A stretch of DNA of 64,000 nt from assembly GCF_038443385.1 (NCBI RefSeq), contig NZ_CP151726.1, positions 1,674,001-1,738,000 of the forward strand, given 5' to 3'. How positions within the stretch are numbered: the first letter of the stretch is position 1; every line of letters starts with the position of its first letter. Source of the DNA: Stieleria varia (GTDB lineage: Bacteria > Planctomycetota > Planctomycetia > Pirellulales > Pirellulaceae). Shown in pieces: positions 1 through 64,000 of this stretch. A program made the translations under genes and the position numbers. Below the pieces are notes generated by a model that saw nothing but the letters and a program-made list of their open reading frames with translations, was not told where the DNA came from and searched no databases.

Positions 1-819
1 GGGATCCCGGTGCTCGGCTACGACGTTGATCGAACGGAACGAAGCCCGAAGTTGGTAATCAATCAAGACGAAGCCGTTCGCGTGCGTCGAATCTTCGCCA
101 TGTACCTGGAAGCCGGCTCAATGCTGCCGGTGGTCGAAGAGTGCGAGCGTCGCGGCTGGGCCAACAAGGTCTGGGTAACTCGCAGTGGCAAGACTCGCGG
201 AGGCAGGCCGTTCGACAAGTCGGCAATCCACACCATGCTGACCAATCCGATTTACGCCGGCCGGATCAAACACAAAGAGCAAACCTTCAACGGTCAACAT
301 GACGCAATTGTTGAAAAGACAGTGTTCGATGAAGTTCAGCGGCTGTTGAAGGCGAACAGTAACGGTCGTGGCCGAGCGAACGTCAACATCAAGCTGGCCG
401 CCCACAGTCGCCGAACGATCAAGCCGGCCGCTGACACCGACGAGGCCGAACCGCGCAAACGTCGCGGCAAATTCCCACGGGTTTCGCGGCTGATGGCCTT
501 GGCGATCCAACTCGACGAGATGATCCGCCGGGGCGAAGTCCGCGACGCCACCGAACTCGCGATCTTGTACGACATCACCCAGTCCCGCATGTCGAAGATC
601 CGAGCGATGACGCTACTCGCCCCCGACATCCAAGAAGCGATACTCAACTTGCCGCAGGAGATCGAAGGCCGCTGCCAAATCCACGAAAAGGGCCTGCGTC
701 CGATCCGCAGCGAAGTTTATTTCGACCGGCAGCCAGAAATGTGGAAAACGTTGTTGGCCGAAGTGGAGCGGGAATCATCCGGCGAAATTGATTTGGTATC
801 CCTGTTGCAGACACCGTAA
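1..819 (+). CDS. Large serine recombinase, C-terminal part (5' end outside window)
   Basis: The frame is open from the first base, so the N-terminal catalytic resolvase domain lies upstream of the window. A GTG at 10 is probably only an internal Val. What remains matches the recombinase domain of large serine recombinases: 'LGYDVD' followed by 'VRRIFAMYLEAGSM', then the 'IHTMLTNPIYAGRI' segment and 'VFDEVQRLL'. The last third carries an HTH-like stretch ('LYDITQSRMSKIRAM', then 'LLAPDIQEAIL') often seen at the end of planctomycete recombinases of this type. Such enzymes integrate and excise mobile DNA by a Ser nucleophile, which cannot be checked here. The neighbouring restriction remnant fits an integrated element. 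Confidence 0.85.
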   Translation, partial: GIPVLGYDVDRTERSPKLVINQDEAVRVRRIFAMYLEAGSMLPVVEECERRGWANKVWVTRSGKTRGGRPFDKSAIHTMLTNPIYAGRIKHKEQTFNGQHDAIVEKTVFDEVQRLLKANSNGRGRANVNIKLAAHSRRTIKPAADTDEAEPRKRRGKFPRVSRLMALAIQLDEMIRRGEVRDATELAILYDITQSRMSKIRAMTLLAPDIQEAILNLPQEIEGRCQIHEKGLRPIRSEVYFDRQPEMWKTLLAEVERESSGEIDLVSLLQTP

Positions 820-877
820 TGCAGTGCGATACGATCGCAGCCACGAACTTTCTCGCCTCGGAACGCCGACATTGCTC

Positions 878-1201
878 GTGAAATATCCAACTACTCCAGA
901 TGGTCGCTACTTCGTTCACAAAGATCGGCTATGGCGTTGCACCAACCCTAACCTCGACGAGGCGACGCGGCGGCGTTTGGTCGGGGAACTGATGGCCGCA
1001 CGCCGCGACGTTGGTACCGCCAAACGGGCCGGCGACGATGCAGCATTGGCCGATGCCCGAGGGAAAGTACACGCCGCCAAAGTCGCCCTCGGCAAACGCG
1101 GCCCGATGTGGTGGGACAACGACACCGACGACAACCGTTACCTCATCAAGAATACGCCCTACGCGGATTGGTGGTCATCACCCGACGATTCGTCCGCTTG
1201 A
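878..1201 (+). CDS. Small conserved protein of unknown function
   Basis: About 107 residues starting from GTG at 878. This start is chosen because the sequence 'KYPTTPDGRYFV' begins a compact conserved block; the frame upstream of it runs into the recombinase gene and looks non-coding. The protein is charged and has no membrane segment or signal peptide. A central Ala/Arg-rich helix ('LMAARRDVGTAKRAGDD') is followed by 'ALGKRGPMWW' and 'KNTPYADWW'. From memory, similar small proteins occur in alpha-proteobacteria without an assigned role. The gene lies 58 bp after the recombinase stop, so both may be carried by the same element. Its 3' end overlaps the convergent DoxX gene by 43 bp. No function can be proposed. 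Confidence 0.6.
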   Translation: MKYPTTPDGRYFVHKDRLWRCTNPNLDEATRRRLVGELMAARRDVGTAKRAGDDAALADARGKVHAAKVALGKRGPMWWDNDTDDNRYLIKNTPYADWWSSPDDSSA

Positions 1202-1572
1202 ACCGCCGCCGGCCGCACGGCTGCCCACCAAACCCAAGCGATCAACACGCCCTGCAGCGGCAACCGAGCCACCAGCGCCCAAAATGGAATGTCCGGAAAC
1301 CGGTCCGCGTGAACCACCATGTCCACGTTCGCCGGGAACACCGCCACCAACAAAGCAATCAACCCCCATCCCGCCGCCCGGCGAAATTTTGGCACCGCCA
1401 CGCCAATCCCGCCGACGACTTCAAAAAAACCCGACACGTAGACTAACGCCAACGGCCAAGGCAAATACGCCGGCATGATCTTCACGTACGTATCGGGCGA
1501 CACAAAGTGATTCACGCCAGCGGCGATGAAAAGAAAGGAAAGCAGTCCGAGCGAAACTAACCGCATCGTCAT
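1159..1572 (-). CDS. DoxX-family integral membrane protein
   Basis: A 137-residue protein with four predicted hydrophobic segments, the usual size and topology of the DoxX/DoxD-like superfamily. Segment 1 is 'LGLLSFLFIAAGVNHFV', followed by a loop with Tyr/Pro-rich 'IMPAYLPWP', then 'VSGFFEVVGGIGV', 'WGLIALLVAVFPANVDM' and a last segment around 'LIAWVWWA'. Members sit in the cytoplasmic membrane and have been linked to quinone or thiosulfate metabolism and to redox protection, but the role of this one is unknown. Its ATG overlaps the stop of the upstream restriction-enzyme remnant (ATGA-type junction at 1569-1572), which suggests translational coupling. The third codon is also ATG (1566) and could be the true start. 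Confidence 0.75.
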   Translation of the reverse strand: MTMRLVSLGLLSFLFIAAGVNHFVSPDTYVKIMPAYLPWPLALVYVSGFFEVVGGIGVAVPKFRRAAGWGLIALLVAVFPANVDMVVHADRFPDIPFWALVARLPLQGVLIAWVWWAAVRPAAVQADESSGDDHQSA

Positions 1573-2483
1573 CCATCATTCCCGACGAACTGGCCCAATT
1601 TATATCGCCAATCGTTCTCGAATATCATGTCGAATCGCAATTGTTGCTCATGTTGCTCACCCTGTTCTAAGAACAGTTCCCCGACGGTTTCGGTTTCGGA
1701 CGAGTGTTGCGTGAGCAATTCAAACAGGCGTTGTTTGTACTGCGTGTCTTCGTTGCTGCTCAGGTGCATGCCCTTCGTCTCGAGGACGCTAAACTTGACG
1801 GCACCTGTGCCGTCGCCTTTCATGTAAACCAAGAAGTCAGGGTAAATTCGATTTCGTTGCCAACCTTGCATGTGCCAGACTTGCTTGACCGAGATGCGAT
1901 GCCACCAATGCACCGCCGTCTCGGCATCGAGATACCACGCAACATCTTTCTCTAACGAGTTGATTTCTTTCTGGTACACCGGATCGAAAAGGCCGCTTCT
2001 CAAGCGGCGTTCCGTTTTTCGTGATTGGACCCTATCTTCATCACTCACATCGAGCGACAGCGTTTCAGCGAGTTCCCAGTTCAATGCCGGATCGCCCTTC
2101 GATATTAATTGAAACGACAGATCGCCACTGGCCAGCATTTTACGAAATTCGGATTCGCCGCCCTCGTTGATTTGCTGCTTCAAGTCTTCTTTGATGGCAT
2201 TCATCATGAACAATCGGTTCGTGAAGATCCTCGCTTCGGAGATGTCGCGCTTTCGCAGCACTGCTAGCGCATCGCTCACGATTCTTGCACCTTGCCAAGG
2301 ATTCGGCACAACATCCAGCAACAGCCGTGACATTGCTGGAACGTCGATCATCGGATCCAGCAGTTCGGCGGATTCAACTTCTGGCATCACAGGAGCATTG
2401 CCAGCGATGTCGGAGACGTCGATCCGCACGCTGGTTCGATCGACGGTATCCTGCTGGTCGGGCACGAAAGTATCGGCACCCAT
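1569..2483 (-). pseudogene. Type III-like restriction helicase, C-terminal remnant
   Basis: About 304 residues that resemble the C-terminal part of the type III restriction (Res) / DEAD-helicase family. The segment 'YPDFLVYM' followed about 14 residues later by 'VLETKGMHL' fits the D...ExK core of a PD-(D/E)XK nuclease, preceded by 'VAWYLDAETAVHWWHRI', typical of the linker before that domain. The ATP-binding helicase motifs that should precede it are missing. The open frame continues upstream to 2786, but that part is Arg/Val-rich and overlaps a terminator-like hairpin and the divergent gene at 2729, so I treat 2483 (internal ATG) as the practical limit of recognisable coding. Without ATPase motifs it is most likely a dead fragment, although the nuclease-like core looks intact. 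Confidence 0.7.
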
Positions 2484-2573
2484 TAGCCGCTTTGGCGTTA
2501 ACCGCGGTTCTATTCGGTTGTCAGAAGAACGACTCTCAACAACGTCAAAACCCAAAACGAAACCCAACCACCC

Positions 2574-2594
2574 AAGCCGGCTAACCGCCGGCTT
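2574..2594 (+). terminator. Terminator-like hairpin in the leader of the 2729 gene
   Basis: A perfect 8-bp stem (AAGCCGGC / GCCGGCTT) with a 5-base loop is followed on the plus strand by TTCTTCGTTTTT. No plus-strand gene ends just upstream. It is either a terminator for a transcript from the left or an attenuator-like element about 135 bp ahead of the start at 2729. The sequence shows only the hairpin and U tract; any regulatory role is inference. Confidence 0.45.
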
Positions 2595-2728
2595 TCTTCG
2601 TTTTTGGACACAACCAACATCCAGCTTGCTGAAACCCACGCGTCTCGATAGGTTCGGAACAAGGCGAGGCAAGACCGCCAAGCCACGATCAAAAACCAAC
2701 ACAAAGAAAACATGGGGCGAACAAACCG

Positions 2729-3028
2729 ATGTCCGAACCACTCTTAAAAATCCCGAATCATCACGCCGCAACTTGCGGCGATCCACCGATCATCAACGGT
2801 GAGGAATCGCATCTCTACATCGGCTACTTCGAGAACAAGCATGGAGAGCAATGGATTTTCACCCGCGACCGCAAAACCGGAATCGCCACCCTCCGAGGCG
2901 GCGACATCGGCTGGAACACGCCCATCGCTCTGACCGATTGCACCAATGGAACTTTGACGCTAAACCCAAGCGAAGCGCAGTGGCTGGAGTCTTGTCTCGC
3001 CGCCAGCCAAGCATTTGCGAGAAGGTGA
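2729..3028 (+). CDS. Small conserved hypothetical protein
   Basis: A 99-residue soluble protein with no signal peptide. The ATG at 2729 begins 'MSEPLLKIPNHHAATCG' and the rest reads as a well-formed small domain: 'HLYIGYFENKHGEQWIFT', then 'GIATLRGGDIGW', then 'LNPSEAQWLESCLAA'. I recall short proteins of this type in planctomycete genomes near restriction or mobile genes, but no function is established. It is transcribed away from the restriction-enzyme remnant, with a 245-bp spacer that holds the hairpin at 2574. It could be an accessory gene of the same decayed element. About 220 bp of apparently empty sequence follow before the AraC gene. Confidence 0.6.
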   Translation: MSEPLLKIPNHHAATCGDPPIINGEESHLYIGYFENKHGEQWIFTRDRKTGIATLRGGDIGWNTPIALTDCTNGTLTLNPSEAQWLESCLAASQAFARR

Positions 3029-3247
3029 GACGCCGCTTGCGCCGCCGGACGAGAGTTTCTAAAACGGCAGCAGTCCGCCTCCTCCACCGTCACGATTCAG
3101 TTCATAGTGATCGTAACGATCGCATCATCATTGAGCGTCCGACAACAAGGGCTATCTAGCTAGTGTCTTTAGGTTCCACTGAATCATCTGAATGTGCCAT
3201 GGGATCGCGCTGCGGGCAAAGCTGAGGCCGGTTGCTTTACTCGTGTG

Positions 3248-4246
3248 TCAGGCTCTTGGAGCCTGCGAAGGCAGATGACCAAATAGTTTCCTGAAGTCTT
3301 CTGCAAGACGGCTTCGGTCAACGAAGCCACCTTCTAAGGCTGCTCTTTTGATACTGACATCATCCACACTCGACGTGATCAGACGCTGACGCACCGCGTG
3401 GAGCCGGCGAAGTTTCAGGTATCGCATCGGGGAAATGCCGTAGGCCTGTTTGAAAGCGATTTGCAGCGTACGTGCACTGACGCCAAGCTCTTTGCACAAC
3501 TCGTAGAGGTGAATCGACTCTCGTCCAGACGCATTGAAAATGTCCTTCACTCTGGACAATAGGTAACCGCTTGCGTGAAGTTGATCATTCGCCATCGAAG
3601 CCAGCGATGAATCGCGACAGAGAGCCTCGGCGATGCGATCGACTAGGTTTTTCATCAACGACGAAGTGCAGACTGGTTCGACTCCTGCATTCTCGTCGTT
3701 ATCAATGATTTGAGTCAGCTCGACGATCAGTTGTCGCAGGGAATGCATCGCGTCGCTGCCAGGAGTCAGAAGTCGGCGTTTTGATGCCAGGTTCATCGGA
3801 TCGTTTTGCAGACGCGCCGCGATCGCTTGCTCAAGAATACCCTCGGGCAAAAACAATTGCGTGGCTCGACTACGACCTGACATTTCGCTGAAATGCTCGC
3901 TGCTAGGGCCGTACAGCATGATTTGTGCGGCGTTGAGATGTTCACCACAGATGAACGCAGGACGTTCTCGTGGTTCGGGAATGATGAGCGTGGTACGATT
4001 CGATGCGGTCGCAGCCTCGGTGATCAGCTTGCCGGTCCAGCTAATCTGTTGAATTTGCACCGGGCCGATTGACGTCAGTCGGGACGTCGCCGCTGCCCCG
4101 CCGGGGGCCGTCTGCATAAATCGAACATCGGCCCGGCCCCTGTAAGCCTCGTTCATTTCGCAGACATCGGTAAACTGCCGCGTTTCGGTGGCAAGTAGGC
4201 CGAACTGATCTTGAGGTGTGCGAGCCATCGGTTGCGCTTTTTGCAT
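3248..4246 (-). CDS. AraC-family transcriptional regulator
   Basis: About 332 residues from the ATG at 4246 ('MQKAQPMARTP'). The frame extends to 4384, but that N-terminal part is Pro/Leu/Arg-rich and lies in the divergent promoter region, so I prefer the internal start; 4228 is another option. The C-terminal ~100 residues form the double helix-turn-helix of AraC proteins: 'IHLYELCKELGVSARTLQIAFKQ' in pieces, then 'AYGISPMRYLKLRRL' and a second HTH ending in 'FRKLFGHLPS'. The N-terminal half ('ETRQFTDVCEMNEAYRG') resembles the ligand-sensing part of this regulator type. The gene is divergent from the TAT protein at 4432, so it may control that gene and the downstream secreted-protein cassette. 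This last point is inference. Confidence 0.85.
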   Translation of the reverse strand: MQKAQPMARTPQDQFGLLATETRQFTDVCEMNEAYRGRADVRFMQTAPGGAAATSRLTSIGPVQIQQISWTGKLITEAATASNRTTLIIPEPRERPAFICGEHLNAAQIMLYGPSSEHFSEMSGRSRATQLFLPEGILEQAIAARLQNDPMNLASKRRLLTPGSDAMHSLRQLIVELTQIIDNDENAGVEPVCTSSLMKNLVDRIAEALCRDSSLASMANDQLHASGYLLSRVKDIFNASGRESIHLYELCKELGVSARTLQIAFKQAYGISPMRYLKLRRLHAVRQRLITSSVDDVSIKRAALEGGFVDRSRLAEDFRKLFGHLPSQAPRA

Positions 4247-4431
4247 ATCGATTTCGTAGAGACGAGGCACTCGAATTTTGCACCCATGGGCCCGTTGCTG
4301 ATACAATAGCAGGTGGGGGAGCCTGCGTGTTGGAAGAGGCAACGAGGTCGAAGTTGAATGTTCAGCGTTCGAGTTCGCAGGCAAGTAGTCTACCAGTCCA
4401 TCACGTACTACTTGTCACTTGAGAATAGAAA

Positions 4432-4839
4432 ATGGCGTCCGATCAGCCCACCGAAGTATTCTCTGATTCCCGTCGAAATTTCATTAAGATTGCTGCGGTC
4501 GGGAGTGCGGTTACATCTACTCTTTCCGCAGCGTCCGCTACCACCGCACAAGAGGCTGCCGTGAGATTGCCCGAGAACGCACCGGGGTCTTACGAACCAC
4601 CGGAGTACAGCGTGATTGAAACGTCGGATGTCGCGGTGCTCTATAAAGTCGATCTTGTCGACATCCTGCAAGCAACGTCGGGCCGGGCCGCGATCACAGT
4701 CGGACAGCTTTGCGAAGAGGAACTCCCGAGGTCCAGGATTGTGCTCATTGGCAGTCGCGGCGGCGTGAAAAGCAGCGAGATTTTCGCCTTGTTCCATGAA
4801 CACTCCAGCAAGCAAACCAATTCACAGGATCAATCATGA
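4432..4839 (+). CDS. TAT-exported small protein of unknown function
   Basis: A 135-residue protein with a twin-arginine signal: 'SRRNFIK' at about residues 13-19, then a hydrophobic Ala/Ser-rich h-region and an 'ATTAQEAA' cleavage-type end near residue 40. The mature part ('PPEYSVIETSDVAVLYKV', later 'IVLIGSRGGVKSSEIFALF') is about 95 residues with no domain I recognise. TAT export implies folding in the cytoplasm before export, often with a cofactor. The stop overlaps the next start by 4 bp (ATGA at 4836-4839), so it is translationally coupled to the damaged gene pair at 4836-6352. The AraC gene is divergent 185 bp upstream. Confidence 0.65.
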   Translation: MASDQPTEVFSDSRRNFIKIAAVGSAVTSTLSAASATTAQEAAVRLPENAPGSYEPPEYSVIETSDVAVLYKVDLVDILQATSGRAAITVGQLCEEELPRSRIVLIGSRGGVKSSEIFALFHEHSSKQTNSQDQS

Positions 4840-5102
4840 AACGAATTGCATGCGCATTACTACTTCTCGCCTGTACTTGCCCACCGTCTCATGCGCAAGA
4901 GCATCCAATTGGTAATCCCGCAGCGAAAACGCTGGCAGGGGATGCCGCTGCAGATGACAGCGACGCCGCGCCACAGGAAGATTCGGATAACGAGTTGGTC
5001 GAGAACGCAAATAGCGATCGACATGTTCCCGCAAGTGCAGACGCGAATGTGACGCTGAAGCGACTGCAATTGCTGGTCGGGAACTGGGCGGATGTCTGCT
5101 GA
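4836..5102 (+). pseudogene. Truncated exported lipocalin-like protein (deletion scar)
   Basis: Encodes 88 residues: a signal peptide ('MKRIACALLLLACT', cleavage near 'SHAQ'), an acidic spacer, then 'LKRLQLLVGNWAD' and an abrupt stop. The intact homologue at 53963 has 'LDWLVGDWTDN' followed by another ~145 residues of a DUF1579-like domain, so this copy stops at the first strand of that domain. The stop codon TGA at 5100-5102 overlaps the ATG of the next frame. That next frame shows the second half of a signal peptide just upstream of its ATG. Both facts point to one deletion that joined the middle of gene 1 to the signal peptide of gene 2. Confidence 0.75.
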
Positions 5103-6352
5103 TGCCTGCAACCGCACACGCGCAGCGAGGCAAGGGCGGAAGTCGTCCCTCGATATCACGTCCAAGTGGTGGCTTTAGCCGAACTCCGTCGATGAGTCGT
5201 CCGTCGTTTTCGCGACCAGCACCTCGGCCTTCCGTCTCTCGACCAAGTCCCAGCGTGCGGCCTTCGGTACCTTCCATTGGACCGGGCACAACTCGCCCGA
5301 CACCGGGGCGTCCATCGACACTGCCAAGTCGTCCGATCGATCGCGGGCAAATCAATCAAACGCTGAAAGATCGTTACGGCTCCGGCCGTGAGCGTCCTTT
5401 CATGCCGAGCTGGTATACGCCGGGCGCACAGCTGCCAGAAACCAGCCGACCAGCCACACGCCCAGCACCACCCACTCAACCTGGAACGACTCCTGCAACT
5501 CGGCCTTCGCGACCGTCTCAACCGGAAACTCGCCCGGTGCAGCCCCCCGCTATGACTCGACCTGCAGAACCATCGACAAAGCCCTCTCGCCCCGATCGGC
5601 CGGGCACCCTGCCCGGCGAAGGTATCGGAAATCGACCGAATCCTGACCGTCCTGGTAAGCCCGATCGTCCACCGGCCTACCGACCACCAAACTGGCGTCC
5701 GCCTGCTTACCAGCCGGTCTGGCACCCATGGTACCGCCCTGGGAATGGGCAGTGGAATTGGTGGCGACCAGTCACCTATGTTGCTCTCTCGCAATGGTTG
5801 CCCTACCGTTGGTCAACGCCGGTCACTTACTCCTATGGCTCTGGCGGAACCGTTCAGTACGTCGGCGACACGATCACGATCAACAACGATCAATCGGTAA
5901 CAACGCAGCAATACTTTGAACAAGTCGATACGCGTGCATCCAACGTCCCCGAAATCGCCGAAGACCAAGCGGACGATCTGGAATGGTTGCGACTAGGGGG
6001 CTTCTCAATCATCCAGGATGATGTCAGCGATTCGACGATGATGATCCAGTTGGCCGTGACCAAAACCGGCGTGATAGCCGGAACCCTCTTCAATGAAGTC
6101 ACGGGCGTTCCGCATCCGCTCGAAGCAATGGTGGACGCCGAAACTCAGCGTGCAGCATGGCGGTCAGCCGAAGGTACCAATGAAGACGTGGTAATGGAGA
6201 CAGGAATCTTCAACTTTTCGGAAGAGGAAACGCCGGTGTTGATTCACTTCGGACCCGATAGTCGACAAACCTGGAAACTGATTCGATTGGAAGATCCCGA
6301 GGGCGACGCCAGCTCGAACGCCGCAGAACCTGGCTCGGCGCCCGATCGATAG
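5102..6352 (+). pseudogene. Pro-rich repeat protein, N-terminally truncated paralogue of the 54658 gene
   Basis: A 416-residue frame beginning 'MPATAHAQRGKGG'. Reading the same frame upstream gives 'GCLL' before the Met, so 'GCLLMPATAHAQ' looks like the end of a lost signal peptide. The body is Pro/Arg/Ser-rich ('SRPSGGF', 'RPSFSRPAPRP') up to about residue 200, then a Trp/Tyr-rich segment around 'WHPWYRP' and 'NWWRPVTY', then a folded C-terminal domain ('DLEWLRLGGFSIIQDD', 'GVIAGTLFNEVTG'). The same order occurs in the intact gene at 54658. Translation could restart at 5102 by stop-start overlap, but the product would lack an export signal. I therefore call it a probable pseudogene; a cytosolic product remains possible. 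Confidence 0.7.
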
Positions 6353-6459
6353 GCCAACCAGGACCGTTCTTCGCGAAGGCATGGGGGAGTTTACCGTGCG
6401 CAAGTCCTGGCGGCATGGATCAGACGGTTACAACGTTCAGCAAACAAGTGAAAATCAAT

Positions 6460-8121
6460 ATGCATCAACTAAGACGGGATTTTCAGCAAGGGCGCAAGCT
6501 GTTTACTGCGTTCACCCTTGTTGCGGTGTTAACGACAAGCCTTCTCACCGTTTCGGTGGCCCTTTCCCAAGACTACGACATTGCCATCCTCAACGGCAGG
6601 GTCATGGACCCCGAGACCAACTTCGATGGCGTGCGCAATGTGGGCATCAAGGATGGCAAAATTGTTGTGATCACTGAAGACGCGATCAAGGGCAAGGAAA
6701 CCATCGACGCCAAGGATCACGTCGTCGCCCCGGGCTTTATTGAGGGGCACCAGCACGCGACCGACCCCTTCAGTCGCAAGGTGAATTTGCGTGATGGCTT
6801 GACCACCCAGATGGATTTCGAAGCAGGTGCCGGCGATATCGCCAAATGGTATGCCGAGGCCGAGGGCAAAACCCAAGCCAACTACGGTATGGTCGTGCTC
6901 GCAACGCTTGCTCGTGGATTGGTGCTGGACGGTCCTGAAGTAGTGGCTGGTGCTAATGACATGGGAGGCCTGTTCCCTATGGTGGGTCGCGCCGCCGCAA
7001 AGGCCCAGAAAGAAGGGCGCAAGCCAGGCTGGACGGCAACACTGCCCAATAAAGAGCAGATGATCAGGATTATGAGCTATGTCGACGAAGGCCTTCGCCA
7101 AGGCGCCTTGGGCGTGGGCATTCCAGTCGGCTATATGACCACGGGCGTGACCCAGTACGAATTGTATAAATACCAAGAGCTGGCATCAAAATACGGTCGT
7201 GTTTCGAATGCGCATGTCCGCTTTGCGGGTGTCAGACCTCCCACCCAGGGGCAATTGGGTGTTCAGGAAATGCTGGCCAATGCCATGATTTTGGATGCAC
7301 CTTTCCTGGCTTCACACCTGAACAGCAACATGGACTGGGAGTACACGATCCCGCTCATCAACGACGCAAGAGAAAAGCGAGGGGCCAAAGTATGGGGCGA
7401 GGTTTACCCCTACGCAGCGGGCGGTACCATTGCTTCGACGGATATCCTCACAGAGTCGAGCATGGCTCAAATGAATATAACCTATTCGGACGTCGCCAAC
7501 CTTGACGGCACGCGTTGGGATAAGGCGATGTATGAGGACGTTCGCAAGAATGATCCGGGCAGAACGATTTTGATTTTCAACAACTCCCCTGAGGACATCG
7601 CTAAATGGATGGCTATGCCAGGAGTTGTTGTTGTTTCGGACGGGATGGCGATCCAGGATGCAAAGGGCCAATACTACCCATGGGATTCACCTTATGAAGG
7701 CAAGTCAGTTCACCCGCGTTGTGCAGGTACCCGCGCCAAGGTGCTCCGCATGGTGCGTGAAGATAAGAACATGACCCTGATGGAAGCCATTTCCAAGATG
7801 AGCTACCTGCACGCTAGGTACTTTGATGAACTGGGCGGCATCAGCCAGATGAAGACCAAGGGAAGGGTGCAAGTGGGTGCCGATGCCGACATCGTCGTCT
7901 TCAACCCGGACACGGTAACTGACAACAGCACTTACAAGCCGGGCGAAGGAGCGCTGCCCTCCACCGGTATTCCCTATGTGCTGGTGAACGGCGTCGTGGT
8001 GGTGAAAGATTCCGAAGTGCAAAAGGTCTTTCCGGGTAAACCGATCCGTTTTCCGGTATTGGAAAAGGGACGTTTGGACCAGATCAATATCGAACCAAGA
8101 ATTTTTGTACCGAACCAGTGA
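6460..8121 (+). CDS. Exported amidohydrolase, N-acyl-D-amino-acid deacylase-like
   Basis: A D-aminoacylase-type member of the amidohydrolase superfamily, expected to hydrolyse N-acyl-D-amino acids or D-peptides. From the ATG at 6460 it has 553 residues and a signal peptide ('FTLVAVLTTSLLTVSVA', cleavage near 'ALSQ'). An in-frame ATG at 6415 exists, but the paralogue at 8317 aligns from 6460. Visible metal-site motifs are 'GFIEGHQH' (HxH), 'NAHVRF', 'LASHLNS' and 'VVVSDGMA', which match the His/His/Asp ligands of the family. 'SVHPRCAGTRAKVLR' is the usual substrate-side motif, and the end 'GADADIVVFNPDTV' is the standard C-terminal beta-sandwich entry. Export is unusual for enzymes of this family. 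It starts a plus-strand cluster of exported hydrolases. Confidence 0.85.
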   Translation: MHQLRRDFQQGRKLFTAFTLVAVLTTSLLTVSVALSQDYDIAILNGRVMDPETNFDGVRNVGIKDGKIVVITEDAIKGKETIDAKDHVVAPGFIEGHQHATDPFSRKVNLRDGLTTQMDFEAGAGDIAKWYAEAEGKTQANYGMVVLATLARGLVLDGPEVVAGANDMGGLFPMVGRAAAKAQKEGRKPGWTATLPNKEQMIRIMSYVDEGLRQGALGVGIPVGYMTTGVTQYELYKYQELASKYGRVSNAHVRFAGVRPPTQGQLGVQEMLANAMILDAPFLASHLNSNMDWEYTIPLINDAREKRGAKVWGEVYPYAAGGTIASTDILTESSMAQMNITYSDVANLDGTRWDKAMYEDVRKNDPGRTILIFNNSPEDIAKWMAMPGVVVVSDGMAIQDAKGQYYPWDSPYEGKSVHPRCAGTRAKVLRMVREDKNMTLMEAISKMSYLHARYFDELGGISQMKTKGRVQVGADADIVVFNPDTVTDNSTYKPGEGALPSTGIPYVLVNGVVVVKDSEVQKVFPGKPIRFPVLEKGRLDQINIEPRIFVPNQ

Positions 8122-8152
8122 GTTCTGCAACCGGAGTCTGTCCCGTAAATGT

Positions 8153-8228
8153 GAGCCGACGGCGCTAGCCGCGGGCCTTCGACGGAAAACACTACTTGCG
8201 GTCTGCCCGAGGCTAGCGCCGACGGCTC
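8153..8228. repeat. Palindromic intergenic repeat, GAGCCG...CTAGCC family
   Basis: Two 24-bp arms (8153-8176 and 8205-8228) pair with two mismatches and could form a long hairpin with a 28-base loop. The left arm begins GAGCCGACGGCGCTAGCC. The same family occurs around 42116-42133 and 43664-43680, where an IS4 element interrupts it. The repeat separates the two amidohydrolase paralogues. It may act as a terminator or be a mobile REP-like sequence; neither is shown. Confidence 0.7.
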
Positions 8229-8316
8229 AAGAAGCACAGATCAGTACTTGCGGGATAGTGTCTAGTCTGTTGAAGAGCGAGCAACGAAACGACCAATTTT
8301 AAAAAGGAAAAACGAA

Positions 8317-9987
8317 ATGAATCAAATAAGAAGAGTCCTAAAACAAGGGCGTAAGCAGTTTAATGTGTTTACCCTTGTTGCGGCATTAACAACAAGCCTT
8401 CTCACTGTCTGCTCGGCCTTTGCCCAGGACTACGACCTCGTTCTCAACAACGGCCGGGTCATCGACCCTGAAACGCTGTTCGACGATGTCGCCAATGTCG
8501 GTATCAAAGACGGTCGCATTGTCAAGATCAGCAAAGAACCACTCAAAGGTGCCGAGACCGTGGATGCCACCGGCCATATCGTGGCACCGGGCTTTATCGA
8601 CACCCATTTCCACTTTCAAATGCCGATCGGCTATTCCCTCGGGTTGCGGGACGGGCTGACCAGCAGCATGGATTTCGAGATGGGCTGTGCGGGATCCTAT
8701 GTCGCTCGCTGGTATGAGGCACGCGCCGGTAAGACCCAGGCCAACTATGGCATTGCGGTCAGCCACGAATTTGCCCGCGCGATGTTCATCGACGGGTCAG
8801 ACGGCGATTACCTGATAGAGGGTCCCGTAGCCGCTCTGACAACCCGGGCGAAAACGGGCTGGAGCGCGACGCGTCCTACCCTGGAACAGGGCAACGCGAT
8901 TCTCGAAGAAATTGACAAGGGCCTGCAGGCTGGCGCCGTGGGCGTCGGCAGCACCGTGGGCTACATGAGAGAGGGCGTCTCTTCACGCGAGATGTACGAG
9001 GTCCAGAAAGTCGGAGCCCGTTATGGCCGCCCGACCGGCGCTCATACCCGCTACACGCTCGGCACCGACACCACCGAGAACAATGGCGCGCAGGAACTTG
9101 TCGCCAACGCCGTGGCGCTGGGCGCCCCGGCGATTGTCCTTCACTTCAACAACGACGGCTGGCGGCTGGCACACGAAATGATCATCAGACTTCAGGAACA
9201 GGGCCACAACATTTGGGGTGAAGTCTATCCCTACGCTGCGGGTTCCACCACGATCAATGCTTCGTTCCTGGAGCCTAAAAGCTGGATCGACGTATTTGGC
9301 AGGCGCTATGAAGATACCATGTTGGATCCGGTCACGGGTAAGTATTATACCCTGGAGACCTACAAGTCCACCGTCGCATCCGAACCGACCAGACCGATCG
9401 TCATCTTCAAGCAGCCCGAAGAAGACCAGGCGAAGTGGCTGACGCTCAAGGGCGTGACCATGGCCAGCGATGCGGTTGCTGCCACGCCGTACGACGCCCC
9501 TTGGAATTACCCGATGGAAAAGCTGGGCGGCACCCATCCCCGCACGGCTGGCGCCCGAGGTGCTACGATTCGGCTCGGTCGGGAAAACAACATCCCGATG
9601 ATGCAGTTGATGTCGATCCTCAGCTACAACGCTGCCAAGCATCTGGGCGATACCGGCCTGAAGTTCATGCAAGAGCGCGGCCGCATTCAGACTGGCATGG
9701 TTGCCGATATCGTGGTGTTTGACCCCGAACTCTTCACGGACAATTCAACCTACGAAAAGGGCGCTATCCCTTCGACGGGCATGAAAGCCGTGATCGTCAA
9801 CGGTCAGGTGGTTGTGCGCGACGATGTGCAGCTTCCGGTTTTTCCTGGTCAGCCGATCCGGTTTGAACCCGAAGACAAACCGCGCTTCGAGCCGATCTCA
9901 GTTGAGTCGTGGAATGTCGAATTCTCGACCGGTATGCCTTTGCCATCTGGCTTCACGGGTGCCTTCCCTCAGAAGGTCGAAAAGTGA
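8317..9987 (+). CDS. Exported amidohydrolase, N-acyl-D-amino-acid deacylase-like (paralogue)
   Basis: A 556-residue paralogue of the 6460 product, alike from the first residues ('MNQIRRVLKQGRK' against 'MHQLRRDFQQGRK') through the signal peptide ('LVAALTTSLLTVCSAFAQ'). Purine-rich AAAAAGGAAAAACGAA just before the ATG can serve as ribosome binding site. Metal-site motifs are 'GFIDTHFH' (HxH), 'GAHTRYT', 'IVLHFNND' and 'TMASDAVAA'; 'THPRTAGARGATIRL' corresponds to the HPR motif of the family. The C-terminal end carries an extra ~20 residues ending 'FTGAFPQKVEK'. The two paralogues differ clearly in the substrate loops after residue ~330, which suggests different acyl or side-chain preference (inference). 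The product should act outside the cytoplasmic membrane. Confidence 0.85.
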   Translation: MNQIRRVLKQGRKQFNVFTLVAALTTSLLTVCSAFAQDYDLVLNNGRVIDPETLFDDVANVGIKDGRIVKISKEPLKGAETVDATGHIVAPGFIDTHFHFQMPIGYSLGLRDGLTSSMDFEMGCAGSYVARWYEARAGKTQANYGIAVSHEFARAMFIDGSDGDYLIEGPVAALTTRAKTGWSATRPTLEQGNAILEEIDKGLQAGAVGVGSTVGYMREGVSSREMYEVQKVGARYGRPTGAHTRYTLGTDTTENNGAQELVANAVALGAPAIVLHFNNDGWRLAHEMIIRLQEQGHNIWGEVYPYAAGSTTINASFLEPKSWIDVFGRRYEDTMLDPVTGKYYTLETYKSTVASEPTRPIVIFKQPEEDQAKWLTLKGVTMASDAVAATPYDAPWNYPMEKLGGTHPRTAGARGATIRLGRENNIPMMQLMSILSYNAAKHLGDTGLKFMQERGRIQTGMVADIVVFDPELFTDNSTYEKGAIPSTGMKAVIVNGQVVVRDDVQLPVFPGQPIRFEPEDKPRFEPISVESWNVEFSTGMPLPSGFTGAFPQKVEK

Positions 9988-9991
9988 TGAT

Positions 9992-10135
9992 GTCAAGCTC
10001 CGTGATTTCGTCAGGGTCTATTTCCCGACCACCCCGTTCGTCGACGGCTACGGCGAATTCAAAGGTGGCGCCTATCAACGTGCCGCAGCCAAGATGCTGG
10101 CCGGGGAAGATTGGGATTGCGACTACAGAGAAACA
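9992..10135 (+). pseudogene. Protein-like remnant between the amidohydrolase and dipeptidase genes
   Basis: In the frame that begins overlapping the end of the 8317 gene, codons 9992-10135 read like a real protein segment: 'VKLRDFVRVYFPTTPFVDGY' followed by 'GEFKGGAYQRAAAKML' and 'GEDWDCDYRE'. There is no start codon of its own near the beginning, and the natural continuation is lost in the leader of the dipeptidase gene. It looks like a leftover of a gene removed when the cluster was assembled. I do not recognise the family. Some other frame-specific noise cannot be excluded. Confidence 0.35.
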
Positions 10136-10160
10136 GCAACCAACCGAAAGGAACAGAGAA

Positions 10161-11402
10161 ATGATGACCCAAGAAGATTTTTTCGACAAACAAGCGCAAA
10201 AAGCTGGGACAAGAAACCAGCAATCCTCCACAAATGAAACGAATGTGGGGCGCCGTGAGTTTGTCAAGACCGTGGGTGCGGGAGCGATCGCATTGGGCAG
10301 TGGACTCGGCGCTGGACTCGGCGCAAACCGCACGTTTGCGCAGGAGGCTTCTTCGTCCACGTACAAACCTGTCACCTCGAACTATATGCAGGTTCACAAA
10401 GATCTGGTGATCATCGATGGCACCACCAACCTTAGGGGGCTCGACAAGGATGTCAAATATCTCGATTGGTATAAGGAAGGTCGTGCCACGGCCGTGGTGA
10501 TGACGATCTCGGCAGCCAACATGGTTGCGGCGTCGAACGTCAGGCACAAGGACGATACGTTGGATGGGCTGGGCTTCATCCATCGGCTTCTGCAGACCAG
10601 AGATGACCTGTTGTTGGTGCGGTCGACATCGGACATCGAAAAAGCCAAGTATTCAGGCAAGCTTGCGTTGTTCTTGCAGTTCCAAAACGCCGCGGTCGTG
10701 GAGAACAATCTTGACCTTGTCAACATGTACAAGGCTCTCGGGATCCATGTCATGGGGATGGCATACAACCAAAGAAATCAGTTTGCCAACGGGGTCACTG
10801 AACCGGTTGACGGGGGATTGAGCGTTTTTGGCGTGAAGTTGATCGAGCGGTTGAACGAGGCGAAGATAATCGTCGACGTCGCGCATACCGGCACCAAAAG
10901 CGGGCTCGAGACGGTCTGGCGTTCCAAGTCGCCCGTTGTCCTGTCGCACTCGAATTCCCGGAACTATCGCCCGTCACCTCGCAATGCGCCGGATGAGCTG
11001 ATCACGGCGGTGGCCAAATCAGGCGGGCTGGTCGGCGCGATCATGTATCCACCCTTCGTTGCCGCGAAACCCTTTCCAACCATGGATGACTACGTTGGCA
11101 ACATCGATTATCTCGTGCAGCTCGTAGGAATCGACCACGTCGGCATTTCTTCAGACTACACCTATCAAATCTCGATGACCCCGGCGGAGCAAAAAGCAGG
11201 TTGGAAGATGTATATCGATTCCGGCGTCTGGACCAAAGAGGCCTATCCGTATGACGTTTTGGCCTATCCACAGGGCATCGAGACTCCCAGGACTCTATTC
11301 AATCTTACCGATGCGTTGCTTGGTCGCGGCTACAAGAAAGAGGACATCGCCAAACTTTGGGGTGGCAATTGGTTGCGAGTAATGAAAGCGGTTATCGGGT
11401 GA
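10161..11402 (+). CDS. TAT-exported M19 dipeptidase homologue lacking expected metal ligands
   Basis: A 413-residue homologue of membrane (renal) dipeptidases, start ATG at 10161 behind GAAAGGAACAGAGAA. A twin-arginine signal is visible ('GRREFVKTVGAGAIALG', cleavage near 'TFAQ'). The C-terminal half fits the family: 'IIVDVAHTG' and 'PVVLSHSNSRNY' carry the two late His ligands, 'RNAPDELI' follows, and 'IDHVGISSDY' holds the conserved Asp. In the N-terminal half, the usual HxD motif 'DGHNDL' is replaced by 'DGTTNL', and the central Glu ligand is not found in 'FLQFQNAAVVEN'. Binuclear zinc binding should therefore be altered or absent. It may use another metal site or be non-catalytic. M19 enzymes cleave dipeptides, including some with D-residues, and carbapenems. 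Confidence 0.8.
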   Translation: MMTQEDFFDKQAQKAGTRNQQSSTNETNVGRREFVKTVGAGAIALGSGLGAGLGANRTFAQEASSSTYKPVTSNYMQVHKDLVIIDGTTNLRGLDKDVKYLDWYKEGRATAVVMTISAANMVAASNVRHKDDTLDGLGFIHRLLQTRDDLLLVRSTSDIEKAKYSGKLALFLQFQNAAVVENNLDLVNMYKALGIHVMGMAYNQRNQFANGVTEPVDGGLSVFGVKLIERLNEAKIIVDVAHTGTKSGLETVWRSKSPVVLSHSNSRNYRPSPRNAPDELITAVAKSGGLVGAIMYPPFVAAKPFPTMDDYVGNIDYLVQLVGIDHVGISSDYTYQISMTPAEQKAGWKMYIDSGVWTKEAYPYDVLAYPQGIETPRTLFNLTDALLGRGYKKEDIAKLWGGNWLRVMKAVIG

Positions 11403-11601
11403 TTTATTTAGCATCTGAGCATCCGATTTTGTTTTCTCGCTGGCACCCCCGGCGCCGACATGACGAATGCTCCGGCTTCTAAGCCCAAAGCTGATCAGGA
11501 TCTAGCCATTGCCAGGAGGTAGCTCTTGGTAAGTCGAAGGCAGATAGGACCTTGTTGGGCACTCAAATTCGATAAACGCAAATACTCAGACGAGCAGTCC
11601 C

Positions 11602-13047
11602 ATGAAACGAAACATCGCACTATTGTTTATTGTAATAGCCTCGTCATTTTGTGCGGTTCAACCGTCAGCCGCCCAGGAGAACATGGACACGCGGTTTGAG
11701 GAAATTAAGAGCGAAGCTCAGCGACTCATGGACGAGATCAAAGTCCCAGGTATAGCCATTGGGGTCATGCACGATGGTAAGGTCCAAATGGCCGGCCTGG
11801 GCATTACCAATGTTGACGATCCTCAGGCTGTCACTGAAGCCACCGTGTTTTATATCGGCTCCATATCGAAGACGTTTACGACCACCGTAGCTCTTAAAAT
11901 GTCAGAACGCGGAGAGCTCGACCTCGAAGCCCCGGTTCGGAAGTATCTTCCGGAGTTTTCGGTCCTGGATAGCGAGGCTTCAGAAAAGGCGAAGGTGATC
12001 GACCTTTTCCAGCACCGGACTGGCTGGCAAGGCGACTACTTCGAGGATCCCAGTTCAGGGGAAGATGCCTTGGAGAAGGCCGTGTGTGCTTTTCGATTCC
12101 TGCCGCAACGCACACCTTATGGCGAGGTCTGGGCTTACAACAATAACAACTTCATCATTGCAGGACGCCTCATTCAAGTCGCAGGCCGTGCAAAGTCTTA
12201 TGAACAAAAAGTTAAGGACGAGTTGTTTCTGCCCCTGGGCATGACGCACAGCTCATTCTTCATGGCGGATCTAATGGCAGAACGCTTTGCCGTTGGCCAT
12301 GCCGGAGTCTATGACGGGACGTCCGAACCTCAGGTCAGCTTTATGCCGTTTCCGCGCAGCGTCTATCCGGCCGGAGGCATACTCAGTAACGTCAGTGATT
12401 TGATGAAGTGGATGCAATTTCAGTTCGACGGTAAGGACAAGGACGGCAGTCAACTGTTGTCACCAAAGTTGCTGGACATGGCGCACAGTCCCCTGGTCGA
12501 AGGCGAGCTGAGTGAACACACCGGTGTTACGTGGTTTGTTGAGGATGTCGGCGGTGTGCGAACCGTTTTTCATGCCGGTCGGTCGGCAGGGGCGACCGCC
12601 AAGATGCTGTTTGCACCGGACAAGAAATTTGGGATCGTTGTTCTTACGAACAGCGACCGTGGGATTGAGGTGTACGATGCGGTAATCGCACTGGCTCTCA
12701 AAAAGTATTTGGATATTGAAAAAATACCCTTGGTTGCAATCGCTGCGGATCGTAGTTCCCTTGAGCCTTTCGAAGGTCTTTGGTTGGGGGATAATGAAGA
12801 CTACAAAATCTATTTTGACAACGACCAGCTCATGGCTGAACGCTTGTACAAACCAATGGCAGGAGTTCAAATTTATGAGAAACCTCCACCGATTTCGATG
12901 AGTAGCGCGGGTGAAGACATGGTCATCATGACAGATGGTGCCTTTCAAGGAACGGTCGGTCAGTTGCGGCGTGACAAGTCTGGAAAGCCGGCGCTGCTTA
13001 GCATGCAGCACCGGATCTTCCGTCGCTCCACGGAGGAAAACGATTAA
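11602..13047 (+). CDS. Exported serine hydrolase, class C beta-lactamase/esterase type
   Basis: A 481-residue exported protein of the Beta-lactamase (PF00144-type) family. Signal peptide 'MKRNIALLFIVIASSFCAVQ', cleavage near 'SAAQ'. The catalytic S-x-x-K is Ser87-Ile-Ser-Lys90 ('YIGSISKTF'), the Tyr motif lies in 'WAYNNNNFIIAG', and 'FHAGRSAG' replaces the KTG motif with the HxG form found in many esterases and D-aminopeptidases of this family. A C-terminal ~100-residue extension ('LEPFEGLWLGDNEDYKIYF') is lipocalin-like and common in D-stereospecific hydrolases. It could hydrolyse D-amino-acid peptides or esters; true beta-lactamase activity is less likely with HxG. Its signal peptide is very similar to that of the next gene. 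Confidence 0.85.
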   Translation: MKRNIALLFIVIASSFCAVQPSAAQENMDTRFEEIKSEAQRLMDEIKVPGIAIGVMHDGKVQMAGLGITNVDDPQAVTEATVFYIGSISKTFTTTVALKMSERGELDLEAPVRKYLPEFSVLDSEASEKAKVIDLFQHRTGWQGDYFEDPSSGEDALEKAVCAFRFLPQRTPYGEVWAYNNNNFIIAGRLIQVAGRAKSYEQKVKDELFLPLGMTHSSFFMADLMAERFAVGHAGVYDGTSEPQVSFMPFPRSVYPAGGILSNVSDLMKWMQFQFDGKDKDGSQLLSPKLLDMAHSPLVEGELSEHTGVTWFVEDVGGVRTVFHAGRSAGATAKMLFAPDKKFGIVVLTNSDRGIEVYDAVIALALKKYLDIEKIPLVAIAADRSSLEPFEGLWLGDNEDYKIYFDNDQLMAERLYKPMAGVQIYEKPPPISMSSAGEDMVIMTDGAFQGTVGQLRRDKSGKPALLSMQHRIFRRSTEEND

Positions 13048-13157
13048 CAGCGGGTGAATCAGTTTGCTGCGCTACGCAACTTTTATCAGGCAATAGCACT
13101 TGCTGTTGTTAACGCCGTCTTCACTCGAATTAACTTAATAACAATAGGAAAAGAACG

Positions 13158-14153
13158 ATGAAACAAAACATAGCACTATGTGTATTGGTAATGGCCTCGT
13201 CGTTACTTGCAGTTCAACCGGCATTAGCTCAAGAAAAAAATATTAAAGATGTTTCTCAGAAGATCGAGAAACTTTCGCAGGGACTGGTTGGCCGCATTGG
13301 TGTGGCTGCACAGGAAATTGGCGGCGACCAGGTCATAGCGGTCAATGGGGATGAGACCTTCGCCATGGCCAGCACCTACAAGGTGGCGATCGCCACGACC
13401 GTGTTGGATCGCGTGGACAAGGGGGAACTCAGTCTCGATCAACTGGTCGAAGTTCCACCCGACATGTACGTCACCGGCGAAATTGCGCTTGCCGAGACAT
13501 TCCCGCACCCCGGGATCAAGCTCTCGGTGGCGAACCTGATCGAGGTGATGATCACGGAAAGCGACAACACGGCGACCGACGTCTGCATGGAGCTGGCGGG
13601 CGGAGCAGCGGCGGTGACCAAGAACCTGCGCAGGCTCGGGATCACCGATTTCAGGGTCGATCGGACTACCCGCGAGATTCTCATGGATTTCTACGGCTTG
13701 TCGGGGGCCACGCCAGAAATTGTCGCTGAGGCCATCAAGAACAACCCGGCGCTGGTGATGGCCCAGGTTGATCCCAATCCAGACTTCGAGGCGGATCCCC
13801 GCGACCACGCAACGCCCCTTGCGATGCTGCAACTGCTGCTTGCCATCGACGGTGGTGCGGCAATGAGCGCCGAGAGCAGCGCGTTCCTGCTCGGTGTCAT
13901 GTCGCGCACGCGCACCGGCGCTGGCCGCATCAAGGGGATGTTGCCGAAAGGAACGCCCGTCGCGCACAAGACTGGAACCGTAGGCGGAATTGCCAACGAC
14001 GTCGGTTATGTCACGCTCCCCGACGGTCGGCGGTTTGCGATCGCCGTGTTCACGAACAGCAGCGAGACACCCGTGGTGGACCGAGATCGGGCGATTGCGG
14101 AAGTTGGTCGGACTCTCTACGACTTTTATTACTTAACGGCAAGAGACAAATGA
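13158..14153 (+). CDS. Class A beta-lactamase-like serine hydrolase
   Basis: A 331-residue exported protein with all core class A motifs: Ser72-Thr-Tyr-Lys75 ('MASTYKVA'), Ser135-Asp-Asn137 ('ESDNTATD') and Lys271-Thr-Gly ('AHKTGTVGG'). Between 'DFRVDRTTREI' and 'ADPRDHATP' there are about 25 extra residues compared with TEM-type enzymes. In this stretch Glu173 is the best candidate for the general base Glu166, but the position of Asn170 appears to be Asp. The signal peptide ('MKQNIALCVLVMASSLLAVQ', cleavage near 'LAQ') resembles that of the upstream gene. It should open beta-lactam rings or related amides in the periplasm; the altered omega loop makes the substrate uncertain. ATAGGAAAAGAACG precedes the ATG. 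Confidence 0.85.
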   Translation: MKQNIALCVLVMASSLLAVQPALAQEKNIKDVSQKIEKLSQGLVGRIGVAAQEIGGDQVIAVNGDETFAMASTYKVAIATTVLDRVDKGELSLDQLVEVPPDMYVTGEIALAETFPHPGIKLSVANLIEVMITESDNTATDVCMELAGGAAAVTKNLRRLGITDFRVDRTTREILMDFYGLSGATPEIVAEAIKNNPALVMAQVDPNPDFEADPRDHATPLAMLQLLLAIDGGAAMSAESSAFLLGVMSRTRTGAGRIKGMLPKGTPVAHKTGTVGGIANDVGYVTLPDGRRFAIAVFTNSSETPVVDRDRAIAEVGRTLYDFYYLTARDK

Positions 14154-14186
14154 CCTTTGTCATGCCTAACACCGTGTTAAACCGGA

Positions 14187-16526
14187 ATGTGTAATATGCG
14201 GCTCTTAGGATTCGTTTTTGTGGTGGCGGCCATGTTGGCCGCTACCAAGGTTTCTGCCGCCCCTGAAGAGATCGAGTTTTCAGACCTTGCGGATCCTTTG
14301 GCCGTTGTCTTTGATGATCCCTACAGAGACATGGGGTTCCAACTGCTGAACGAGTTGAAGCTCATTCTGCAGGTGGATGAGAGACTCGCGCAAAACGATT
14401 TCCCTGAAGATGAGCGTGCCCGGCTCGAAGCCCGGCGCACCGCGGCGAAGGACATGCTGGAGATCAACGGTTACGACGTCGATGAGCTGATCGCCCAACG
14501 CTGGGAGGTTGCCAAGAAGCGGAAGGCCGCACTCATGGCCACGAACCCCGCGCTGGACAAGGTCGAGGTGACGCTGTCGGGCTATCTGATCCCTGCGCCG
14601 CAGGCCCCAGATGGCAACTACTACGGCTATCTGGTCTCGCAGGTGGGGATGTGCAGCCATCTTCCGCCGCCTCCGCCGAACGAACTCGTGCGGGTAAAGT
14701 TGAAAGAAGATCCGCAGGGCCAGTCTCTCTATGTGCCGGTTCAAGTCTCGGGCCTGCTGCGTGTCGAAGCAAGCGATGCCACCATCTTCATCCTCGATGG
14801 AGAGTCGCGGATGTTCAGCGGCTGGACCCTGGATGCCAACACCGTCGAGCAAAGAGAAGATTTGCGCGATGATAGCGCTGTGAATGCGTTCCATCAAACG
14901 TTCACCAACGGCATCGACTTGGCGGCCTCCACTGATACTGATACGGCCTCCCCTGATGCAGCCTCCGCTGATACGGTGCAGCCAATCACATGGAGAAATC
15001 TCGTCCCGCAAGTTGAGATTGATAACGATCCCTTTCTCGAGTTGACCTCTGATCAGAAACTCGACCTCGTGATAGCCTCCAGAATACGGGAGCTACAGTC
15101 GGAGGGCGTGGACATTACGCCAGAGCAAATGGAGAAGCTCACTGGCGCAGTAGAGCGGCTTGAAGCGGACGATATCGATATGGATGGTCTGATCGCTTTG
15201 CGCGGAGAGATCGTCGCCCAGCGGACGCACGCGATGGCGGCGGTCAACGGCACCCTGAACGGCAAGCAGGTGCGACTCGCCGGTTATGTCCTGCCACTCG
15301 GGACAGGTGGGGAAAAGATCACGGAATTCCTGCTCGTTCCATGGGTAGGTGCCTGCATCCACACGCCTCCGCCGCCTCCGAACCAGATGGTTCACATCTC
15401 GGTTCCCGGCGGGATGGAACCGCGAGGGCAATTCTCCCCGGTGTGGATCGAAGGAACGATCGAAGTGAAACCGGCGAGCTACGACCTGTTTCTCGTCGAT
15501 GGCAGCATGCCGGTGAAAGTCGCCTACACCATGGTGACCGATGTTATCAGCGATTATTCGGCTGCGGAGTCGGACGACCTCGCCAAGGTGGAGATTCCCG
15601 AGAGTGCCTTCGAGGGTCACAGCTGGTTACAAATAGCGCAGGCGAAGGTTTCCCTGGTTTTCACCCAGGCCATGAGCGGCCTTCGCGACGATGGCAGCAC
15701 GAAGGCCTTCTGGTTCGCGATCCTGGTGGCCTTCGGCTACGGTCTCGTGCACACGCTTGGTCCCGGCCATGGCAAGGCGGTAGTGATCTCCTACTTTGTT
15801 GGCGATGGAGGCAGCTTGCGCAAAGGCTTAAGGATGGGAGTGTTGATCGCGGTCTTTCATGTCCTGTCCTCGATCATCGTTGTGTTGGTGATGGATTTTG
15901 CGGTGAGGCAGGCCACCGGCCAGGCTCCTTCCGACTACCGCGCCATCCGCCTCGGCAGCTACGTCCTGATCATGGCCATCGGAGCCGTGATGTTGCGCAG
16001 TGCGATCCAAGCCTCGAGACAATCGCGGAAAAGCGTGGATTCTGAAACGGGTGATCACACCCACGCCGATCATGATCACCATCACGAACATCATGGTAAC
16101 AGCGACGCCCATGCTCATCACGACTGCCTCGCCTGCTCCGCGCTGGAGAAAAAGAACAAGGGTGCTGGCACGTGGCTCGCTCTCGCGGTGGGAGTCGTTC
16201 CCTGCACTGGCGCGCTCTTGGTGCTGCTCTTCGGCGTGGCCAACGACCTCCTCTTTCCTGCCATCCTGATGGTCGCTGCCATCTCCGCGGGAATGGCACT
16301 CGCCATGTCCGGCATCGGCGTGCTCGCCATCCTCGGCAGGCGCTTCGCCATCCGCCGGATGAAGGCTGACGATCCTCGGCGGGCTCGCTTCACTTCCGGA
16401 TTGCGGATTACCGGTGCGGCGTGCGTGCTCCTGATCGGAACCTTACTCTTCGGCCTGACCTACTCCAATGCCAGTCAACTGACAGTCCCAACACCGTCTT
16501 CGAGTCTCAGCGCCACTCAGCAATAG
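14187..16526 (+). CDS. Fusion of two DUF3299 domains with a NicO/RcnA-type metal transporter
   Basis: A 779-residue protein. After a signal-like N-terminus ('MRLLGFVFVVAAMLAA', possible start also at 14196) come two copies of a domain with the DUF3299 signature: 'LSGYLIPAP' plus 'SHLPPPPPNELV' at about residues 130-210, and 'LAGYVLPL' plus 'CIHTPPPPPNQMV' at about 350-450. The C-terminal ~270 residues are a polytopic membrane domain with 'HTLGPGHGKAVVISYF', the characteristic motif of NicO/RcnA nickel-cobalt transporters, and a His-rich cytoplasmic loop ('DHTHADHDHHHEHHG') followed by 'HHDCLACS'. DUF3299 proteins are normally separate lipoprotein-like genes of planctomycetes and proteobacteria. 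The duplicated PPPPPN domain may bind or deliver metal on the outer side. It begins 33 bp after the beta-lactamase gene. Confidence 0.85.
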   Translation: MCNMRLLGFVFVVAAMLAATKVSAAPEEIEFSDLADPLAVVFDDPYRDMGFQLLNELKLILQVDERLAQNDFPEDERARLEARRTAAKDMLEINGYDVDELIAQRWEVAKKRKAALMATNPALDKVEVTLSGYLIPAPQAPDGNYYGYLVSQVGMCSHLPPPPPNELVRVKLKEDPQGQSLYVPVQVSGLLRVEASDATIFILDGESRMFSGWTLDANTVEQREDLRDDSAVNAFHQTFTNGIDLAASTDTDTASPDAASADTVQPITWRNLVPQVEIDNDPFLELTSDQKLDLVIASRIRELQSEGVDITPEQMEKLTGAVERLEADDIDMDGLIALRGEIVAQRTHAMAAVNGTLNGKQVRLAGYVLPLGTGGEKITEFLLVPWVGACIHTPPPPPNQMVHISVPGGMEPRGQFSPVWIEGTIEVKPASYDLFLVDGSMPVKVAYTMVTDVISDYSAAESDDLAKVEIPESAFEGHSWLQIAQAKVSLVFTQAMSGLRDDGSTKAFWFAILVAFGYGLVHTLGPGHGKAVVISYFVGDGGSLRKGLRMGVLIAVFHVLSSIIVVLVMDFAVRQATGQAPSDYRAIRLGSYVLIMAIGAVMLRSAIQASRQSRKSVDSETGDHTHADHDHHHEHHGNSDAHAHHDCLACSALEKKNKGAGTWLALAVGVVPCTGALLVLLFGVANDLLFPAILMVAAISAGMALAMSGIGVLAILGRRFAIRRMKADDPRRARFTSGLRITGAACVLLIGTLLFGLTYSNASQLTVPTPSSSLSATQQ

Positions 16527-17075
16527 GACAGCCCGGCAGCCTTAGTGCAGTCCGGTTAGAGAAGCCACTGCCGCGTCCAAGATGCTCTCGAGCGGGCGTA
16601 ATAGTTACCGCCGCCGATTCGCTGCACATTCACCCCAAACTAGTCCGGCATCCCAGGGAAACTGCATCGAATTAATTTGGCAAAGGCGCGGAGATCGATG
16701 CAACCGCCTCACGATTGAGCGAGCGAACTCGCGTCGCTGTCTAGAAGATCCCATGCCTGCTCCGGCGTCGGCCGCTGGTGCATCGATTCGGGTGCCACTT
16801 TCGTAACACATCACGGTTCGTCCTGAGCACGCATTGGCTGCGCCAACTGACTGGACTTGTTCGAAGCCGGCGATCTTTTTTTGATGAACGAGTCGCCATG
16901 GACTTAACGCGGCGAAGGACTCATGGAAGCCAGTAATAGCTCGAGTTGTTTCGCAATCCACGCACCTCGGCGCAATCCAAATCGTCAACTGCCTTCGCTA
17001 TCTGAGCCGACTTTTGGGGTAGAAAGTGCCCTCCCCTTTTGGTAGATTCGCCTGCGAAAGACCAGTTCTGCTCCA
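16527..17075. other. Intergenic region without recognisable gene
   Basis: About 550 bp. Both strands contain frames of 60-127 codons, but their products are Arg/Ser/Cys-rich, lack a convincing start and show no known motif. No clear terminator or repeat arms were found. It marks the boundary between the hydrolase cluster and the methyltransferase cassette. Confidence 0.5.
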
Positions 17076-17414
17076 ATGAGGTGCGATATCGTGACCAAAC
17101 GTGTCAAACGCTCTAGTTCAATCAATTCTCAACCGAGCTGCCTTCTTCGGCTGTCAAAATCGTTGAAGAGCCGCCTGCAACCGAGTGAGGGTGCTCGTCC
17201 GGGGCGTCCATCAGACCCAACCTGGAACCAATATGGGAAATTGCCGATGAGTGACGAAACAGCGAAATTGCTGGGCGATTTGGCAAGTCATCTCAGCTCT
17301 GAAGATCGGAAGATCAGTCCGATGCAGGTAGCAGCGCATCTCTTGGAGTTGCAGCTAAGAAAGTATTCGGTGTCAGATGCAAAATCGAATGGCACTGCGA
17401 GCAAGTGTGCTTAG
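17076..17414 (+). CDS. Small basic protein upstream of the methyltransferase
   Basis: A 112-residue protein. The N-terminal 45 residues are basic and low in structure ('TKRVKRSSS'), then 'GARPGRPSDPTWNQYG' leads to a helical part ('DETAKLLGDLASHLSS', 'KISPMQVAAHLLELQLRKY'). The helical half could be a small DNA-binding or protein-interaction module, for instance a regulator of the methyltransferase, but no HTH or ribbon-helix-helix pattern is certain. A GTG at 17091 is an alternative start. The gene ends 43 bp before the methyltransferase and on the same strand, which supports an operon. I do not recognise the family. Confidence 0.55.
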   Translation: MRCDIVTKRVKRSSSINSQPSCLLRLSKSLKSRLQPSEGARPGRPSDPTWNQYGKLPMSDETAKLLGDLASHLSSEDRKISPMQVAAHLLELQLRKYSVSDAKSNGTASKCA

Positions 17415-17457
17415 CCATGGATTGGGCTAGGCGGTTACTTTACAGGTGTAGTCCGCA

Positions 17458-20082
17458 ATGAAACTTAGCACCGTCAAAACGCAGCTCGTCGCTTGTGGCT
17501 ATCGTCCTGATTGGTTGCGTCACGACTACCGATTCCGAGATGACCAAACGGTGAAGCCGTTGGTGGGGTTCGCTCAGTTGCCGTTTGATGCACGCAGTTC
17601 TTGCATCGCAGTGCTAGAGTCAGAGGGCGATCCAAGACGCGAAGTTGAGCAATGTCGTGCGACTGGGGCTCCGCTGGTTTTTGTCTGCACAGACAATTCG
17701 TTGCTCTGGTGGACTCAGGGAGTCGGCAAAGCGCAATTCAAAGAATCCATCAGCGAAGATCGAGTCGAAGAATTTTTCAAGGATCGAAAAGACGACTTCT
17801 CACCCAACGCGATCTACCGTGCGAAAACTTGGGGCAGATTCCGTAGCGAATTTCAACTGAGCTTCGTTGACGCCGGATTGATGCCGTTGGTCGAGGAGGA
17901 AGTTGGCACTTCACTGGAACGGCTGATTGAACGAAACGTGACGACAACAAAGTCGCGACTCGGGTGGGATGCAATCTCCGAACAGCAAGGCCACTGGCTG
18001 CTGAAGTCGGTCTTCTGGCTGGTGTCGGCAAAGATTCTGAGAGACAAAGAGGTACCAAATTTCGAGCAACTCGATTTATTGGATGTCGACGCCGTGTTTG
18101 CGGCGCTTGCCGGCCACTATGGGACACCCGCCATACCGATTAGCTCCAAGGCGAAGCATAATGCGATTGCTCTCGTTGCTCAGGACATTGCACGATTCAG
18201 CAACCTTGCGATGACAACGACGGAAGCGTTGGCATACGTCTATGAGAATACATTGATCTCCAAGGCAACTCGCGCCGAATTGGGGACGCACAGCACACCG
18301 GCGTACTTGGTCGACTACATCGTTGGTCATCTTTCCGATTGGATTCAGGAAATCCCAGAGGAAAACCGCAGCGTGTTCGAGCCTGCGTGCGGCCACGCGG
18401 CATTCTTGGTTTCGGCGATGCGATTGCTGACAGAATTGCTTCCCGAAAACAAAGCAACGCCCGGCAGGCGACGGCAGTACCTTCGCAAACGGATTCATGG
18501 ACTCGACAAAGACGCCTTTGCGTTGGAACTGGCTCGCTTGGCATTGACGCTGACCGATCTGCCGAACCCCGATGGTTGGGATTTGGAAGCGGAAGACATG
18601 TTCCTCACAGATGACATCGAGACTCAAGCGAAGTCCAGCACGATCGTCTTGGCGAATCCACCGTTCGAGAATTTTTCGGAGACCGAACTACAGCACTATG
18701 CGGCGAGAGGGGCGCCACCGACCGTTCACAACAAAGCTGTCGAGATGTTGCGGCGGACTTTGGCGAACATGCAACCGGGCAGCGTTTTTGGGTTTGTGAT
18801 GCCGCAGTCGATGCTTCACGGTCGCTTCGCTCGTGACGTGCGGAAGTCGATGCTGGAAGATTTCGAGTTGCGTGAAATTTCGCTTTTCGCCGATAACGTC
18901 TTTAGCTTTGCCGACGTTGAATCCGCCGTGCTCATTGGCCGACGAACAGCAAGGGCGAAAGCATCAAGCTCGAAGGTGCTTTTTCAGCGAGTCCGCGAAT
19001 GGGAAATGGATCGCTTTCGATCAGCCTACGAGTCGTCAAATCCAAAGCATGTGCCGCAGACACGGTTTGTGGAGGACAACGAATGGGATATGAGAGTCCC
19101 TGATTTGGAAGAAGTGTGGTCGCATCTGGCAGAGAATGTTGCAATCGCAAAGCTGGCAACAATGGGTAAGGGACTTGAGTACAAAGGGAAGTTTTTGGAG
19201 AAAGGGTCGGAGACAATTTCGATCGAGCCATTCGGCCAGTCGGTTCAAGGCTTTGCAAAATTCTCGCCGCCGGATGTTGCATTGCATTCGCTCCCGACGA
19301 TGTATTTCATGAGTCTCGATGAGCAAGTTATTCGCCGACCTCAAACAGGGACCACCACTTGCACCCCTCAGCTACTTGTAAACTACGCACCTGTATCTCG
19401 AGGTCCATGGCGACTCAAAGCACTTCTCGATGAGAAAGGCCATCCGGTTACAAGTCGTTTTATCACGGTGCGATCAGAGAAGCTGTCACTGCAAGCCGTA
19501 TGGGCAATTCTCAATTCGCCAATCGCGAACGCCTTTGCATTCTCCTACCTTGGTAAGCGCGACAACATCGTTGGCGTTATGCGAAAGATACCGATGCCAT
19601 CGACATCTGACTTTGCCGCGGTGCACGCGGCGGTCGATCGGTATTTTGACGCAGCACGAAGTGACGAATCGGCTAAAATCACGCAGCAACTTCTGGCGGA
19701 GGTCGATGCTGCTGTCCTGCGCCAATACAACCTGCCCATCGATCTCGAATACCAGCTTCTTTCACTCTTCGATGGTTGGGATCGACTGGGTGTGCCATTC
19801 AAGCAATCCGTCCTGCTTCCCAAATCGCTTGCTGGCAAAGTTCGCTTCAGCGACTTCGTGCGTTATGAAAAAGACTGGCGGAAAACGAATCGACGTCGTG
19901 GCCATTTGATCGACAAGAAGATCGACGAAACGATCACCAAAGACGAACGGATGGAACTGGAAGGACTTCAAGCGTACGCCGAGTATTACTTGGATCGCGA
20001 GACGCCGTTACCAATGGGCGAATTGGAAAAGGCCGAAAATCTTCTGTTGGCGAGTGCCGCGAATAAAGGTGACGAACGTTGA
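17458..20082 (+). CDS. N6-adenine-type DNA methyltransferase with degenerate nuclease-like N-terminus
   Basis: An 874-residue class I SAM-dependent DNA methyltransferase. Motif X-like 'GTHSTPAYLVDYIV' at residues 276-289 and motif I 'FEPACGHAAFL' at 307-317 bind SAM; the catalytic motif IV is 'ANPPFENF' with Asn400-Pro-Pro-Phe403. The C-terminal ~300 residues, with 'IPMPSTSDFAAVHAAVDRYF', are a target-recognition-like region as in type I and IIG enzymes. Residues ~35-90 ('CIAVLESEGDPRREVEQC', 'LVFVCTDNSLLWW') follow the pattern of the N-terminal nuclease domains of type IIG/HsdR proteins, but ExK is changed to ExE. The enzyme should modify adenine in a specific DNA site. Its stop overlaps the start of the HNH gene. 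Confidence 0.85.
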   Translation: MKLSTVKTQLVACGYRPDWLRHDYRFRDDQTVKPLVGFAQLPFDARSSCIAVLESEGDPRREVEQCRATGAPLVFVCTDNSLLWWTQGVGKAQFKESISEDRVEEFFKDRKDDFSPNAIYRAKTWGRFRSEFQLSFVDAGLMPLVEEEVGTSLERLIERNVTTTKSRLGWDAISEQQGHWLLKSVFWLVSAKILRDKEVPNFEQLDLLDVDAVFAALAGHYGTPAIPISSKAKHNAIALVAQDIARFSNLAMTTTEALAYVYENTLISKATRAELGTHSTPAYLVDYIVGHLSDWIQEIPEENRSVFEPACGHAAFLVSAMRLLTELLPENKATPGRRRQYLRKRIHGLDKDAFALELARLALTLTDLPNPDGWDLEAEDMFLTDDIETQAKSSTIVLANPPFENFSETELQHYAARGAPPTVHNKAVEMLRRTLANMQPGSVFGFVMPQSMLHGRFARDVRKSMLEDFELREISLFADNVFSFADVESAVLIGRRTARAKASSSKVLFQRVREWEMDRFRSAYESSNPKHVPQTRFVEDNEWDMRVPDLEEVWSHLAENVAIAKLATMGKGLEYKGKFLEKGSETISIEPFGQSVQGFAKFSPPDVALHSLPTMYFMSLDEQVIRRPQTGTTTCTPQLLVNYAPVSRGPWRLKALLDEKGHPVTSRFITVRSEKLSLQAVWAILNSPIANAFAFSYLGKRDNIVGVMRKIPMPSTSDFAAVHAAVDRYFDAARSDESAKITQQLLAEVDAAVLRQYNLPIDLEYQLLSLFDGWDRLGVPFKQSVLLPKSLAGKVRFSDFVRYEKDWRKTNRRRGHLIDKKIDETITKDERMELEGLQAYAEYYLDRETPLPMGELEKAENLLLASAANKGDER

Positions 20083-20687
20083 TTCAAGGCTTTGATTATC
20101 CCACGGAGCCACACGTAAGACGACATGGCCCCGCGGGCTACACCAACTACGAAAGCTACCGGCCATGGCTGCGCGATGAGTTTCTATTCCGCTGCGTCTA
20201 TTGCCTGAATCGTGAGAAATGGTGCTCCGACGCTATCGCTTTCAATATCGACCACTTTTTGCCTGTTTCGGTCTCGCCTGATCTGAGTTGCGAGTACACG
20301 AACTTGCTGTACGCATGTGCTCGTTGCAATCTAGCGAAATCGGACATTGTTGGCATTGCTGATCCTTGCCAAGTTGCGTACGGCGACTGTCTGGTGATTA
20401 GGAGAACGGGAGTGATCCAGCCGCTTAACAAGCACGGCATCAAAATTGCCGATTCACTGGCGTTGAACATGGAGTCCCGAGTTGATGCACGATATCGATG
20501 GATTCGGCTTCTCGAAGATTTGCGTGCCTCGATGCCTGATCACTACCGTGAGTACGTGGGGTTCCCAACACTTCTTGACGATCTGCGGCCACCTCGACTC
20601 CGTCCGCCATTCAACAGTATCCCCGATAGCGTGAACGATTGCTTTTTTGTGCAGCGGGAAGAAAATCGAATTGCTTCGACCTACTAA
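20079..20687 (+). CDS. HNH endonuclease partnered with the methyltransferase
   Basis: A 202-residue protein starting from TTG at 20079; this start overlaps the methyltransferase stop (TTGA), indicating translational coupling. The HNH/McrA-type fold is evident: 'RCVYCLNREKW' supplies the first zinc CxxC, 'FNIDHFLPVS' the catalytic His pair region, and 'NLLYACARCNLAKSD' the Asn, the second CxxC and the end of the motif. The C-terminal 100 residues are helical and unassigned ('RYRWIRLLEDLRASM'). HNH proteins nick or cut DNA in a metal-dependent way. Pairing with a specific adenine methyltransferase suggests that it is the restriction component of the cassette. I am sure of the fold; the restriction role is inference. 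Confidence 0.85.
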   Translation: MIQGFDYPTEPHVRRHGPAGYTNYESYRPWLRDEFLFRCVYCLNREKWCSDAIAFNIDHFLPVSVSPDLSCEYTNLLYACARCNLAKSDIVGIADPCQVAYGDCLVIRRTGVIQPLNKHGIKIADSLALNMESRVDARYRWIRLLEDLRASMPDHYREYVGFPTLLDDLRPPRLRPPFNSIPDSVNDCFFVQREENRIASTY

Positions 20688-20893
20688 TTGCCTTGATCCG
20701 AACAATCAAGAGTCAGGGATTCGTCCAAGTCACTCAGCGGGTCGCTTGGCAACAGTTTGCCCGAGCCGCGGGAAGTACACTGAAGAATGCCATAAAACTC
20801 GTCGGCCTGAAATTGCTCATGCACAAGGCATGATGCCTATCCATCGAAGCCCGACGTGTGCGTAATGCGGGAGTGTCCTCAGCGCGATAATGA

Positions 20894-21103
20894 GTGTTGG
20901 CGGAACTCGGCGAGTTTGCACCGGTGGCCGACTCCGTGGCGTTGATTCTGATCGGCATCACGACGGCGTCGTCTGGGGCGTCAGCATGTCCAATTGTGGC
21001 GTACCGTGTTTGGAGGAGAATAGACGTCGCTGGTCGTCTAGTCACGTCCTTTTTCACCGGGATGCAAGAATGGTCACGTCTGCACGCTTCTGCTGAGGAA
21101 TAG
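20894..21103 (+). CDS. Small hydrophobic protein ahead of gltS, possible fragment
   Basis: About 69 residues from GTG at 20894, directly after an in-frame TGA, so it cannot begin earlier. The middle is hydrophobic ('SVALILIGITTASSGASACP'), then 'IVAYRVWRRIDVAGRL' gives a positively charged end. It ends 3 bp before the gltS ATG, with GAGGAAT as ribosome binding site for gltS inside its last codons. This spacing suggests an operon with gltS. It may be a complete small membrane protein or the tail of a gene whose front was lost when the neighbouring cassette was inserted. No family recognised. The 200 bp between 20687 and this gene appear empty. Confidence 0.4.
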   Translation: MLAELGEFAPVADSVALILIGITTASSGASACPIVAYRVWRRIDVAGRLVTSFFTGMQEWSRLHASAEE

Positions 21104-21106
21104 TGA

Positions 21107-22327
21107 ATGAATGAGATTGTCGTCAAAGGTTCGGACATCATTATCCTGGCAATCTTGGTTCTCGCGGTTGGGAATGGGATCACGCAGAAGTTTTCGTTGC
21201 TTCGCAAGTTCAGCATTCCCATTGCCGTGACGGGAGGACTTCTGTGTGGCATCGCCGTTGCATTGATCGCAACCTTCGGCGGCCCGAAGATTGTGTTTGA
21301 CCTGATCATCCGCGATACGCTGTTGATGGTGTTCTTTACGACGATCGGAATATCAGCCAAGTTTTCGCGTCTGGCAGCCGGCGGCAAATCTTTGGGGCTG
21401 CTCGTCCTCTGTGCCGCCATCTTTCTTGTCGTTTAGGACGCAACGGGCGTGCTGCTTGCCAAGGCATTTGGCGTTCATCCGGGATACGGACTTTTTGCCG
21501 GGAGCGTTTCGCTGGCGGGCGGCCACGGAACAGCGATCGCCTGGGGGAACGACGCCGAGGCCGCAGGACTGCAGGATGCTGCGTTGGTCGGCATCGCGTT
21601 TGCCACTTTCGGTTTGATCGCCGGCGGAGTCGTTGGTGGACCTGTCGCGGAGATGTTGATCCGCCGACACAAGCTCTCCCCAACTGGCGAAGCGAACATC
21701 ACAACCAGCGATTCGTCCGAGCAAAAAGAAGAGTCAGGGTATTCACTGCACAGGGCACTGAGCCTGATGCTGGTGATTGCGATTTGTCTCTCCGTCGGCG
21801 AAGTCATTAATCGTTGGCTTTTTGCCAATGATATCAAGCTTCCCGGCTTTCTGACCGCCATGTTGATCGGGATTGCCATCACCAACTTGGCGGACAAGGC
21901 CAAGCGGTCGCTGCCTGCCGGCGATTACGATAAAGTCGGCGAAATCGCGCTGCAGTTGTTCCTGGCGATGAGCTTGATGAGCATGGATCTTTCCTCCCTG
22001 GCCGGTGCGTTGGGCACGATCTTTGTGGTGCTCTGTATTCAGATACTTGTCCTGACGCTTTTCGCGGTGTTCATCATTTTTCGCGTGATGGGTGGCGACT
22101 ATGATGCGGCCGTGATCGTGGGTGGATTCTGTGGGCTAGGAATGGGTGCTACTCCCGTTGCCATTGCCAACATGACTGCGATCACTGGCAAATACGGTCC
22201 TTCTTTCAAGGCATTCCTAATCGTGCCCCTCGTCGGCGCGTTCTTTATCGACCTGCTCAACGCCGTAGTGATCAAGTTCTTCATCGGGCTTCCGCTACTT
22301 CAGCAAGCACCGCTAACAGGGGCCTGA
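21107..22327 (+). pseudogene. gltS: Sodium/glutamate symporter gene gltS interrupted by an amber codon
   Basis: The frame encodes a GltS-type Na+/glutamate symporter of about 406 codons, the normal family length. The first part ('AVGNGITQKFSLLRKFSIP', 'DTLLMVFFTTIG') and the second ('GSVSLAGGHGTAIAWG', 'MLIGIAITNLADK', 'GLGMGATPVAIANM') contain the two inverted halves with their GGHGT and GMGATP-like reentrant motifs. Codon 110 is TAG (21434-21436), in phase between 'AIFLVV' and 'DATGVLLAKAFG'. Family members have a continuous sequence here, frequently with Gln at this point, so a single CAG to TAG change explains it. The remainder shows no further damage, so the mutation appears recent. A functional split protein is unlikely because the break falls within a membrane domain. 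Confidence 0.85.
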
Positions 22328-22610
22328 GTCGAGTGCCGCGTCTTGCGAAGCAATCTCGGTTTCGATGACTTGGATGTCACCGGTCAGGTGGAGCTGAGCG
22401 ATATACCGGTGGACTACTCCGAGAACGACCGCATAATGAACGTTGAACTACCGCGATTGAGTGCGGCCCTTGGGCGCCGTGATGTTCGCCACGATGGAGA
22501 TCTGCAACCCGATCAATCGAGAACGGCACTGAGAGATTTGATGCACACGGATACAATGAACCAATCAATGAATAATGACGAGGAGCATGCTGCCGGACCA
22601 CACGGCGAAT
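22328..22610. other. Gap between gltS and the IS66 element
   Basis: About 280 bp with no recognisable gene. A 94-codon frame on the plus strand runs through the end of the IS and lacks any motif. It is the left flank of the IS66 element. Confidence 0.4.
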
Positions 22611-22684
22611 GTAAGCGTCCACCGTAACCATTATTGACGGGCGAGTTAGGTTGGCGGGTTTCGTTCCACTTAATGGAGGAAACC

Positions 22685-23050
22685 ATGACTCGCTCTCCAG
22701 ATCCTGAACTGCGCCGATGGTGGCAGCAGTTACTTGATGCCTTTGACCCTGATCGGTCCACTGTCTCGCAGTTTTGTCGCGACAATCGGATCTCCATCAC
22801 TTCCTTCTACAAGTGGCGGAAGCGACTGCAGCAATCGAACCGACGACCCGGCAATGAGAACAAACGCTTGATTCCCGTGCGGATTGTCGATCACCAAGAA
22901 CTACTCAGCCAGTGCGCCGCACGCATTCACTTTTCCGATGACTCCCAGATGGAGATCATGGGCTCCCATGCCTTTCTTGTGCCCCAGATCGCTGCCGTGC
23001 TTGCCAACGCTCAATGCAGGCAAGCCCTGACAGATGAGGCAACATCATGA
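22685..23050 (+). CDS. tnpA: IS66 family accessory protein TnpA
   Basis: A 121-residue IS66 OrfA-type protein. The start at 22685 has a strong GGAGG (22673-22677) 7 bases upstream. The N-terminal helix-turn-helix reads 'STVSQFCRDNRISITSFYKW' followed by 'RKRLQQ', the normal DNA-binding unit of this family. The second half ('IPVRIVDHQELL', 'RIHFSDDSQMEI') is the small beta domain of TnpA. It helps the transposase in an undefined way. Stop and next start overlap by 4 bp (ATGA at 23047). Confidence 0.9.
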   Translation: MTRSPDPELRRWWQQLLDAFDPDRSTVSQFCRDNRISITSFYKWRKRLQQSNRRPGNENKRLIPVRIVDHQELLSQCAARIHFSDDSQMEIMGSHAFLVPQIAAVLANAQCRQALTDEATS

Positions 23051-23400
23051 TCGGCCTCCCGCAAGGCACCAAAGTCCTCTTTTTCACCGCGCCCACGGAC
23101 ATGAGGAAAAGCCACTGTGGGCTCTCAGGTCTCATCCGCAATGAACTCGGTGGCGATCCCGCTGACGGAACACTCTTCTTGTTCCTTAACCGCAGACGTG
23201 ATCGACTCAAAGCCCTTTATTGGGACCGAGACGGACTGGCTCTTTGGTACAAACGTTTGGAACAGGGAACCTACGAAAGGTTCCGAACCACCGAAGACTC
23301 CAAAGCCATTGAGATCGACGCAACCGACTTGGCGATGTTGCTCAGTGGAGTTTCGATTCAGTCAGCCAAGAGAAGAAAACGCTTCAGCCGGGCTGCTTGA
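23047..23400 (+). CDS. tnpB: IS66 family accessory protein TnpB
   Basis: A 117-residue protein of the IS66 Orf2 family (PF05717 type). The hallmark regions are clear: 'VLFFTAPTDMRKSHCGLSGL' at residues 10-29, 'LFLFLNRRRDRLKALYWD' and 'DGLALWYKRLEQGTYE'. The length is normal. It is required with TnpA and TnpC for transposition in studied members, but has no known catalytic activity. It overlaps tnpA by 4 bp; 120 bp separate it from the chosen start of tnpC. Confidence 0.95.
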   Translation: MIGLPQGTKVLFFTAPTDMRKSHCGLSGLIRNELGGDPADGTLFLFLNRRRDRLKALYWDRDGLALWYKRLEQGTYERFRTTEDSKAIEIDATDLAMLLSGVSIQSAKRRKRFSRAA

Positions 23401-23520
23401 TCAAAGTCGCATCAAGCCAACTGAACCACTCAAGAGCAAGCCGTAAAAAGCTTGCTCTTTTTTTGCCAAAATCTGAAAAGCGCTATTGCGCATCTGCGCT
23501 TTTTGCGTAACTTTTCAGAC

Positions 23521-25362
23521 ATGCCAAATGCAAATGAAATCCGACGAGAAAACCAACGACTCAAGCGAGAACTGTCTCGCCGAGAGGCGCTCCTTGCACA
23601 ACGTGAAAGCAAGTTCGAGCAGCAGCTCAGCACGCGAGAAAAAGAGCTCACCGAGCAATTTGATCAGCGGGTCCGCGAGCTCACCGAGCAGTTCCAGAAT
23701 CGCATGAACGAAGTCAATCGACTTCACGAAGAAGAGATCGAACAACTCAAGCTGGAACAGAAGCTTCTCATCGAACGTGTCTTTGCGCACAAGAGCGAGC
23801 GTTACATCGACAACCCCAATCAGTTGCTGTTGGAGTTGACCAGCGATGACAAGGAATTCAACTTGCAAGTGCAAGATGCCGTCGAAGGACTTCAAATTGC
23901 TGCGGACGAAGTCAACGACACGCCGCCCCGACCGCCCAGAAAGAAGATCAAAAAGCAGGGCGATGGCAAGTTCCCCGAGCACATGGTCAAGGACATCATT
24001 GACGTTGACTTGAGTGAAGAAGAAAAAGAGGGTCTCAAGCACATCGGCTACGATCCGGTTCACAAACTGCACATGAAACGGCCCGAGTTCTGGGTCGTGG
24101 AAACGCGGTACCACAAGTATGTGGATCCGAGCAAGGAAAAGCCGGGCGTTCAGAGCCCTCCACGAGAAGAAAAGCAGGGCTTTGTCAAAGGCGACCACTA
24201 CGACAGTAGCGTCGTCGCCGAAATCATCACCAATCGATTCGGCTACCATCAACCGTTCTACCGACTGCAAGATCTCTTTGGGGTCAGCGGCTGGGTTCCT
24301 TCGCGAAGCACGCTTTCCAATCTACAGTCTTCGGCGGCAAACCTGATCAAACCGTTTTTTGATTACTTGCTCGTGTGCGTGCTGCAAGACTCTGTGATCG
24401 GGACGGACGACACCGGGGTAAAACTGTTGCTTCCCAAGGTGGTCCCCGGCATCGACCCCAATGATCCTAAGAGCGGACGTGCCCACGAGGTGATCAGCGA
24501 AGCGATCCGCCAAGGCAAACGGCACGTCAATGCCAAGATGTGGGCGTACCGTGGTGTGACGGTTCCGATCAACTTGTTCGACTTCACGGTCAGCCGTCAC
24601 CGCGACGGCCCCGACCTGTTCTTTATCGATTCAGGTTTCAAGGGGACGTTACTTGGAGATTGTTACGGAGCAAACACAGGCATCGAAATGCGTTCGCGGG
24701 GTGAAGTGGTTCACGCGGCATGCAATGCGCATGCGCGTCGAGGGTTCAAGGAAGCACTGCGGACACACGAAGCGCACGGAAGATTCTTCCTGGGGTGTTA
24801 TCAAGAACTGTACGACATAGAAGACCGCGGCGCGGTAATGGATGCTGATGCGCGACTGGAGCTTCGGCAATCAGAATCATGCGCGGTGTGGAATCGGATG
24901 CGCGACTACATCGCAACGAAGACCCTGGATCTATTGCCCAAGGACAAGATGCAATCGGCGATCAACTACGTCACCAACCAGTGGGAAGCATTGACGCGTT
25001 ACATGAGCGATCCGCTGATCCCATTTGACAACAACGAGAGCGAGCAACTGATGCGTCAGGTGGCGTTGGGCCGTAAGAACTGGTTGTTCGTGGGCAGCGT
25101 CAAGAGCGGATGCGAGATGACTTGGTTGATGTCGCTGGTCAGCAGTGCGATTCGAAATCACTTGCACGTGTCGGTCTACGTGAAAGATGTGTTGGATTCC
25201 CTGCTTGCGGGCTCGACAGACTACGAGCGTCTTCGCCCGGACGTCTGGGGAGAGCAAAACCCGGAGCATCGTCGTGAATACCGCACAGCGGAGCGGGAGG
25301 CCAAAATGAAACGCAAACGCGAACAACGCGCCATCCGCCGCCTACTCAGGCAAAACACCTGA
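23521..25362 (+). CDS. tnpC: IS66 family transposase TnpC
   Basis: A 613-residue DDE transposase. The ATG at 23521 begins 'MPNANEIRRENQRLKREL', preferred over an in-frame TTG at 23452. Residues 1-90 form a long Glu/Arg-rich coiled coil (the leucine-zipper part of IS66 transposases). A 'HKSER' motif follows, then the IS66 zinc-finger position. The catalytic core shows 'IGTDDTGVKLL' (first Asp), 'LGDCYGAN' with 'AACNAHARRGF' (second Asp and the CHAH-like region), and 'PFDNNESEQLMRQVALGRKN' (Glu). No frameshift or stop is seen, so the element is probably active. Confidence 0.95.
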   Translation: MPNANEIRRENQRLKRELSRREALLAQRESKFEQQLSTREKELTEQFDQRVRELTEQFQNRMNEVNRLHEEEIEQLKLEQKLLIERVFAHKSERYIDNPNQLLLELTSDDKEFNLQVQDAVEGLQIAADEVNDTPPRPPRKKIKKQGDGKFPEHMVKDIIDVDLSEEEKEGLKHIGYDPVHKLHMKRPEFWVVETRYHKYVDPSKEKPGVQSPPREEKQGFVKGDHYDSSVVAEIITNRFGYHQPFYRLQDLFGVSGWVPSRSTLSNLQSSAANLIKPFFDYLLVCVLQDSVIGTDDTGVKLLLPKVVPGIDPNDPKSGRAHEVISEAIRQGKRHVNAKMWAYRGVTVPINLFDFTVSRHRDGPDLFFIDSGFKGTLLGDCYGANTGIEMRSRGEVVHAACNAHARRGFKEALRTHEAHGRFFLGCYQELYDIEDRGAVMDADARLELRQSESCAVWNRMRDYIATKTLDLLPKDKMQSAINYVTNQWEALTRYMSDPLIPFDNNESEQLMRQVALGRKNWLFVGSVKSGCEMTWLMSLVSSAIRNHLHVSVYVKDVLDSLLAGSTDYERLRPDVWGEQNPEHRREYRTAEREAKMKRKREQRAIRRLLRQNT

Positions 25363-25625
25363 CGCGAGATCCCAGCGACTTGTCAGATGGTTCGAGTGGA
25401 CGCTTACAGCCATATTCCGGACGTAGCGACACAGACTTCGCTAGAGTTCCCGACCCTCGTCGGTGCCTCCAAACCCGAGCAAGCCATGGAGAGTCGATTC
25501 GATGAAAGGCTGCTCGTCGACCGAGACTTGATGATCGATTGCACGATCGGGTCGTCGATCGACATCGCTCACGACAGTGGCTCAACAAGTTGGAGGGCTT
25601 TTCGCCTAATACTTGGACTGATTAT

Positions 25626-28600
25626 TCATTCATCGGCTGCCCGCGATTTTGATGCATTCTTATAGTGTTCTCTGAGTAGTCCTTTCATCGCTTCGTCTAT
25701 CTCTGCCGTGTCATAGCCGCCCTCACCGTAATATGGCATATGCAATGGAGAATGCAGCGTGCCATCGGCGTCGACGATGTAGACTGTTGGATAGCCTTCG
25801 ATGCCCCAATCCAGTTGAAGTGGGCCATTGAGCGGTTGTGGAATGACCGTCCAATTGAGGTCACCACGTTTCGCCGCTGCGTGCAGGTGCGTTTGATCGG
25901 CGTTGCTCATGATCCCAACCACACGCACGGGAGCTTGCTTGTATTTGGCTACCAACTGGCGCATCGGAGCGTACATGTCGCCATAGTCATCGTTCACACT
26001 CAGTGCGAACATCAAAACAACGTGCTTGCCGCGCAGTTCACTCAAACGAAACGGCTTGCCATCGATATCGAATGCCTCAAGTTCTGGGGCAGGTTGGCCT
26101 ATGATGACCTTGTTGATCGCATGTGAAAGTCGTTGAGCCGCTGTGCCGCCAGTGCCATAGTGGTCAACGGTTACATCGGAATAGAGTTTGGCGAGTCGTC
26201 CCAACTGTTCGTTCAGGTCGCGACGCAACTGATTGAAGTCCGTGTTTTCCAGCGATTTGAGGCGTTGTTCAAACTCATCACGCAGTGCCGGCGGTGCCTC
26301 TTTCATCCGATCCTGGACGGCAGCACGAACCTTTGGCATTTGCGACTCGACCATTAGCGTCTCTTTGCCAAAATTAATCTGGGCAATCAGTGCCTCGGCT
26401 TGCGTCTTCCGAAAGGGACTCTTTTCCACGAGTGCTTGCAGAAGCTCGTCCGCTTGTGGAACCCAAGGCCCACCGCCCAGGCTTGCGATGATGGATTCTA
26501 AACCTTCTCGATGAAGATAGTGTTCAATCACTCGCTTGACCGCTTCCCTTCGTCCTTTGCCAGCGGGCGAATTCGCACCAGCAACACTGCGGGCCATACT
26601 GCAAACTTGCACCAGTGCCTTCAGCCCCTCGTCGGTGCCGCGGTACTTTTCTTCCATCGCCAGGTATTTCGAAGGCATGAGATGGCGAGGGTCCATCTGC
26701 TCGTACACTCGATTGAGTTCGACATCGTCGGCAGCGTCTTCGGATGCTTGCTGGTAGGCGGACCAGAGTTGGTTGGACTCCGCCTCCAGCTCGGATAAAG
26801 CTTGTTCCGCAGGAGAGAGTTCAACTGGTGGCTGTTCCGTTTGAGACAGTTCCTCTGGTTTGCTTTGCTCGCCAATCGCACCCATCCCGCCAGACTGCTC
26901 TAGTTTGCCAAAATTGAAGCCGGAGTCAGTATACGTCTTTGGAGCTGATCGGCCTTTGACTATTGGTACTTGTCTTGGCGGTTGACCTTGGTAATGGTCC
27001 AGCCTGAACTGGACGCTGTCTTTGAGCAGACGGTCAATTTCTTCTTGGGATACCTGTTGATCATAGTGCTGCTCACCATCTTCCGTTTTCCAGACTGCTT
27101 TACCGTCAGCCTCTATCACCTGCACCTTTCGAGTGCCCGTCCGCGAATATGCCAACGGAATCGTGAATTTTGCTAGCCAGACCTTTTTTCCGTTGACCAC
27201 ATCAGCTTCATAGGACTGCAATCGACAAAAATGCGCAAATGCCGAGTCTGCTTTGAAGAAGGGGCCGTCGACGGAGGTCCGAGCCATAACATCGTGAGCA
27301 GTTAGGCTCAGTAGACTGTGCCCAACATTCGCTTTCATAAGTTCGTTTGTGTGAATCGCTGCATCCAGCGGAATAACGACATCCACCGATTTGTGGACTT
27401 TTGCCTTGATGTATTTCTCGATGTCTAGGTTCACGTATTGCGGATCGAAAACGAGTCGCTCGTTGTAGGATATCGCATCAGTGCTGACCTCGATCGAAGC
27501 AGTGGACAATAACACGTTGTTTCCATTATCAATCGTTAGAACGCGAACCGGTAAAACGACCATTGTGTCGTTCGCTGCGATTGCCGTAACGGATACCGGT
27601 GCTGAGGTTCCGTCGGGGTACTTGATCTCTCCAACCTTGACGGAGGCGTGCAAATCCAGCAGCGTGTTCGGCTCGTACTTGTAGAGGTAAAACTTGCCGA
27701 TCGGCAGCGGTCCGCCCTTGGCCATTGCGATGTACCTAGTGGACGTCCGCCTCTTGGCGTCCTGCGTCTTAAACGTGAAGCCCAGCCCCCACGAACCGTC
27801 GTCGCGCAGTACTTTCTCGTCCGTGATCGTCACCGAAAACGGCCCCATTTCCGTTGCCGTGCTCGTCCATTCGAGCGGCTCGTTGTGTTTCGTTGCTCCA
27901 ATCTGCAATGCGATCACGTCTTGTGGATGCGCCTCGCACTCCAGTCGTGTTTGGGGAGCGTGCCGTTTATCTTCGGCGGAATCAATAACCCGATCGGTAG
28001 AGCCCACTGGACTCTTACCTCCAAGCGTTGCTGCAAAATCACCGCCTTGAAATATTTCGTCGACGAAATAGTCGTCCAGCAAAACGATATTGATGGCAGC
28101 GTCCAACCTGGTTCCGCCAAAGCGATCGACTTTGCTCCTCCATGTCGCGATGTCTTGCTTTGAAAGTTGGCTAAGTCGCTTGCGGTACTTGACCGCTGCG
28201 TCCTTGCTGTGCTTCTCTTGAGTGTCCGAAAATCCTGAATTCACACTCTCCTCATCAATCTCGAATAACGCGTCGGTAGAGATTACAACAAGTGGCACGG
28301 CGTAGCTCGGACCACCATTGAGATTCGCTTTGTCCGTTTGGCCGATGGCTTCACCCAGCAAAGACTCAAAAGCTTGCTTCCAAGCTTTGGCTTCCGATGT
28401 CGAAATCAATCGAGCTCGAAAGAACAGTTGATCGGCCCGCGGCGTGTTCCATTTTCCATTGTCGAACAGGACGCCCAGGTGATTGACGATGTAGGTGCGA
28501 CATGCCTGCCGCGCCATTTCGCCCTTCAGCTTGTCGCCTGTGATTCGCTCCAATTCGCCAATCCACTTGTCAAGTACACCGTCTGGCGCGGCTTCCAAAC

Positions 28601-30239
28601 GTCTGGTCAGTTCATTTCCCATGGAAACACGAATCGTTGCGCCGGATGGAATTACCGGCACTCCGCCGGGCGGCTTGGTCTGCTGGAGGTCTTTCATCAA
28701 ACGCCCATAAGGCCAATCGCCCAAGGCATTTGTTACTGGAGCCACTTTCAAGATACGGACAACGTCGTTTCCGCCTCGCTGCAGTGTGACCGAGCCGTTG
28801 TCGAGCGCAAGCCCGTCTATCTGACCGCCGATCTCGATTTTATAGTTCCCGGCTGCGACGCGAACGGACTCACCGGATTTCGAGACGGTCAGTTCTTCAA
28901 CAACCTCCGTGCCCTGAACGATGCGAATCGGAACATCGTCGATTTCCGATTCAATCGTCAACGTGCCTTTGCCTAACTCTAGCACGATCAATATCCCCGC
29001 GAAGAACAGAGCAACGCCACCGGCTGCCGCGGCGATGAATTTTCCGATCGGAGGGCGGCGAGTCCTATTTAGCGCTAGCTCAATAACTGCCTCAGGCAAT
29101 TGAACCGCTGCCGGTTGCTGCACATGAGCCAAACATCCTTCCAGCAACTCGGCAACTTGATCCGCTGATTCAAAGCGATCTTCAGCTCGCTTGGCCATGA
29201 GTCGCTCGATAATGCGACCGAGCCATTCAGGGACATCGGAGTTGATTTCGCAAACCGGAGTTGGATCGTCATTAGCGATGCGATGCAACACTCCGTAAGT
29301 CGTCTCGGCACGGAACGGCAATCGACCAGCGCACATGGCGTACAACACACTGCCGAGTGAAAACAGATCGCTGCGAGCATCGATCGGCTCGCCGCGAGTC
29401 TGCTCGGGAGACATGTACTGCGGCGTGCCTGCAATCACACCGCTGCGGGTCATCGACGCGTCATCGACGGCTCGCGCCAAGCCAAAGTCGGTGATTGTGA
29501 CTCGCTCGACGCCTTCCTCAAGCAGGATGTTCGCGGGCTTGATGTCGCGATGCACCAAGCCTTGCTCATGAGCGGCGGCGAGCCCGGCGGCGATTTGAGC
29601 GCCAATCCGCAATGTGTCTTTCAGCGGCAATGGCCCCTGTGAATCGATCCGCTTTTGCAACGAAGTTCCGCGCACGTACGGCATCACCAGAAAGGGATTC
29701 GCATCCTCGCTGGCGACACTGTGAATGGCGATGACATTGGGATGAAGGACCGCAGCGGCCGCTTTGGCTTCGCGAGCGAATCGTTTGCGGGCCGAACCGC
29801 TGCTGGCCAGATGCGGCGACATGACTTTCACGGCCACGACGCGATCGAGCGATCGATCATGGGCTTTCAGAACAACTCCCATGCCGCCAGAACCAACGAC
29901 TCCGCTGACTTCATAGCCACCGATGCGACCCAGCGATTCTGGATCATCGGTCGGCGCGAGCGTATCGAGCACTTGTCGGATGCACTGTGCCCCTTGAGTC
30001 GCCTCATCGTGGCCGCCTGTTGAATCGTCAGTCGATTCGTGCAAGGCTCTGTTTCCAAAAAACTGCTTGGCTTCGTTCCATGCGTCCGCATCCGCCGCTG
30101 CGATATCAAGTCGCTCACGACACACGACGCAATCATTCAAATGCAGTTGCAGTTCGGACTCCTCCCGGGAATTCAGTTGCCCTCGCAGGAACGTGAGCAG
30201 ATGGTCGGGGGTGCTGCAATGTTGTTGGGTCTGTGTCAT
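25626..30239 (-). CDS. Membrane Ser/Thr kinase with zinc-finger N-terminus and thioredoxin-like C-terminus
   Basis: A 1537-residue protein whose ATG overlaps the stop of its ECF sigma gene (ATGA, 30236-30239). Order of parts: an anti-sigma-type zinc motif His33-x3-Cys37-x2-Cys40; a Hanks kinase at ~107-370 with G-loop 'GSGGMGVV' (116-123), Lys138, 'VHRDIKPANI' (Asp232) and 'DFGLA' (251); one membrane segment near 395-415 ('FFAGILIVLEL'); a long external region; and at about 1385-1525 a TlpA/AhpC-type thioredoxin fold ('IGQPAPELEAFDIDGKPF', 'RVVGIMSNAD', 'GYPTVYIVDADG'). The CxxC site is replaced by 'SVNDDYGD', so no disulfide chemistry is expected. It may sense an external ligand and act on the sigma factor; that is inference. 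Confidence 0.85.
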   Translation of the reverse strand: MTQTQQHCSTPDHLLTFLRGQLNSREESELQLHLNDCVVCRERLDIAAADADAWNEAKQFFGNRALHESTDDSTGGHDEATQGAQCIRQVLDTLAPTDDPESLGRIGGYEVSGVVGSGGMGVVLKAHDRSLDRVVAVKVMSPHLASSGSARKRFAREAKAAAAVLHPNVIAIHSVASEDANPFLVMPYVRGTSLQKRIDSQGPLPLKDTLRIGAQIAAGLAAAHEQGLVHRDIKPANILLEEGVERVTITDFGLARAVDDASMTRSGVIAGTPQYMSPEQTRGEPIDARSDLFSLGSVLYAMCAGRLPFRAETTYGVLHRIANDDPTPVCEINSDVPEWLGRIIERLMAKRAEDRFESADQVAELLEGCLAHVQQPAAVQLPEAVIELALNRTRRPPIGKFIAAAAGGVALFFAGILIVLELGKGTLTIESEIDDVPIRIVQGTEVVEELTVSKSGESVRVAAGNYKIEIGGQIDGLALDNGSVTLQRGGNDVVRILKVAPVTNALGDWPYGRLMKDLQQTKPPGGVPVIPSGATIRVSMGNELTRRLEAAPDGVLDKWIGELERITGDKLKGEMARQACRTYIVNHLGVLFDNGKWNTPRADQLFFRARLISTSEAKAWKQAFESLLGEAIGQTDKANLNGGPSYAVPLVVISTDALFEIDEESVNSGFSDTQEKHSKDAAVKYRKRLSQLSKQDIATWRSKVDRFGGTRLDAAINIVLLDDYFVDEIFQGGDFAATLGGKSPVGSTDRVIDSAEDKRHAPQTRLECEAHPQDVIALQIGATKHNEPLEWTSTATEMGPFSVTITDEKVLRDDGSWGLGFTFKTQDAKRRTSTRYIAMAKGGPLPIGKFYLYKYEPNTLLDLHASVKVGEIKYPDGTSAPVSVTAIAANDTMVVLPVRVLTIDNGNNVLLSTASIEVSTDAISYNERLVFDPQYVNLDIEKYIKAKVHKSVDVVIPLDAAIHTNELMKANVGHSLLSLTAHDVMARTSVDGPFFKADSAFAHFCRLQSYEADVVNGKKVWLAKFTIPLAYSRTGTRKVQVIEADGKAVWKTEDGEQHYDQQVSQEEIDRLLKDSVQFRLDHYQGQPPRQVPIVKGRSAPKTYTDSGFNFGKLEQSGGMGAIGEQSKPEELSQTEQPPVELSPAEQALSELEAESNQLWSAYQQASEDAADDVELNRVYEQMDPRHLMPSKYLAMEEKYRGTDEGLKALVQVCSMARSVAGANSPAGKGRREAVKRVIEHYLHREGLESIIASLGGGPWVPQADELLQALVEKSPFRKTQAEALIAQINFGKETLMVESQMPKVRAAVQDRMKEAPPALRDEFEQRLKSLENTDFNQLRRDLNEQLGRLAKLYSDVTVDHYGTGGTAAQRLSHAINKVIIGQPAPELEAFDIDGKPFRLSELRGKHVVLMFALSVNDDYGDMYAPMRQLVAKYKQAPVRVVGIMSNADQTHLHAAAKRGDLNWTVIPQPLNGPLQLDWGIEGYPTVYIVDADGTLHSPLHMPYYGEGGYDTAEIDEAMKGLLREHYKNASKSRAADE

Positions 30240-30835
30240 TGGTCGTGTTCTCCAAGTTCTGAGATGATTTCACGCAGTCGAAACATAATGCGACTGCGCG
30301 CGGTGTAGATCGCTCCGACGCTCTTGCCAAGCTCAGCGGCAATTTCTTCAGTCGATAGGTCGCCAGTGATCGACAATTCAAACGCCTGCCAGGAATCGAG
30401 ACGGAATTCGACTTTCACCTTTTCAGCCGCTCGCAGATAAAGTTCGCGACGCAGTTCGGTTTCAATCAAAGCCGTCGTTTCCCCATCGCGATCGACGGCC
30501 TCACGCAACAGTTCTTCGACGGAGGAGCCACCCACAGCCTGATCCTTGGGCCGCCGCGTCAGCGCATTGAGAATCGCGTTCTTCGTCACCCGGCTCAGCC
30601 AATGCCGAAACCGAGTCGACTCATCCCGCTTCTCCCAATCGCCGATCGCACTGGCCACCGCCATCAGTACTTGCTGTGACAAATCCTGAGCGTCCGCGTA
30701 CTGCAGCCCACGAGCCTGAGCGATTCGGACAATCACCGGCCGGTAGATCCGCGCAAACAGCTCCCACGCCTCCCGATTGGCGGGATCTTGGACCTGCACC
30801 AGCAGGCTATCGCGTGTTTCTGGAAATTCGCTCAA
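30236..30835 (-). CDS. ECF RNA polymerase sigma factor (module 1)
   Basis: A 199-residue sigma-70 family protein. Region 2 is 'QYADAQDLSQQVLMAVASAI' with the preceding 'LFARIYRPVIVRIAQARG'; region 2.4 is 'RFRHWLSRVTKNAILNAL'. Region 4 has the helix-turn-helix 'LSTEEIAAELGKSVGAIYTA' followed by 'RSRIMFRLRE'. It is coupled by a 4-bp overlap to the kinase at 25626. In Planctomycetes, ECF groups linked to Ser/Thr kinases are known, where control is thought to pass through the kinase and not a classical separate anti-sigma factor. The linked kinase here carries a zinc-type motif that could bind this sigma. Confidence 0.9.
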   Translation of the reverse strand: MSEFPETRDSLLVQVQDPANREAWELFARIYRPVIVRIAQARGLQYADAQDLSQQVLMAVASAIGDWEKRDESTRFRHWLSRVTKNAILNALTRRPKDQAVGGSSVEELLREAVDRDGETTALIETELRRELYLRAAEKVKVEFRLDSWQAFELSITGDLSTEEIAAELGKSVGAIYTARSRIMFRLREIISELGEHDQ

Positions 30836-30927
30836 GAATATGGTCTCCTACAAGGACTAACACAGCCAGAGACACATTCTGTCAGAAATTCTTGAATCAC
30901 GTGGCCCTAACCGAGTTACGCAATCCT

Positions 30928-33195
30928 CTAGCGGCCTTCGCTAATGACACAACAATTCACCCGTACACCTGGACGAAGATAACGATCATCCGGCCATGAA
31001 TTCTTGGCGGCCTCTTTGATGAGAACTCGAAACATTCCTGCGTCGTCGGCACCGGGGGAAATGCTGAGGACTTCACCTCCAAAAAAGCCAACGGTTCCTA
31101 CGGTTGGCCAGCCTTCAAACTCCAATCGAACACGGTCACCTTGCTGCACTCGCGTCACATCGTAGCCCGAGACCCATAGTTCGACCGCCGCTTTCCAAGT
31201 CTGCGGACCGATCGTGAACAGTTCGTCGCCCACTTTGACTGCCTTCCCCTGATCAAAAACGTTTAGTCGATTCAACGTCCCATCACGAGGTGCTTTAATC
31301 AATAATCTCTCAACTTGTGAAGCCTTGTGTCTGATCTCAAAAATTTCTTTTTCAAGGGCCTCGACTTGAGCCATTGCATCCTGCTGCATGGCCTTGTCGT
31401 CGTTCAATTCCGCTTTCGTCTTCTCAGTTGCCAGTTTCTTCTCGAGTTGCTCAGCCTGGGCCGTCAATTGGGCAACCAAATCGGCATCATTGCGGTCGAT
31501 TTCCATTAGGGTTTCATCACGCTTTACTGTGCCGCCCGCCACGAAGGTTTCGCTTGTTCGATGTACGAATCCGTCGACTGGTGAATTTACGGTTTGCAGT
31601 CGATCCTTTGGATTGAGCGGCACTACCTTGCCCAGCCCCCGAACCAACGCCACATTGCTACCTTGCGCGTAGAACAACACTGCGGCGAGGACCGCGACAA
31701 GAGCCGGGGCTTCAGTAGCCGTCAACCCGAAGCGGCGACGAGCGACGCCTTTGGGTTGTCTAAGGGTCGATTTCGATCGCCGGTATAAAACTCCCGCCAT
31801 GATCGACAGGCACAGCGTGGCGAGTAAGTAGGCCGCGACGCGATTGCGATTAAGATCAGAAAATCCTGGATCAAAGGTCCATGCTTCAAAAGAAATCAGT
31901 GCAACGAGAATACAAGCGATGGCAAAGAAAATCCTCGCCATCACCAACCGCCAGTCCCATCCGGCATCGCCTACTCTCGATTCTATTCCGCCTGAGCCGG
32001 ACATGTTCCCACCACTTGTCGGTTCTTGTCCTTGCGAGATTTCTTCAACCGGTTTCCAAGTTTGCAGGAACGACTCTAGAGCATGTGCAACTTCCTTCGG
32101 CGTGAGATACCGCTCATTGGGATCCTTCGCCATCATCCTCGACGCGATAGCCGCAAGGTCCTTCGGCACGTCGTTGCGCAATGCATCCAACGGAGCCGGT
32201 TCGACCTGTGCAAGACTCTTGAGCTTGTCCTTGACGCTGCCATCGCCAAACGGCACTCCACCGGACAGCAGGTAATAGAGAGTTGCTCCGAGGCTGTAGA
32301 TGTCGCTGCGAATGTCGACTTGCCGAGCATCATTGGCTTGCTCGGGCGAGATGAAATCTGGAGTCCCCATGATGACGCCCGCTAGCGTTAAGTCCGAGCG
32401 AGCTTTAGCAGCACCTGCGGTTGGGGCGGCTTCGGGCGTCAGGGATGCGAGTCCGAAATCGAGGATCTTGGTCGTCCCATCCGCAGTCACCATCAGGTTG
32501 TGTGGCTTGATATCGCGATGCACCATGCCACACTCATGAGCGTGCTGCAGTCCCGTCGCGGCCTGTCGCATGTAGTCGCATGCCTCCGCGATCGGCAAGG
32601 CTCCTCGCTGTTTCACAATGTGTGACAAGTCAACTCCATTGACGTATTCCATCACCAAGAAGTGAAACTCGCCGGCTTGATCGGCGTCATGCGATGTAAC
32701 GACATTGGGGTGCGCGAGCTGCGCCGCGGTCTTCACTTCGCGGTGGAATCGATTCACCACCTCGGGCATTTGAAACAGTTCGCGGTTGATCACCTTCAAC
32801 GCCACTTTGCGTTCCATCTTGCGGTGAATTGCCTCATAGACATCCCCCATGCCACCTTTGCCAATCAGTCGGACGATCTCGTACCGAGGATGATCGGCCA
32901 GTTCAGGGGGAATGTCTCCGCGAAACGAAGACGGCGTCGTTTCGCGGCTGTCGTGCTCCAGGGTCGGATCGACCGGTAGCTGCCGAGCTTCCTTCAGTAG
33001 GCCGACAAACGTGTCGTCGGATGACAGACTGAGGATCGTATCGCAGCACGGCTCACATACGCTGATGTGACTCTCGATCGTACTTGCTTCATCCGGGCGA
33101 AGTTGCCCCAGGTTGTAAGCACTTAGTTGCGCACGACTGGGATGGGCGTTGTTTTCGGTCATGGCAGTACTCGTTAAGCAAGTCGTCGTATTCAC
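30928..33195 (-). CDS. Ser/Thr kinase fused to a HlyD-like (membrane fusion) domain
   Basis: A 755-residue protein; a second Met at 33162 is an alternative start. The N-terminus has His43-x3-Cys47-x2-Cys50. The kinase has 'IGKGGMGDVY' (111-120), Lys134, 'VHRDIKPHNL' (Asp228) and 'DFGLA' (246). Three hydrophobic segments follow, between about 425 and 525 ('IFFAIACILVALISF', 'YLLATLCLSIMAGVLY', 'LVAVLAAVLFYA'). From about 535 to the end the protein reads as a membrane-fusion-protein unit: lipoyl half 'VNSPVDGFVHRTSETFVAGG', a Lys/Glu-rich coiled coil (~570-625), second lipoyl half 'LIKAPRDGTLNRLNVFDQGK' and the barrel 'GDRVRLEFEGWP'. Such domains normally bridge transport systems. As a kinase output or sensor this is unusual. 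Its sigma gene is 64 bp upstream. Confidence 0.85.
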   Translation of the reverse strand: MNTTTCLTSTAMTENNAHPSRAQLSAYNLGQLRPDEASTIESHISVCEPCCDTILSLSSDDTFVGLLKEARQLPVDPTLEHDSRETTPSSFRGDIPPELADHPRYEIVRLIGKGGMGDVYEAIHRKMERKVALKVINRELFQMPEVVNRFHREVKTAAQLAHPNVVTSHDADQAGEFHFLVMEYVNGVDLSHIVKQRGALPIAEACDYMRQAATGLQHAHECGMVHRDIKPHNLMVTADGTTKILDFGLASLTPEAAPTAGAAKARSDLTLAGVIMGTPDFISPEQANDARQVDIRSDIYSLGATLYYLLSGGVPFGDGSVKDKLKSLAQVEPAPLDALRNDVPKDLAAIASRMMAKDPNERYLTPKEVAHALESFLQTWKPVEEISQGQEPTSGGNMSGSGGIESRVGDAGWDWRLVMARIFFAIACILVALISFEAWTFDPGFSDLNRNRVAAYLLATLCLSIMAGVLYRRSKSTLRQPKGVARRRFGLTATEAPALVAVLAAVLFYAQGSNVALVRGLGKVVPLNPKDRLQTVNSPVDGFVHRTSETFVAGGTVKRDETLMEIDRNDADLVAQLTAQAEQLEKKLATEKTKAELNDDKAMQQDAMAQVEALEKEIFEIRHKASQVERLLIKAPRDGTLNRLNVFDQGKAVKVGDELFTIGPQTWKAAVELWVSGYDVTRVQQGDRVRLEFEGWPTVGTVGFFGGEVLSISPGADDAGMFRVLIKEAAKNSWPDDRYLRPGVRVNCCVISEGR

Positions 33196-33259
33196 TCAGG
33201 GGCAAGCCGGAACCTCACCCCGCTCAATACGAAGACCCGATCACGACAGAGCATTTCAG

Positions 33260-33868
33260 CTATTGGCAAAAATAACCCGAAGAAGATTCGATCAACCCCT
33301 CAGCCTCTTGGCGTAACCTGTTCAGGACACGGCACTTCGCGATGATGACGGCATTCCGAGAAATTCCCATTTCCTGAGCGACGTCGTCCGCCTTCGCCCC
33401 TTCTAATGCGACGCGGCAGAACGCCAGCCAGGTAGTCGGCTCGAAGTGCGGATCAGCAAGCGACAGCAGTTGGCGAAGCACATATTGGTCGTGTTCGCGA
33501 TTCCAGATCCGACTCAATTCGCTGGCCGGGTCGTCTAATTGTGCCAATCGCGCTTCGATAGCCGAGTCGTCTGATGCCTGTGGACGGCGGTCCCTTGCTC
33601 GCCAAAATTTCCGCAATCGATTGATCAAAATCGCCTTCAGCCATCCACGAAAAGCCCCCGGTTGCCCATGATGCTCGAACGTGCCGAGATCCTTCGATAC
33701 GGCTAACAAGACTTCTTGAACCAGGTCGTGCGCATCGCTGTCTTGAACGTCGTACCTTCGCAACCATAGGTGAATCAAAGGCGTGTAGAGCCCCGCCAGC
33801 CAATTCCAATCCTCGTTTTGAGGGGAATCACGCAGACGTTCGAGAAGACTAAGCGAGGTTTCGTGCAT
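33260..33868 (-). CDS. ECF RNA polymerase sigma factor (module 2)
   Basis: About 202 residues from the ATG at 33868 ('MHETSLSLLERLRDSP'); the frame reaches 33913 but the family pattern begins here. Region 2 is 'DVQDSDAHDLVQEVLLAVSK' with 'FRGWLKAILINRLRKFWRA'. Region 4 contains 'AKADDVAQEMGISRNAVIIA' followed by 'KCRVLNRLRQEAEG'. It differs more from modules 1, 3 and 4 than these do from each other. The linked kinase at 30928 is also of another kinase subtype. It is separated from its kinase by 64 bp without overlap, again unlike the other pairs. Confidence 0.9.
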   Translation of the reverse strand: MHETSLSLLERLRDSPQNEDWNWLAGLYTPLIHLWLRRYDVQDSDAHDLVQEVLLAVSKDLGTFEHHGQPGAFRGWLKAILINRLRKFWRARDRRPQASDDSAIEARLAQLDDPASELSRIWNREHDQYVLRQLLSLADPHFEPTTWLAFCRVALEGAKADDVAQEMGISRNAVIIAKCRVLNRLRQEAEGLIESSSGYFCQ

Positions 33869-33957
33869 ATTGAAGTGGACCTTTCGCACGGCATTGTCCA
33901 CTGTCAGCAGCATCGCGCCAATTCAGCTTGCTTTCCCCACTATGACTTGAGTGCAAT

Positions 33958-34155
33958 CTATCTGAGGACTCTTGAAATCTTCAATCGCTGCAGATTGAGA
34001 ATCTGCGAAAATGCACGAATTTGCTCGGGGCCAGCCGGAGCGTCCTTCGCCAAAGACGCCGCCTTCCCGACATCACCCGCAAGTGCCGCTGCGACGTAGG
34101 CTTCGACATCCGAGCGGGCGTTGCGATGATCGATGGCTGGCGACTCGGCTTTCAT
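33958..34155 (-). pseudogene. Short remnant of a larger gene between kinase modules
   Basis: A 65-codon frame reading 'SDVEAYVAAALAGDVGKAAS' then 'GPEQIRAFSQILNLQRLKI'. This has the quality of a real protein domain (helical, Ala-rich with regular hydrophobic spacing), resembling C-terminal domains I associate with planctomycete kinase-linked proteins. It ends abruptly in 'SRVLR'. It lies 50 bp after the stop of the kinase at 34205. It could be a cut-off downstream gene of that module, left by a deletion that also set the upstream border of module 2. A stand-alone small gene is possible but less likely. Confidence 0.4.
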
Positions 34156-34204
34156 CGACGGTGCTCAGCTTAGTTTTTAGCCGGGCTGCGCCTTCCTCCC
34201 GATT

Positions 34205-36748
34205 TCAGTTTGATTTATGAGCCTCGAACAGAGGCACAACTAGCCAAAAGAAATTGTCAGAGCCGTGTTGATGGAGAACTAAACCACTACCCGAATCGTC
34301 CAGTGAAAGTGAGCCAACCACCGAAGTTCGCGAACCGTCCGTGCCAGACATATCCAAACGTACCTGCAACATCCCGCACTCAGAGTCTTGTTGAGCAAGA
34401 TGCCGTGCCATGATTGTCACCGGTATCCGACTGTGTTTCGGGGTGTAAGTGTAGGGTTTGCCCGCTGTAAGCTGCACGTCATTGCCGACCGTTTGCAGGA
34501 ACGTCGATTGCCATGAGCGAACGTTGGCAACTTCCTCAGAACTGAGCGTTTTCGCATTTCCAAACCAGCGTTCGAATTGCTCCTGGTGTTTCTCTGCCAT
34601 CCATTCTGAAGAGACGCCGATGACGGAGAGGCGAATCGGTTTCTTAGCGGATGGAGCCCGCAACTGCAGAAACTGGCTGATCTTGTCGTGAGCACTCGCG
34701 TTATGATCAATCACGAGAGCCATCGACGACGGATCGAAATCAATCAAGTTGCACGGTCCGAAACTCTTCTCGATTTGCTTGACCAATAAATCGGCCTCGG
34801 CCGCGATTTTCGCCTTGACCATTTCCGATGCAGGCGACTCAGCGTTGATCGTCGGGATATCGACAAACAGCGAATCGGAAATTGCATCTCCAATCGGATA
34901 GACTTGCATGGTGTCGATGAACGGCGACTTGAGTTTCAGCACGATCAAATCCGTTCCAGGTTCTTCGCCTGTTCCAATTTGCGTTGGGCGTTCCGCTGAC
35001 GGATTCCCATCGGCATCACGCAGCGAAAATATTCTCAGTTGCGGCAACTGCTCTTCGGCTCCAGGTGAATTGCCTAGCTCTTGATATGACTGATAGCGTC
35101 CGGAAGTATCCAGCAACGCAAGCACCGGCTGCGGTCGTTTCGGGTCTTGAGAGCGAAACGTCAACCAGTGCGGTGATTTGGACATGTCGAGTTCGAACTC
35201 GAAAACCTTGTCGGCTCCAGCAGTCTTGCCCGTTCGTTTCCAGATCATCTGATTTCCCCGGAATTCGATTTCCCCAGGCGCCTTGTCTGCTGGGACGACC
35301 TCGCCGCTAGAAACGATCTTTTCGACAGTCCAAACTCCGAACAGCGGCTGGGAATGTTCTATATGAACCTCGTTGACTACCTCCGCCGGGAATACTTGTT
35401 TTGTCACCACATCCTCGGCCTGCGTGGCAGTCGCTGGTACGTCGTCTTGCGGCGTCTTTTCCGGCGGCTGCATCAGCAGCATTGATAGAACGAATGAGCT
35501 GACGACTGCGAGCATGGCGTAGACTCCAAATTTGCGAAGACGAATCGTGGACAAGCGGGACCCTGGTTTTTCAAGAAGACCTTCAGGCAAACGTGCGGTT
35601 GAAGGCTGTTGCACATGAGCCAAGCAGTCCTCGAGCAGCTCGGCGACTTCCATTGCCGATGCGAACCGATCGTCTGCTTTCTTCGCCATGAGCTTGCTGA
35701 TGATCGAACAAAGCCAGTCAGGAATAGTTGGATTGATTTCACGAATCGGTCGCGGCTCGACATCCGTGATGCGACGAAGAACACCGAGGCTTGTCTCGGC
35801 ACGAAACGGCGGGCGGCCGGTACACATCGTGTAGAGCACACTGCCGAGACTAAACAAGTCGCTGCGGGCATCGACTTGTTCGCCCGCTGCTTGCTCCGGC
35901 GACATGTATTGCGGAGTACCCGGATGGAATCCGGTTCTCGTTAAACTGGCGTCATCGGCAGCGCGAGCCAGGCCGAAGTCGGTGATCAATGCCCGTTCGA
36001 CTCCTTGCTCCATCAGTATGTTCGATGGCTTGATGTCGCGATGAACCAGACCTTGTTGATGAGCGGCGGAGAGCCCAGAGGCTACTTGCATTCCGATCCG
36101 TAAAATCTCGCACAATTCCAACCCGCCCTCGCGATCGATTCTCCCTTGCAACGATTCTCCCGCGATGTAGTGCATCACCAAAAACGGTGTCTCGCGGTCG
36201 GTCTCGACGTTGTAAATTGGCACGACGTGTTCGTGAACGACTGCCGCCGCAGCGCGGGCTTCACGTGCAAAACGTTTACGAGCCGGACCACTGCTGGAAA
36301 GATACGGAGCCAGAATCTTGATCGCGACAGGGCGGTTCAGTTCCGAATCATGCGCCTTGAAGACAATTCCCATGCCACCCGAGCCAATCAGTCGTTCGAC
36401 ATCGTAGCGGCCTAGGCGACCAAGCAACTCGGGATGAGACGCCGGCGAAAGCAACTGGCTGGCCATCGACTCGGTCCAGGCCACTGGCCCTTCGTTTCGC
36501 AGAGAATAATCCCACTTGGCTGAGCCGACTCGGTTTTCTGGACAGGGATCGTCGTTCAAGATAGCCTGACGTGCTTTGCTCCAATCTTGCGCACCGGCCG
36601 CCAGTTCATCAAAGCGCTTCTGACATCGCGGGCATTGCTCGATGTGCTCGACCACATCCTTGTGCTCCGCAGCATCCTCGCCATCACGCAACACGGCGAT
36701 GAGTTCGTCATCGTCACAAAGCTGTTGATCTGGCTGATGGTGAATCAT
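34205..36748 (-). CDS. Membrane Ser/Thr kinase with TIGR03067-like C-terminal domain
   Basis: An 847-residue protein. N-terminal zinc motif His35-x3-Cys39-x2-Cys42 ('EHIEQCPRCQKR'). The kinase spans about 110-375 with 'IGSGGMGIVF', 'VAIKIL', 'VHRDIKPSNI' and 'DFGLARAADD'. One membrane segment lies near residue 410 ('YAMLAVVSSFVLSMLLM'). The outer part starts with a TIGR03067-like planctomycete domain: 'LFGVWTVEKIVSSGEVVPAD' and 'EIEFRGNQMIWKR', with 'VLALLDTSGRYQSY' further on. The last ~200 residues ('ESPASEMVKAKIAAEADLL', 'MARHLAQQDSECG') are unassigned. The ATG overlaps the stop of the sigma gene at 36745. The kinase part is close to those at 25626 and 37530, indicating duplication with exchange of the outer domain. 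Confidence 0.85.
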   Translation of the reverse strand: MIHHQPDQQLCDDDELIAVLRDGEDAAEHKDVVEHIEQCPRCQKRFDELAAGAQDWSKARQAILNDDPCPENRVGSAKWDYSLRNEGPVAWTESMASQLLSPASHPELLGRLGRYDVERLIGSGGMGIVFKAHDSELNRPVAIKILAPYLSSSGPARKRFAREARAAAAVVHEHVVPIYNVETDRETPFLVMHYIAGESLQGRIDREGGLELCEILRIGMQVASGLSAAHQQGLVHRDIKPSNILMEQGVERALITDFGLARAADDASLTRTGFHPGTPQYMSPEQAAGEQVDARSDLFSLGSVLYTMCTGRPPFRAETSLGVLRRITDVEPRPIREINPTIPDWLCSIISKLMAKKADDRFASAMEVAELLEDCLAHVQQPSTARLPEGLLEKPGSRLSTIRLRKFGVYAMLAVVSSFVLSMLLMQPPEKTPQDDVPATATQAEDVVTKQVFPAEVVNEVHIEHSQPLFGVWTVEKIVSSGEVVPADKAPGEIEFRGNQMIWKRTGKTAGADKVFEFELDMSKSPHWLTFRSQDPKRPQPVLALLDTSGRYQSYQELGNSPGAEEQLPQLRIFSLRDADGNPSAERPTQIGTGEEPGTDLIVLKLKSPFIDTMQVYPIGDAISDSLFVDIPTINAESPASEMVKAKIAAEADLLVKQIEKSFGPCNLIDFDPSSMALVIDHNASAHDKISQFLQLRAPSAKKPIRLSVIGVSSEWMAEKHQEQFERWFGNAKTLSSEEVANVRSWQSTFLQTVGNDVQLTAGKPYTYTPKHSRIPVTIMARHLAQQDSECGMLQVRLDMSGTDGSRTSVVGSLSLDDSGSGLVLHQHGSDNFFWLVVPLFEAHKSN

Positions 36749-37347
36749 CGTTTGTCCTCAAACTGTTTGACAAGTTCTTGAATGCGGTTCATCACTCGAC
36801 CTCGAGCGACGTAGACGGTCCCGGTTCGCATGTTCAATTGTTTCGCAGCCATGTCGACCGACAGACCTTCGACATGAGTCAGGCAAAAGGACTGCCAAGT
36901 TGAGTCCGACACCGAGTCGCGAACCTGAGCAGCGGCCCATTGAAAAACGGCTTGTTCATATTCGAGGTCGAATTGGGAGGAGAGATCGCGGCGCGGGTCT
37001 GGGACTTCGGCCAACAGTCGCTCGGCCTCAAGTCCATCCTTACCGATGGGGCGAGTGGCTCGCCGCGTTAGCATGTCTATCGCTTCATTGCGAGCAATCT
37101 TGAGCAACCAGGCTCGAAAGCTGCCTCGGTCCTCGCGCTGCAGCCATCGCGGTAGGGCACGAGAAATGGCGAGCAGAACCTCTTGGATCAAGTTCTCAGC
37201 ATCGGCGTTCTGAAACCCATGTCGGCACGCGACACGGAAAATGACAGGTGCATAGATGGAGACGAAGTCATTCCATGCCGCCACATCTTCGGCATGTTTC
37301 AAGCGTAGAATTAAGCTAGCTCGAGTTTCTGCTGGACTGGACTGCAT
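36745..37347 (-). CDS. ECF RNA polymerase sigma factor (module 3)
   Basis: A 200-residue ECF sigma factor. Region 2 is 'QNADAENLIQEVLLAISRAL' with 'SFRAWLLKIARNEAIDMLTR'; region 4 has 'LSVDMAAKQLNMRTGTVYVA' and 'RGRVMNRIQELVKQF'. The opening 'ETRASLILRLKHAEDVAAWN' matches the N-terminal pattern of the other sigma factors in the array. Overlap of 4 bp with the kinase at 34205 couples their translation. The 180-bp space to the kinase at 37530 must contain its promoter, but I could not fix one. Confidence 0.9.
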   Translation of the reverse strand: MQSSPAETRASLILRLKHAEDVAAWNDFVSIYAPVIFRVACRHGFQNADAENLIQEVLLAISRALPRWLQREDRGSFRAWLLKIARNEAIDMLTRRATRPIGKDGLEAERLLAEVPDPRRDLSSQFDLEYEQAVFQWAAAQVRDSVSDSTWQSFCLTHVEGLSVDMAAKQLNMRTGTVYVARGRVMNRIQELVKQFEDKR

Positions 37348-37529
37348 CTGTCTTTCCGACTGGCTGAAGTGAATTGTCTACCCAGTAGACTCAGCCACAG
37401 ACGGAAATTACACAGTCTCGCAGAAAGTTTTCTGAAATCCGCTCCCCCCTATTCGAAAGGTAGAAAGGGACATGGGATTTCCGAACGCGTAAAGAACGTA
37501 CCCGCAAACCCGCGTCGAATGACTTTCGT

Positions 37530-39920
37530 CTATTTTGGCATCTCAGAAACAAACGGGGCAAGCGTTTCCTCAAGTGAACGACCGGTTTCCAGAGTGATGA
37601 CTCGTAGTTCACCACGTGAGAAACGAAACTTGTTGGGACCTGAAGGTGATTGGCCTACGAAAACGTCTGTCGCTTGATGGGGGAACCAAATGCCAGGAGC
37701 AATTTCGCGATAGTCACTATACCGAGTCAATTCGATTGGACGGGCCATTTCATCGAAATAGAGCGAACCATAGAGGCCAGCCAATCGTTGGAATGTCGCT
37801 TGGTCAGCACGCTTACCAAACTCATGGAACGCATCGAGCGTTTCAAATTTTCTGCCGCATAGCTTTTCGACTTCTGGGGTCTCGTGAAACGGAGTAGACG
37901 CAGCCCCGTGCATGACATAGTTCAGCATTTGCAGCAATCGTCCTGATTTCTGGTCGAACCACAATTTGCAGCGACGAGGTTTGGACATAACGACCCAACA
38001 CTCGGTTCCGTCGACGGTCTCTTCACCGATGGTCTGATACTCGGCAAACTCAATCGGAACGAGCGCGAACTTGTTGTTCCCATCGCTATTACCCCATTGG
38101 AATTCCAGCCTAGCCGACCGCAGATGGAAAAAGGCGCGGGCATCCACCATTTTCCAAACGGTTGAAAGATCACGCTTCGTAAATCGAGGAGCATCTTTGT
38201 TGGTCTTTTGTCGCTGCCAAATCGAATCTTTGTGGCTGAAGTAGTGATTCACGATTCGGGTATTGCCGTTAGCACCATCCAAATTCGGTTTATCATATCC
38301 GAAAAGGAATTTCTCTTCGTCCCAGGCTGTGATCATTGTGGACGATGGCGTATCGGGCTTCAAACGCTCGGTCATTGCCTTTTCAAGATTAGCCTCGGAC
38401 CTATCTACCTCATCGCTCATTTCATCAAGCCATCCAGATGCGTAGTTGGCGTAAAGGTATAAATGCGGCAGCTTTGCGATCTCTTGGGCTTGCTGCTCAT
38501 TTCGCTTTGCCGATGCAATCCCTTTCGTTTGATCGGACTCTGTCGCTTCGGCGCGGTTGGTAGCGTTCTGACCTTCATTTTCTGGCGGTTCTGGTGCTTG
38601 CCATAACAACATGCCCAGTAACGTCATTCCAAAAACCCCAAGCATAGTCATTACTCCTGCACGTGTTACAGTAAAAACAGTACGGCCGGTAGCGGCATGA
38701 TGTACGAGTGACGCTGGCAGAGGCTCGGACGTCGGCTGTTGCACATGGGCTAAACAGTCTTCGAGCAGCTTGGCGACGTCCTGCGCCGATGCAAATCGAT
38801 CATTTGCTTGTTTCGCCATCAGTTTGCTAATAATCGCGCACAGCCACCCGGGCACGTCCGGATTAATCTCGCGAATGGGGCGAGGTTCTTTGTCCGTAAT
38901 CAAACGCAGGACGCTGTAGCTGGATTCGGCTCGGAAGGGAACGTGGCCGGTACACATGGCGTACATCACGCTGCCGAGACTGAACAGGTCACTGCGATGG
39001 TCGACGGTTTCGGCGCGGGCTTGCTCAGGCGACATGTACTGCGGTGTACCAGCGAGTGTGCCGCTGCGTGTGAGACTGGCGTCATCGACGGCTCGAGCTA
39101 AACCAAAATCCATCAACTGCACGCGTTCGACGTTCTGATCGAGAAAGATGTTGGCGGGCTTGATGTCGCGATGCACGATGCCTTGGGCATGAGCCGCGGC
39201 GAGCCCCTTAGCGGCTTGCATCCCGACCCGCAAGATCTCACGCACTTCGAGCGGCCCCTTGTCACTGAGTCTTTTCTGCAATGAAACGCCGCGTGAATAG
39301 GTCATCACCAAGTACGGCACGCCTTGCCATTCGTCGACGCAGTGAATCGCCATCACATGATCATCGACCACGGCTGCGACCGCTTGACCTTCGCGAGCGA
39401 ACCTTTGACGCGCCGCTCCCGATGCCGCCAAATGCGGGAGCAACATCTTAATCGCTACGAATCGATTGAGCGGAGCGTCAAAGGCTTTGAATACGATGCC
39501 CATGCCACCACGTCCGAGTACTCCCAGCACTTCGTACGACCCGATGCGTCCTAACATCTGCGGATCGTCCGTTGGTCCGAGAAGTTTGATCAGGTCCTCA
39601 ATGCTCTCTCGCTGGTCGGACTCACGTAGCTCCGTCTCTCCGAGACGGTGTCCAGAATCTCGCTCAATACTCTGTTCTGCGTTTCGTGGAACCAGCTCAT
39701 TTAGATCCTGCGAGTCTCGGAGAGATTCGCCTACGTGCTGCAGTGATTGTTCGGCTTCGTGCCACCATTGTTGGTCGCCAATTTGATTGGCCATTGCTCG
39801 GCGACAACTTTCGCAGGTCGAGAAGTGCTCCTCCCACAGTTCGTTCTGCGAAGCCGGTACTGTTCCGGCGAGCATCGCTTCGATGTCGGATGTTTGTAAG
39901 CAACCTGTGGCAGATTTCAT
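37530..39920 (-). CDS. Membrane Ser/Thr kinase with unassigned external domain
   Basis: A 796-residue protein. I place the start at 39920, where ATG overlaps the stop of the sigma gene, although the frame is open to 40016. N-terminal 'HFSTCESC' is again HxxxCxxC. The kinase shows 'LGRGGMGIVF', 'VAIKMLLPHLA', 'VHRDIKPANI' and 'DFGLARAVDD'. One membrane segment: 'GVMTMLGVFGMTLLGMLLW'. The outer ~300 residues include 'WKMVDARAFFHLRSARLEF', 'ECWVVMSKPRRCKLWFD' and 'SGRLLQMLNYV', which suggests a beta-rich, LolA/LppX-like lipid- or peptide-binding fold, but this is only a guess. It ends 'LEETLAPFVSEMPK'. The C-terminal domain is different from that of all other kinases in the array. Confidence 0.85.
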   Translation of the reverse strand: MKSATGCLQTSDIEAMLAGTVPASQNELWEEHFSTCESCRRAMANQIGDQQWWHEAEQSLQHVGESLRDSQDLNELVPRNAEQSIERDSGHRLGETELRESDQRESIEDLIKLLGPTDDPQMLGRIGSYEVLGVLGRGGMGIVFKAFDAPLNRFVAIKMLLPHLAASGAARQRFAREGQAVAAVVDDHVMAIHCVDEWQGVPYLVMTYSRGVSLQKRLSDKGPLEVREILRVGMQAAKGLAAAHAQGIVHRDIKPANIFLDQNVERVQLMDFGLARAVDDASLTRSGTLAGTPQYMSPEQARAETVDHRSDLFSLGSVMYAMCTGHVPFRAESSYSVLRLITDKEPRPIREINPDVPGWLCAIISKLMAKQANDRFASAQDVAKLLEDCLAHVQQPTSEPLPASLVHHAATGRTVFTVTRAGVMTMLGVFGMTLLGMLLWQAPEPPENEGQNATNRAEATESDQTKGIASAKRNEQQAQEIAKLPHLYLYANYASGWLDEMSDEVDRSEANLEKAMTERLKPDTPSSTMITAWDEEKFLFGYDKPNLDGANGNTRIVNHYFSHKDSIWQRQKTNKDAPRFTKRDLSTVWKMVDARAFFHLRSARLEFQWGNSDGNNKFALVPIEFAEYQTIGEETVDGTECWVVMSKPRRCKLWFDQKSGRLLQMLNYVMHGAASTPFHETPEVEKLCGRKFETLDAFHEFGKRADQATFQRLAGLYGSLYFDEMARPIELTRYSDYREIAPGIWFPHQATDVFVGQSPSGPNKFRFSRGELRVITLETGRSLEETLAPFVSEMPK

Positions 39921-40522
39921 GATTCCGGGCTCCAAAAGTCGGACACTTCGTTCACCTTGTCTTTGATGCGTTGCATGACGCGACAGCGAGCGACATAGAC
40001 GGCACCGGTGCTGCAACCAAGTTCGCCCGACACCTCTGTGACGCAGCGTCCGCCGATCGTTGTTTCATGGAACATCGTCCAGGTCGACTCGGTGAACTCG
40101 GTTTGAATTTGGCGGGCCGCCCAGCGAAACGCTTCCATGCGACTCTCGTTCATGATTGCAGTCGTCATGTCGCCACCGTCTGGCAGTTCCAGCAACAGAT
40201 CCTGCACGCTAGATGTTCCGCTGGCACGATCGGGCCGGGTTCGAGTCATCGCATTGAGGATCGCATTGCGAGTGACGCGTGCTAGCCAATGGCGAAAGCG
40301 CGGACCACCTGCTTGAACTTCCCAGGATTCGACTGCCTTGGCCACGGACAGAAAGACCTGCTGACACAGATCCTCGGCATCCGCGTGCTGCAAACCTCGA
40401 CGCCGGGCCAACCGATAGACGACCGGTTCATAAATCGCCATGAACTGTGACCATGCGAGTGCATCCTGCGGATCGCGAATCCGTAGAATCAGACTTTCGC
40501 TCGTTTCCGGCCACTGGCTCAT
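39917..40522 (-). CDS. ECF RNA polymerase sigma factor (module 4)
   Basis: A 201-residue ECF sigma factor and the first gene of the array in transcription order. Start 'MSQWPETSESLILRIRDP' parallels module 1 ('MSEFPETRDSLLVQVQDP'). Region 2 is 'QHADAEDLCQQVFLSVAKAV' with 'RFRHWLARVTRNAILNAM'. Region 4 is 'CVTEVSGELGCSTGAVYVAR' and 'CRVMQRIKDKVNE'. It overlaps its kinase by 4 bp. Modules 1 and 4 look like the closest pair among the four. Confidence 0.9.
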   Translation of the reverse strand: MSQWPETSESLILRIRDPQDALAWSQFMAIYEPVVYRLARRRGLQHADAEDLCQQVFLSVAKAVESWEVQAGGPRFRHWLARVTRNAILNAMTRTRPDRASGTSSVQDLLLELPDGGDMTTAIMNESRMEAFRWAARQIQTEFTESTWTMFHETTIGGRCVTEVSGELGCSTGAVYVARCRVMQRIKDKVNEVSDFWSPES

Positions 40523-40883
40523 GCGTGCTTAACTTCCAGGGAATGAACAACCATTTTGAGCAGGCATTATGGTCGAAGAACCATCAACACACGTCGCTCT
40601 ACCAGGTTTCACACAGTGGCCCCGAAAACCTTTCAGCAAAATTCAGAGATGTTGTTCGGCCTCGCGACGCAGAATGACGCCCGCATTGGAAGTGATTCGA
40701 TGATCGGTCGCCTGAATCTTCACCGACCGATTGAAATGACGCTCGATAAGTTTACCTTGTTGTTAACACATCGCGTGATTCCTGTGTGCGTTGGAGTTGG
40801 TTGTTGCTAACCTTAAAACGCAGCGGCCGACTTCACGCGGTGCGTTCTCAAATCAAAAAGTTTCTGGTGAATAGTGCAGGCTT
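40523..40883. other. Divergent intergenic region, no gene seen
   Basis: About 360 bp between the first sigma gene (minus) and the small membrane protein (plus). Several frames of 60-84 codons lack motifs. The region must carry the promoter of the module 4 operon, but no clear -35/-10 pair or operator repeat was identified. Confidence 0.4.
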
Positions 40884-41135
40884 ATGACTCACAATCCATA
40901 CGAATCGCCGAGTACGCACTCTGAAACTGAGTCTTTCCAGATGCGTAGCCGACCGTCATTGACGTATTCGATGCGGAGGGCTGCGATTCCGATTGCAGTT
41001 GGTTCGGTAGCGTTCGGCGCTGCAATGGCATTTCGGAATGTGACGTTCCCTTATGTCGCGGCAGCGACCGCAATCATCTTCATCTTAGCAATCATCACCT
41101 GGTTTTCCCTTTGGTCTTTCAAGGGGCGTCTTTGA
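40884..41135 (+). CDS. Small two-helix membrane protein, planctomycete 'NPYESP' type
   Basis: An 83-residue protein starting 'MTHNPYESPSTHSETESF'. The 'NPYESP' start is typical of many small membrane proteins of Planctomycetes; its meaning is unknown. Two hydrophobic segments follow: 'AAIPIAVGSVAFGAAMAF' and 'YVAAATAIIFILAIITWFSL', ending in 'FKGRL'. No catalytic motif is present. It stands alone between the kinase array and the tRNA gene. A function cannot be assigned. Confidence 0.7.
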   Translation: MTHNPYESPSTHSETESFQMRSRPSLTYSMRRAAIPIAVGSVAFGAAMAFRNVTFPYVAAATAIIFILAIITWFSLWSFKGRL

Positions 41136-41722
41136 TCCTTCATGCGAAACGCCGATCGATACGCGCTGGTCGAATGCGTTGTCTCAGAGGTTGGAAGATC
41201 CTCTCGAGGGCGGTCCTCGAAATGAGCACTGGGGAAATCACGCTGTGCTTGGTCGATGATGCGGCTGAGATCGTTGGCAACGCCGCAGAACAGCACACCA
41301 CCTAGGTGGTCGATCCATCCCAGCTTCTCCCCATTTTTCTAAGCATCTGAGTCTTCTGAGCCCCTGGCCTTCCAGAGGGCTCCGCCTTGCCTGAGCGTCT
41401 TGGCGATTTTTCTGAGCTTCTGAGAACCTTCTTACCCAGAAAGATGCGTTTTGAGCGTTTGTTGTCTTCTCTACTCCGAGCGACACCCTTTCAAACCCAA
41501 TGTTTTCCGGGGTCCGGCGCTGTTCTAAACCTGATCGATTGGGAGGTGCCGACGGCTTCTAACCCGACGGCCCTCAGAAACGGAGAACGTCAGAATTCTG
41601 GGCCAGAGCTCGAAATCGGGCCGCCGAAATCGCGCCGGGTTATCTGACCGGTCTCAGACGCCAGAGAAACGCGGGCCAGCCGCGTTGACGCAAGTCCTTG
41701 CGAAATAACGGGATAAAACGAA
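41136..41722. other. Intergenic region without recognisable gene
   Basis: About 590 bp. Frames of 60-86 codons on both strands are Arg/Ser-rich and look like noise. The sequence has several loose copies of TTCTGAG/CTCAGAA-type words between 41345 and 41430 (for example CATCTGAG, TTCTGAG, TTCTGAGCTTCTGAG), giving weak short repetition of no clear use. Confidence 0.4.
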
Positions 41723-41753
41723 AAAAGCCGCCGTGGTGACCACGACGGCTTTT
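41723..41753 (-). terminator. Rho-independent terminator of the initiator tRNA gene
   Basis: A 14-bp stem with one mismatch and a 3-base loop, flanked by A and T tracts. Read on the minus strand it is GCCGTCGTGG-TCA-CCACGGCGGC followed by TTTTTTCGTTTT, 44 bases after the tRNA 3' end. The tracts on both sides mean that it could also stop plus-strand transcripts. Confidence 0.85.
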
Positions 41754-41796
41754 CGTTTACTGGTGGGTCGGAAAGTGTTCCAACCAAACAGAGAAG

Positions 41797-41870
<74 letters not shown>

Positions 41871-42115
41871 GTGAAGTTATCGACAAGCTTGTCGCTCGTC
41901 TTTACCTATACTCACGGTCCCCGCCCAAATTGTCAAGCCGTCGAGGTCGCGATTCGTCTAAGTCGCGTGATTTCTCGGGATTTTTGCTGGGCGGTGGAGG
42001 GGTTTGGAGGATCAAATGCCGCTTCTGCCTGCGCCTTCGGCTGCGGGTCAAACGGTTGCCGCATCTGCCTGTGATTACGGAGACTGATGACTCTGTCGTG
42101 TTGCGTTTTCACTGT

Positions 42116-42133
42116 GAGCCGATGGCCCTAGCC
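42116..42133. repeat. Left part of a palindromic repeat split by the IS4 element
   Basis: GAGCCGATGGCCCTAGCC ends in the 10-bp target GGCCCTAGCC, which is duplicated at 43654-43663. Joined to the sequence after the right copy (ACGGGCCTCGAAGGG), it restores a repeat closely similar to the arm at 8153. The matching right arm, GGGCTAGCGTCTTGCGGCTC, lies at about 43885-43904, beyond the MITE-like element. Confidence 0.75.
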
Positions 42134-43653
42134 CTCTTTATCCTACACATCTCCGATGAGCCTTTTGTAGGCGAGGAAAGCTTCGTGGTACGACTCGATT
42201 TTCCGCATTCCTCGCCAGATCGTTGTGGAGCCGGGCGGGCCTTGGCCTTTCTTGTCCAGATAGCCGCCAAGCTTGGCGACCACCAGCATCCATTCGCCGA
42301 TCGTGGGAGGTGTTTCGGGAACCTCACGTCCGGCAAAGACCACGAGGTACGTCGCCTTCCAAAAACTGGCATCGTAGAAACGCTCGCAACTGACTTGCGG
42401 ACAAACTCGATTGGCGGTCTTGAGTTGCTCGACTCGAAACCCAGTGATCATCAAAAGCGTCACCGCACGCACGTATGTATCGATCTGCTCGTACTTCAGC
42501 TTCTCAATCTTCATGCCGCTCTTGAGCGTCTTGAAATACAGTTCGATGTCCCAGCGGCGACAATAAGAACCAATGACTCGTTCGATTTCCGAGATCGTCG
42601 AAATGGGGAGCGATGTAAAAAGTAACCAGCGGATCGGCTCTTCGCCTTCGGGTGCGTCCGTTTCGACGGCCTCGACAACATTGATCGTCACGTCGGGAGC
42701 ACGACCACCAGGGCGTGCCGGGCCGCGTAAAGTGACCTGCCGGGCACGAATCGAAATCGATGCTACCCGGGCACTGCGACTCATCCGACGAGCACGCGTT
42801 TCTCCGATAATTAATGACTTTCGCTCGCTTAAATCGATTTCACGCTGAAACTGAAACTCCGTCTCCTGCATCACTTCGGAGATCGTCCTGGTTTCACCTT
42901 GATCGAGCACTGTGCGATCTTGGCAACCACGAATGACGTAGTCATAGTTGGCCGCCAGATCATCGGTTTGCGCTAGCAATTCATAAATATCAGACTCGCT
43001 GTCCGAGACGCCAATGTAGTGCGTCTGGGGATGAGCCAGTGCGATTTGCTCGCCACTTTGAAACATCTCCAGCCAACGGTAGCTTTCTTTTTCTTCAAAG
43101 GCTTGCTGGCGTCGCAGGTTGACTTTTTCTGTTTTGTTCAGATCCGTCTTGATGTCATCACGCGTCCAAATGCACTGATCGACCGTGCCCAGAACAAGTC
43201 CATCCTCGGTGATCGCATAGAGTGGGTGCAGAAAGAAACCGAATTTGTCCCGACTCTCCAACGGCCCGGCCCCGCGGACTTGCCGCTGTGGTTTGGTGAG
43301 ATCACAGACGGTGGTATCCTGGGATAGGATGACGACCGGTTGCTCGGCGGTGCGAGCGATTGAAGCATCATTGTGGGCTTTGAGAATGCCGTCCACAGGG
43401 ATATTTCGATTGTTTACCAAACGGTAGGTTGCCTCAAGTTTCGCGTTGTCCTTACACGCACTGGGCGTAGATTCGGCAATCTCGGACTGTTGCTCAAGAA
43501 TCAGGGCGACACGTCGCTCCCGCCGCTTATCACCTAAATCCAAAGTCCGAAGCTCATCTTTTATCCAGCTTGCCATTGTCCCGATCCCTGGGGAAGTGTT
43601 TTGTCGACTCCAACCGACCAAAGGGTAGAAAAAAAGATGTGTAGGATAAAGAG
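42134..43653 (-). mobile_element. IS4-family insertion sequence (Tn5/IS50-like termini)
   Basis: A 1520-bp element. Both ends begin with the same 19 bases, CTCTTTATCCTACACATCT (left at 42134, right read on the minus strand from 43653). It is flanked by a perfect 10-bp direct repeat GGCCCTAGCC (42124-42133 and 43654-43663), the target duplication. The 19-bp length of the ends resembles IS50. It contains one intact transposase gene. The perfect repeats suggest a recent insertion. Confidence 0.95.
42143..43576 (-). CDS. IS4-family DDE transposase
   Basis: About 477 residues from the ATG at 43576 ('MASWIKDELRTLDLGDKRRE'); the frame is open to 43621 with an earlier Met. The N-terminal domain with 'LGDKRRERRVALILEQQ' and 'ACKDNAKLEATYRLVNN' is the Tn5-type end-binding domain. 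The core has 'VVILSQDTTVCDLT' (first Asp), 'YIGVSDSESDIYELL' (second Asp) and the Y-R-E signature region in 'YCRRWDIELYFKTLKSGMKI', with the catalytic Glu in 'IELYFK'. The length matches Tn5-like enzymes and there is no sign of decay. The stop is 9 bp inside the left end of the element. Confidence 0.9.
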   Translation of the reverse strand: MASWIKDELRTLDLGDKRRERRVALILEQQSEIAESTPSACKDNAKLEATYRLVNNRNIPVDGILKAHNDASIARTAEQPVVILSQDTTVCDLTKPQRQVRGAGPLESRDKFGFFLHPLYAITEDGLVLGTVDQCIWTRDDIKTDLNKTEKVNLRRQQAFEEKESYRWLEMFQSGEQIALAHPQTHYIGVSDSESDIYELLAQTDDLAANYDYVIRGCQDRTVLDQGETRTISEVMQETEFQFQREIDLSERKSLIIGETRARRMSRSARVASISIRARQVTLRGPARPGGRAPDVTINVVEAVETDAPEGEEPIRWLLFTSLPISTISEIERVIGSYCRRWDIELYFKTLKSGMKIEKLKYEQIDTYVRAVTLLMITGFRVEQLKTANRVCPQVSCERFYDASFWKATYLVVFAGREVPETPPTIGEWMLVVAKLGGYLDKKGQGPPGSTTIWRGMRKIESYHEAFLAYKRLIGDV

Positions 43654-43707
43654 GGCCCTAGCCACGGGCCTCGAAGGGTTTTGCCGACACCATTAAGCCC
43701 GCGGCTG

Positions 43708-43888
43708 GCCCGGATTATTCATCAGCCGGCACGCGATAGCGTCCGGTTCTCGTGTACGTGCGGAAGAACGGGACGCTCTCTATCGCGTGGCGGCTGATAT
43801 GCGCAGACTGCTTTCGTGCCATTCCGCGCAAGCCGTTTCACGCAAACGTGTTGCGATGACCGTTTTGAGTCGCGTGAATAATCCGGGC
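43708..43888. repeat. MITE-like palindromic element with 14-bp inverted ends
   Basis: A 181-bp element with perfect 14-bp inverted ends GCCCGGATTATTCA / TGAATAATCCGGGC. Inside, an arm with CACGCGATAGCGTCC pairs imperfectly with GGACGCTCTCTATCGCGTG near the left half. No gene is present. A one-sided partial copy of the end (TGAATAATTCGGGCC) appears at about 61677-61691. These features suggest a non-autonomous mobile or REP-like repeat. Confidence 0.7.
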
Positions 43889-43950
43889 TAGCGTCTTGCG
43901 GCTCACTACGTCAGCGGTCTCCTTCGGCTGCGGGGCAAACAGGTTTGGAA

Positions 43951-44967
43951 TTAGTTGTTGGTGTAGGTTTTTGCCATCGCTTGGACAGATTGGCTGATCG
44001 CTTCGCGGAACTCGGCGGGCTCCAGGACTTCAGCGTCCGCGCCCAACGAGAGGACTTTGGGGAGCAGTTCTCGCGGGTGAGATGCAGGGACCGTCAGGAT
44101 CGTCGATTCGTCCGTTTCAGGCTTCAGCGTTTGCTCGGGGTGCCAGGGGTCTTCGCGGACGTAGGCTGCTGAGCGTGCGCCCAAGCGGATTTTGACCATC
44201 GTCGGATTGTCGCCGGAAAAGATTCCGATGCTGCTGCCTAGGTATTTGGGCAGGTCGATGTTCTCGTCGGGCTTGAAATACTCGTCCAAAGCTGTGGCGT
44301 GCCGGAAACGATCCAGTTTCCAGTTTCGCAGTTTTTGCGTCGGGTCTTTGATCTCCGGTGCGGCCGCGATCACGTAGATGCTGCTTTGGTAAACCGCCAA
44401 GGCGTAGGGTTCGATCCGGCGTGTCGATGCGGGTTTGCCGATCGATTCGTATTCGATCTCCACGACTCGGTGGTGCTCGATCGCGCGGTTGATGGTTTTC
44501 AGGATGCCCGCGTGTTGCTCGTATGATTTACTGGGGGCGCCAAAGACGTACAAGGCTTTACGGAATTTGGAGTAGTGGTCGAAAACGCCGTTGGGCACGG
44601 TTTCTTGGACTTTGTTCCAGAAGGTCTCGATGCCCCGCCAGTACTGTGTCCCCATCAGGGGGAACAGCAGTTCGCGGCCGATCGACAAGGCGATCAGTTC
44701 GGTTGCGGAGATCCCGATTTCGTGCACTCCTTTGGTGTTCTGGCCGAGCCGATAGACCTTGCCGCGTTGGAGCGTTTCGTTCTGAATGTCGAAACCGGCA
44801 GCCTGCAAGGCTTCCAGGTCACGGCGCACGGTGCGTTCGTGCAGGGTGGTCAAACCGAGGTCGGCAACCAGCTCGTCACGAAGCTCGTCCAGCGTGCGGC
44901 CGAATCGCGAGATCTCCAGCAACTGTAGCAATTTGTGCTGTCGAATCAGTTGTTCGTTTCTAGCCAT
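43951..44967 (-). CDS. WYL-domain transcriptional regulator (YafY-type)
   Basis: A 338-residue regulator with an N-terminal HTH and a WYL ligand-binding domain. HTH part: 'LIRQHKLLQLLEISRFG' then 'LHERTVRRDLEALQAAGFDI'. The WYL domain lies at about 150-235 with 'INRAIEHHRVVEIEYES' and 'RRIEPYALAVYQSSIYVIAA'. A C-terminal WCX-like extension follows ('VKIRLGARSAAYVREDPWHP'). WYL proteins often sense nucleotides or DNA fragments and control stress and defence genes. The gene stands alone, facing the mobile elements on one side and rsmG divergently on the other. Its targets are unknown. Confidence 0.9.
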   Translation of the reverse strand: MARNEQLIRQHKLLQLLEISRFGRTLDELRDELVADLGLTTLHERTVRRDLEALQAAGFDIQNETLQRGKVYRLGQNTKGVHEIGISATELIALSIGRELLFPLMGTQYWRGIETFWNKVQETVPNGVFDHYSKFRKALYVFGAPSKSYEQHAGILKTINRAIEHHRVVEIEYESIGKPASTRRIEPYALAVYQSSIYVIAAAPEIKDPTQKLRNWKLDRFRHATALDEYFKPDENIDLPKYLGSSIGIFSGDNPTMVKIRLGARSAAYVREDPWHPEQTLKPETDESTILTVPASHPRELLPKVLSLGADAEVLEPAEFREAISQSVQAMAKTYTNN

Positions 44968-45276
44968 GGTGAGCTCCGTTCTACTGCGCGTGGCTGTCGG
45001 GCTACGGCGCGTGGCTGTCGGGGAGGGAGGAAATGACGCGTGACTGAAATGGTGGGGGCAGATCGTGATTCTGGATCAGCACGCGTGTTGATGAAAGGTG
45101 TGGGGGGGCGAATGCCGAAGGCTGGTAATTGGGCATGTTCACCATCGTGGGTGACAAGGTTGGTCCAATCGGGTTGAGTGGGCGGAGGTTGAGTAGGGCA
45201 ACTACTTTGCAAAGCTGGGCGAATACCGGATCATGGAGAAACACACACAAAATCCCTTTCTCTTGCGAATCCCGCC
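44968..45276. other. Divergent promoter region of the WYL and rsmG genes
   Basis: About 310 bp without a recognisable gene. Near the WYL start the sequence GGCGCGTGGCTGTCGGG-like occurs twice (CTGCGCGTGGCTGTCGGGCT and CGGCGCGTGGCTGTCGGGGA, about 44986-45019), an 18-bp direct repeat that could bind the WYL regulator. This is inference from position only. Confidence 0.4.
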
Positions 45277-45945
45277 ATGCCCCTGGACCCCGAATTCATT
45301 GCTGCCCTGGAAAAACAGTCTGTGGAGCTGGACGAAACGGTGGCCCAGCGACTGCAAGACTACGCGACATGCATGTGGGGATTCAACGAGCAGCTGAACC
45401 TGACGCGGCATACGACGTGGGATTTGTTCGTCTCACGAGACTTGCGGGATTGCTTGCAACTGGCACCGTTGATTCAACCGGGCGAGGAAGTCTTGGACTT
45501 GGGCAGTGGCAATGGGATTCCGGGGATTCCGTTGGCGATTTTGCGTCCGGACGTGGAGGTGGCGTTGGCCGAGTCGGTTGCCAAGCGGGCGGCGGTGTTG
45601 GCGGAAATGATCGAGCAGTTGCAGTTGCCGGTGCCGGTTTATTCGGCGCGTGGCGAAGACCTGATGGATGATTTTCGGTTCACGACGATCGTTTGCCGGG
45701 CAGTCGGCAGCATCACCAAACTGTGTCGCTGGTTCGAAGATCACTGGGCGAGTGTGGACCGGATGCTGTTGATCAAGGGTCCGAAGTGGGTGGAGGAGCG
45801 TGGGGAAGCACGGCACTTGGGGGTTCTGGCGAACTTGGAGGTCCGCCGAGTGGCCGAGTATCCATTAGGCGACGACAGTGGTGAGAATCAGGGCGCTATT
45901 TTGCAGATTTGGCCGAAGGGGCGTGAGCCGATGCGGAGCGTCTAG
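45277..45945 (+). CDS. rsmG: 16S rRNA (guanine-N7)-methyltransferase RsmG
   Basis: A 222-residue RsmG (GidB) protein, which methylates N7 of G527 in the 530 loop of 16S rRNA using SAM. Motif I is '[19 protein letters not shown]' at residues 73-91; '[13 protein letters not shown]' near residue 34-46 is the family's N-terminal signature. '[19 protein letters not shown]' carries the R-A motif of the SAM domain, and '[11 protein letters not shown]' corresponds to the conserved K-G segment. Length is normal. Start ATG at 45277. Loss of RsmG is known in other bacteria to give low-level streptomycin resistance. Here it stands next to the sulfate activation genes without obvious link. Confidence 0.92.
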
Positions 45946-46037
45946 TTCTATTTTGGCATCCGTCTATACTCGTGGGCTCCATTCTCTCGCGTTCCCGTTG
46001 GCGGTTCGCGAAACGCCCTGCCCCCATTGATGGCCCG

Positions 46038-46949
46038 ATGTCGGACTACAATCTAACGCACCTGAAACAGTTGGAAGCGGAAAGCATCCATATCTTCCGC
46101 GAAGTTGCTGCTGAGTTTCAGAATCCCGTGATGCTGTACAGCATCGGGAAAGACTCATCTGTGCTGCTGCATTTGGCGCTCAAGGCGTTCGCGCCGGCCA
46201 AGCCTCCCTTTCCGTTGTTGCACGTCGACACGACGTACAAGTTCAAAGCAATGTACGACTTCCGCGACAACTATGTCGCCAAGGAGCTGGGGCTGGAGCT
46301 ATTGGTACACATCAACCAAGAGGGTTTGAAGCACAACATCTACCCTTGGGTCGATAGCGAGCGTCATACCGAGTTGATGAAAACGGACTCGCTCAAGGCG
46401 GCGTTGGACAAGTACGGTTTTGATGCTGCCTTTGGTGGAGCTCGCCGAGACGAGGAAAAATCTCGAGCCAAGGAACGCGTGTTTAGTTTCCGCGACAAAG
46501 CACATCGTTGGGACCCCAAGAATCAGCGGCCAGAGCTTTGGAATATTTACAACGCCCGGGTCAACAAAGGCGAGTCGATCCGTGTGTTTCCGATGAGCAA
46601 CTGGACGGAACTGGACGTATGGCAATACATCCATTTGGAGCAGATCCCGATCGTTCCGCTGTATCTGTCTGCCAAACGCAAGGTCGTCAAACGCAATGGC
46701 ATCTATCTGATGCGTGATGACGATCGCATGCCGTTGCTGCCGGGCGAAGTCGAAGAGGAGAAGATGGTGCGGTTCCGAACGCTGGGGTGTTACCCGTTGT
46801 CCGGTGCTGTTGAGTCCGAGGCCACGGATTTGGTCGATGTGATTCAAGAGATGTTGTTGACGACCACCAGTGAACGGCAAGGTCGCGTGATCGATCAAGA
46901 TGAGGGTGGTGTGGGGATGCAAAAGAAGAAGGAACGCGGTTACTTCTGA
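46038..46949 (+). CDS. cysD: Sulfate adenylyltransferase subunit 2 (CysD)
   Basis: A 303-residue subunit that forms adenosine 5'-phosphosulfate from sulfate and ATP, driven by the GTPase subunit CysN. The start at 46038 ('[17 protein letters not shown]') is the family start; the frame opens 66 bp earlier. The PP-loop '[14 protein letters not shown]' at 34-47, '[15 protein letters not shown]', '[17 protein letters not shown]' and '[17 protein letters not shown]' are all as in CysD. The end '[20 protein letters not shown]' is typical. It forms an operon with the CysN-CysC fusion 80 bp downstream. Confidence 0.97.
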
Positions 46950-47029
46950 GTTTCGCCACACACCGTCCACGATTGGTTCCTCGGAATCAGCCTGATCATC
47001 CCTCACCAGTTTTCTTTCATCCTGCAATC

Positions 47030-48967
47030 ATGTCGCATCAATCTGAACTTATCGCAACCGACATCAACGCCTACCTCAAGCAGCATGAGAACAAGCAGTT
47101 GCTGCGTTTCATCACGTGTGGCAGCGTCGACGACGGCAAGAGCACGCTGATCGGGCGTCTGCTGTACGATTCCAAGCTGGTTTACGAAGACGAGCTGGCC
47201 AAGGTCCAGAGCGACTCGGCCAAGCAGGGCTCCACTGGCGGCAACTTTGACCCGTCACTGTTCATGGATGGGTTGAAAGAGGAACGCGAGCAAGGCATCA
47301 CGATCGATGTCGCGTATCGATATTTCAGCACGGCAAAACGCAAGTTCATCATTGCGGACACGCCGGGACACGAGCAGTACACGAGGAACATGGCGACGGG
47401 TGCCAGTTCGGCGGACTTGGCGATCTTGATGATCGATGCCCGCAAGGGTGTGTTGACGCAGACCAAGCGTCACAGTTTCATCGTTTCGTTGTTGGGCATC
47501 CATCACGTGATCGTTGCGGTCAACAAGATGGACTTGGTGGATTACAGCGAAGAGCGTTTTGACGAGATCTGCAGGGAGTACGAAGCGTTTGCGAGTCGGC
47601 TCGATCCGTTCGACGTGCACTTCATTCCGATCAGCGCGCTCAATGGCGACAACCTCGTCGATCGTAGCGAGCACATGCCGTGGTACAACGGCAGCACATT
47701 GATGAACATGTTGGAGCGGGTGTACATCGGCAGCGACCGCAACTTGCAAGATTTCCGCATGCCGGTGCAGTACGTCAATCGTCCCAATCTGGATTTCCGT
47801 GGTTTCTGTGGCACGATCGCGTCGGGAACGATTCGTCCCGGTGAAGAGATCATGGTGTTGCCTAGCCGGCAAAAGTCGACGGTCAAGGAGATCGTGACGT
47901 ACGACGGCAACTTGGAGGAAGCCTTTGCGCCGCTGGCGATCACATTGACGCTGGCCGATGAAATCGACGCATCGCGAGGTGACGTGATCGTGCGAACGGG
48001 CAACGTGCCCAAGAGTCGCGACAAGATCGATGCGATGTTGGTGTGGATGAACGAAGAGGCGATGGTGCCTGGGAAGACTTATTTGTTCAAGCACACGACG
48101 CAGACGGTTCCGGGCACGATCGATACGTTGCGATACAAAGTGGACGTGAACACGCTGCACCGGTCGCCCGCGCCTGATATGGCGCTCAATGAAATCGGTC
48201 GCGTGGGGATTTCGCTCAGCGCACCGTTGCACTTCGACGCCTACCGCCGCAACCGAAACATGGGTGCGTTCATCATCATCGACCGGATCACCAATGCGAC
48301 CGTCGCGGCCGGCATGATCTTGGACAAGACCGATGACGGGGCGACGAGTGTCTGGGACGATCAAGACACGGCCGGAGCAGACGATTCACAGTCGACCTCG
48401 GTGGTCAGCAGCGATGAACGGGCCGCACGCTTTGGTCAGACCGCGGCAACGATTCTGTTGACCGGATTGACGGGCAGTGGCAAGACCGCGATCGGCCAAG
48501 CGTTGGAACGCAAGTTGTTTGACATGGGGCGTGCGGTTTCCTTGTTGGACGGTGAAGCGGTCCGCAAGGGGCTCAGTCGCGATCTCGGCTACACCGCCAA
48601 CGACCGCAGCGAGAACTTGCGTCGCAGCGCCCACTTGGCACACACTTTGAATCGAGCCGGTCTGATCAGCATCGCCAGCTTCGTCGCGCCCTCGGAAGAC
48701 GTGCGTCAGAAAGTCGGCAAGTTGATCGGCGAAGAGCAATTCGTTGTCGTCCATGTGGCCACGCCGATCGAAGTGTGTCGGGAGCGTGACACCAAGGGCC
48801 AGTACGCCAAGGCCGACGCGGGTGAGTTGCCGAATTTCCCCGGCGTCACAGCAGAATACGAAGCCCCGGCGGCGCCCGACGTGGTCGTGGATGCCTCCAA
48901 ACAATCGATCGCCCAGTGCTGTGACGCGGTGATCAAAGTGCTGCAGGACAGAAAGATCATTCGCTGA
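47030..48967 (+). CDS. cysNC: Bifunctional sulfate adenylyltransferase subunit 1 / APS kinase (CysN-CysC)
   Basis: A 645-residue fusion, the NodQ arrangement. N-terminal ~430 residues are the CysN GTPase: P-loop 'GSVDDGKSTLIGRLLYD' at 31-47, 'ADTPGHEQYTRNM' and 'VNKMDLVDYSE'. The C-terminal ~175 residues are APS kinase with P-loop 'LTGLTGSGKTAIGQAL' near residue 480, 'LLDGEAVRKGLSRDLGY' and 'NDRSENLRR'. Together with CysD it makes APS and phosphorylates it to PAPS, for sulfate assimilation or for sulfotransferases. The start at 47030 ('MSHQSELIATDINAYL') is chosen by similarity. The two parts are joined by an acidic linker ('DDQDTAGADD'). Confidence 0.95.
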   Translation: MSHQSELIATDINAYLKQHENKQLLRFITCGSVDDGKSTLIGRLLYDSKLVYEDELAKVQSDSAKQGSTGGNFDPSLFMDGLKEEREQGITIDVAYRYFSTAKRKFIIADTPGHEQYTRNMATGASSADLAILMIDARKGVLTQTKRHSFIVSLLGIHHVIVAVNKMDLVDYSEERFDEICREYEAFASRLDPFDVHFIPISALNGDNLVDRSEHMPWYNGSTLMNMLERVYIGSDRNLQDFRMPVQYVNRPNLDFRGFCGTIASGTIRPGEEIMVLPSRQKSTVKEIVTYDGNLEEAFAPLAITLTLADEIDASRGDVIVRTGNVPKSRDKIDAMLVWMNEEAMVPGKTYLFKHTTQTVPGTIDTLRYKVDVNTLHRSPAPDMALNEIGRVGISLSAPLHFDAYRRNRNMGAFIIIDRITNATVAAGMILDKTDDGATSVWDDQDTAGADDSQSTSVVSSDERAARFGQTAATILLTGLTGSGKTAIGQALERKLFDMGRAVSLLDGEAVRKGLSRDLGYTANDRSENLRRSAHLAHTLNRAGLISIASFVAPSEDVRQKVGKLIGEEQFVVVHVATPIEVCRERDTKGQYAKADAGELPNFPGVTAEYEAPAAPDVVVDASKQSIAQCCDAVIKVLQDRKIIR

Positions 48968-48988
48968 TTCTCACGAACGGATTGCACG

Positions 48989-49765
48989 ATGGCGGAGTTA
49001 AGAATTGCGGTCCGTATTGACGCGTTGAAGCTGCCGATCAAGCGCGCCTTGGAGCAAGCCTCCGCGTTGGGTGTTCGATCGATCGAGATGGATGCCCGTG
49101 GTGACATACATCCCGAAGCCATGACGGGGACGGGGCTGAGGCACTTGAAAAAGATGCTCAGCGATCTGAACTTGAACGTCGTCGCCTTGCGTTTTCAAAC
49201 GCGACGTGGGTACGACATCGTTCACGAGTTGGATCGGCGAGTGGACGCGACCAAATCGGCGATGTTGTTGGCGTACCAGTTGGGATGCCGGCATGTGATC
49301 AATCAAATCGGACGGGTTCCCGATAGCGATGACGATCCCGGTTTTGCGCCGTTTCAGTCTGTGATCAATGACTTGGGACGCTATGGCACCCGCGTCGGTG
49401 CTTTCCTGGCGGCGGAGACGGGGACGGAGTCGGGTGAGCGGCTGGCGAGTTTGATTGATGGCTGCGAAGACGGATTCATCGGCGTCGCACTCAACCCCGG
49501 CTACCTCGTGATCAATCGTCATGATGTTTCCGAGGCGATTGCCAGCCTGGGGCGCCACATTCAACTGGTCTGCGCCACCGACGGCGTGTTGGATTTGGCC
49601 GCCGGTCGTGGTTTGGCGGTGCCGATCGGCGAGGGCACGGCCGATTTTCCTCAAGTGATCGGGATGCTGGAGGATTTTCAGTTTCGTGGACCGTTCATCG
49701 TCGGTCGTCGGGAAAGTACATTGGCCGAGTTGAAACAAGGCATCGAGTACCTCAGTAATCTGTAG
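48989..49765 (+). CDS. Sugar phosphate isomerase/epimerase-like TIM-barrel protein
   Basis: A 258-residue AP-endonuclease-2/xylose-isomerase-like TIM barrel. Typical strands appear: 'VRSIEMDARGDIHPEAM' (strand 2 with the acidic residue), 'LNLNVVALRFQTRRGYDI', 'LGCRHVINQIGRVPDSDDDP', 'AFLAAETGTESGERLASLID' (Glu ligand region), 'IGVALNPGYLVIN' and 'HIQLVCATDGV'. Several positions that hold metal-binding His in active isomerases are here Asn or Ala, so the catalytic centre is uncertain. It starts 21 bp after cysNC and ends 8 bp before the phosphoesterase gene, so it probably belongs to the same transcription unit. Substrate unknown. Confidence 0.75.
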   Translation: MAELRIAVRIDALKLPIKRALEQASALGVRSIEMDARGDIHPEAMTGTGLRHLKKMLSDLNLNVVALRFQTRRGYDIVHELDRRVDATKSAMLLAYQLGCRHVINQIGRVPDSDDDPGFAPFQSVINDLGRYGTRVGAFLAAETGTESGERLASLIDGCEDGFIGVALNPGYLVINRHDVSEAIASLGRHIQLVCATDGVLDLAAGRGLAVPIGEGTADFPQVIGMLEDFQFRGPFIVGRRESTLAELKQGIEYLSNL

Positions 49766-49773
49766 AGCGAAAA

Positions 49774-50376
49774 ATGAAACTGTTGTGTTTCAGTGACTTG
49801 CACCGCGACGTGGATGCGGCCAAGCGATTGGTCGAACTGGCTACAGAGGTTGACGTGGTGATCGGCGCGGGCGATTTTGCCAATCAACATCAAGGGCTAC
49901 ACGATACGCTGGACGTGCTGCAGGCGATTCGTTGTCCAGCGATTCTGGTTCCGGGTAACGGTGAAACGGTCGAGGAACTGAAAGCTGCGACCGTGGATTG
50001 GGAGTCGGCCACTGTGCTACACGGCAGCGGCTGCTCGGTCATGGGAGTCGAATTCTGGGGTGTCGGAGGTGGGATTCCCGTGACGCCGTTTGGACCGTGG
50101 AGCTACGACTTTGATGAGAATCAAGCGGCAGAGATGCTCAGTGGATGCCCGCCACGCTGTGTTTTGGTCGTGCATTCGCCGCCGTTGGACACGGTCGACC
50201 ATGATTCCAGCGGCCGTGTTCGCGGAAGTCGTGCCATTCGCGAGACAGTCAAGCAGAAGCAACCGAGATGGGTCGTGTGCGGCCACATCCACAGTGACTG
50301 GGAAAACCAAGTTCGGTTGGGGCAGACGCGTGTACTGAACGCTGGCCCCCGAGGCGTCGTGATCAAGTTGGAATGA
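49774..50376 (+). CDS. Metallophosphoesterase family protein
   Basis: A 200-residue calcineurin-like phosphoesterase. The motif blocks are 'CFSDLHRDVDAAKRLV' (DxH at the N-terminus), 'VVIGAGDFAN' (GDx), 'ILVPGNGETVEEL' (GN[H/G]E with Gly for His), 'VLVVHSPPLDTVDHD' (H-x-P) and 'WVVCGHIHSDWEN' (GHxH). The replacement of His by Gly in the GNHE motif removes a residue that protonates the leaving group in the family, so the activity may be altered. Short, cytosolic, no signal peptide. It is the last gene of the run starting at cysD and is followed by a strong palindrome. Confidence 0.85.
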   Translation: MKLLCFSDLHRDVDAAKRLVELATEVDVVIGAGDFANQHQGLHDTLDVLQAIRCPAILVPGNGETVEELKAATVDWESATVLHGSGCSVMGVEFWGVGGGIPVTPFGPWSYDFDENQAAEMLSGCPPRCVLVVHSPPLDTVDHDSSGRVRGSRAIRETVKQKQPRWVVCGHIHSDWENQVRLGQTRVLNAGPRGVVIKLE

Positions 50377-50384
50377 CGCCCGGT

Positions 50385-50445
50385 GTACGTCAGCCTTTCC
50401 AGGCTGACAGGTTTGGAGTAGGTCAGGCTGGAAAGCCTGACGTAC
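50385..50445. repeat. Palindromic repeat / terminator between convergent genes
   Basis: Arms of 24 bp (50385-50408 and 50422-50445) pair with two mismatches around a 13-base loop. The arm motif GTCAGGCTTTCCAGCCTGAC contains its own inner symmetry. It lies between the convergent phosphoesterase and porin genes and may stop transcription from both sides. Repeats with this wording are common between planctomycete genes, to my knowledge. Confidence 0.75.
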
Positions 50446-50450
50446 TTGCA

Positions 50451-51824
50451 TCAAAAAGAGATGTTGGCTCGCACGCCGAGCACGTAGGCGTCGTCCACGT
50501 TTCGGCGAGCTGGGGAGACCCATTGAAAGTCTGGCGTGACGGTCAGCCAGTTGTTTGCTTGGACATTGTAGAACGTCTCAAATCCTTGGCCGTCCCCGAT
50601 GGGACCCAGCAGTGTGCTGAGAGCCGGGCCGATTTCGTCGCTGGATGCGGCGTAGTAGTAGCCGACGCCAAAGCTGTCCTGGGGACGTCGAGCGATCGGG
50701 CTGCTGCCGCCCAGTCCGACGCTGCCAAAGAATGCAAGTGGATTATTGCCATCGTCGCCCACGCCCAGTCGGCCGAAGTAGCCCCAGCCTCGCTTGGCGT
50801 CACACGGATCAACGTGCAGGTACTGGTCCATGTTCCAGTAGGCCGACCAAGAGTCGCTACTGCGGGCAATCGGAACGCTGGGCAAAATGATCCGCGGATC
50901 CTGATCAAAACTGACGTAGTCGCGGGTGCTGTAGGTCACGCCAAAGAGTTGGTGACCGGGACGATTGCCGAACTGAGTTGGAACACGCAGTTCAGTGGAG
51001 ATCGCTGCTCCCTCCGAAAACAACTCACTGAAACCGCTGCTGTTTGTGGTGTCCGTTGGGTTGATCAACAGAAAGGAAAGCAGTGGCTCACCATCGAGCA
51101 AATAGGCAAAGCCCATCCCCAATGACGAGTAAGGAATGGTTCGCAGGGCGATCGGGTTGGCGACGAATCCGACATTGGAAAACTGTCGGATCCCGCGGCC
51201 GTGTGCAAATGCGTTGACGTCTCCGTCAAGCGTATCGACCTTGCCCGCGAAAACAATAAAGCTTTCCGAAAGAGCTTGAGTGATCACAAAGTTCGTGAGG
51301 TACAGGTTATCGCTATCGGCAACAGGCAAATCTGCGGCGAGCGTCGCGGGCAACAATGCACCTGTGTCTCCGGAGACCGATTGCCCGAAGCGTCGTTCGG
51401 CGCGGATCTTCAGGAACAAGCCTTCTTGGACGCCCAGTTTGCCCATGTCAAAGTTCGCAACATAGTCGCTGTGAGCGCCGTAGCGATCCGATCGCTCCAG
51501 TCCACCATCGACCACGCCGAAATAAAACTGCGTGAAATTCGCGTTGAGGGTGATGCCTTTCTGTGCCCAACGCTCGCGACAGCTCAACGGACCACAGCCG
51601 CATCCCAGCGAGTCGCATCCCAGCGAGTCGCATCCCAGTGAGTCGCATCCCAGTGAATCACACTCGCACGCATCGCAGCACGTCGTCGCGGCGTCACACG
51701 TCGGGCAAGCAACGCTTTGTTCCAACGATGATTGGGCAAACAATGACTGGGGCAGGAAACCCAGTAAGCTTAATGAGCACAATGCAACGAGAGACACTTG
51801 GAAGCCGTTAAAAAGAGCCGCCAT
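50451..51824 (-). CDS. OprB-like outer-membrane porin with Cys-rich repeat
   Basis: About 457 residues. I place the start at 51824 because AAAGGA lies 8 bases upstream; the frame is open to 51902. Signal peptide 'FQVSLVALCSLSLLGFLPQS', cleavage near 'LFAQ'. The mature N-terminus is Cys-rich ('ACPTCDAATTCCDACE') followed by four 'CDSLG' repeats. The rest reads as a carbohydrate-selective porin (OprB type): 'GITLNANFTQFYFGVVDGG', 'NFVITQALSESFIVFAGKVD', 'WGYFGRLGVGDDGNN', 'NNWLTVTPDFQWVSPARRN', ending 'YVLGVRANISF' with C-terminal Phe, as expected of a beta-barrel. It should allow sugar uptake across the outer membrane. The Cys-rich repeat is not usual in OprB. Confidence 0.85.
   Translation of the reverse strand: MAALFNGFQVSLVALCSLSLLGFLPQSLFAQSSLEQSVACPTCDAATTCCDACECDSLGCDSLGCDSLGCDSLGCGCGPLSCRERWAQKGITLNANFTQFYFGVVDGGLERSDRYGAHSDYVANFDMGKLGVQEGLFLKIRAERRFGQSVSGDTGALLPATLAADLPVADSDNLYLTNFVITQALSESFIVFAGKVDTLDGDVNAFAHGRGIRQFSNVGFVANPIALRTIPYSSLGMGFAYLLDGEPLLSFLLINPTDTTNSSGFSELFSEGAAISTELRVPTQFGNRPGHQLFGVTYSTRDYVSFDQDPRIILPSVPIARSSDSWSAYWNMDQYLHVDPCDAKRGWGYFGRLGVGDDGNNPLAFFGSVGLGGSSPIARRPQDSFGVGYYYAASSDEIGPALSTLLGPIGDGQGFETFYNVQANNWLTVTPDFQWVSPARRNVDDAYVLGVRANISF
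51601..51660. repeat. Tandem 15-bp repeat inside the porin gene
   Basis: Four units of 15 bp (CATCCCAGCGAGTCG, then variants with GTGAGTCG and GTGAATCA) at 51601, 51616, 51631 and 51646. On the coding strand each unit gives five residues, CDSLG. The unit length keeps the frame, so copy-number change would lengthen or shorten the Cys-rich part without disrupting the gene. The repeat is too short and without spacers to be a CRISPR. Confidence 0.85.
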
Positions 51825-52279
51825 AACAATCCTTTGAGCTAGCAGTACCTTCAGCGTACGGCATTTGGCATCGAAACTGATCATGCTTCGCCACCAACCC
51901 AATTCGGCGGGGCAGTGAACTTGAACGGATGCGGTTGCATGCCACTCCGATCAGGAAAGGTTTGACGCGGGTGGGTCCCAGCGAAACCACCTGTGCCCAA
52001 GTAGACGGATGAGCAGGTACGTCCATGGTTTGGGCGTTCATGGTTTGGGCGTTCATGATTTGGGCGTTCATGATTTGAGGTGGGCAACGCCAAGCATGGA
52101 TCGCGTGTTCCGCAAGATGCTGTATGAATGCCGTGTGAGATGATCGTGAATGAACCTTGGTGGATTTTCCAAAATCAGTGCTGAACGGCTCCGATTTTGA
52201 CGATGAAAAGAATCGGGCCGCTGCGTCGGCCATCCTAGCTTGCCAGAAGCGTTCTTGACGACTGATTTGCGCCGGAGCC
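51825..52279. other. Divergent region between the two porin genes, with tandem repeat
   Basis: About 455 bp. A tandem repeat of 15 bp (CATGGTTTGGGCGTT) occurs at 52024-52076 in three full copies and one partial copy, with GG/GA changes. It lies about 200 bp from each porin start. Frames on the minus strand run through it (giving repeated Met-Asn-Ala-Gln), but they have no motif and continue under the next gene, so I consider them non-coding. The tandem repeats may be regulator sites. Confidence 0.55.
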
Positions 52280-53728
52280 ATGAGAGCCGATCTGCCACAC
52301 GCTCGGTTCCTACTGGTTGCAATTGGGTTTGCCGCTTTGGTGGCATCTTCGCCGCTCGTTGCCGAAGTGCCGATGGGTTCGCAATCTGAGATCCCGCTGG
52401 GGATTTCAGACGACTTGCACACCGACATCGCCGTCGAGGCTTGGGGCGAAGCGTTCGCTTGCGAGCCGACTTTCATCGCGGAATCTAGCTCGTGTGAACA
52501 CACCGGCGGTGTCTCATCGACAAGCTCGCCGTCGACTCGTGTCGGATACGACAATGGTTTCGTCATCGCGAGCTCGGCAAATCAAGATCTGCACGCGGGG
52601 CAATTCGCCTATCGCCTGAGAATCAACGGATATGGGCAGCTTCGCGACACCGTGTTCCGCTCCGATGGCACCAACCCAAGTTTAAACCAGTTGCAGCTCA
52701 AGCGAGCCCGGATCATCTTTTCGGGGCACGCGTTCAGTCCCGATCTGACCTATCAGTTGCAGCTCGATGGACGCAGCAATTCGGGAGATGCGTTGCGGAT
52801 CTTGGACTACTACTTCACCTACGACGTCGGGCATCATCAATGGGACTGTTCGCCTGGAACATTCGGGTTTCGGGCGGGGCTCTACAAGATGCCTTTTTCG
52901 TTCGCACGCAGCCTCAGCGGCAAGCAGCTTGAGTTTGCCGACCGATCGATGGCCAGCATTTTCTTTGACGTCAACCGAAGTCTGGCGTGGGGGCTCTACG
53001 GTACGACCAACGATCTACCGATCCCGATTCAGTGGGAAGTCGCCGTGTTCAATGGTTTGGTCACCGGAGGTGCTGAGACCGGCAGCAGTGGGCAGTTGGA
53101 CAACAACAACGCTTTCTCGGCAAGGCTCAACTTGGACCCATCCGGTTCGTGGGCTTCTGGCGACATAGCGGATTTTGAATTCCACGAAACATTGGCAATG
53201 CGAATGGGTGCCGGAGCGGTCTTCACGACCATCGACCGACGTGGTCTGACAGAATTCGAGGCGATCCGAGTGGTCGACCAAGGAGTGCCGCTGGGCATTC
53301 TGTTGCCCGTAGCTATCGATTCGTACAACGTCACTAGCTTTTCCGCAGACGTGTCGGCCAAGTATCGCGGGGTTTCCGCGACACTTGAGTATTATTGGCG
53401 GGCGATCGATCGCTTTCGGGGTGGCAATCAGCCAGCGATCCTGGATCATGGACTTTGGTTTCAAATGGGAGCGTTTGTGATCCCCAAGAAACTCGAGTTG
53501 CTAGGGCGGTGGTCGCGTGTGCAGGGCAATTCTGGCACACTCGGGCAGCAGGATGCCAGTGCGGCAGAAGTCTCCGGGGGCTTTGCCTGGTATTTTCGTG
53601 ACCAACACCTGAAATTAACCTGTGACGCAACGCATCTGGACGGAGCACCGATCCAGTCGTCGACGTTGGACATTGCGGCCGGTGACATCGGCTGGCTGTA
53701 CCGCACGCAGTTTCAGTTCAGTTTCTGA
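52280..53728 (+). CDS. OprP/OprO-type outer-membrane porin
   Basis: A 482-residue protein of the phosphate-selective porin family. Signal peptide 'ARFLLVAIGFAALVASS', cleavage near 'LVAE'. The mature N-terminus is about 90 residues of unassigned sequence, then the barrel begins with 'FAYRLRINGYGQLRDTVF', 'LKRARIIFSGHAFSPDLTYQ', 'DYYFTYDVGHHQWDCSPGTF', 'RAGLYKMPFSFARSLSGKQL', 'EFADRSMASIFFDVNRSLAW', all typical of this group. It ends 'WLYRTQFQFSF', with terminal Phe. It should pass anions such as phosphate or polyphosphate. It is divergent from the OprB-like gene; the 234 bp after it hold no recognised gene. Confidence 0.88.
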   Translation: MRADLPHARFLLVAIGFAALVASSPLVAEVPMGSQSEIPLGISDDLHTDIAVEAWGEAFACEPTFIAESSSCEHTGGVSSTSSPSTRVGYDNGFVIASSANQDLHAGQFAYRLRINGYGQLRDTVFRSDGTNPSLNQLQLKRARIIFSGHAFSPDLTYQLQLDGRSNSGDALRILDYYFTYDVGHHQWDCSPGTFGFRAGLYKMPFSFARSLSGKQLEFADRSMASIFFDVNRSLAWGLYGTTNDLPIPIQWEVAVFNGLVTGGAETGSSGQLDNNNAFSARLNLDPSGSWASGDIADFEFHETLAMRMGAGAVFTTIDRRGLTEFEAIRVVDQGVPLGILLPVAIDSYNVTSFSADVSAKYRGVSATLEYYWRAIDRFRGGNQPAILDHGLWFQMGAFVIPKKLELLGRWSRVQGNSGTLGQQDASAAEVSGGFAWYFRDQHLKLTCDATHLDGAPIQSSTLDIAAGDIGWLYRTQFQFSF

Positions 53729-53962
53729 ACCGTTTGGCAACCATCGCCGATTCTCGTGCGGATCTTGTTGCGTTCTTGCGGCAACCCGCGCCCAGGGTGA
53801 ATCATTCATTTCTCAATGATTTTGATCGCTCAGCGGGCGGGCAAAGGTTGTATTTCCATTGGTCGCGGCGACAATGAGGATTCACAATGCTGGCCTTGGC
53901 GAATGCGTCGCCTGGTCATTTGATCATGTGCTTTCTTTTCCAGTATCTTTGCTGAGGCTCCC

Positions 53963-54661
53963 ATGCTGAAATCCCGGATATTCCCTTGGTCTCTGCTGTT
54001 GCTGGGAGGTGTCATCGGCTGGACTACGTCGCAAGTTCACTGGCATCACTTGGTGACAGCTCAGGATGATGCCGCTGTATTAAAGGAAGCCGCAAATGAC
54101 GATGCGACCGTAGCAACCGAAGCGGTGGATGGGGCAAGTGATCGTCCCTTGGAAACGCTTGACTGGTTGGTCGGCGATTGGACAGACAATCAAGACGATC
54201 CGAAGATCAAATTCACTTGTCAATTCTCAAAGAACAACGCGTTCTTGATTCGTTCTTTCAAGAGCAAGTTGGGCGAAACGGATTTTTCTGGCATGCAAGT
54301 GATCGCGTGGGATCCGGCCCAGCAAGTCATTCGCTCGTGGACCTACGACTCCAACGGAGGATTCGGTGAGGACGTGTGGACTCAAATGGACGAACGTTAC
54401 ACACTCCGCACCAAATACACGCTTGCCGATGGCGGTATCGCATCGGCACTGAGCGTTTTGAACTATGTCGATGAAGGAACCTGCACTTGGCAGACCGTCC
54501 ATCGTGAAATCGACGGCGTCTTGCAACCCAGTGCGGACGAGATCACTTTGATCAAAGTCACAGCGACGCCATCGGAACCAGCAACAGCACAAGACAACGC
54601 CGGGGCACAAAGTGATGCCGCAGCGCAGGGTGATGCCGCGACACCAGGAGAGAACCAATGA
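53963..54661 (+). CDS. Exported DUF1579-like (lipocalin-fold) protein
   Basis: A 232-residue exported protein. A hydrophobic N-terminus ('FPWSLLLLGGVIGW') serves as signal or anchor. The domain at about 68-200 begins 'LETLDWLVGDWTDNQDD' and continues with 'KIKFTCQFSKNNAFLIRSF', 'VIAWDPAQQVIRSWTYDSNG' and 'YTLADGGIASALSVLNYV', a beta-barrel pattern as in DUF1579-type and SgcJ-linked planctomycete proteins. The tail ('AQDNAGAQSDAAAQGDAA') is a low-complexity Ala/Gln repeat. A 4-bp overlap couples it to the Pro/Gly-rich gene. A truncated paralogue is at 4836, followed in the same order by the paralogue of the next gene, so the two genes move as a unit. Confidence 0.75.
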   Translation: MLKSRIFPWSLLLLGGVIGWTTSQVHWHHLVTAQDDAAVLKEAANDDATVATEAVDGASDRPLETLDWLVGDWTDNQDDPKIKFTCQFSKNNAFLIRSFKSKLGETDFSGMQVIAWDPAQQVIRSWTYDSNGGFGEDVWTQMDERYTLRTKYTLADGGIASALSVLNYVDEGTCTWQTVHREIDGVLQPSADEITLIKVTATPSEPATAQDNAGAQSDAAAQGDAATPGENQ

Positions 54662-56313
54662 ACCAGCGAACAATCATCATCATTGCAACCATCACGGCGG
54701 GCTTAGCGACAGTATTGTGGGTTCAGCCCAGCGTGGCTCAACGCCGCGGCGGTGGCGGCGGTGGCGGCGGTGGCCGCATGTCGGGATTTCGAGCACCCAG
54801 TGCATCACGCAACATCGGTCACGCACCGGCGATGTCACGTCCGTCGATGCCCCATCCAAGTGTGAACCGTCCATCAGCGCCACGGCCATCAGCGCCACGG
54901 CCATCAGCGCCACGTCCATCAGCGATACGTCCATCAGCGCCACGTCCATCAGCGCCACAGCAACCGGTCACGCGTCCGGCCACCAGACCGCAATTGCCAT
55001 CCGGTGGAATTCAAAAGCCGAACCTGGGCAACTCGCCAAACGGCAATCGTCCCAACACGACGTTACCGAACATCAATCGACCTGGGAACAACAAGCCCTC
55101 GTACACTCGTCCCGGCGGCAGCACGCGTCCGAGCTTACCCGGCAATGAACGGCCTGGGATCGGCAGTGGCATCACAAAACCCGGTGGCATCAATAGCCCC
55201 GGTGGCATCACAAAACCAGGTGGGATCACGAGACCGAATCCTGGTGGGATTGCCAAGCCTTTGCCAGGTGGCGGCCCGAGTGGTTCACAGCTAGACGATT
55301 TCTTGGGCATCAAACGTCCCTCGCGTCCCGGTGGTGCGACCACGTTGCCGGGGATCGTAGGCGACAAACGTCCGGGACTTGGCGGGGACAAATTCCCAGG
55401 ACTTGACGGCGACAAACGGCCCGGAGTTGACGGTGACCGATTCCCGGGAATCGATGGAGACCGACGCCCCGGTATCGGTGACGGCAATCGCCCCAATCTT
55501 GGGAACATCGGTTCCAACAACATCAATGTTGGCAATGTCAACGTCGGCAATAAGATCGACTTTTCCAAAGACCGAAACGCGTGGATTGATCAGCGTCACG
55601 AGATGGGCGACCGTGTGCGGGTCAACGCGGGAGGGCGTTACGCGTTTGACTATCGGTATGGAAACTATCGCCGCGGAGTTACCGGCGGTTTTGTCTATTA
55701 CCGCGGTTGGGGCGGGGATCCGTTTTATGGATGGCGTCGTCCGACCCGCGTCGCGTTCGCCGCCTATTTGGGTGCCGCGTGGTTCACACCGACTCCGGTT
55801 TACTACGCTTATGGGACTGGCGGTAACGTCTACTATGAGAACAACACCGTCTACGTCAACGGAGAGGCTGCCGGCACTCCGGAGGCTTATGCCCAGGATG
55901 CGATCAGCATCGCTGCATCGGCTCCCGCTCCGCCTGCAACGGAGGCAGCAGCCGGTGCTGCCGACGCGTCGACGCAACCTGAGGAGGAGTGGTTGCCATT
56001 GGGTGTGTTTGCATACACCAAGGAAGGTGTGGACGACTCACAAGCCATGATCGAGCTGGCGGTGAACAAACAAGGTGTGTTGGCTGGCACCTACTACAAC
56101 GAAGCCACCAAGGTTTCACGATCGCTGAAGGGCAGCATCGACAAGGACAGCCGTCGTGCCGTCGTCGGATTTGCCGACGGCGAAAACACCGACACCGTGC
56201 TGGAGATGGGTGTGGACAATCTGACAGAGGATGAAGTCTCAGCGTTGTTGCATCGTGGAACGGAGGAGTCCGAACCGGTTCTGCTGGTACGCCTGGAAGC
56301 GCCCGAAGAATGA
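54658..56313 (+). CDS. Exported Pro/Gly-rich repeat protein with C-terminal folded domain
   Basis: A 551-residue protein. Signal peptide 'ITAGLATVLWVQPSVAQ', then nine or more Gly ('RRGGGGGGGGG'). Residues ~60-110 are 'PSAPR' repeats, coded by 15-18-bp DNA repeats. Residues 160-210 have 'PGGITKPGG' repeats and 215-280 'GDKRPGLGGDKFPGLDG' repeats. After these comes a Tyr/Trp-rich segment ('YRRGVTGGFVYYRGWGGDPF', 'YAYGTGGNVYYENN'), and the last ~110 residues are globular ('EWLPLGVFAYTKEG', 'QGVLAGTYYNEATK'), the same domain as at the end of the 5102 protein. It may be a surface or matrix protein bridging a repeat stalk with a binding domain; function unknown. It precedes the sulfatase gene by 60 bp. 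Confidence 0.8.
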   Translation: MNQRTIIIIATITAGLATVLWVQPSVAQRRGGGGGGGGGRMSGFRAPSASRNIGHAPAMSRPSMPHPSVNRPSAPRPSAPRPSAPRPSAIRPSAPRPSAPQQPVTRPATRPQLPSGGIQKPNLGNSPNGNRPNTTLPNINRPGNNKPSYTRPGGSTRPSLPGNERPGIGSGITKPGGINSPGGITKPGGITRPNPGGIAKPLPGGGPSGSQLDDFLGIKRPSRPGGATTLPGIVGDKRPGLGGDKFPGLDGDKRPGVDGDRFPGIDGDRRPGIGDGNRPNLGNIGSNNINVGNVNVGNKIDFSKDRNAWIDQRHEMGDRVRVNAGGRYAFDYRYGNYRRGVTGGFVYYRGWGGDPFYGWRRPTRVAFAAYLGAAWFTPTPVYYAYGTGGNVYYENNTVYVNGEAAGTPEAYAQDAISIAASAPAPPATEAAAGAADASTQPEEEWLPLGVFAYTKEGVDDSQAMIELAVNKQGVLAGTYYNEATKVSRSLKGSIDKDSRRAVVGFADGENTDTVLEMGVDNLTEDEVSALLHRGTEESEPVLLVRLEAPEE

Positions 56314-56373
56314 GTCATCAAGGATGACACAGCGGCGTGTCTCTTGTCGAAGAGCTTTCCAAGGAATCAAGGC

Positions 56374-58758
56374 ATGATTTACTTTCTTGTGGTATTGCTG
56401 TGTCTGTTTGGGTCCATTCTGTCACGTGATGCGAGTGCACAGGCTGATGCCCAAACAGTGGAGTCGCGGACCGATGGTCTCACCTTGCCATTCCCGCCAA
56501 CGCCGATGGACAGTGTGGCCAAACCGCGTCTGCAAGACTCGACGATGAAATGGCCTGAGAATCCCGAGCGTCTACCAAAGGATGCGCCGAACATTTTGAT
56601 CGTGATGCTCGACGACGTTGGGTTTGGCGTGTCCGAAACGTTCGGCGGTGAGGTCAAGACGCCGACCTTTGAAAAGATCGCCAGCGAAGGTCTGCGGTAC
56701 AACGCGTTTCACACTTGCGCGATTTGCTCTCCGACTCGGGCTTCACTGCTGACCGGCAGAAATCACACGCGGATCGGCAGCGGGACGATTGCGGAGCGGG
56801 CCGTAGCGTTTGACGGCTTTACGGGAATCATTCCCAAGTCGGCTGCAACGATCGCCGAGGTGCTGAAGCAATACGGCTATCACACTTCAGCATTCGGCAA
56901 GTGGCACAACACCCCGGCGACTGAAACGACTGCGTTGGGCCCCAAAGATCGATGGCCCAATGGCTACGGCTTTGAACACTTTTATGGATTCCTGGGCGGT
57001 GAGACGTCTCAATGGGAGCCGCGGCTGACCCTGAATTACGATGCCATCGAACCACCAGTGCATGACCCCGAATACCACTTCACCGTCGACATGGCCGACC
57101 GAGCGGTTGCGTGGATGGAGAATCATCAAGCGTTTGCGCCCGACAAGCCATTCTTTATGTACTGGGCTCCTGGCGGTGTACACGGACCGCATCACGTCTT
57201 TCCGCAATGGGCGGACAAGTACAAAGGGCAATTTGACGACGGCTGGGATGAATACCGCAAGCGGGTTCATCAGCGTCAACTGAAAATGGGGGTCATTCCG
57301 TCAGGAACCAAACTGACAGAGCGTGACGAAACTCTAGAGGGCTGGGATGACATCCCAGAAAACCAACGAGCCTTTCAGTGTCGCTTGATGGAACTCTACG
57401 CAGGGTATCTCGAACATACCGACGTGCAAGTCGGACGCGTGGTCGACGGCTTAGAACGGCTCGGTATCCGTGAAAACACGCTGATCATCTATATCTTTGG
57501 TGACAACGGCTCCAGCAGCGAGGGTCAGCATGGTTCGATCAGCGAACTGCTGGCACAGAACAATATCCCCAACACCATCGACCAACAGCTGGCTGCCTTG
57601 GAGCGGATCGGTGGAATCGATGCTTTGGGCACATCGCGAACCGACAACATGTACCATGCGGGTTGGGCGTGGGCTGGCGGCACGCCCTTCAAAGGGACCA
57701 AACTACTCGGTGCATACTTCGGTGGCACGCGAAACCCGATGGCCATTTCCTGGCCCAAAAAGATCGAGCCGGACACGAAAATTCGATCGCAGTTTCACCA
57801 CGTGATCGATATCGCCCCGACGATATACGAACTTCTACAAATCAATCCCCCAGAGGTCGTCAACGGAATCAAGCAGATCCCGATCGATGGGGTGAGTCTG
57901 GCGTACACGTTTGACGACGGTGAAGCAGAGGACAGAAAGTCAACGCAGTTTTTTGACAACAACGGCAGTCGCGCTATCTATCACGACGGATGGATGGCGT
58001 GCGCATTCGGCCCATTCATTCCGTGGAACACGCCAGCCTCGGTTCAGCGAATTCGCCAGTGGGATTCGGCGAGCGATCAGTGGGAACTGTACAACTTGAC
58101 CGACGATTTCTCTCAAGCCAACGACTTGGCCCAACAAAATCCGCAAAAACTTGCGGAGCTCAAAGAGATGTTTTTGAAACTGGCTGCTGAGAACAAAGAC
58201 TTTCCGATCGGAGCGGGGAATTGGTTGCGTTTGAATCCCGAGGACCGTGTGAAAACGTCCTACATGAGCTGGAAGTTCAATCAGTCAACGCGTCGCATGC
58301 CCGAGTTCGCTGCGCCCGGTGTTGGACGTCAAAGTTCGGATGTTCGCCTGAGCGTCGAACTGGGTGATCGGTCCAGCGGAGTTCTTTACGCCGTGGGTGG
58401 CAGTGGCGGGGGCTTGACCGTTTACATGGACGCAGGCCATTTGGTCTATGAGTACAACATGATGATTATCGAGAACTACACCATGCGATCGAAAGACGCA
58501 TTGTCCGCGGGCAAGCATACGATCGACATTCAAACGGTGATTCAAGGACCGGGGACGCCCGGTGAGGTCACCGTGTCGGTCGACGGTGAATCGATCGGTT
58601 CGGTTTCCTTGGCTCGCACTGTGCCCGCTGCCTTCACTGCCACAGAATCCTTTGACGTCGGCGTCGACTTGGGGTCGCCTGTTTCTTTGACATACGAAGA
58701 TCGACGTCCGTTTGAGTTCGACGGTAAAATTCGCGAAATGACGATTGAACTCAAGTAG
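56374..58758 (+). CDS. Secreted arylsulfatase (formylglycine-dependent)
   Basis: A 794-residue sulfatase. The start at 56374 has AAGGAATCAAGGC upstream and gives a clean signal peptide ('MIYFLVVLLCLFGSILS', cleavage near 'ASAQ'). Metal ligands Asp80-Asp81 are in 'NILIVMLDDVGFG'. The modification motif is Cys118-Ser-Pro-Thr-Arg122 followed by 'ASLLTGRNHTRIG'; Cys118 should become formylglycine through a maturase not seen here. 'IIYIFGDNGSSSEGQ' holds the Asp/Asn pair and 'FKGTKL' the conserved Lys. A C-terminal ~130-residue beta domain follows. The sequence is of the large arylsulfatase A-like S1 type with 'CAICSPTR' and could release sulfate from polysaccharides of algae. It ends 43 bp before the HAD gene. 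Confidence 0.93.
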   Translation: MIYFLVVLLCLFGSILSRDASAQADAQTVESRTDGLTLPFPPTPMDSVAKPRLQDSTMKWPENPERLPKDAPNILIVMLDDVGFGVSETFGGEVKTPTFEKIASEGLRYNAFHTCAICSPTRASLLTGRNHTRIGSGTIAERAVAFDGFTGIIPKSAATIAEVLKQYGYHTSAFGKWHNTPATETTALGPKDRWPNGYGFEHFYGFLGGETSQWEPRLTLNYDAIEPPVHDPEYHFTVDMADRAVAWMENHQAFAPDKPFFMYWAPGGVHGPHHVFPQWADKYKGQFDDGWDEYRKRVHQRQLKMGVIPSGTKLTERDETLEGWDDIPENQRAFQCRLMELYAGYLEHTDVQVGRVVDGLERLGIRENTLIIYIFGDNGSSSEGQHGSISELLAQNNIPNTIDQQLAALERIGGIDALGTSRTDNMYHAGWAWAGGTPFKGTKLLGAYFGGTRNPMAISWPKKIEPDTKIRSQFHHVIDIAPTIYELLQINPPEVVNGIKQIPIDGVSLAYTFDDGEAEDRKSTQFFDNNGSRAIYHDGWMACAFGPFIPWNTPASVQRIRQWDSASDQWELYNLTDDFSQANDLAQQNPQKLAELKEMFLKLAAENKDFPIGAGNWLRLNPEDRVKTSYMSWKFNQSTRRMPEFAAPGVGRQSSDVRLSVELGDRSSGVLYAVGGSGGGLTVYMDAGHLVYEYNMMIIENYTMRSKDALSAGKHTIDIQTVIQGPGTPGEVTVSVDGESIGSVSLARTVPAAFTATESFDVGVDLGSPVSLTYEDRRPFEFDGKIREMTIELK

Positions 58759-58801
58759 CCACGGCACAAGACCAGGCTTCATCTTTCGACCACCGAATCC
58801 C

Positions 58802-59812
58802 ATGACAAAAGAGCCGATGTATTACTTCAGTCACCATATGATCCCATGCTGTTTTCTCGCGTTTTGTGCGATTACTGTGCAGGCGGCTGAGCCGTTGCCA
58901 TCGTGGAATGACGGTCCAGCCAAGCAGGCCATTATCGACTTTGTCGAGACAGTCACCGACGAGAATTCGGACGACTTTGTTCCGGCTGACCAGCGAGTCG
59001 CAACGTTTGACAACGACGGCACTCTCTGGTCCGAGCAACCCATGTATGGACAAGCCGCATTTGTGATGGATCGCGTCAAGGCACTGGCGCCCCAACACCC
59101 CGAGTGGCAAACCACCCAGCCGTATTCTGCTGTGCTGCAAGGAGACATGGCAGCGGTTGCCGCAGGCGGACATCGGGCGCTGCTGGAGTTGGTGATGGCC
59201 ACTCATGCAGGGATGACCACGGATGAGTTTGAGGCGATTGTGACTCAGTGGATCACAACGGCGCGGCATCCCAAGACCGGGCGACTCTATACCGAGATGG
59301 TTTACCAGCCGATGTTGGAACTGCTCGACTATTTGAGATCCAACGGATTCAAGACATTCATCGTTTCCGGAGGCGGGGTTGATTTCATGCGTCCTTGGAC
59401 GCAGCGTGTCTACGGGATTCCACCCGAGCAAGTCGTCGGCAGCAGCGTGAAGTGCCGGTTTGAGGTTCGCGACGGCAGTCCGGTCGTCATTCGGTTGCCC
59501 GAGCTGAATTTCATTGATGACAAAGAAGGCAAGCCGGTAGGGATTCAGCAGCACATCGGCCAGCGGCCCACGATGGCATTTGGTAACTCAGACGGCGACT
59601 ACGAGATGCTGCAGTGGACAACGGCAGGCGACGGTCCACGCTTTGGCATGTTGATCCATCACACCGACGCGGATCGCGAATCGGCCTACGATCGGGAATC
59701 ATCCATCGGCAAACTTGAGCGGGGTTTGGACGACGCCCGAGCCAAAGGTTGGGTGCTCGTCGACATGAAACAGGACTGGAGTAAGATCTTTCCCGATTTG
59801 AAGAAACGGTAG
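58802..59812 (+). CDS. Exported HAD-family phosphatase
   Basis: A 336-residue HAD phosphatase. The ATG at 58802 gives a signal peptide ('MIPCCFLAFCAITVQAAE'). Motif I is Asp70-Asn-Asp72-Gly-Thr ('ATFDNDGTLWSEQP'), motif II 'TFIVSGGGVDFM', the motif III Lys lies in the region 'KEGKPVGIQQHIG', and motif IV is 'AFGNSDGDYEML'. Proteins of this subtype are often annotated as haloacid dehalogenase-like hydrolases next to sulfatases in marine bacteria. An exported phosphatase may remove phosphate from the sulfatase products or polysaccharides; this is inference from position. The gene is followed by the DUF3302 gene after 37 bp. Confidence 0.88.
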   Translation: MTKEPMYYFSHHMIPCCFLAFCAITVQAAEPLPSWNDGPAKQAIIDFVETVTDENSDDFVPADQRVATFDNDGTLWSEQPMYGQAAFVMDRVKALAPQHPEWQTTQPYSAVLQGDMAAVAAGGHRALLELVMATHAGMTTDEFEAIVTQWITTARHPKTGRLYTEMVYQPMLELLDYLRSNGFKTFIVSGGGVDFMRPWTQRVYGIPPEQVVGSSVKCRFEVRDGSPVVIRLPELNFIDDKEGKPVGIQQHIGQRPTMAFGNSDGDYEMLQWTTAGDGPRFGMLIHHTDADRESAYDRESSIGKLERGLDDARAKGWVLVDMKQDWSKIFPDLKKR

Positions 59813-59849
59813 CGATGTAAGCCACAACGTTGTATCCAAGGAGTTTCAA

Positions 59850-60233
59850 GTGGAGTTTCAATTCGAGTCGATGGGACCGACGCTGCGGATCGTGGTGCTG
59901 ATTTTCCTGCTGGTGTTTCTGTTGATCATCATCGGCGTGGTCGTAGGCCTCGCGGCATTGCCCGGTATGATCGCTCGCAAACGAAATCATCCCCAAGCCT
60001 CCGCGATTAACGTCGCCGGGTGGCTTGGATTGCCGACGGGAATCGTGTGGGTACTGGCAATGGTGGGCGCCCACTGGGATCCAACAGTCATTAAAGCAGC
60101 AGGCAGTACATCAACAGACAGTGCTGACGAACTGGATCAGGCGGCACTGTCGAACAGACTGGCCGACAAGCTGGCTGCTTTGGAATCCTCTCTGAACAAG
60201 ATAGAAACCGCCGTCCAAGGAACGTCCAAATGA
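59850..60233 (+). CDS. DUF3302 inner-membrane protein (YibI-like)
   Basis: A 127-residue membrane protein starting from GTG at 59850, with AAGGAG 12 bases upstream. Two hydrophobic segments: 'LRIVVLIFLLVFLLIIIGVV' and 'INVAGWLGLPTGIVWVLAMV', with the conserved 'LPGMIARKRNHPQASAI' between them. This is the pattern of E. coli YibI (DUF3302), whose gene lies next to yibH for a HlyD-type protein, as here. The C-terminal ~35 residues form a helix ('LADKLAALESSLNKIETAV'). It overlaps the next start by 4 bp. Confidence 0.8.
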   Translation: MEFQFESMGPTLRIVVLIFLLVFLLIIIGVVVGLAALPGMIARKRNHPQASAINVAGWLGLPTGIVWVLAMVGAHWDPTVIKAAGSTSTDSADELDQAALSNRLADKLAALESSLNKIETAVQGTSK

Positions 60234-60418
60234 TTCCGGCTTTGTTAAGTTGCGTGTTCGTTTTTTATCTGTATCGCACCTTGAATGCTCCGCCAACAGA
60301 TTCACCCGATGCATCGCTCCGTGATTCAACTCCGGCGGCGTTGGAGTCAAGAATCGATTCCTTACAGCAGCGTTTGGATCGACTTGCGACATCGCTGACC
60401 CGGGAGGATCGATCATGA
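60230..60418 (+). CDS. Small membrane-anchored coiled-coil protein
   Basis: A 62-residue protein with one N-terminal hydrophobic segment ('MIPALLSCVFVFYLYRTL') and an amphipathic C-terminal helix ('ALESRIDSLQQRLDRLATSL'). Both ends overlap their neighbours by 4 bp (ATGA at 60230 and at 60415), so its translation is coupled with the DUF3302 and HlyD genes. The helix resembles that at the end of the DUF3302 protein, so the two may pair. I know no family for it. The double overlap is the main evidence that it is real. Confidence 0.65.
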   Translation: MIPALLSCVFVFYLYRTLNAPPTDSPDASLRDSTPAALESRIDSLQQRLDRLATSLTREDRS

Positions 60419-61539
60419 GTTGGATTCTCGCGGGCATTTATTGCGGTGTCATTTGGCTCGTTTTCGCGAAGCTGAAACTGATGCGACTGTCGCTGCCGTT
60501 GGCAATTGTCTTGGCCTCATTGGGGCCGGCCATGATCGTGGCGCTGTTGTTCTGTGCCCAGTACTTTCACCCCTACACTCATGCTGCGATCGTGCTTGAG
60601 CGGATCGATCCCATCATCCCGCAACTTTCCCGACCGGGGCGTGTGGTGGAGGTGTCGGTGAAACCCAACACGCCGATCAAAAAGGGTGATCCGCTGTTTC
60701 GTGTCGATCCAATTCCCTACGACAACGCGGTCAAGCGAGCCGAAACGGCGTTGACGCAAGCCAATCAAAACGTGGATTTGGCAAAGTCGTCGGTGACTCT
60801 GGCCGAAGCGGTGCTGAAGCGTTCGCAAGCGGATTTGGACTATGCAGAGAATGACCGAGATCGAAAACAAAAACTGCGGGCATCGGGCGGTGCCAGCCAG
60901 GATGAGCTGGAACGCGCGATCGCCAAGTTCGAACAGGCCAGCGCAGCGGTTTCGCAAGCCGAGGAGAGTCTAAAACAGTCCAAGTTGTCGGTGGATGTCG
61001 CCATCACCAATATTGCTCAAGCGGAGACGACGCTGCAGGATGCTCGGTACGACCAAAGTCAAACGGATGTTTTGGCTCCAGCGGACGGCTACGTCACCAA
61101 CCTGCAGCTTCGTGAGGGCATGATGGTCGGAGGTGGTACCGGGGCGGTGATGACCTTCATCCGTGACCACGACGATGACGATCACGGCGTGATTGTGGCA
61201 ACGTTTGCAGAGAAGAGCTTTCTCAGAATCAAACCGGGCCACTACGCCGAAGTAGCGATGGATGGTTACCCCGGCGAAATTCTGACCGGTAGAGTGCTCA
61301 ATACGATCGACGTTTCTGGGACAGGGCAATTGACTGCCAGTGGCCAGTTGCCCACTTCGATCCTCAGTGGCAAACCGACACTCTTTGCGGTTCGCATCAA
61401 ACTGGATCGTGCGGACGAGTTGAGGCTGCCAGGCGGTGCGCGAGGACAAGCCGCGATCTACACCGAGGATGTTCAGGTTGCGGGCATCCCCATCATGTTT
61501 TTGATCCGTACCAATAGCTGGCTGAATTACGTCATGTAG
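60415..61539 (+). CDS. HlyD-family membrane fusion protein (YibH-like)
   Basis: A 374-residue membrane fusion protein. Two N-terminal hydrophobic segments ('SWILAGIYCGVIWLVFA', 'LPLAIVLASLGPAMIVALLF') anchor it. The lipoyl domain halves are 'SRPGRVVEVSVKPNTPIKKG' and 'DVLAPADGYVTNLQLREGMM', separated by a long coiled coil at ~105-210 ('QVTLAEAVLKRSQADLDYAE'-type heptads). The barrel contains 'IKPGHYAEVAMDGYPGEI'. The arrangement with DUF3302 is like E. coli yibI-yibH. No ABC or RND partner gene is nearby; YibH-type proteins may act with unlinked partners such as aromatic-acid efflux. Ends 'IRTNSWLNYVM'. Confidence 0.88.
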   Translation: MSWILAGIYCGVIWLVFAKLKLMRLSLPLAIVLASLGPAMIVALLFCAQYFHPYTHAAIVLERIDPIIPQLSRPGRVVEVSVKPNTPIKKGDPLFRVDPIPYDNAVKRAETALTQANQNVDLAKSSVTLAEAVLKRSQADLDYAENDRDRKQKLRASGGASQDELERAIAKFEQASAAVSQAEESLKQSKLSVDVAITNIAQAETTLQDARYDQSQTDVLAPADGYVTNLQLREGMMVGGGTGAVMTFIRDHDDDDHGVIVATFAEKSFLRIKPGHYAEVAMDGYPGEILTGRVLNTIDVSGTGQLTASGQLPTSILSGKPTLFAVRIKLDRADELRLPGGARGQAAIYTEDVQVAGIPIMFLIRTNSWLNYVM

Positions 61540-61855
61540 CTGGTCGCCGTTTTCGAGAGAAATCGATGGGAGACAGTCCCAGCCCGGATTATGAAAAACA
61601 ATCTGCATTTCCCAACGATGTCACAACTCATTGTCAAGAATCTGTTTGCGATTTGCGCTAAAATCAATCATCCGCATGAATAATTCGGGCCAGGAGCGTC
61701 TGGAGGGTTAAATCCGCTGTATTTTGCAGAGAACGTTTCAGGGCACCCGTCCGTTCATTACAATTCTTTCTGACCAATCCGCTCCATCGTCCGCGACACT
61801 CCGGTTCGTCGCGGGCAAACACACGTTGTTCGTTTACCACCTAGAGTTCTGGATC
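61540..61855. other. Intergenic region with partial MITE end
   Basis: About 316 bp without a recognised gene. The plus-strand frame of the next gene is open through 61724, but its codons there look non-coding. At 61677-61691 TGAATAATTCGGGCC resembles the inverted end of the MITE-like element at 43708-43888, without a partner. The 5' untranslated region of the next gene is in the last part. Confidence 0.5.
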
Positions 61856-63265
61856 ATGATTTCAAGAGTCACTGCTGGCCTCGCCATTTGTTCGTTGCTG
61901 GTTTCGGGCATTGTCGCCAATGCCGAAGATGAAAAGCTGGGGCTGTTGCTGGATCGCTCTCCATCGCCACCCAACGTCGTCGGCTACGTCAACGCGGAAT
62001 CACTGAACAAAGTGATGGGAGGCAGCGCGTTGGGTGCCGATATGGTTCAGAACGTGAACGACTATTGGTTCATTTCCGATCTGGACATCATGAACCTGAG
62101 GCCGAAATGGGAAGCCGGATACGCGACCCTGAAACAACCTGTTGACGCGGAGACTCTGGCAGGCAAGGTGGACGGTTACGTCGACGACATCGCGGGCAAC
62201 AAAATCGTTTGGGCGCCAAGTCAGACTTATTTTGTCCCAGGCAAAGAAAACCGCTTGGGCGTTCTTCGTCCCGCGGATCGATCGCTGTTGTCCAGTTGGT
62301 TGCTCTCCAGCGGCAATCCCACGTTCTCCGAGTTCCTGCGTGCTCAAACCAAGCAGCCGGAGGGCTATTTGTCTTTGATGCTGGCCTTTGAGCTGGAAAA
62401 CGCGTTCTCACCCATTCCGTTGGGCGAGAAACTCAAGGATTTCCAGTCGCTGAAAGCTCAGTCGCCCGAGACGGTGGGGCGAATTCTGGCGTCCATCAAG
62501 GGCGTCAGTATCATCGTCGGCCGCAATGGCCTGAACGAGTGCATCGTCAAAGCTGAGTTTGCTCAATCACCGGCCAGCCTGAAACCGATTGCCAACGAAC
62601 TGTTCGCGGAAATGATCAGCCGAAATGGCACTGCGGCGCCGGAGGTATTGACGTGGAGCGTCGATGCGAACGAAACCTCATTGGCCATGAAGGGGCCGAT
62701 CACAGAAGAAACCCTCAGTGGTGTCCTGGGAATCTTTAGCCTGCAAGGCAAGGCTGCAAGAGCCGGTTTGTCTTTCAAGGACAGCGACAGCGCGAACCGA
62801 ACCAAGGAACAACAGACCGGATATCGCTCCAAATACTACTTCGACCAAGTCAACACGATCGTCGAACAGACTCGCAAGCATAAATCGCAAACCACCGGCG
62901 CTCTGGCGAAATGGAACGACCAACGCGCTCGTCAGATCGATGAACTGCCAACGCTGAATGTCGATCCCGACATGATTCAGTACGGATCCAATGTCGCCGA
63001 GTTGTTGCGAGGCAACGCCTTGACCGTTCGTCAAGGCAATGTTGAGGCCGGCAAGGCCAAAGCGACCCAAGGGTTGAATCGCGGGTACAACGGTTACTAC
63101 GGTTACGGCTACGACGCCAATTCCGTTGCCGCCAATCAAAACGTGACATCAGCCTACGCACGTGGAAACGCTTACGCGAATTATCAGGAAATCCTGAACC
63201 AGATTGACCAAATGACCGCAGATCTGCGTCGAGGAATGACGCAAAAGTATCAAATGCAGTTCTAA
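61856..63265 (+). CDS. Secreted protein of unknown function
   Basis: A 469-residue exported protein. The ATG at 61856 begins a clear signal peptide ('MISRVTAGLAICSLLVSGIV', cleavage near 'ANAE'). The body ('PPNVVGYVNAESLNKVMGG', 'VVKAEF'-like strands, 'SLMLAFELENAFSPIPLGEK', 'GVSIIVGRNGLNECIVKAEF') has alternating strands and helices, with no catalytic motif I recognise. The last 100 residues are Asn/Tyr/Ala-rich ('GYNGYYGYGYDANSVAANQN') and end in a helix. This Tyr/Gly/Asn-rich stretch could mediate interaction at the surface. The gene stands alone with its own leader. I assign no function. Confidence 0.75.
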   Translation: MISRVTAGLAICSLLVSGIVANAEDEKLGLLLDRSPSPPNVVGYVNAESLNKVMGGSALGADMVQNVNDYWFISDLDIMNLRPKWEAGYATLKQPVDAETLAGKVDGYVDDIAGNKIVWAPSQTYFVPGKENRLGVLRPADRSLLSSWLLSSGNPTFSEFLRAQTKQPEGYLSLMLAFELENAFSPIPLGEKLKDFQSLKAQSPETVGRILASIKGVSIIVGRNGLNECIVKAEFAQSPASLKPIANELFAEMISRNGTAAPEVLTWSVDANETSLAMKGPITEETLSGVLGIFSLQGKAARAGLSFKDSDSANRTKEQQTGYRSKYYFDQVNTIVEQTRKHKSQTTGALAKWNDQRARQIDELPTLNVDPDMIQYGSNVAELLRGNALTVRQGNVEAGKAKATQGLNRGYNGYYGYGYDANSVAANQNVTSAYARGNAYANYQEILNQIDQMTADLRRGMTQKYQMQF

Positions 63266-63307
63266 CGATGCGATCAGTAGGTGTCTCACGTTGATGCGGC
63301 TGAATTC

Positions 63308-63363
63308 TGAAATGAATCAGACTGGAGCGGCTGAAGCCTGTACTCCAACATAGATTCGTTTCA
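63308..63363. repeat. Imperfect palindrome between convergent genes
   Basis: TGAAATGAATCAGACTGGAG pairs imperfectly with CTCCAACATAGATTCGTTTCA around the core CGGCTGAAGCCTGTA. It separates the convergent genes ending at 63265 and 63371. It may be a bidirectional terminator or a member of a dispersed planctomycete repeat family. Confidence 0.6.
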
Positions 63364-63370
63364 GCGGTGA

Positions 63371-64000
63371 TCAAGCGGTTGCGGAATCCTGTGGTTCGAT
63401 CACGGCTGCGGCAAAGCCTTGGTAGGCTTCCCAAACTTGCCGAGCCATCGAGTCGGGAAATACGTGAAATGCTCCCGATTGGATGGCATCAAAGATCCCG
63501 TCGGCAACCAAGGACGGCGGCTCTGCGATCTCCGTCAGCCCGGCTTCGCCGGCCATGTCCGTGTCGATTGGGCCTGGATGAACACTGATCACCTGAGTGC
63601 CTTGATCTGCCAATTTCTCCCTCAGTGCTTGGGTGATCGAATAGCTGGCGGCTTTGGACGCTGCGTACGTCGCGAAGTCGGCGAACGATCGGACCGATGC
63701 GACAGAGTTGAGCTGCACCAGCACACCGCCGCCTTGTTGTTTCAGGTTGGGTGCAAAGGCTTGCGCGATGCGGATCAAACCGGACACATTGACGTTGATC
63801 TCATCATTGAGCGTCTCAATGGCTCCCTCTGACAGGAGTTCCGACGGACGGATGATACCGGCATTGTTGATCACGATGTCGACATCGGTCGCCGATGCGG
63901 CCGCGTCAACGATCGACTGTGGGTCATTCAAGTCAGCTCGAATGGGAACCACTCGGTCACCGTACTGATCAACCAGGGGTTGGGCGGACGACAGGGTTCG
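63371..64000 (-). CDS. Short-chain dehydrogenase/reductase, 5' end outside window
   Basis: The frame is open up to the last base of the window, so the N-terminal Gly-rich NAD(P)-binding motif is missing. Visible parts are typical of classical SDRs: 'YGDRVVPIRADLNDP' (strand 3 region), 'DIVINNAGI' (NNAG), 'VQLNSVASVRSFADFATYAA' with catalytic Ser, and 'YAASKAASYSITQAL' with the YxxxK pair Tyr and Lys. 'VISVHPGPIDTDMA' is the PG motif. 210 codons are present of the usual ~240-250. Substrate unknown. A GTG at 63952 is not needed as a start. Confidence 0.9.
   Translation of the reverse strand, partial: RTLSSAQPLVDQYGDRVVPIRADLNDPQSIVDAAASATDVDIVINNAGIIRPSELLSEGAIETLNDEINVNVSGLIRIAQAFAPNLKQQGGGVLVQLNSVASVRSFADFATYAASKAASYSITQALREKLADQGTQVISVHPGPIDTDMAGEAGLTEIAEPPSLVADGIFDAIQSGAFHVFPDSMARQVWEAYQGFAAAVIEPQDSATA

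Follow-up and report, generated by a model that had tools for sequence, protein, structure and literature searches.

A type IIG-like DNA methyltransferase with exchangeable effector partners and partner-matched C-terminal tails in a Stieleria varia gene cassette and its relatives

Related restriction-modification and toxin-antitoxin systems

Type IIG and MmeI-like enzymes unite a nuclease-like N-terminus, a helical connector, an N6 methyltransferase and a target-recognition region in a single chain. The methyltransferase described here, encoded in a three-gene cassette of Stieleria varia within a stretch of 64,000 nucleotides (the window), resembles these enzymes, DrdV among them, in its single-chain architecture and in an N-terminal model whose closest match is DrdV. 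It differs from them in having no ExK motif, as judged from 15 aligned relatives, and in being followed by a separate effector gene of changing type. The effector in the window is an HNH nuclease, for which the best defence model is PADLOC PtuB (E 2.8e-13), a likeness to Septu PtuAB and retron HNH proteins. Unlike Septu PtuAB, however, the cassette has no ATPase gene, and the protein reaches 17.4 bits against an NCBIfam PtuB cutoff of 150, so that it does not classify as a Septu or retron PtuB.

For PrrC, an ABC-ATPase anticodon nuclease, the guard is a type I complex. According to the accounts in PMC2610378 and PMC12707154, the linked type I restriction-modification (R-M) enzyme silences PrrC, and activation comes from a phage anti-restriction factor; the modification enzyme of the cassette may, as in PrrC/EcoPrrI, keep a linked suicide enzyme silent; unlike PrrC, the cassette family combines one methyltransferase bearing a fused tail with several unrelated effectors. 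Type II toxin-antitoxin (TA) pairs such as VapBC and Xre-RES offer another parallel: for the HNH, PIN-B and RES types of the family, two genes are adjacent and the first has at its C-terminus a segment specific to the second gene's effector, but the N-terminal part of that first gene is an 800-residue DNA methyltransferase rather than a small DNA-binding domain. Xre-RES figures as a predicted TA pair in a survey that also compares R-M and TA systems as selfish modules, and in whose main text a term search returned HNH zero times (PMC2701414). The mycobacterial ArsR-HNH death pathway was considered as an instance of the same arrangement and rejected, its regulator and HNH gene not being adjacent in the published account (PMC9416677). 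Among the literature matches listed, no title or opening of an abstract described a fusion of a methyltransferase with an antitoxin.

The cassette, its methyltransferase and its HNH nuclease

As a preliminary description made from the sequence alone had stated, three genes lie on one strand (+): open reading frames at 17076-17414, 17458-20082 and 20079-20687 are all present and together form one cassette. In a blastn comparison with 14.6 kb of the 84%-identical related locus L003, DNA is shared with the window only over the approximately 3.8 kb of the whole cassette (16877-20688, +), as blocks of 88% and 81% identity with a break at 19122-19380 in the target-recognition region. Substitutions relative to L003, counted by codon position, number 11/9/29 in the small gene, 113/63/265 in the methyltransferase gene and 24/16/60 in the HNH gene, a pattern that indicates coding genes under purifying selection in all three cases. 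The neighbourhood was also described correctly, gltS being broken into two ORFs with PF03616 in each and an IS66 element following it, and the suggestion of a defence-like cassette is supported. Convincing repeats were not found at the cassette, and a transposable unit marked by terminal repeats was rejected. The type I R-M subunits HsdS and HsdR are unmatched among the three proteins, type I M models matching the methyltransferase only (Pfam, PADLOC).

The first gene (17076-17414, +) encodes a small basic protein of 112 residues and pI 9.9, the true start of which is likely to be the GTG at 17091, the point from which it resembles L003. It has no match above cutoff in Pfam and none in PADLOC or NCBIfam, on which ground a known antitoxin or controller was rejected; it is possibly a DNA-binding regulator. 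Among 19 loci of methyltransferase relatives searched by tblastn (including the relic L082), a homologue is present in L003 alone, at 83% identity, the others giving no match below E 0.3, and a dependence of the system on this protein, as first proposed, is not borne out.

The methyltransferase (874 residues; 17458-20082, +) is of the N6-adenine kind with type IIG-like architecture, residues 256-513 matching Pfam N6_Mtase at E 5.5e-19. Both motifs reported earlier are present, the SAM motif I EPACGHAAFL at residue 308 (18379-18408, +) and the catalytic motif IV NPPF at residue 400 (18655-18666, +). In 7/7 HNH-type methyltransferases, Ala replaces the second Gly of the GxG in motif I, and with GHA instead of GxG in this clade methylation is not certain. 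The putative target-recognition region (residues 561-760; 19138-19737, +) shows 32-72% identity to L003 per 40-residue bin, against 84-100% elsewhere in the protein, and is exchanged between close relatives. The curated NCBIfam models for BREX PglX (32.8 of 500 bits) and MADS2 (29.1 of 720 bits) are matched below their passing scores.

The N-terminal part (residues 1-245, limits approximate; 17458-18192, +) comprises a nuclease-like domain followed by a helical connector. An alignment-based AlphaFold2 model reached a mean pLDDT of 83.5, a single-sequence model (pLDDT 47) being discarded. Its closest counterparts in the PDB are chains of the restriction-modification enzyme DrdV (E 0.022, prob 0.87), with HsdR chains ranked 11 and 49. 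As no PDB match attains E 0.001 or better, support for a nuclease-like fold is weak but consistent; sequence searches of solved structures with the N-terminal profile, the HNH, the RES and the RES-type tail gave no match. ESE stands at residues 54-56, and E-x-K occurs at that place in 0/15 rows of alignment A2, in agreement with the earlier observation that ESE replaces ExK in a domain of weakly restriction-enzyme-like fold. An intact ExK as in type IIG enzymes, which would have spoken against that observation, was looked for in the aligned sequences of the 15 relatives and seen in none. The chain joins a methyltransferase to a putative target-recognition region, as type IIG enzymes do, without the active PD-(D/E)XK that those enzymes carry in the same chain.

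The HNH nuclease (202 residues; 20079-20687, +) begins, as had been noted, inside the methyltransferase stop, at a TTG start in the sequence CGTTGATT; stop and start overlap in L018-L021 as well. Its identity rests on a match to Pfam PF01844 (E 1.2e-4) and on the two cysteine pairs already recognised in the preliminary description, which are largely conserved: among homologues matching over 140 residues or more, H59, C80 and C83 are kept in 35/35, C42 in 33/35 and C39 in 32/35. Several HNH genes in the compared set are broken or partial, and the viral sequences scanned with the HNH gave no match. The plasmid HNH matches L034-L037 were considered as tail-linked and rejected, an HMM finding no tail in them; the annotated L034 and L036 have a different gene context.

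Effector partners and C-terminal tails

An effector gene stands directly downstream in 19/19 methyltransferases, the window included, and its type changes, with HNH in 7, PIN type A in 10, PIN type B in 1 and RES in 1. As families, PIN proteins are RNases and RES-type proteins NAD-consuming enzymes. Pfam bears out the type of two HNHs, those of the window and L004, of five PINs and of the RES, the remaining effectors being typed by alignment or by eye. Excluded from the 19 were the distant L009/L010 (25-26% identity; the same as L088/L089), L090, L002 from the same genome (25% identity over part), the short viral L015/L016, the plasmid matches H4-H15 (27-37% of the query) and the phage matches H16-H18, while L017, L083, L084, L087 and L091 were not counted again, being repeats of loci already included. 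The pairing of methyltransferase with HNH thus recurs elsewhere, on which the preliminary description had made its proposal depend. The other six HNH-type methyltransferases are 47-84% identical to that of the window over their full length and form one clade with it (support 100/100); the HNH tree branches alike, which indicates that the pair was inherited together, the grouping of methyltransferase-linked HNHs having weak support (85/56). The PIN-B methyltransferase is divided into two ORFs, and distant PIN-A relatives on plasmids carry the annotation of VapC family toxins.

The distribution is patchy, at 6/392, 7/397, 4/75 and 1/29 genomes of overlapping sets. This pattern, together with plasmid copies, a relic in a congener and a methyltransferase adjoining an internally deleted PIN gene (one of the 10 PIN-A genes), would suit a pure addiction module, in which the methyltransferase is a large antitoxin with incidental methylation and post-segregational killing, not defence against phage, maintains the module. 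We regard this as improbable, since a pure antitoxin would have no need of the methyltransferase motifs and the exchanging recognition region that the enzyme retains.

The methyltransferase C-terminus varies with the partner, HNH-paired enzymes finishing in a tail of about 70 residues (in the window residues 803-871; 19864-20070, +; alignment A4). Outside the window, 41 HNH loci were collected from 297 genomes, 36 of them with no trace of this methyltransferase in the DNA examined, and in 34/36 of the latter (all except L059 and L081) a profile built from methyltransferase tails alone detected the tail in the co-directional ORF immediately before the HNH gene. In the reciprocal search of 198 genomes, 24/29 tail matches precede an HNH gene and 5/29 have none downstream. 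The N-terminal parts of the carriers belong to GNAT, ArsR HTH, weak sigma-70 region 4 or weak RHH families or to no family (20/34 scanned), and the tail region itself matches no Pfam family above cutoff in any of these 20. Built from the 34 methyltransferase-free tails, a second profile recovers 7/7 HNH-paired methyltransferases at E 1e-20 to 3e-14 (the window at E 1.3e-20) and 0/12 others (best E 0.014); since these 34 tails were chosen by their likeness to methyltransferase tails, the evidence lies in the sharp contrast and not in the high score.

For PIN-B the query was unselected: the C-terminal 45 residues of the PIN-B methyltransferase, compared with 1521 ORFs from 23 PIN-B loci, matched at E<0.01 in 16/23 loci, always in the ORF upstream of PIN, and in 18/23 at E 0.02, the sole match elsewhere below E 1 having E 0.56. 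The enzyme ends like the small proteins encoded upstream of PIN-B genes; in L126 the PIN gene starts in a different frame, and in five of the 23 loci no tail of this kind was found (L128, L129, L130, L133 and L140, the last at a contig end). The RES-paired methyltransferase, next to a RES gene with a Pfam E of 1.5e-16, ends in PF09722, the antitoxin Xre/MbcA/ParS toxin-binding domain (E 1.5e-4; 22.1 bits, just under the Pfam cutoff of 24.5). For PIN-A, the largest group with 10 methyltransferases, no stand-alone partner tail emerged from searches for PIN-A relatives in sets of 248 and 179 genomes; such relatives at E 1e-15 were absent from the first set, and at E 1e-8 the second set yielded two methyltransferase-linked and three weak matches.

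Tail type and partner type agree in all 9 methyltransferases of the HNH, PIN-B and RES types. Short tails at the very end of the protein are what one would expect from fusion to a gene that once lay upstream, and they might be fossils of a fusion with an antitoxin gene, methyltransferase and effector being linked now by transcription only and the effector free. The fit to partner type, and a tail still alignable in 7/7 HNH-type enzymes despite their divergence, make such a history very improbable.

A possible guard role for the methyltransferase

The preliminary description had the HNH protein supply the cleavage lost from the methyltransferase. The corresponding system would be an ordinary two-subunit R-M enzyme, with the methyltransferase recognising the site, the tail tethering the HNH and the HNH, as replacement for the lost nuclease, cutting where the site is unmethylated; it would accommodate a recognition region exchanged between close relatives as in R-M enzymes, a weakly type IIG-like fold without ExK, the conserved HNH active-site residues and the overlap of stop and start in the window and L018-L021. 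We nonetheless judge it unlikely, if deserving of serious attention, because PIN and RES partners occur within the same methyltransferase family and the methyltransferase tails match those of the effectors' other partners. PIN and RES families are not known as sequence-directed DNA cutters, and the tail is also borne by proteins lacking a methyltransferase or recognition region, small ones and GNAT proteins among them.

Tails and swapped toxin-like partners suggest instead a defence unit joining restriction-modification and toxin-antitoxin logic, and we lean, by a modest degree, towards a type IIG-like methyltransferase without nuclease motif that acts as antitoxin or guard of an exchangeable toxin. 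The methyltransferase would read and methylate a target that depends on the exchangeable recognition region; the catalytic motif is missing from its N-terminal nuclease fold. The C-terminal tail, as the antitoxin-like partner segment of the adjacent HNH, would physically bind and restrain that enzyme. Inhibition or loss of the methyltransferase, or its engagement on incoming unmethylated DNA, would release the HNH, which might cut DNA, leading to the death of invader or cell and so to a role in defence. In related cassettes the same scaffold with another tail would guard another toxin, a PIN RNase or a RES-type enzyme. The tail might also serve for docking or recruitment and not for inhibition, as co-occurrence fits both.

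More tentatively, and with belief short of even, the family may represent a new class of immune module in which a nuclease-dead methyltransferase, retargeted as its recognition region is swapped, serves as antitoxin to toxins that can replace one another, namely an HNH DNase, two PIN types and RES. Each toxin would dock by way of its own antitoxin tail and be armed by methylation loss or contact with unmethylated DNA, R-M and TA functions being joined in one polypeptide. Independently of the methyltransferase, the two-gene module of partner tail and HNH stands at nearly all methyltransferase-free HNH loci collected in this class of bacteria, and tail type provides a search rule by which toxin type may be predicted. 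If the guard reading is true, the physical fusion of a methyltransferase to the antitoxin tail of a toxin would offer a direct and testable mechanistic link between R-M and TA systems, in which methylation state might control the toxin.

Cassette layout and the domains of the methyltransferase

The cassette consists of three genes on the same strand, as the preliminary description had claimed: a small basic protein of 112 aa (17076-17414), an N6-adenine methyltransferase (MTase) of 874 aa (17458-20082), and an HNH protein of 202 aa (20079-20687) whose TTG start lies inside the MTase stop. When 14.6 kb of L003, the locus of the closest, 84%-identical cassette relative, was compared, DNA likeness was restricted to 16877-20688, with a single gap at the recognition region. 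Because the likeness is confined in this way, the three genes seem to travel together as a single cassette that also takes in about 200 bp upstream. Substitutions show an excess of third codon positions in all three genes, which supports their coding potential. The window's genome is a single contig of 9.72 Mb. The decayed gltS and IS66 element described beside the cassette are indeed present: at 21107-22327 and 22634-25362 lie a sodium/glutamate symporter gene, broken into two ORFs, and after it an IS66 element, the latter matching TnpB and transposase families, with no family for its first ORF. Also nearby are a 1537-aa protein (25626-30239, reverse strand) that joins a Ser/Thr kinase domain to an AhpC/TSA (redoxin) domain at its C-terminus, and a 779-aa protein (14187-16526) in which DUF3299, present as two stretches, is combined with a NicO nickel-transport domain.

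MTase residues 256-513 match Pfam N6_Mtase. Identity between the window and L003 MTases is 84-100% per 40-residue bin except across residues 561-760, where it is 32-72%; divergence of this kind typically marks a target-recognition region that has been exchanged, and the stretch may be read as one. The N-terminal domain had been described as nuclease-like and lacking ExK. This is supported by a structural model built from 13 aligned rows (mean pLDDT 83.5), whose top PDB matches, weak ones (best E 0.02), are DrdV chains, with HsdR structures lower, and by the place of ESE, where E-x-K occurs in 0 of 15 aligned rows. The motif is missing in every aligned relative, and the window MTase is no exception.

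Downstream partners and the history of the pairing

The closest named relatives are planctomycete metagenome-assembled genomes (MAGs), which makes a planctomycete host very likely. Homologues occurred in 6/392, 7/397, 4/75, 2/9, and 1/29 genomes of planctomycete sets that overlap, the first two containing the window's own genome, as well as in two named MAGs, three rhizobial plasmids, and one IMG/VR contig. Once distant and partial matches were removed, 19 MTases were kept, the window among them. The next gene encodes HNH in seven (window, L003, L004, L018, L019, L020, with HNH cut by the contig end, and L021), PIN type A in ten (L006, L007, L008, L012, L013, L014, L022, L023, L085, L086), PIN type B in one (L005), and RES in one (L011). 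At L086, the MTase frame is open and intact and the PIN gene after it is internally deleted with broken frames; this MTase survives without its effector. After two distant relatives of the MTase (L009, L010; 25-26% identity) comes a gene with a weak metallo-beta-lactamase match, which may represent an additional partner type.

The HNH-type MTases group in a single clade (100/100); the RES-type one falls inside the rhizobial PIN-A types. Four partner types on a single tree require three partner changes or more in MTase history. In the HNH tree, which took in six MTase-linked HNHs of sufficient length, these cluster weakly (85/56), in the branching order of their MTases. The full MTase was found in none of four same-genus genomes searched; one genome of the genus, G585, carries a relic (L082:2575-3541) comprising MTase residues 755-869 and a broken HNH, with 83% DNA identity to window 19720-20694.

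The C-terminal tail and its match to the effector

An alignment showed a C-terminal segment, the tail, common to HNH-paired MTases, from which it was predicted that MTase-free HNH genes are preceded by a segment-bearing gene. An HNH search of 297 genomes (32 positive) gave 45 matches including the window, or 41 other loci after pieces were joined, and a profile from seven MTase tails found a tail-bearing ORF directly upstream of HNH on the same strand in 39. Setting aside the five MTase-linked loci, four of them profile rows and the fifth the relic, leaves a clean count of 34 of 36, the profile search finding no such ORF in L059 and L081; tblastn found this MTase in none of the 36 (about 1.5 kb either side). 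A reverse search of 198 genomes returned 29 tails, 24 with HNH next. Among the 20 of 34 carriers scanned, N-terminal parts differ, several without a convincing family, and include an ArsR HTH (L054), weak sigma-70 region 4 (L050), and weak RHH (L049, L061, L078). Long carriers with a GNAT domain (L045, also papain-like by Pfam, L056, L071) are another unusual kind. In a different setting, on plasmids (L036:1-5390, L034), HNH has a sensor histidine kinase and a hypothetical protein as neighbours, with an Eco57I-like N6 MTase additionally in the L036 neighbourhood.

The PIN-B-paired MTase of L005 ends in ...LPTDGASQLDHYLYGAPKRTP. A search of 169 genomes gave 23 relatives of the L005 PIN toxin, spread over 10 of the genomes. 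When the last 45 residues of this MTase were used directly as the query for the full 1521 ORFs at these 23 loci, 16 loci gave a match at E<0.01 (18 at E 0.02). The match always fell in the ORF that precedes the PIN gene, with L126 counted in despite a PIN start in another frame; the single match outside upstream ORFs had E 0.56. The L011 MTase, followed by RES, has at its C-terminus an Xre/MbcA/ParS toxin-binding domain, whose match (E 1.5e-4) falls just short of the Pfam cutoff; the described role of this antitoxin domain, by its Pfam name, is effector binding. Profiles without MTase rows matched 7/7 HNH-paired MTases and 0/12 others (HNH tail), and 1/1 PIN-B-paired MTase and 0/18 others (PIN-B tail); as their rows were picked by likeness to MTase tails, the contrast between MTases is informative and the score is not.

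A putative guard and antitoxin

That tail and effector match across three unrelated effector families (HNH, PIN-B and RES) is best accounted for by a tail that would bind the effector. The main rival explanation, that it merely tethers a restriction nuclease, is the less probable one: the RES and PIN partners argue against it, as do tail carriers without recognition regions. NCBIfam has no models matching the cassette proteins at their cutoff, PADLOC offers component models only, of general MTases and HNH proteins, and no description of such a cassette was found in the literature, subscription papers and preprints lying mostly outside the coverage. Both logics, restriction-modification and toxin-antitoxin, are already known, and inhibition here is putative. 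With the tail read as an effector binder, the MTase would both guard the toxin encoded downstream and act as its antitoxin, and some presumed trigger would arm that toxin; the nearest functional precedent is PrrC-EcoPrrI (PMC2610378, PMC12707154).
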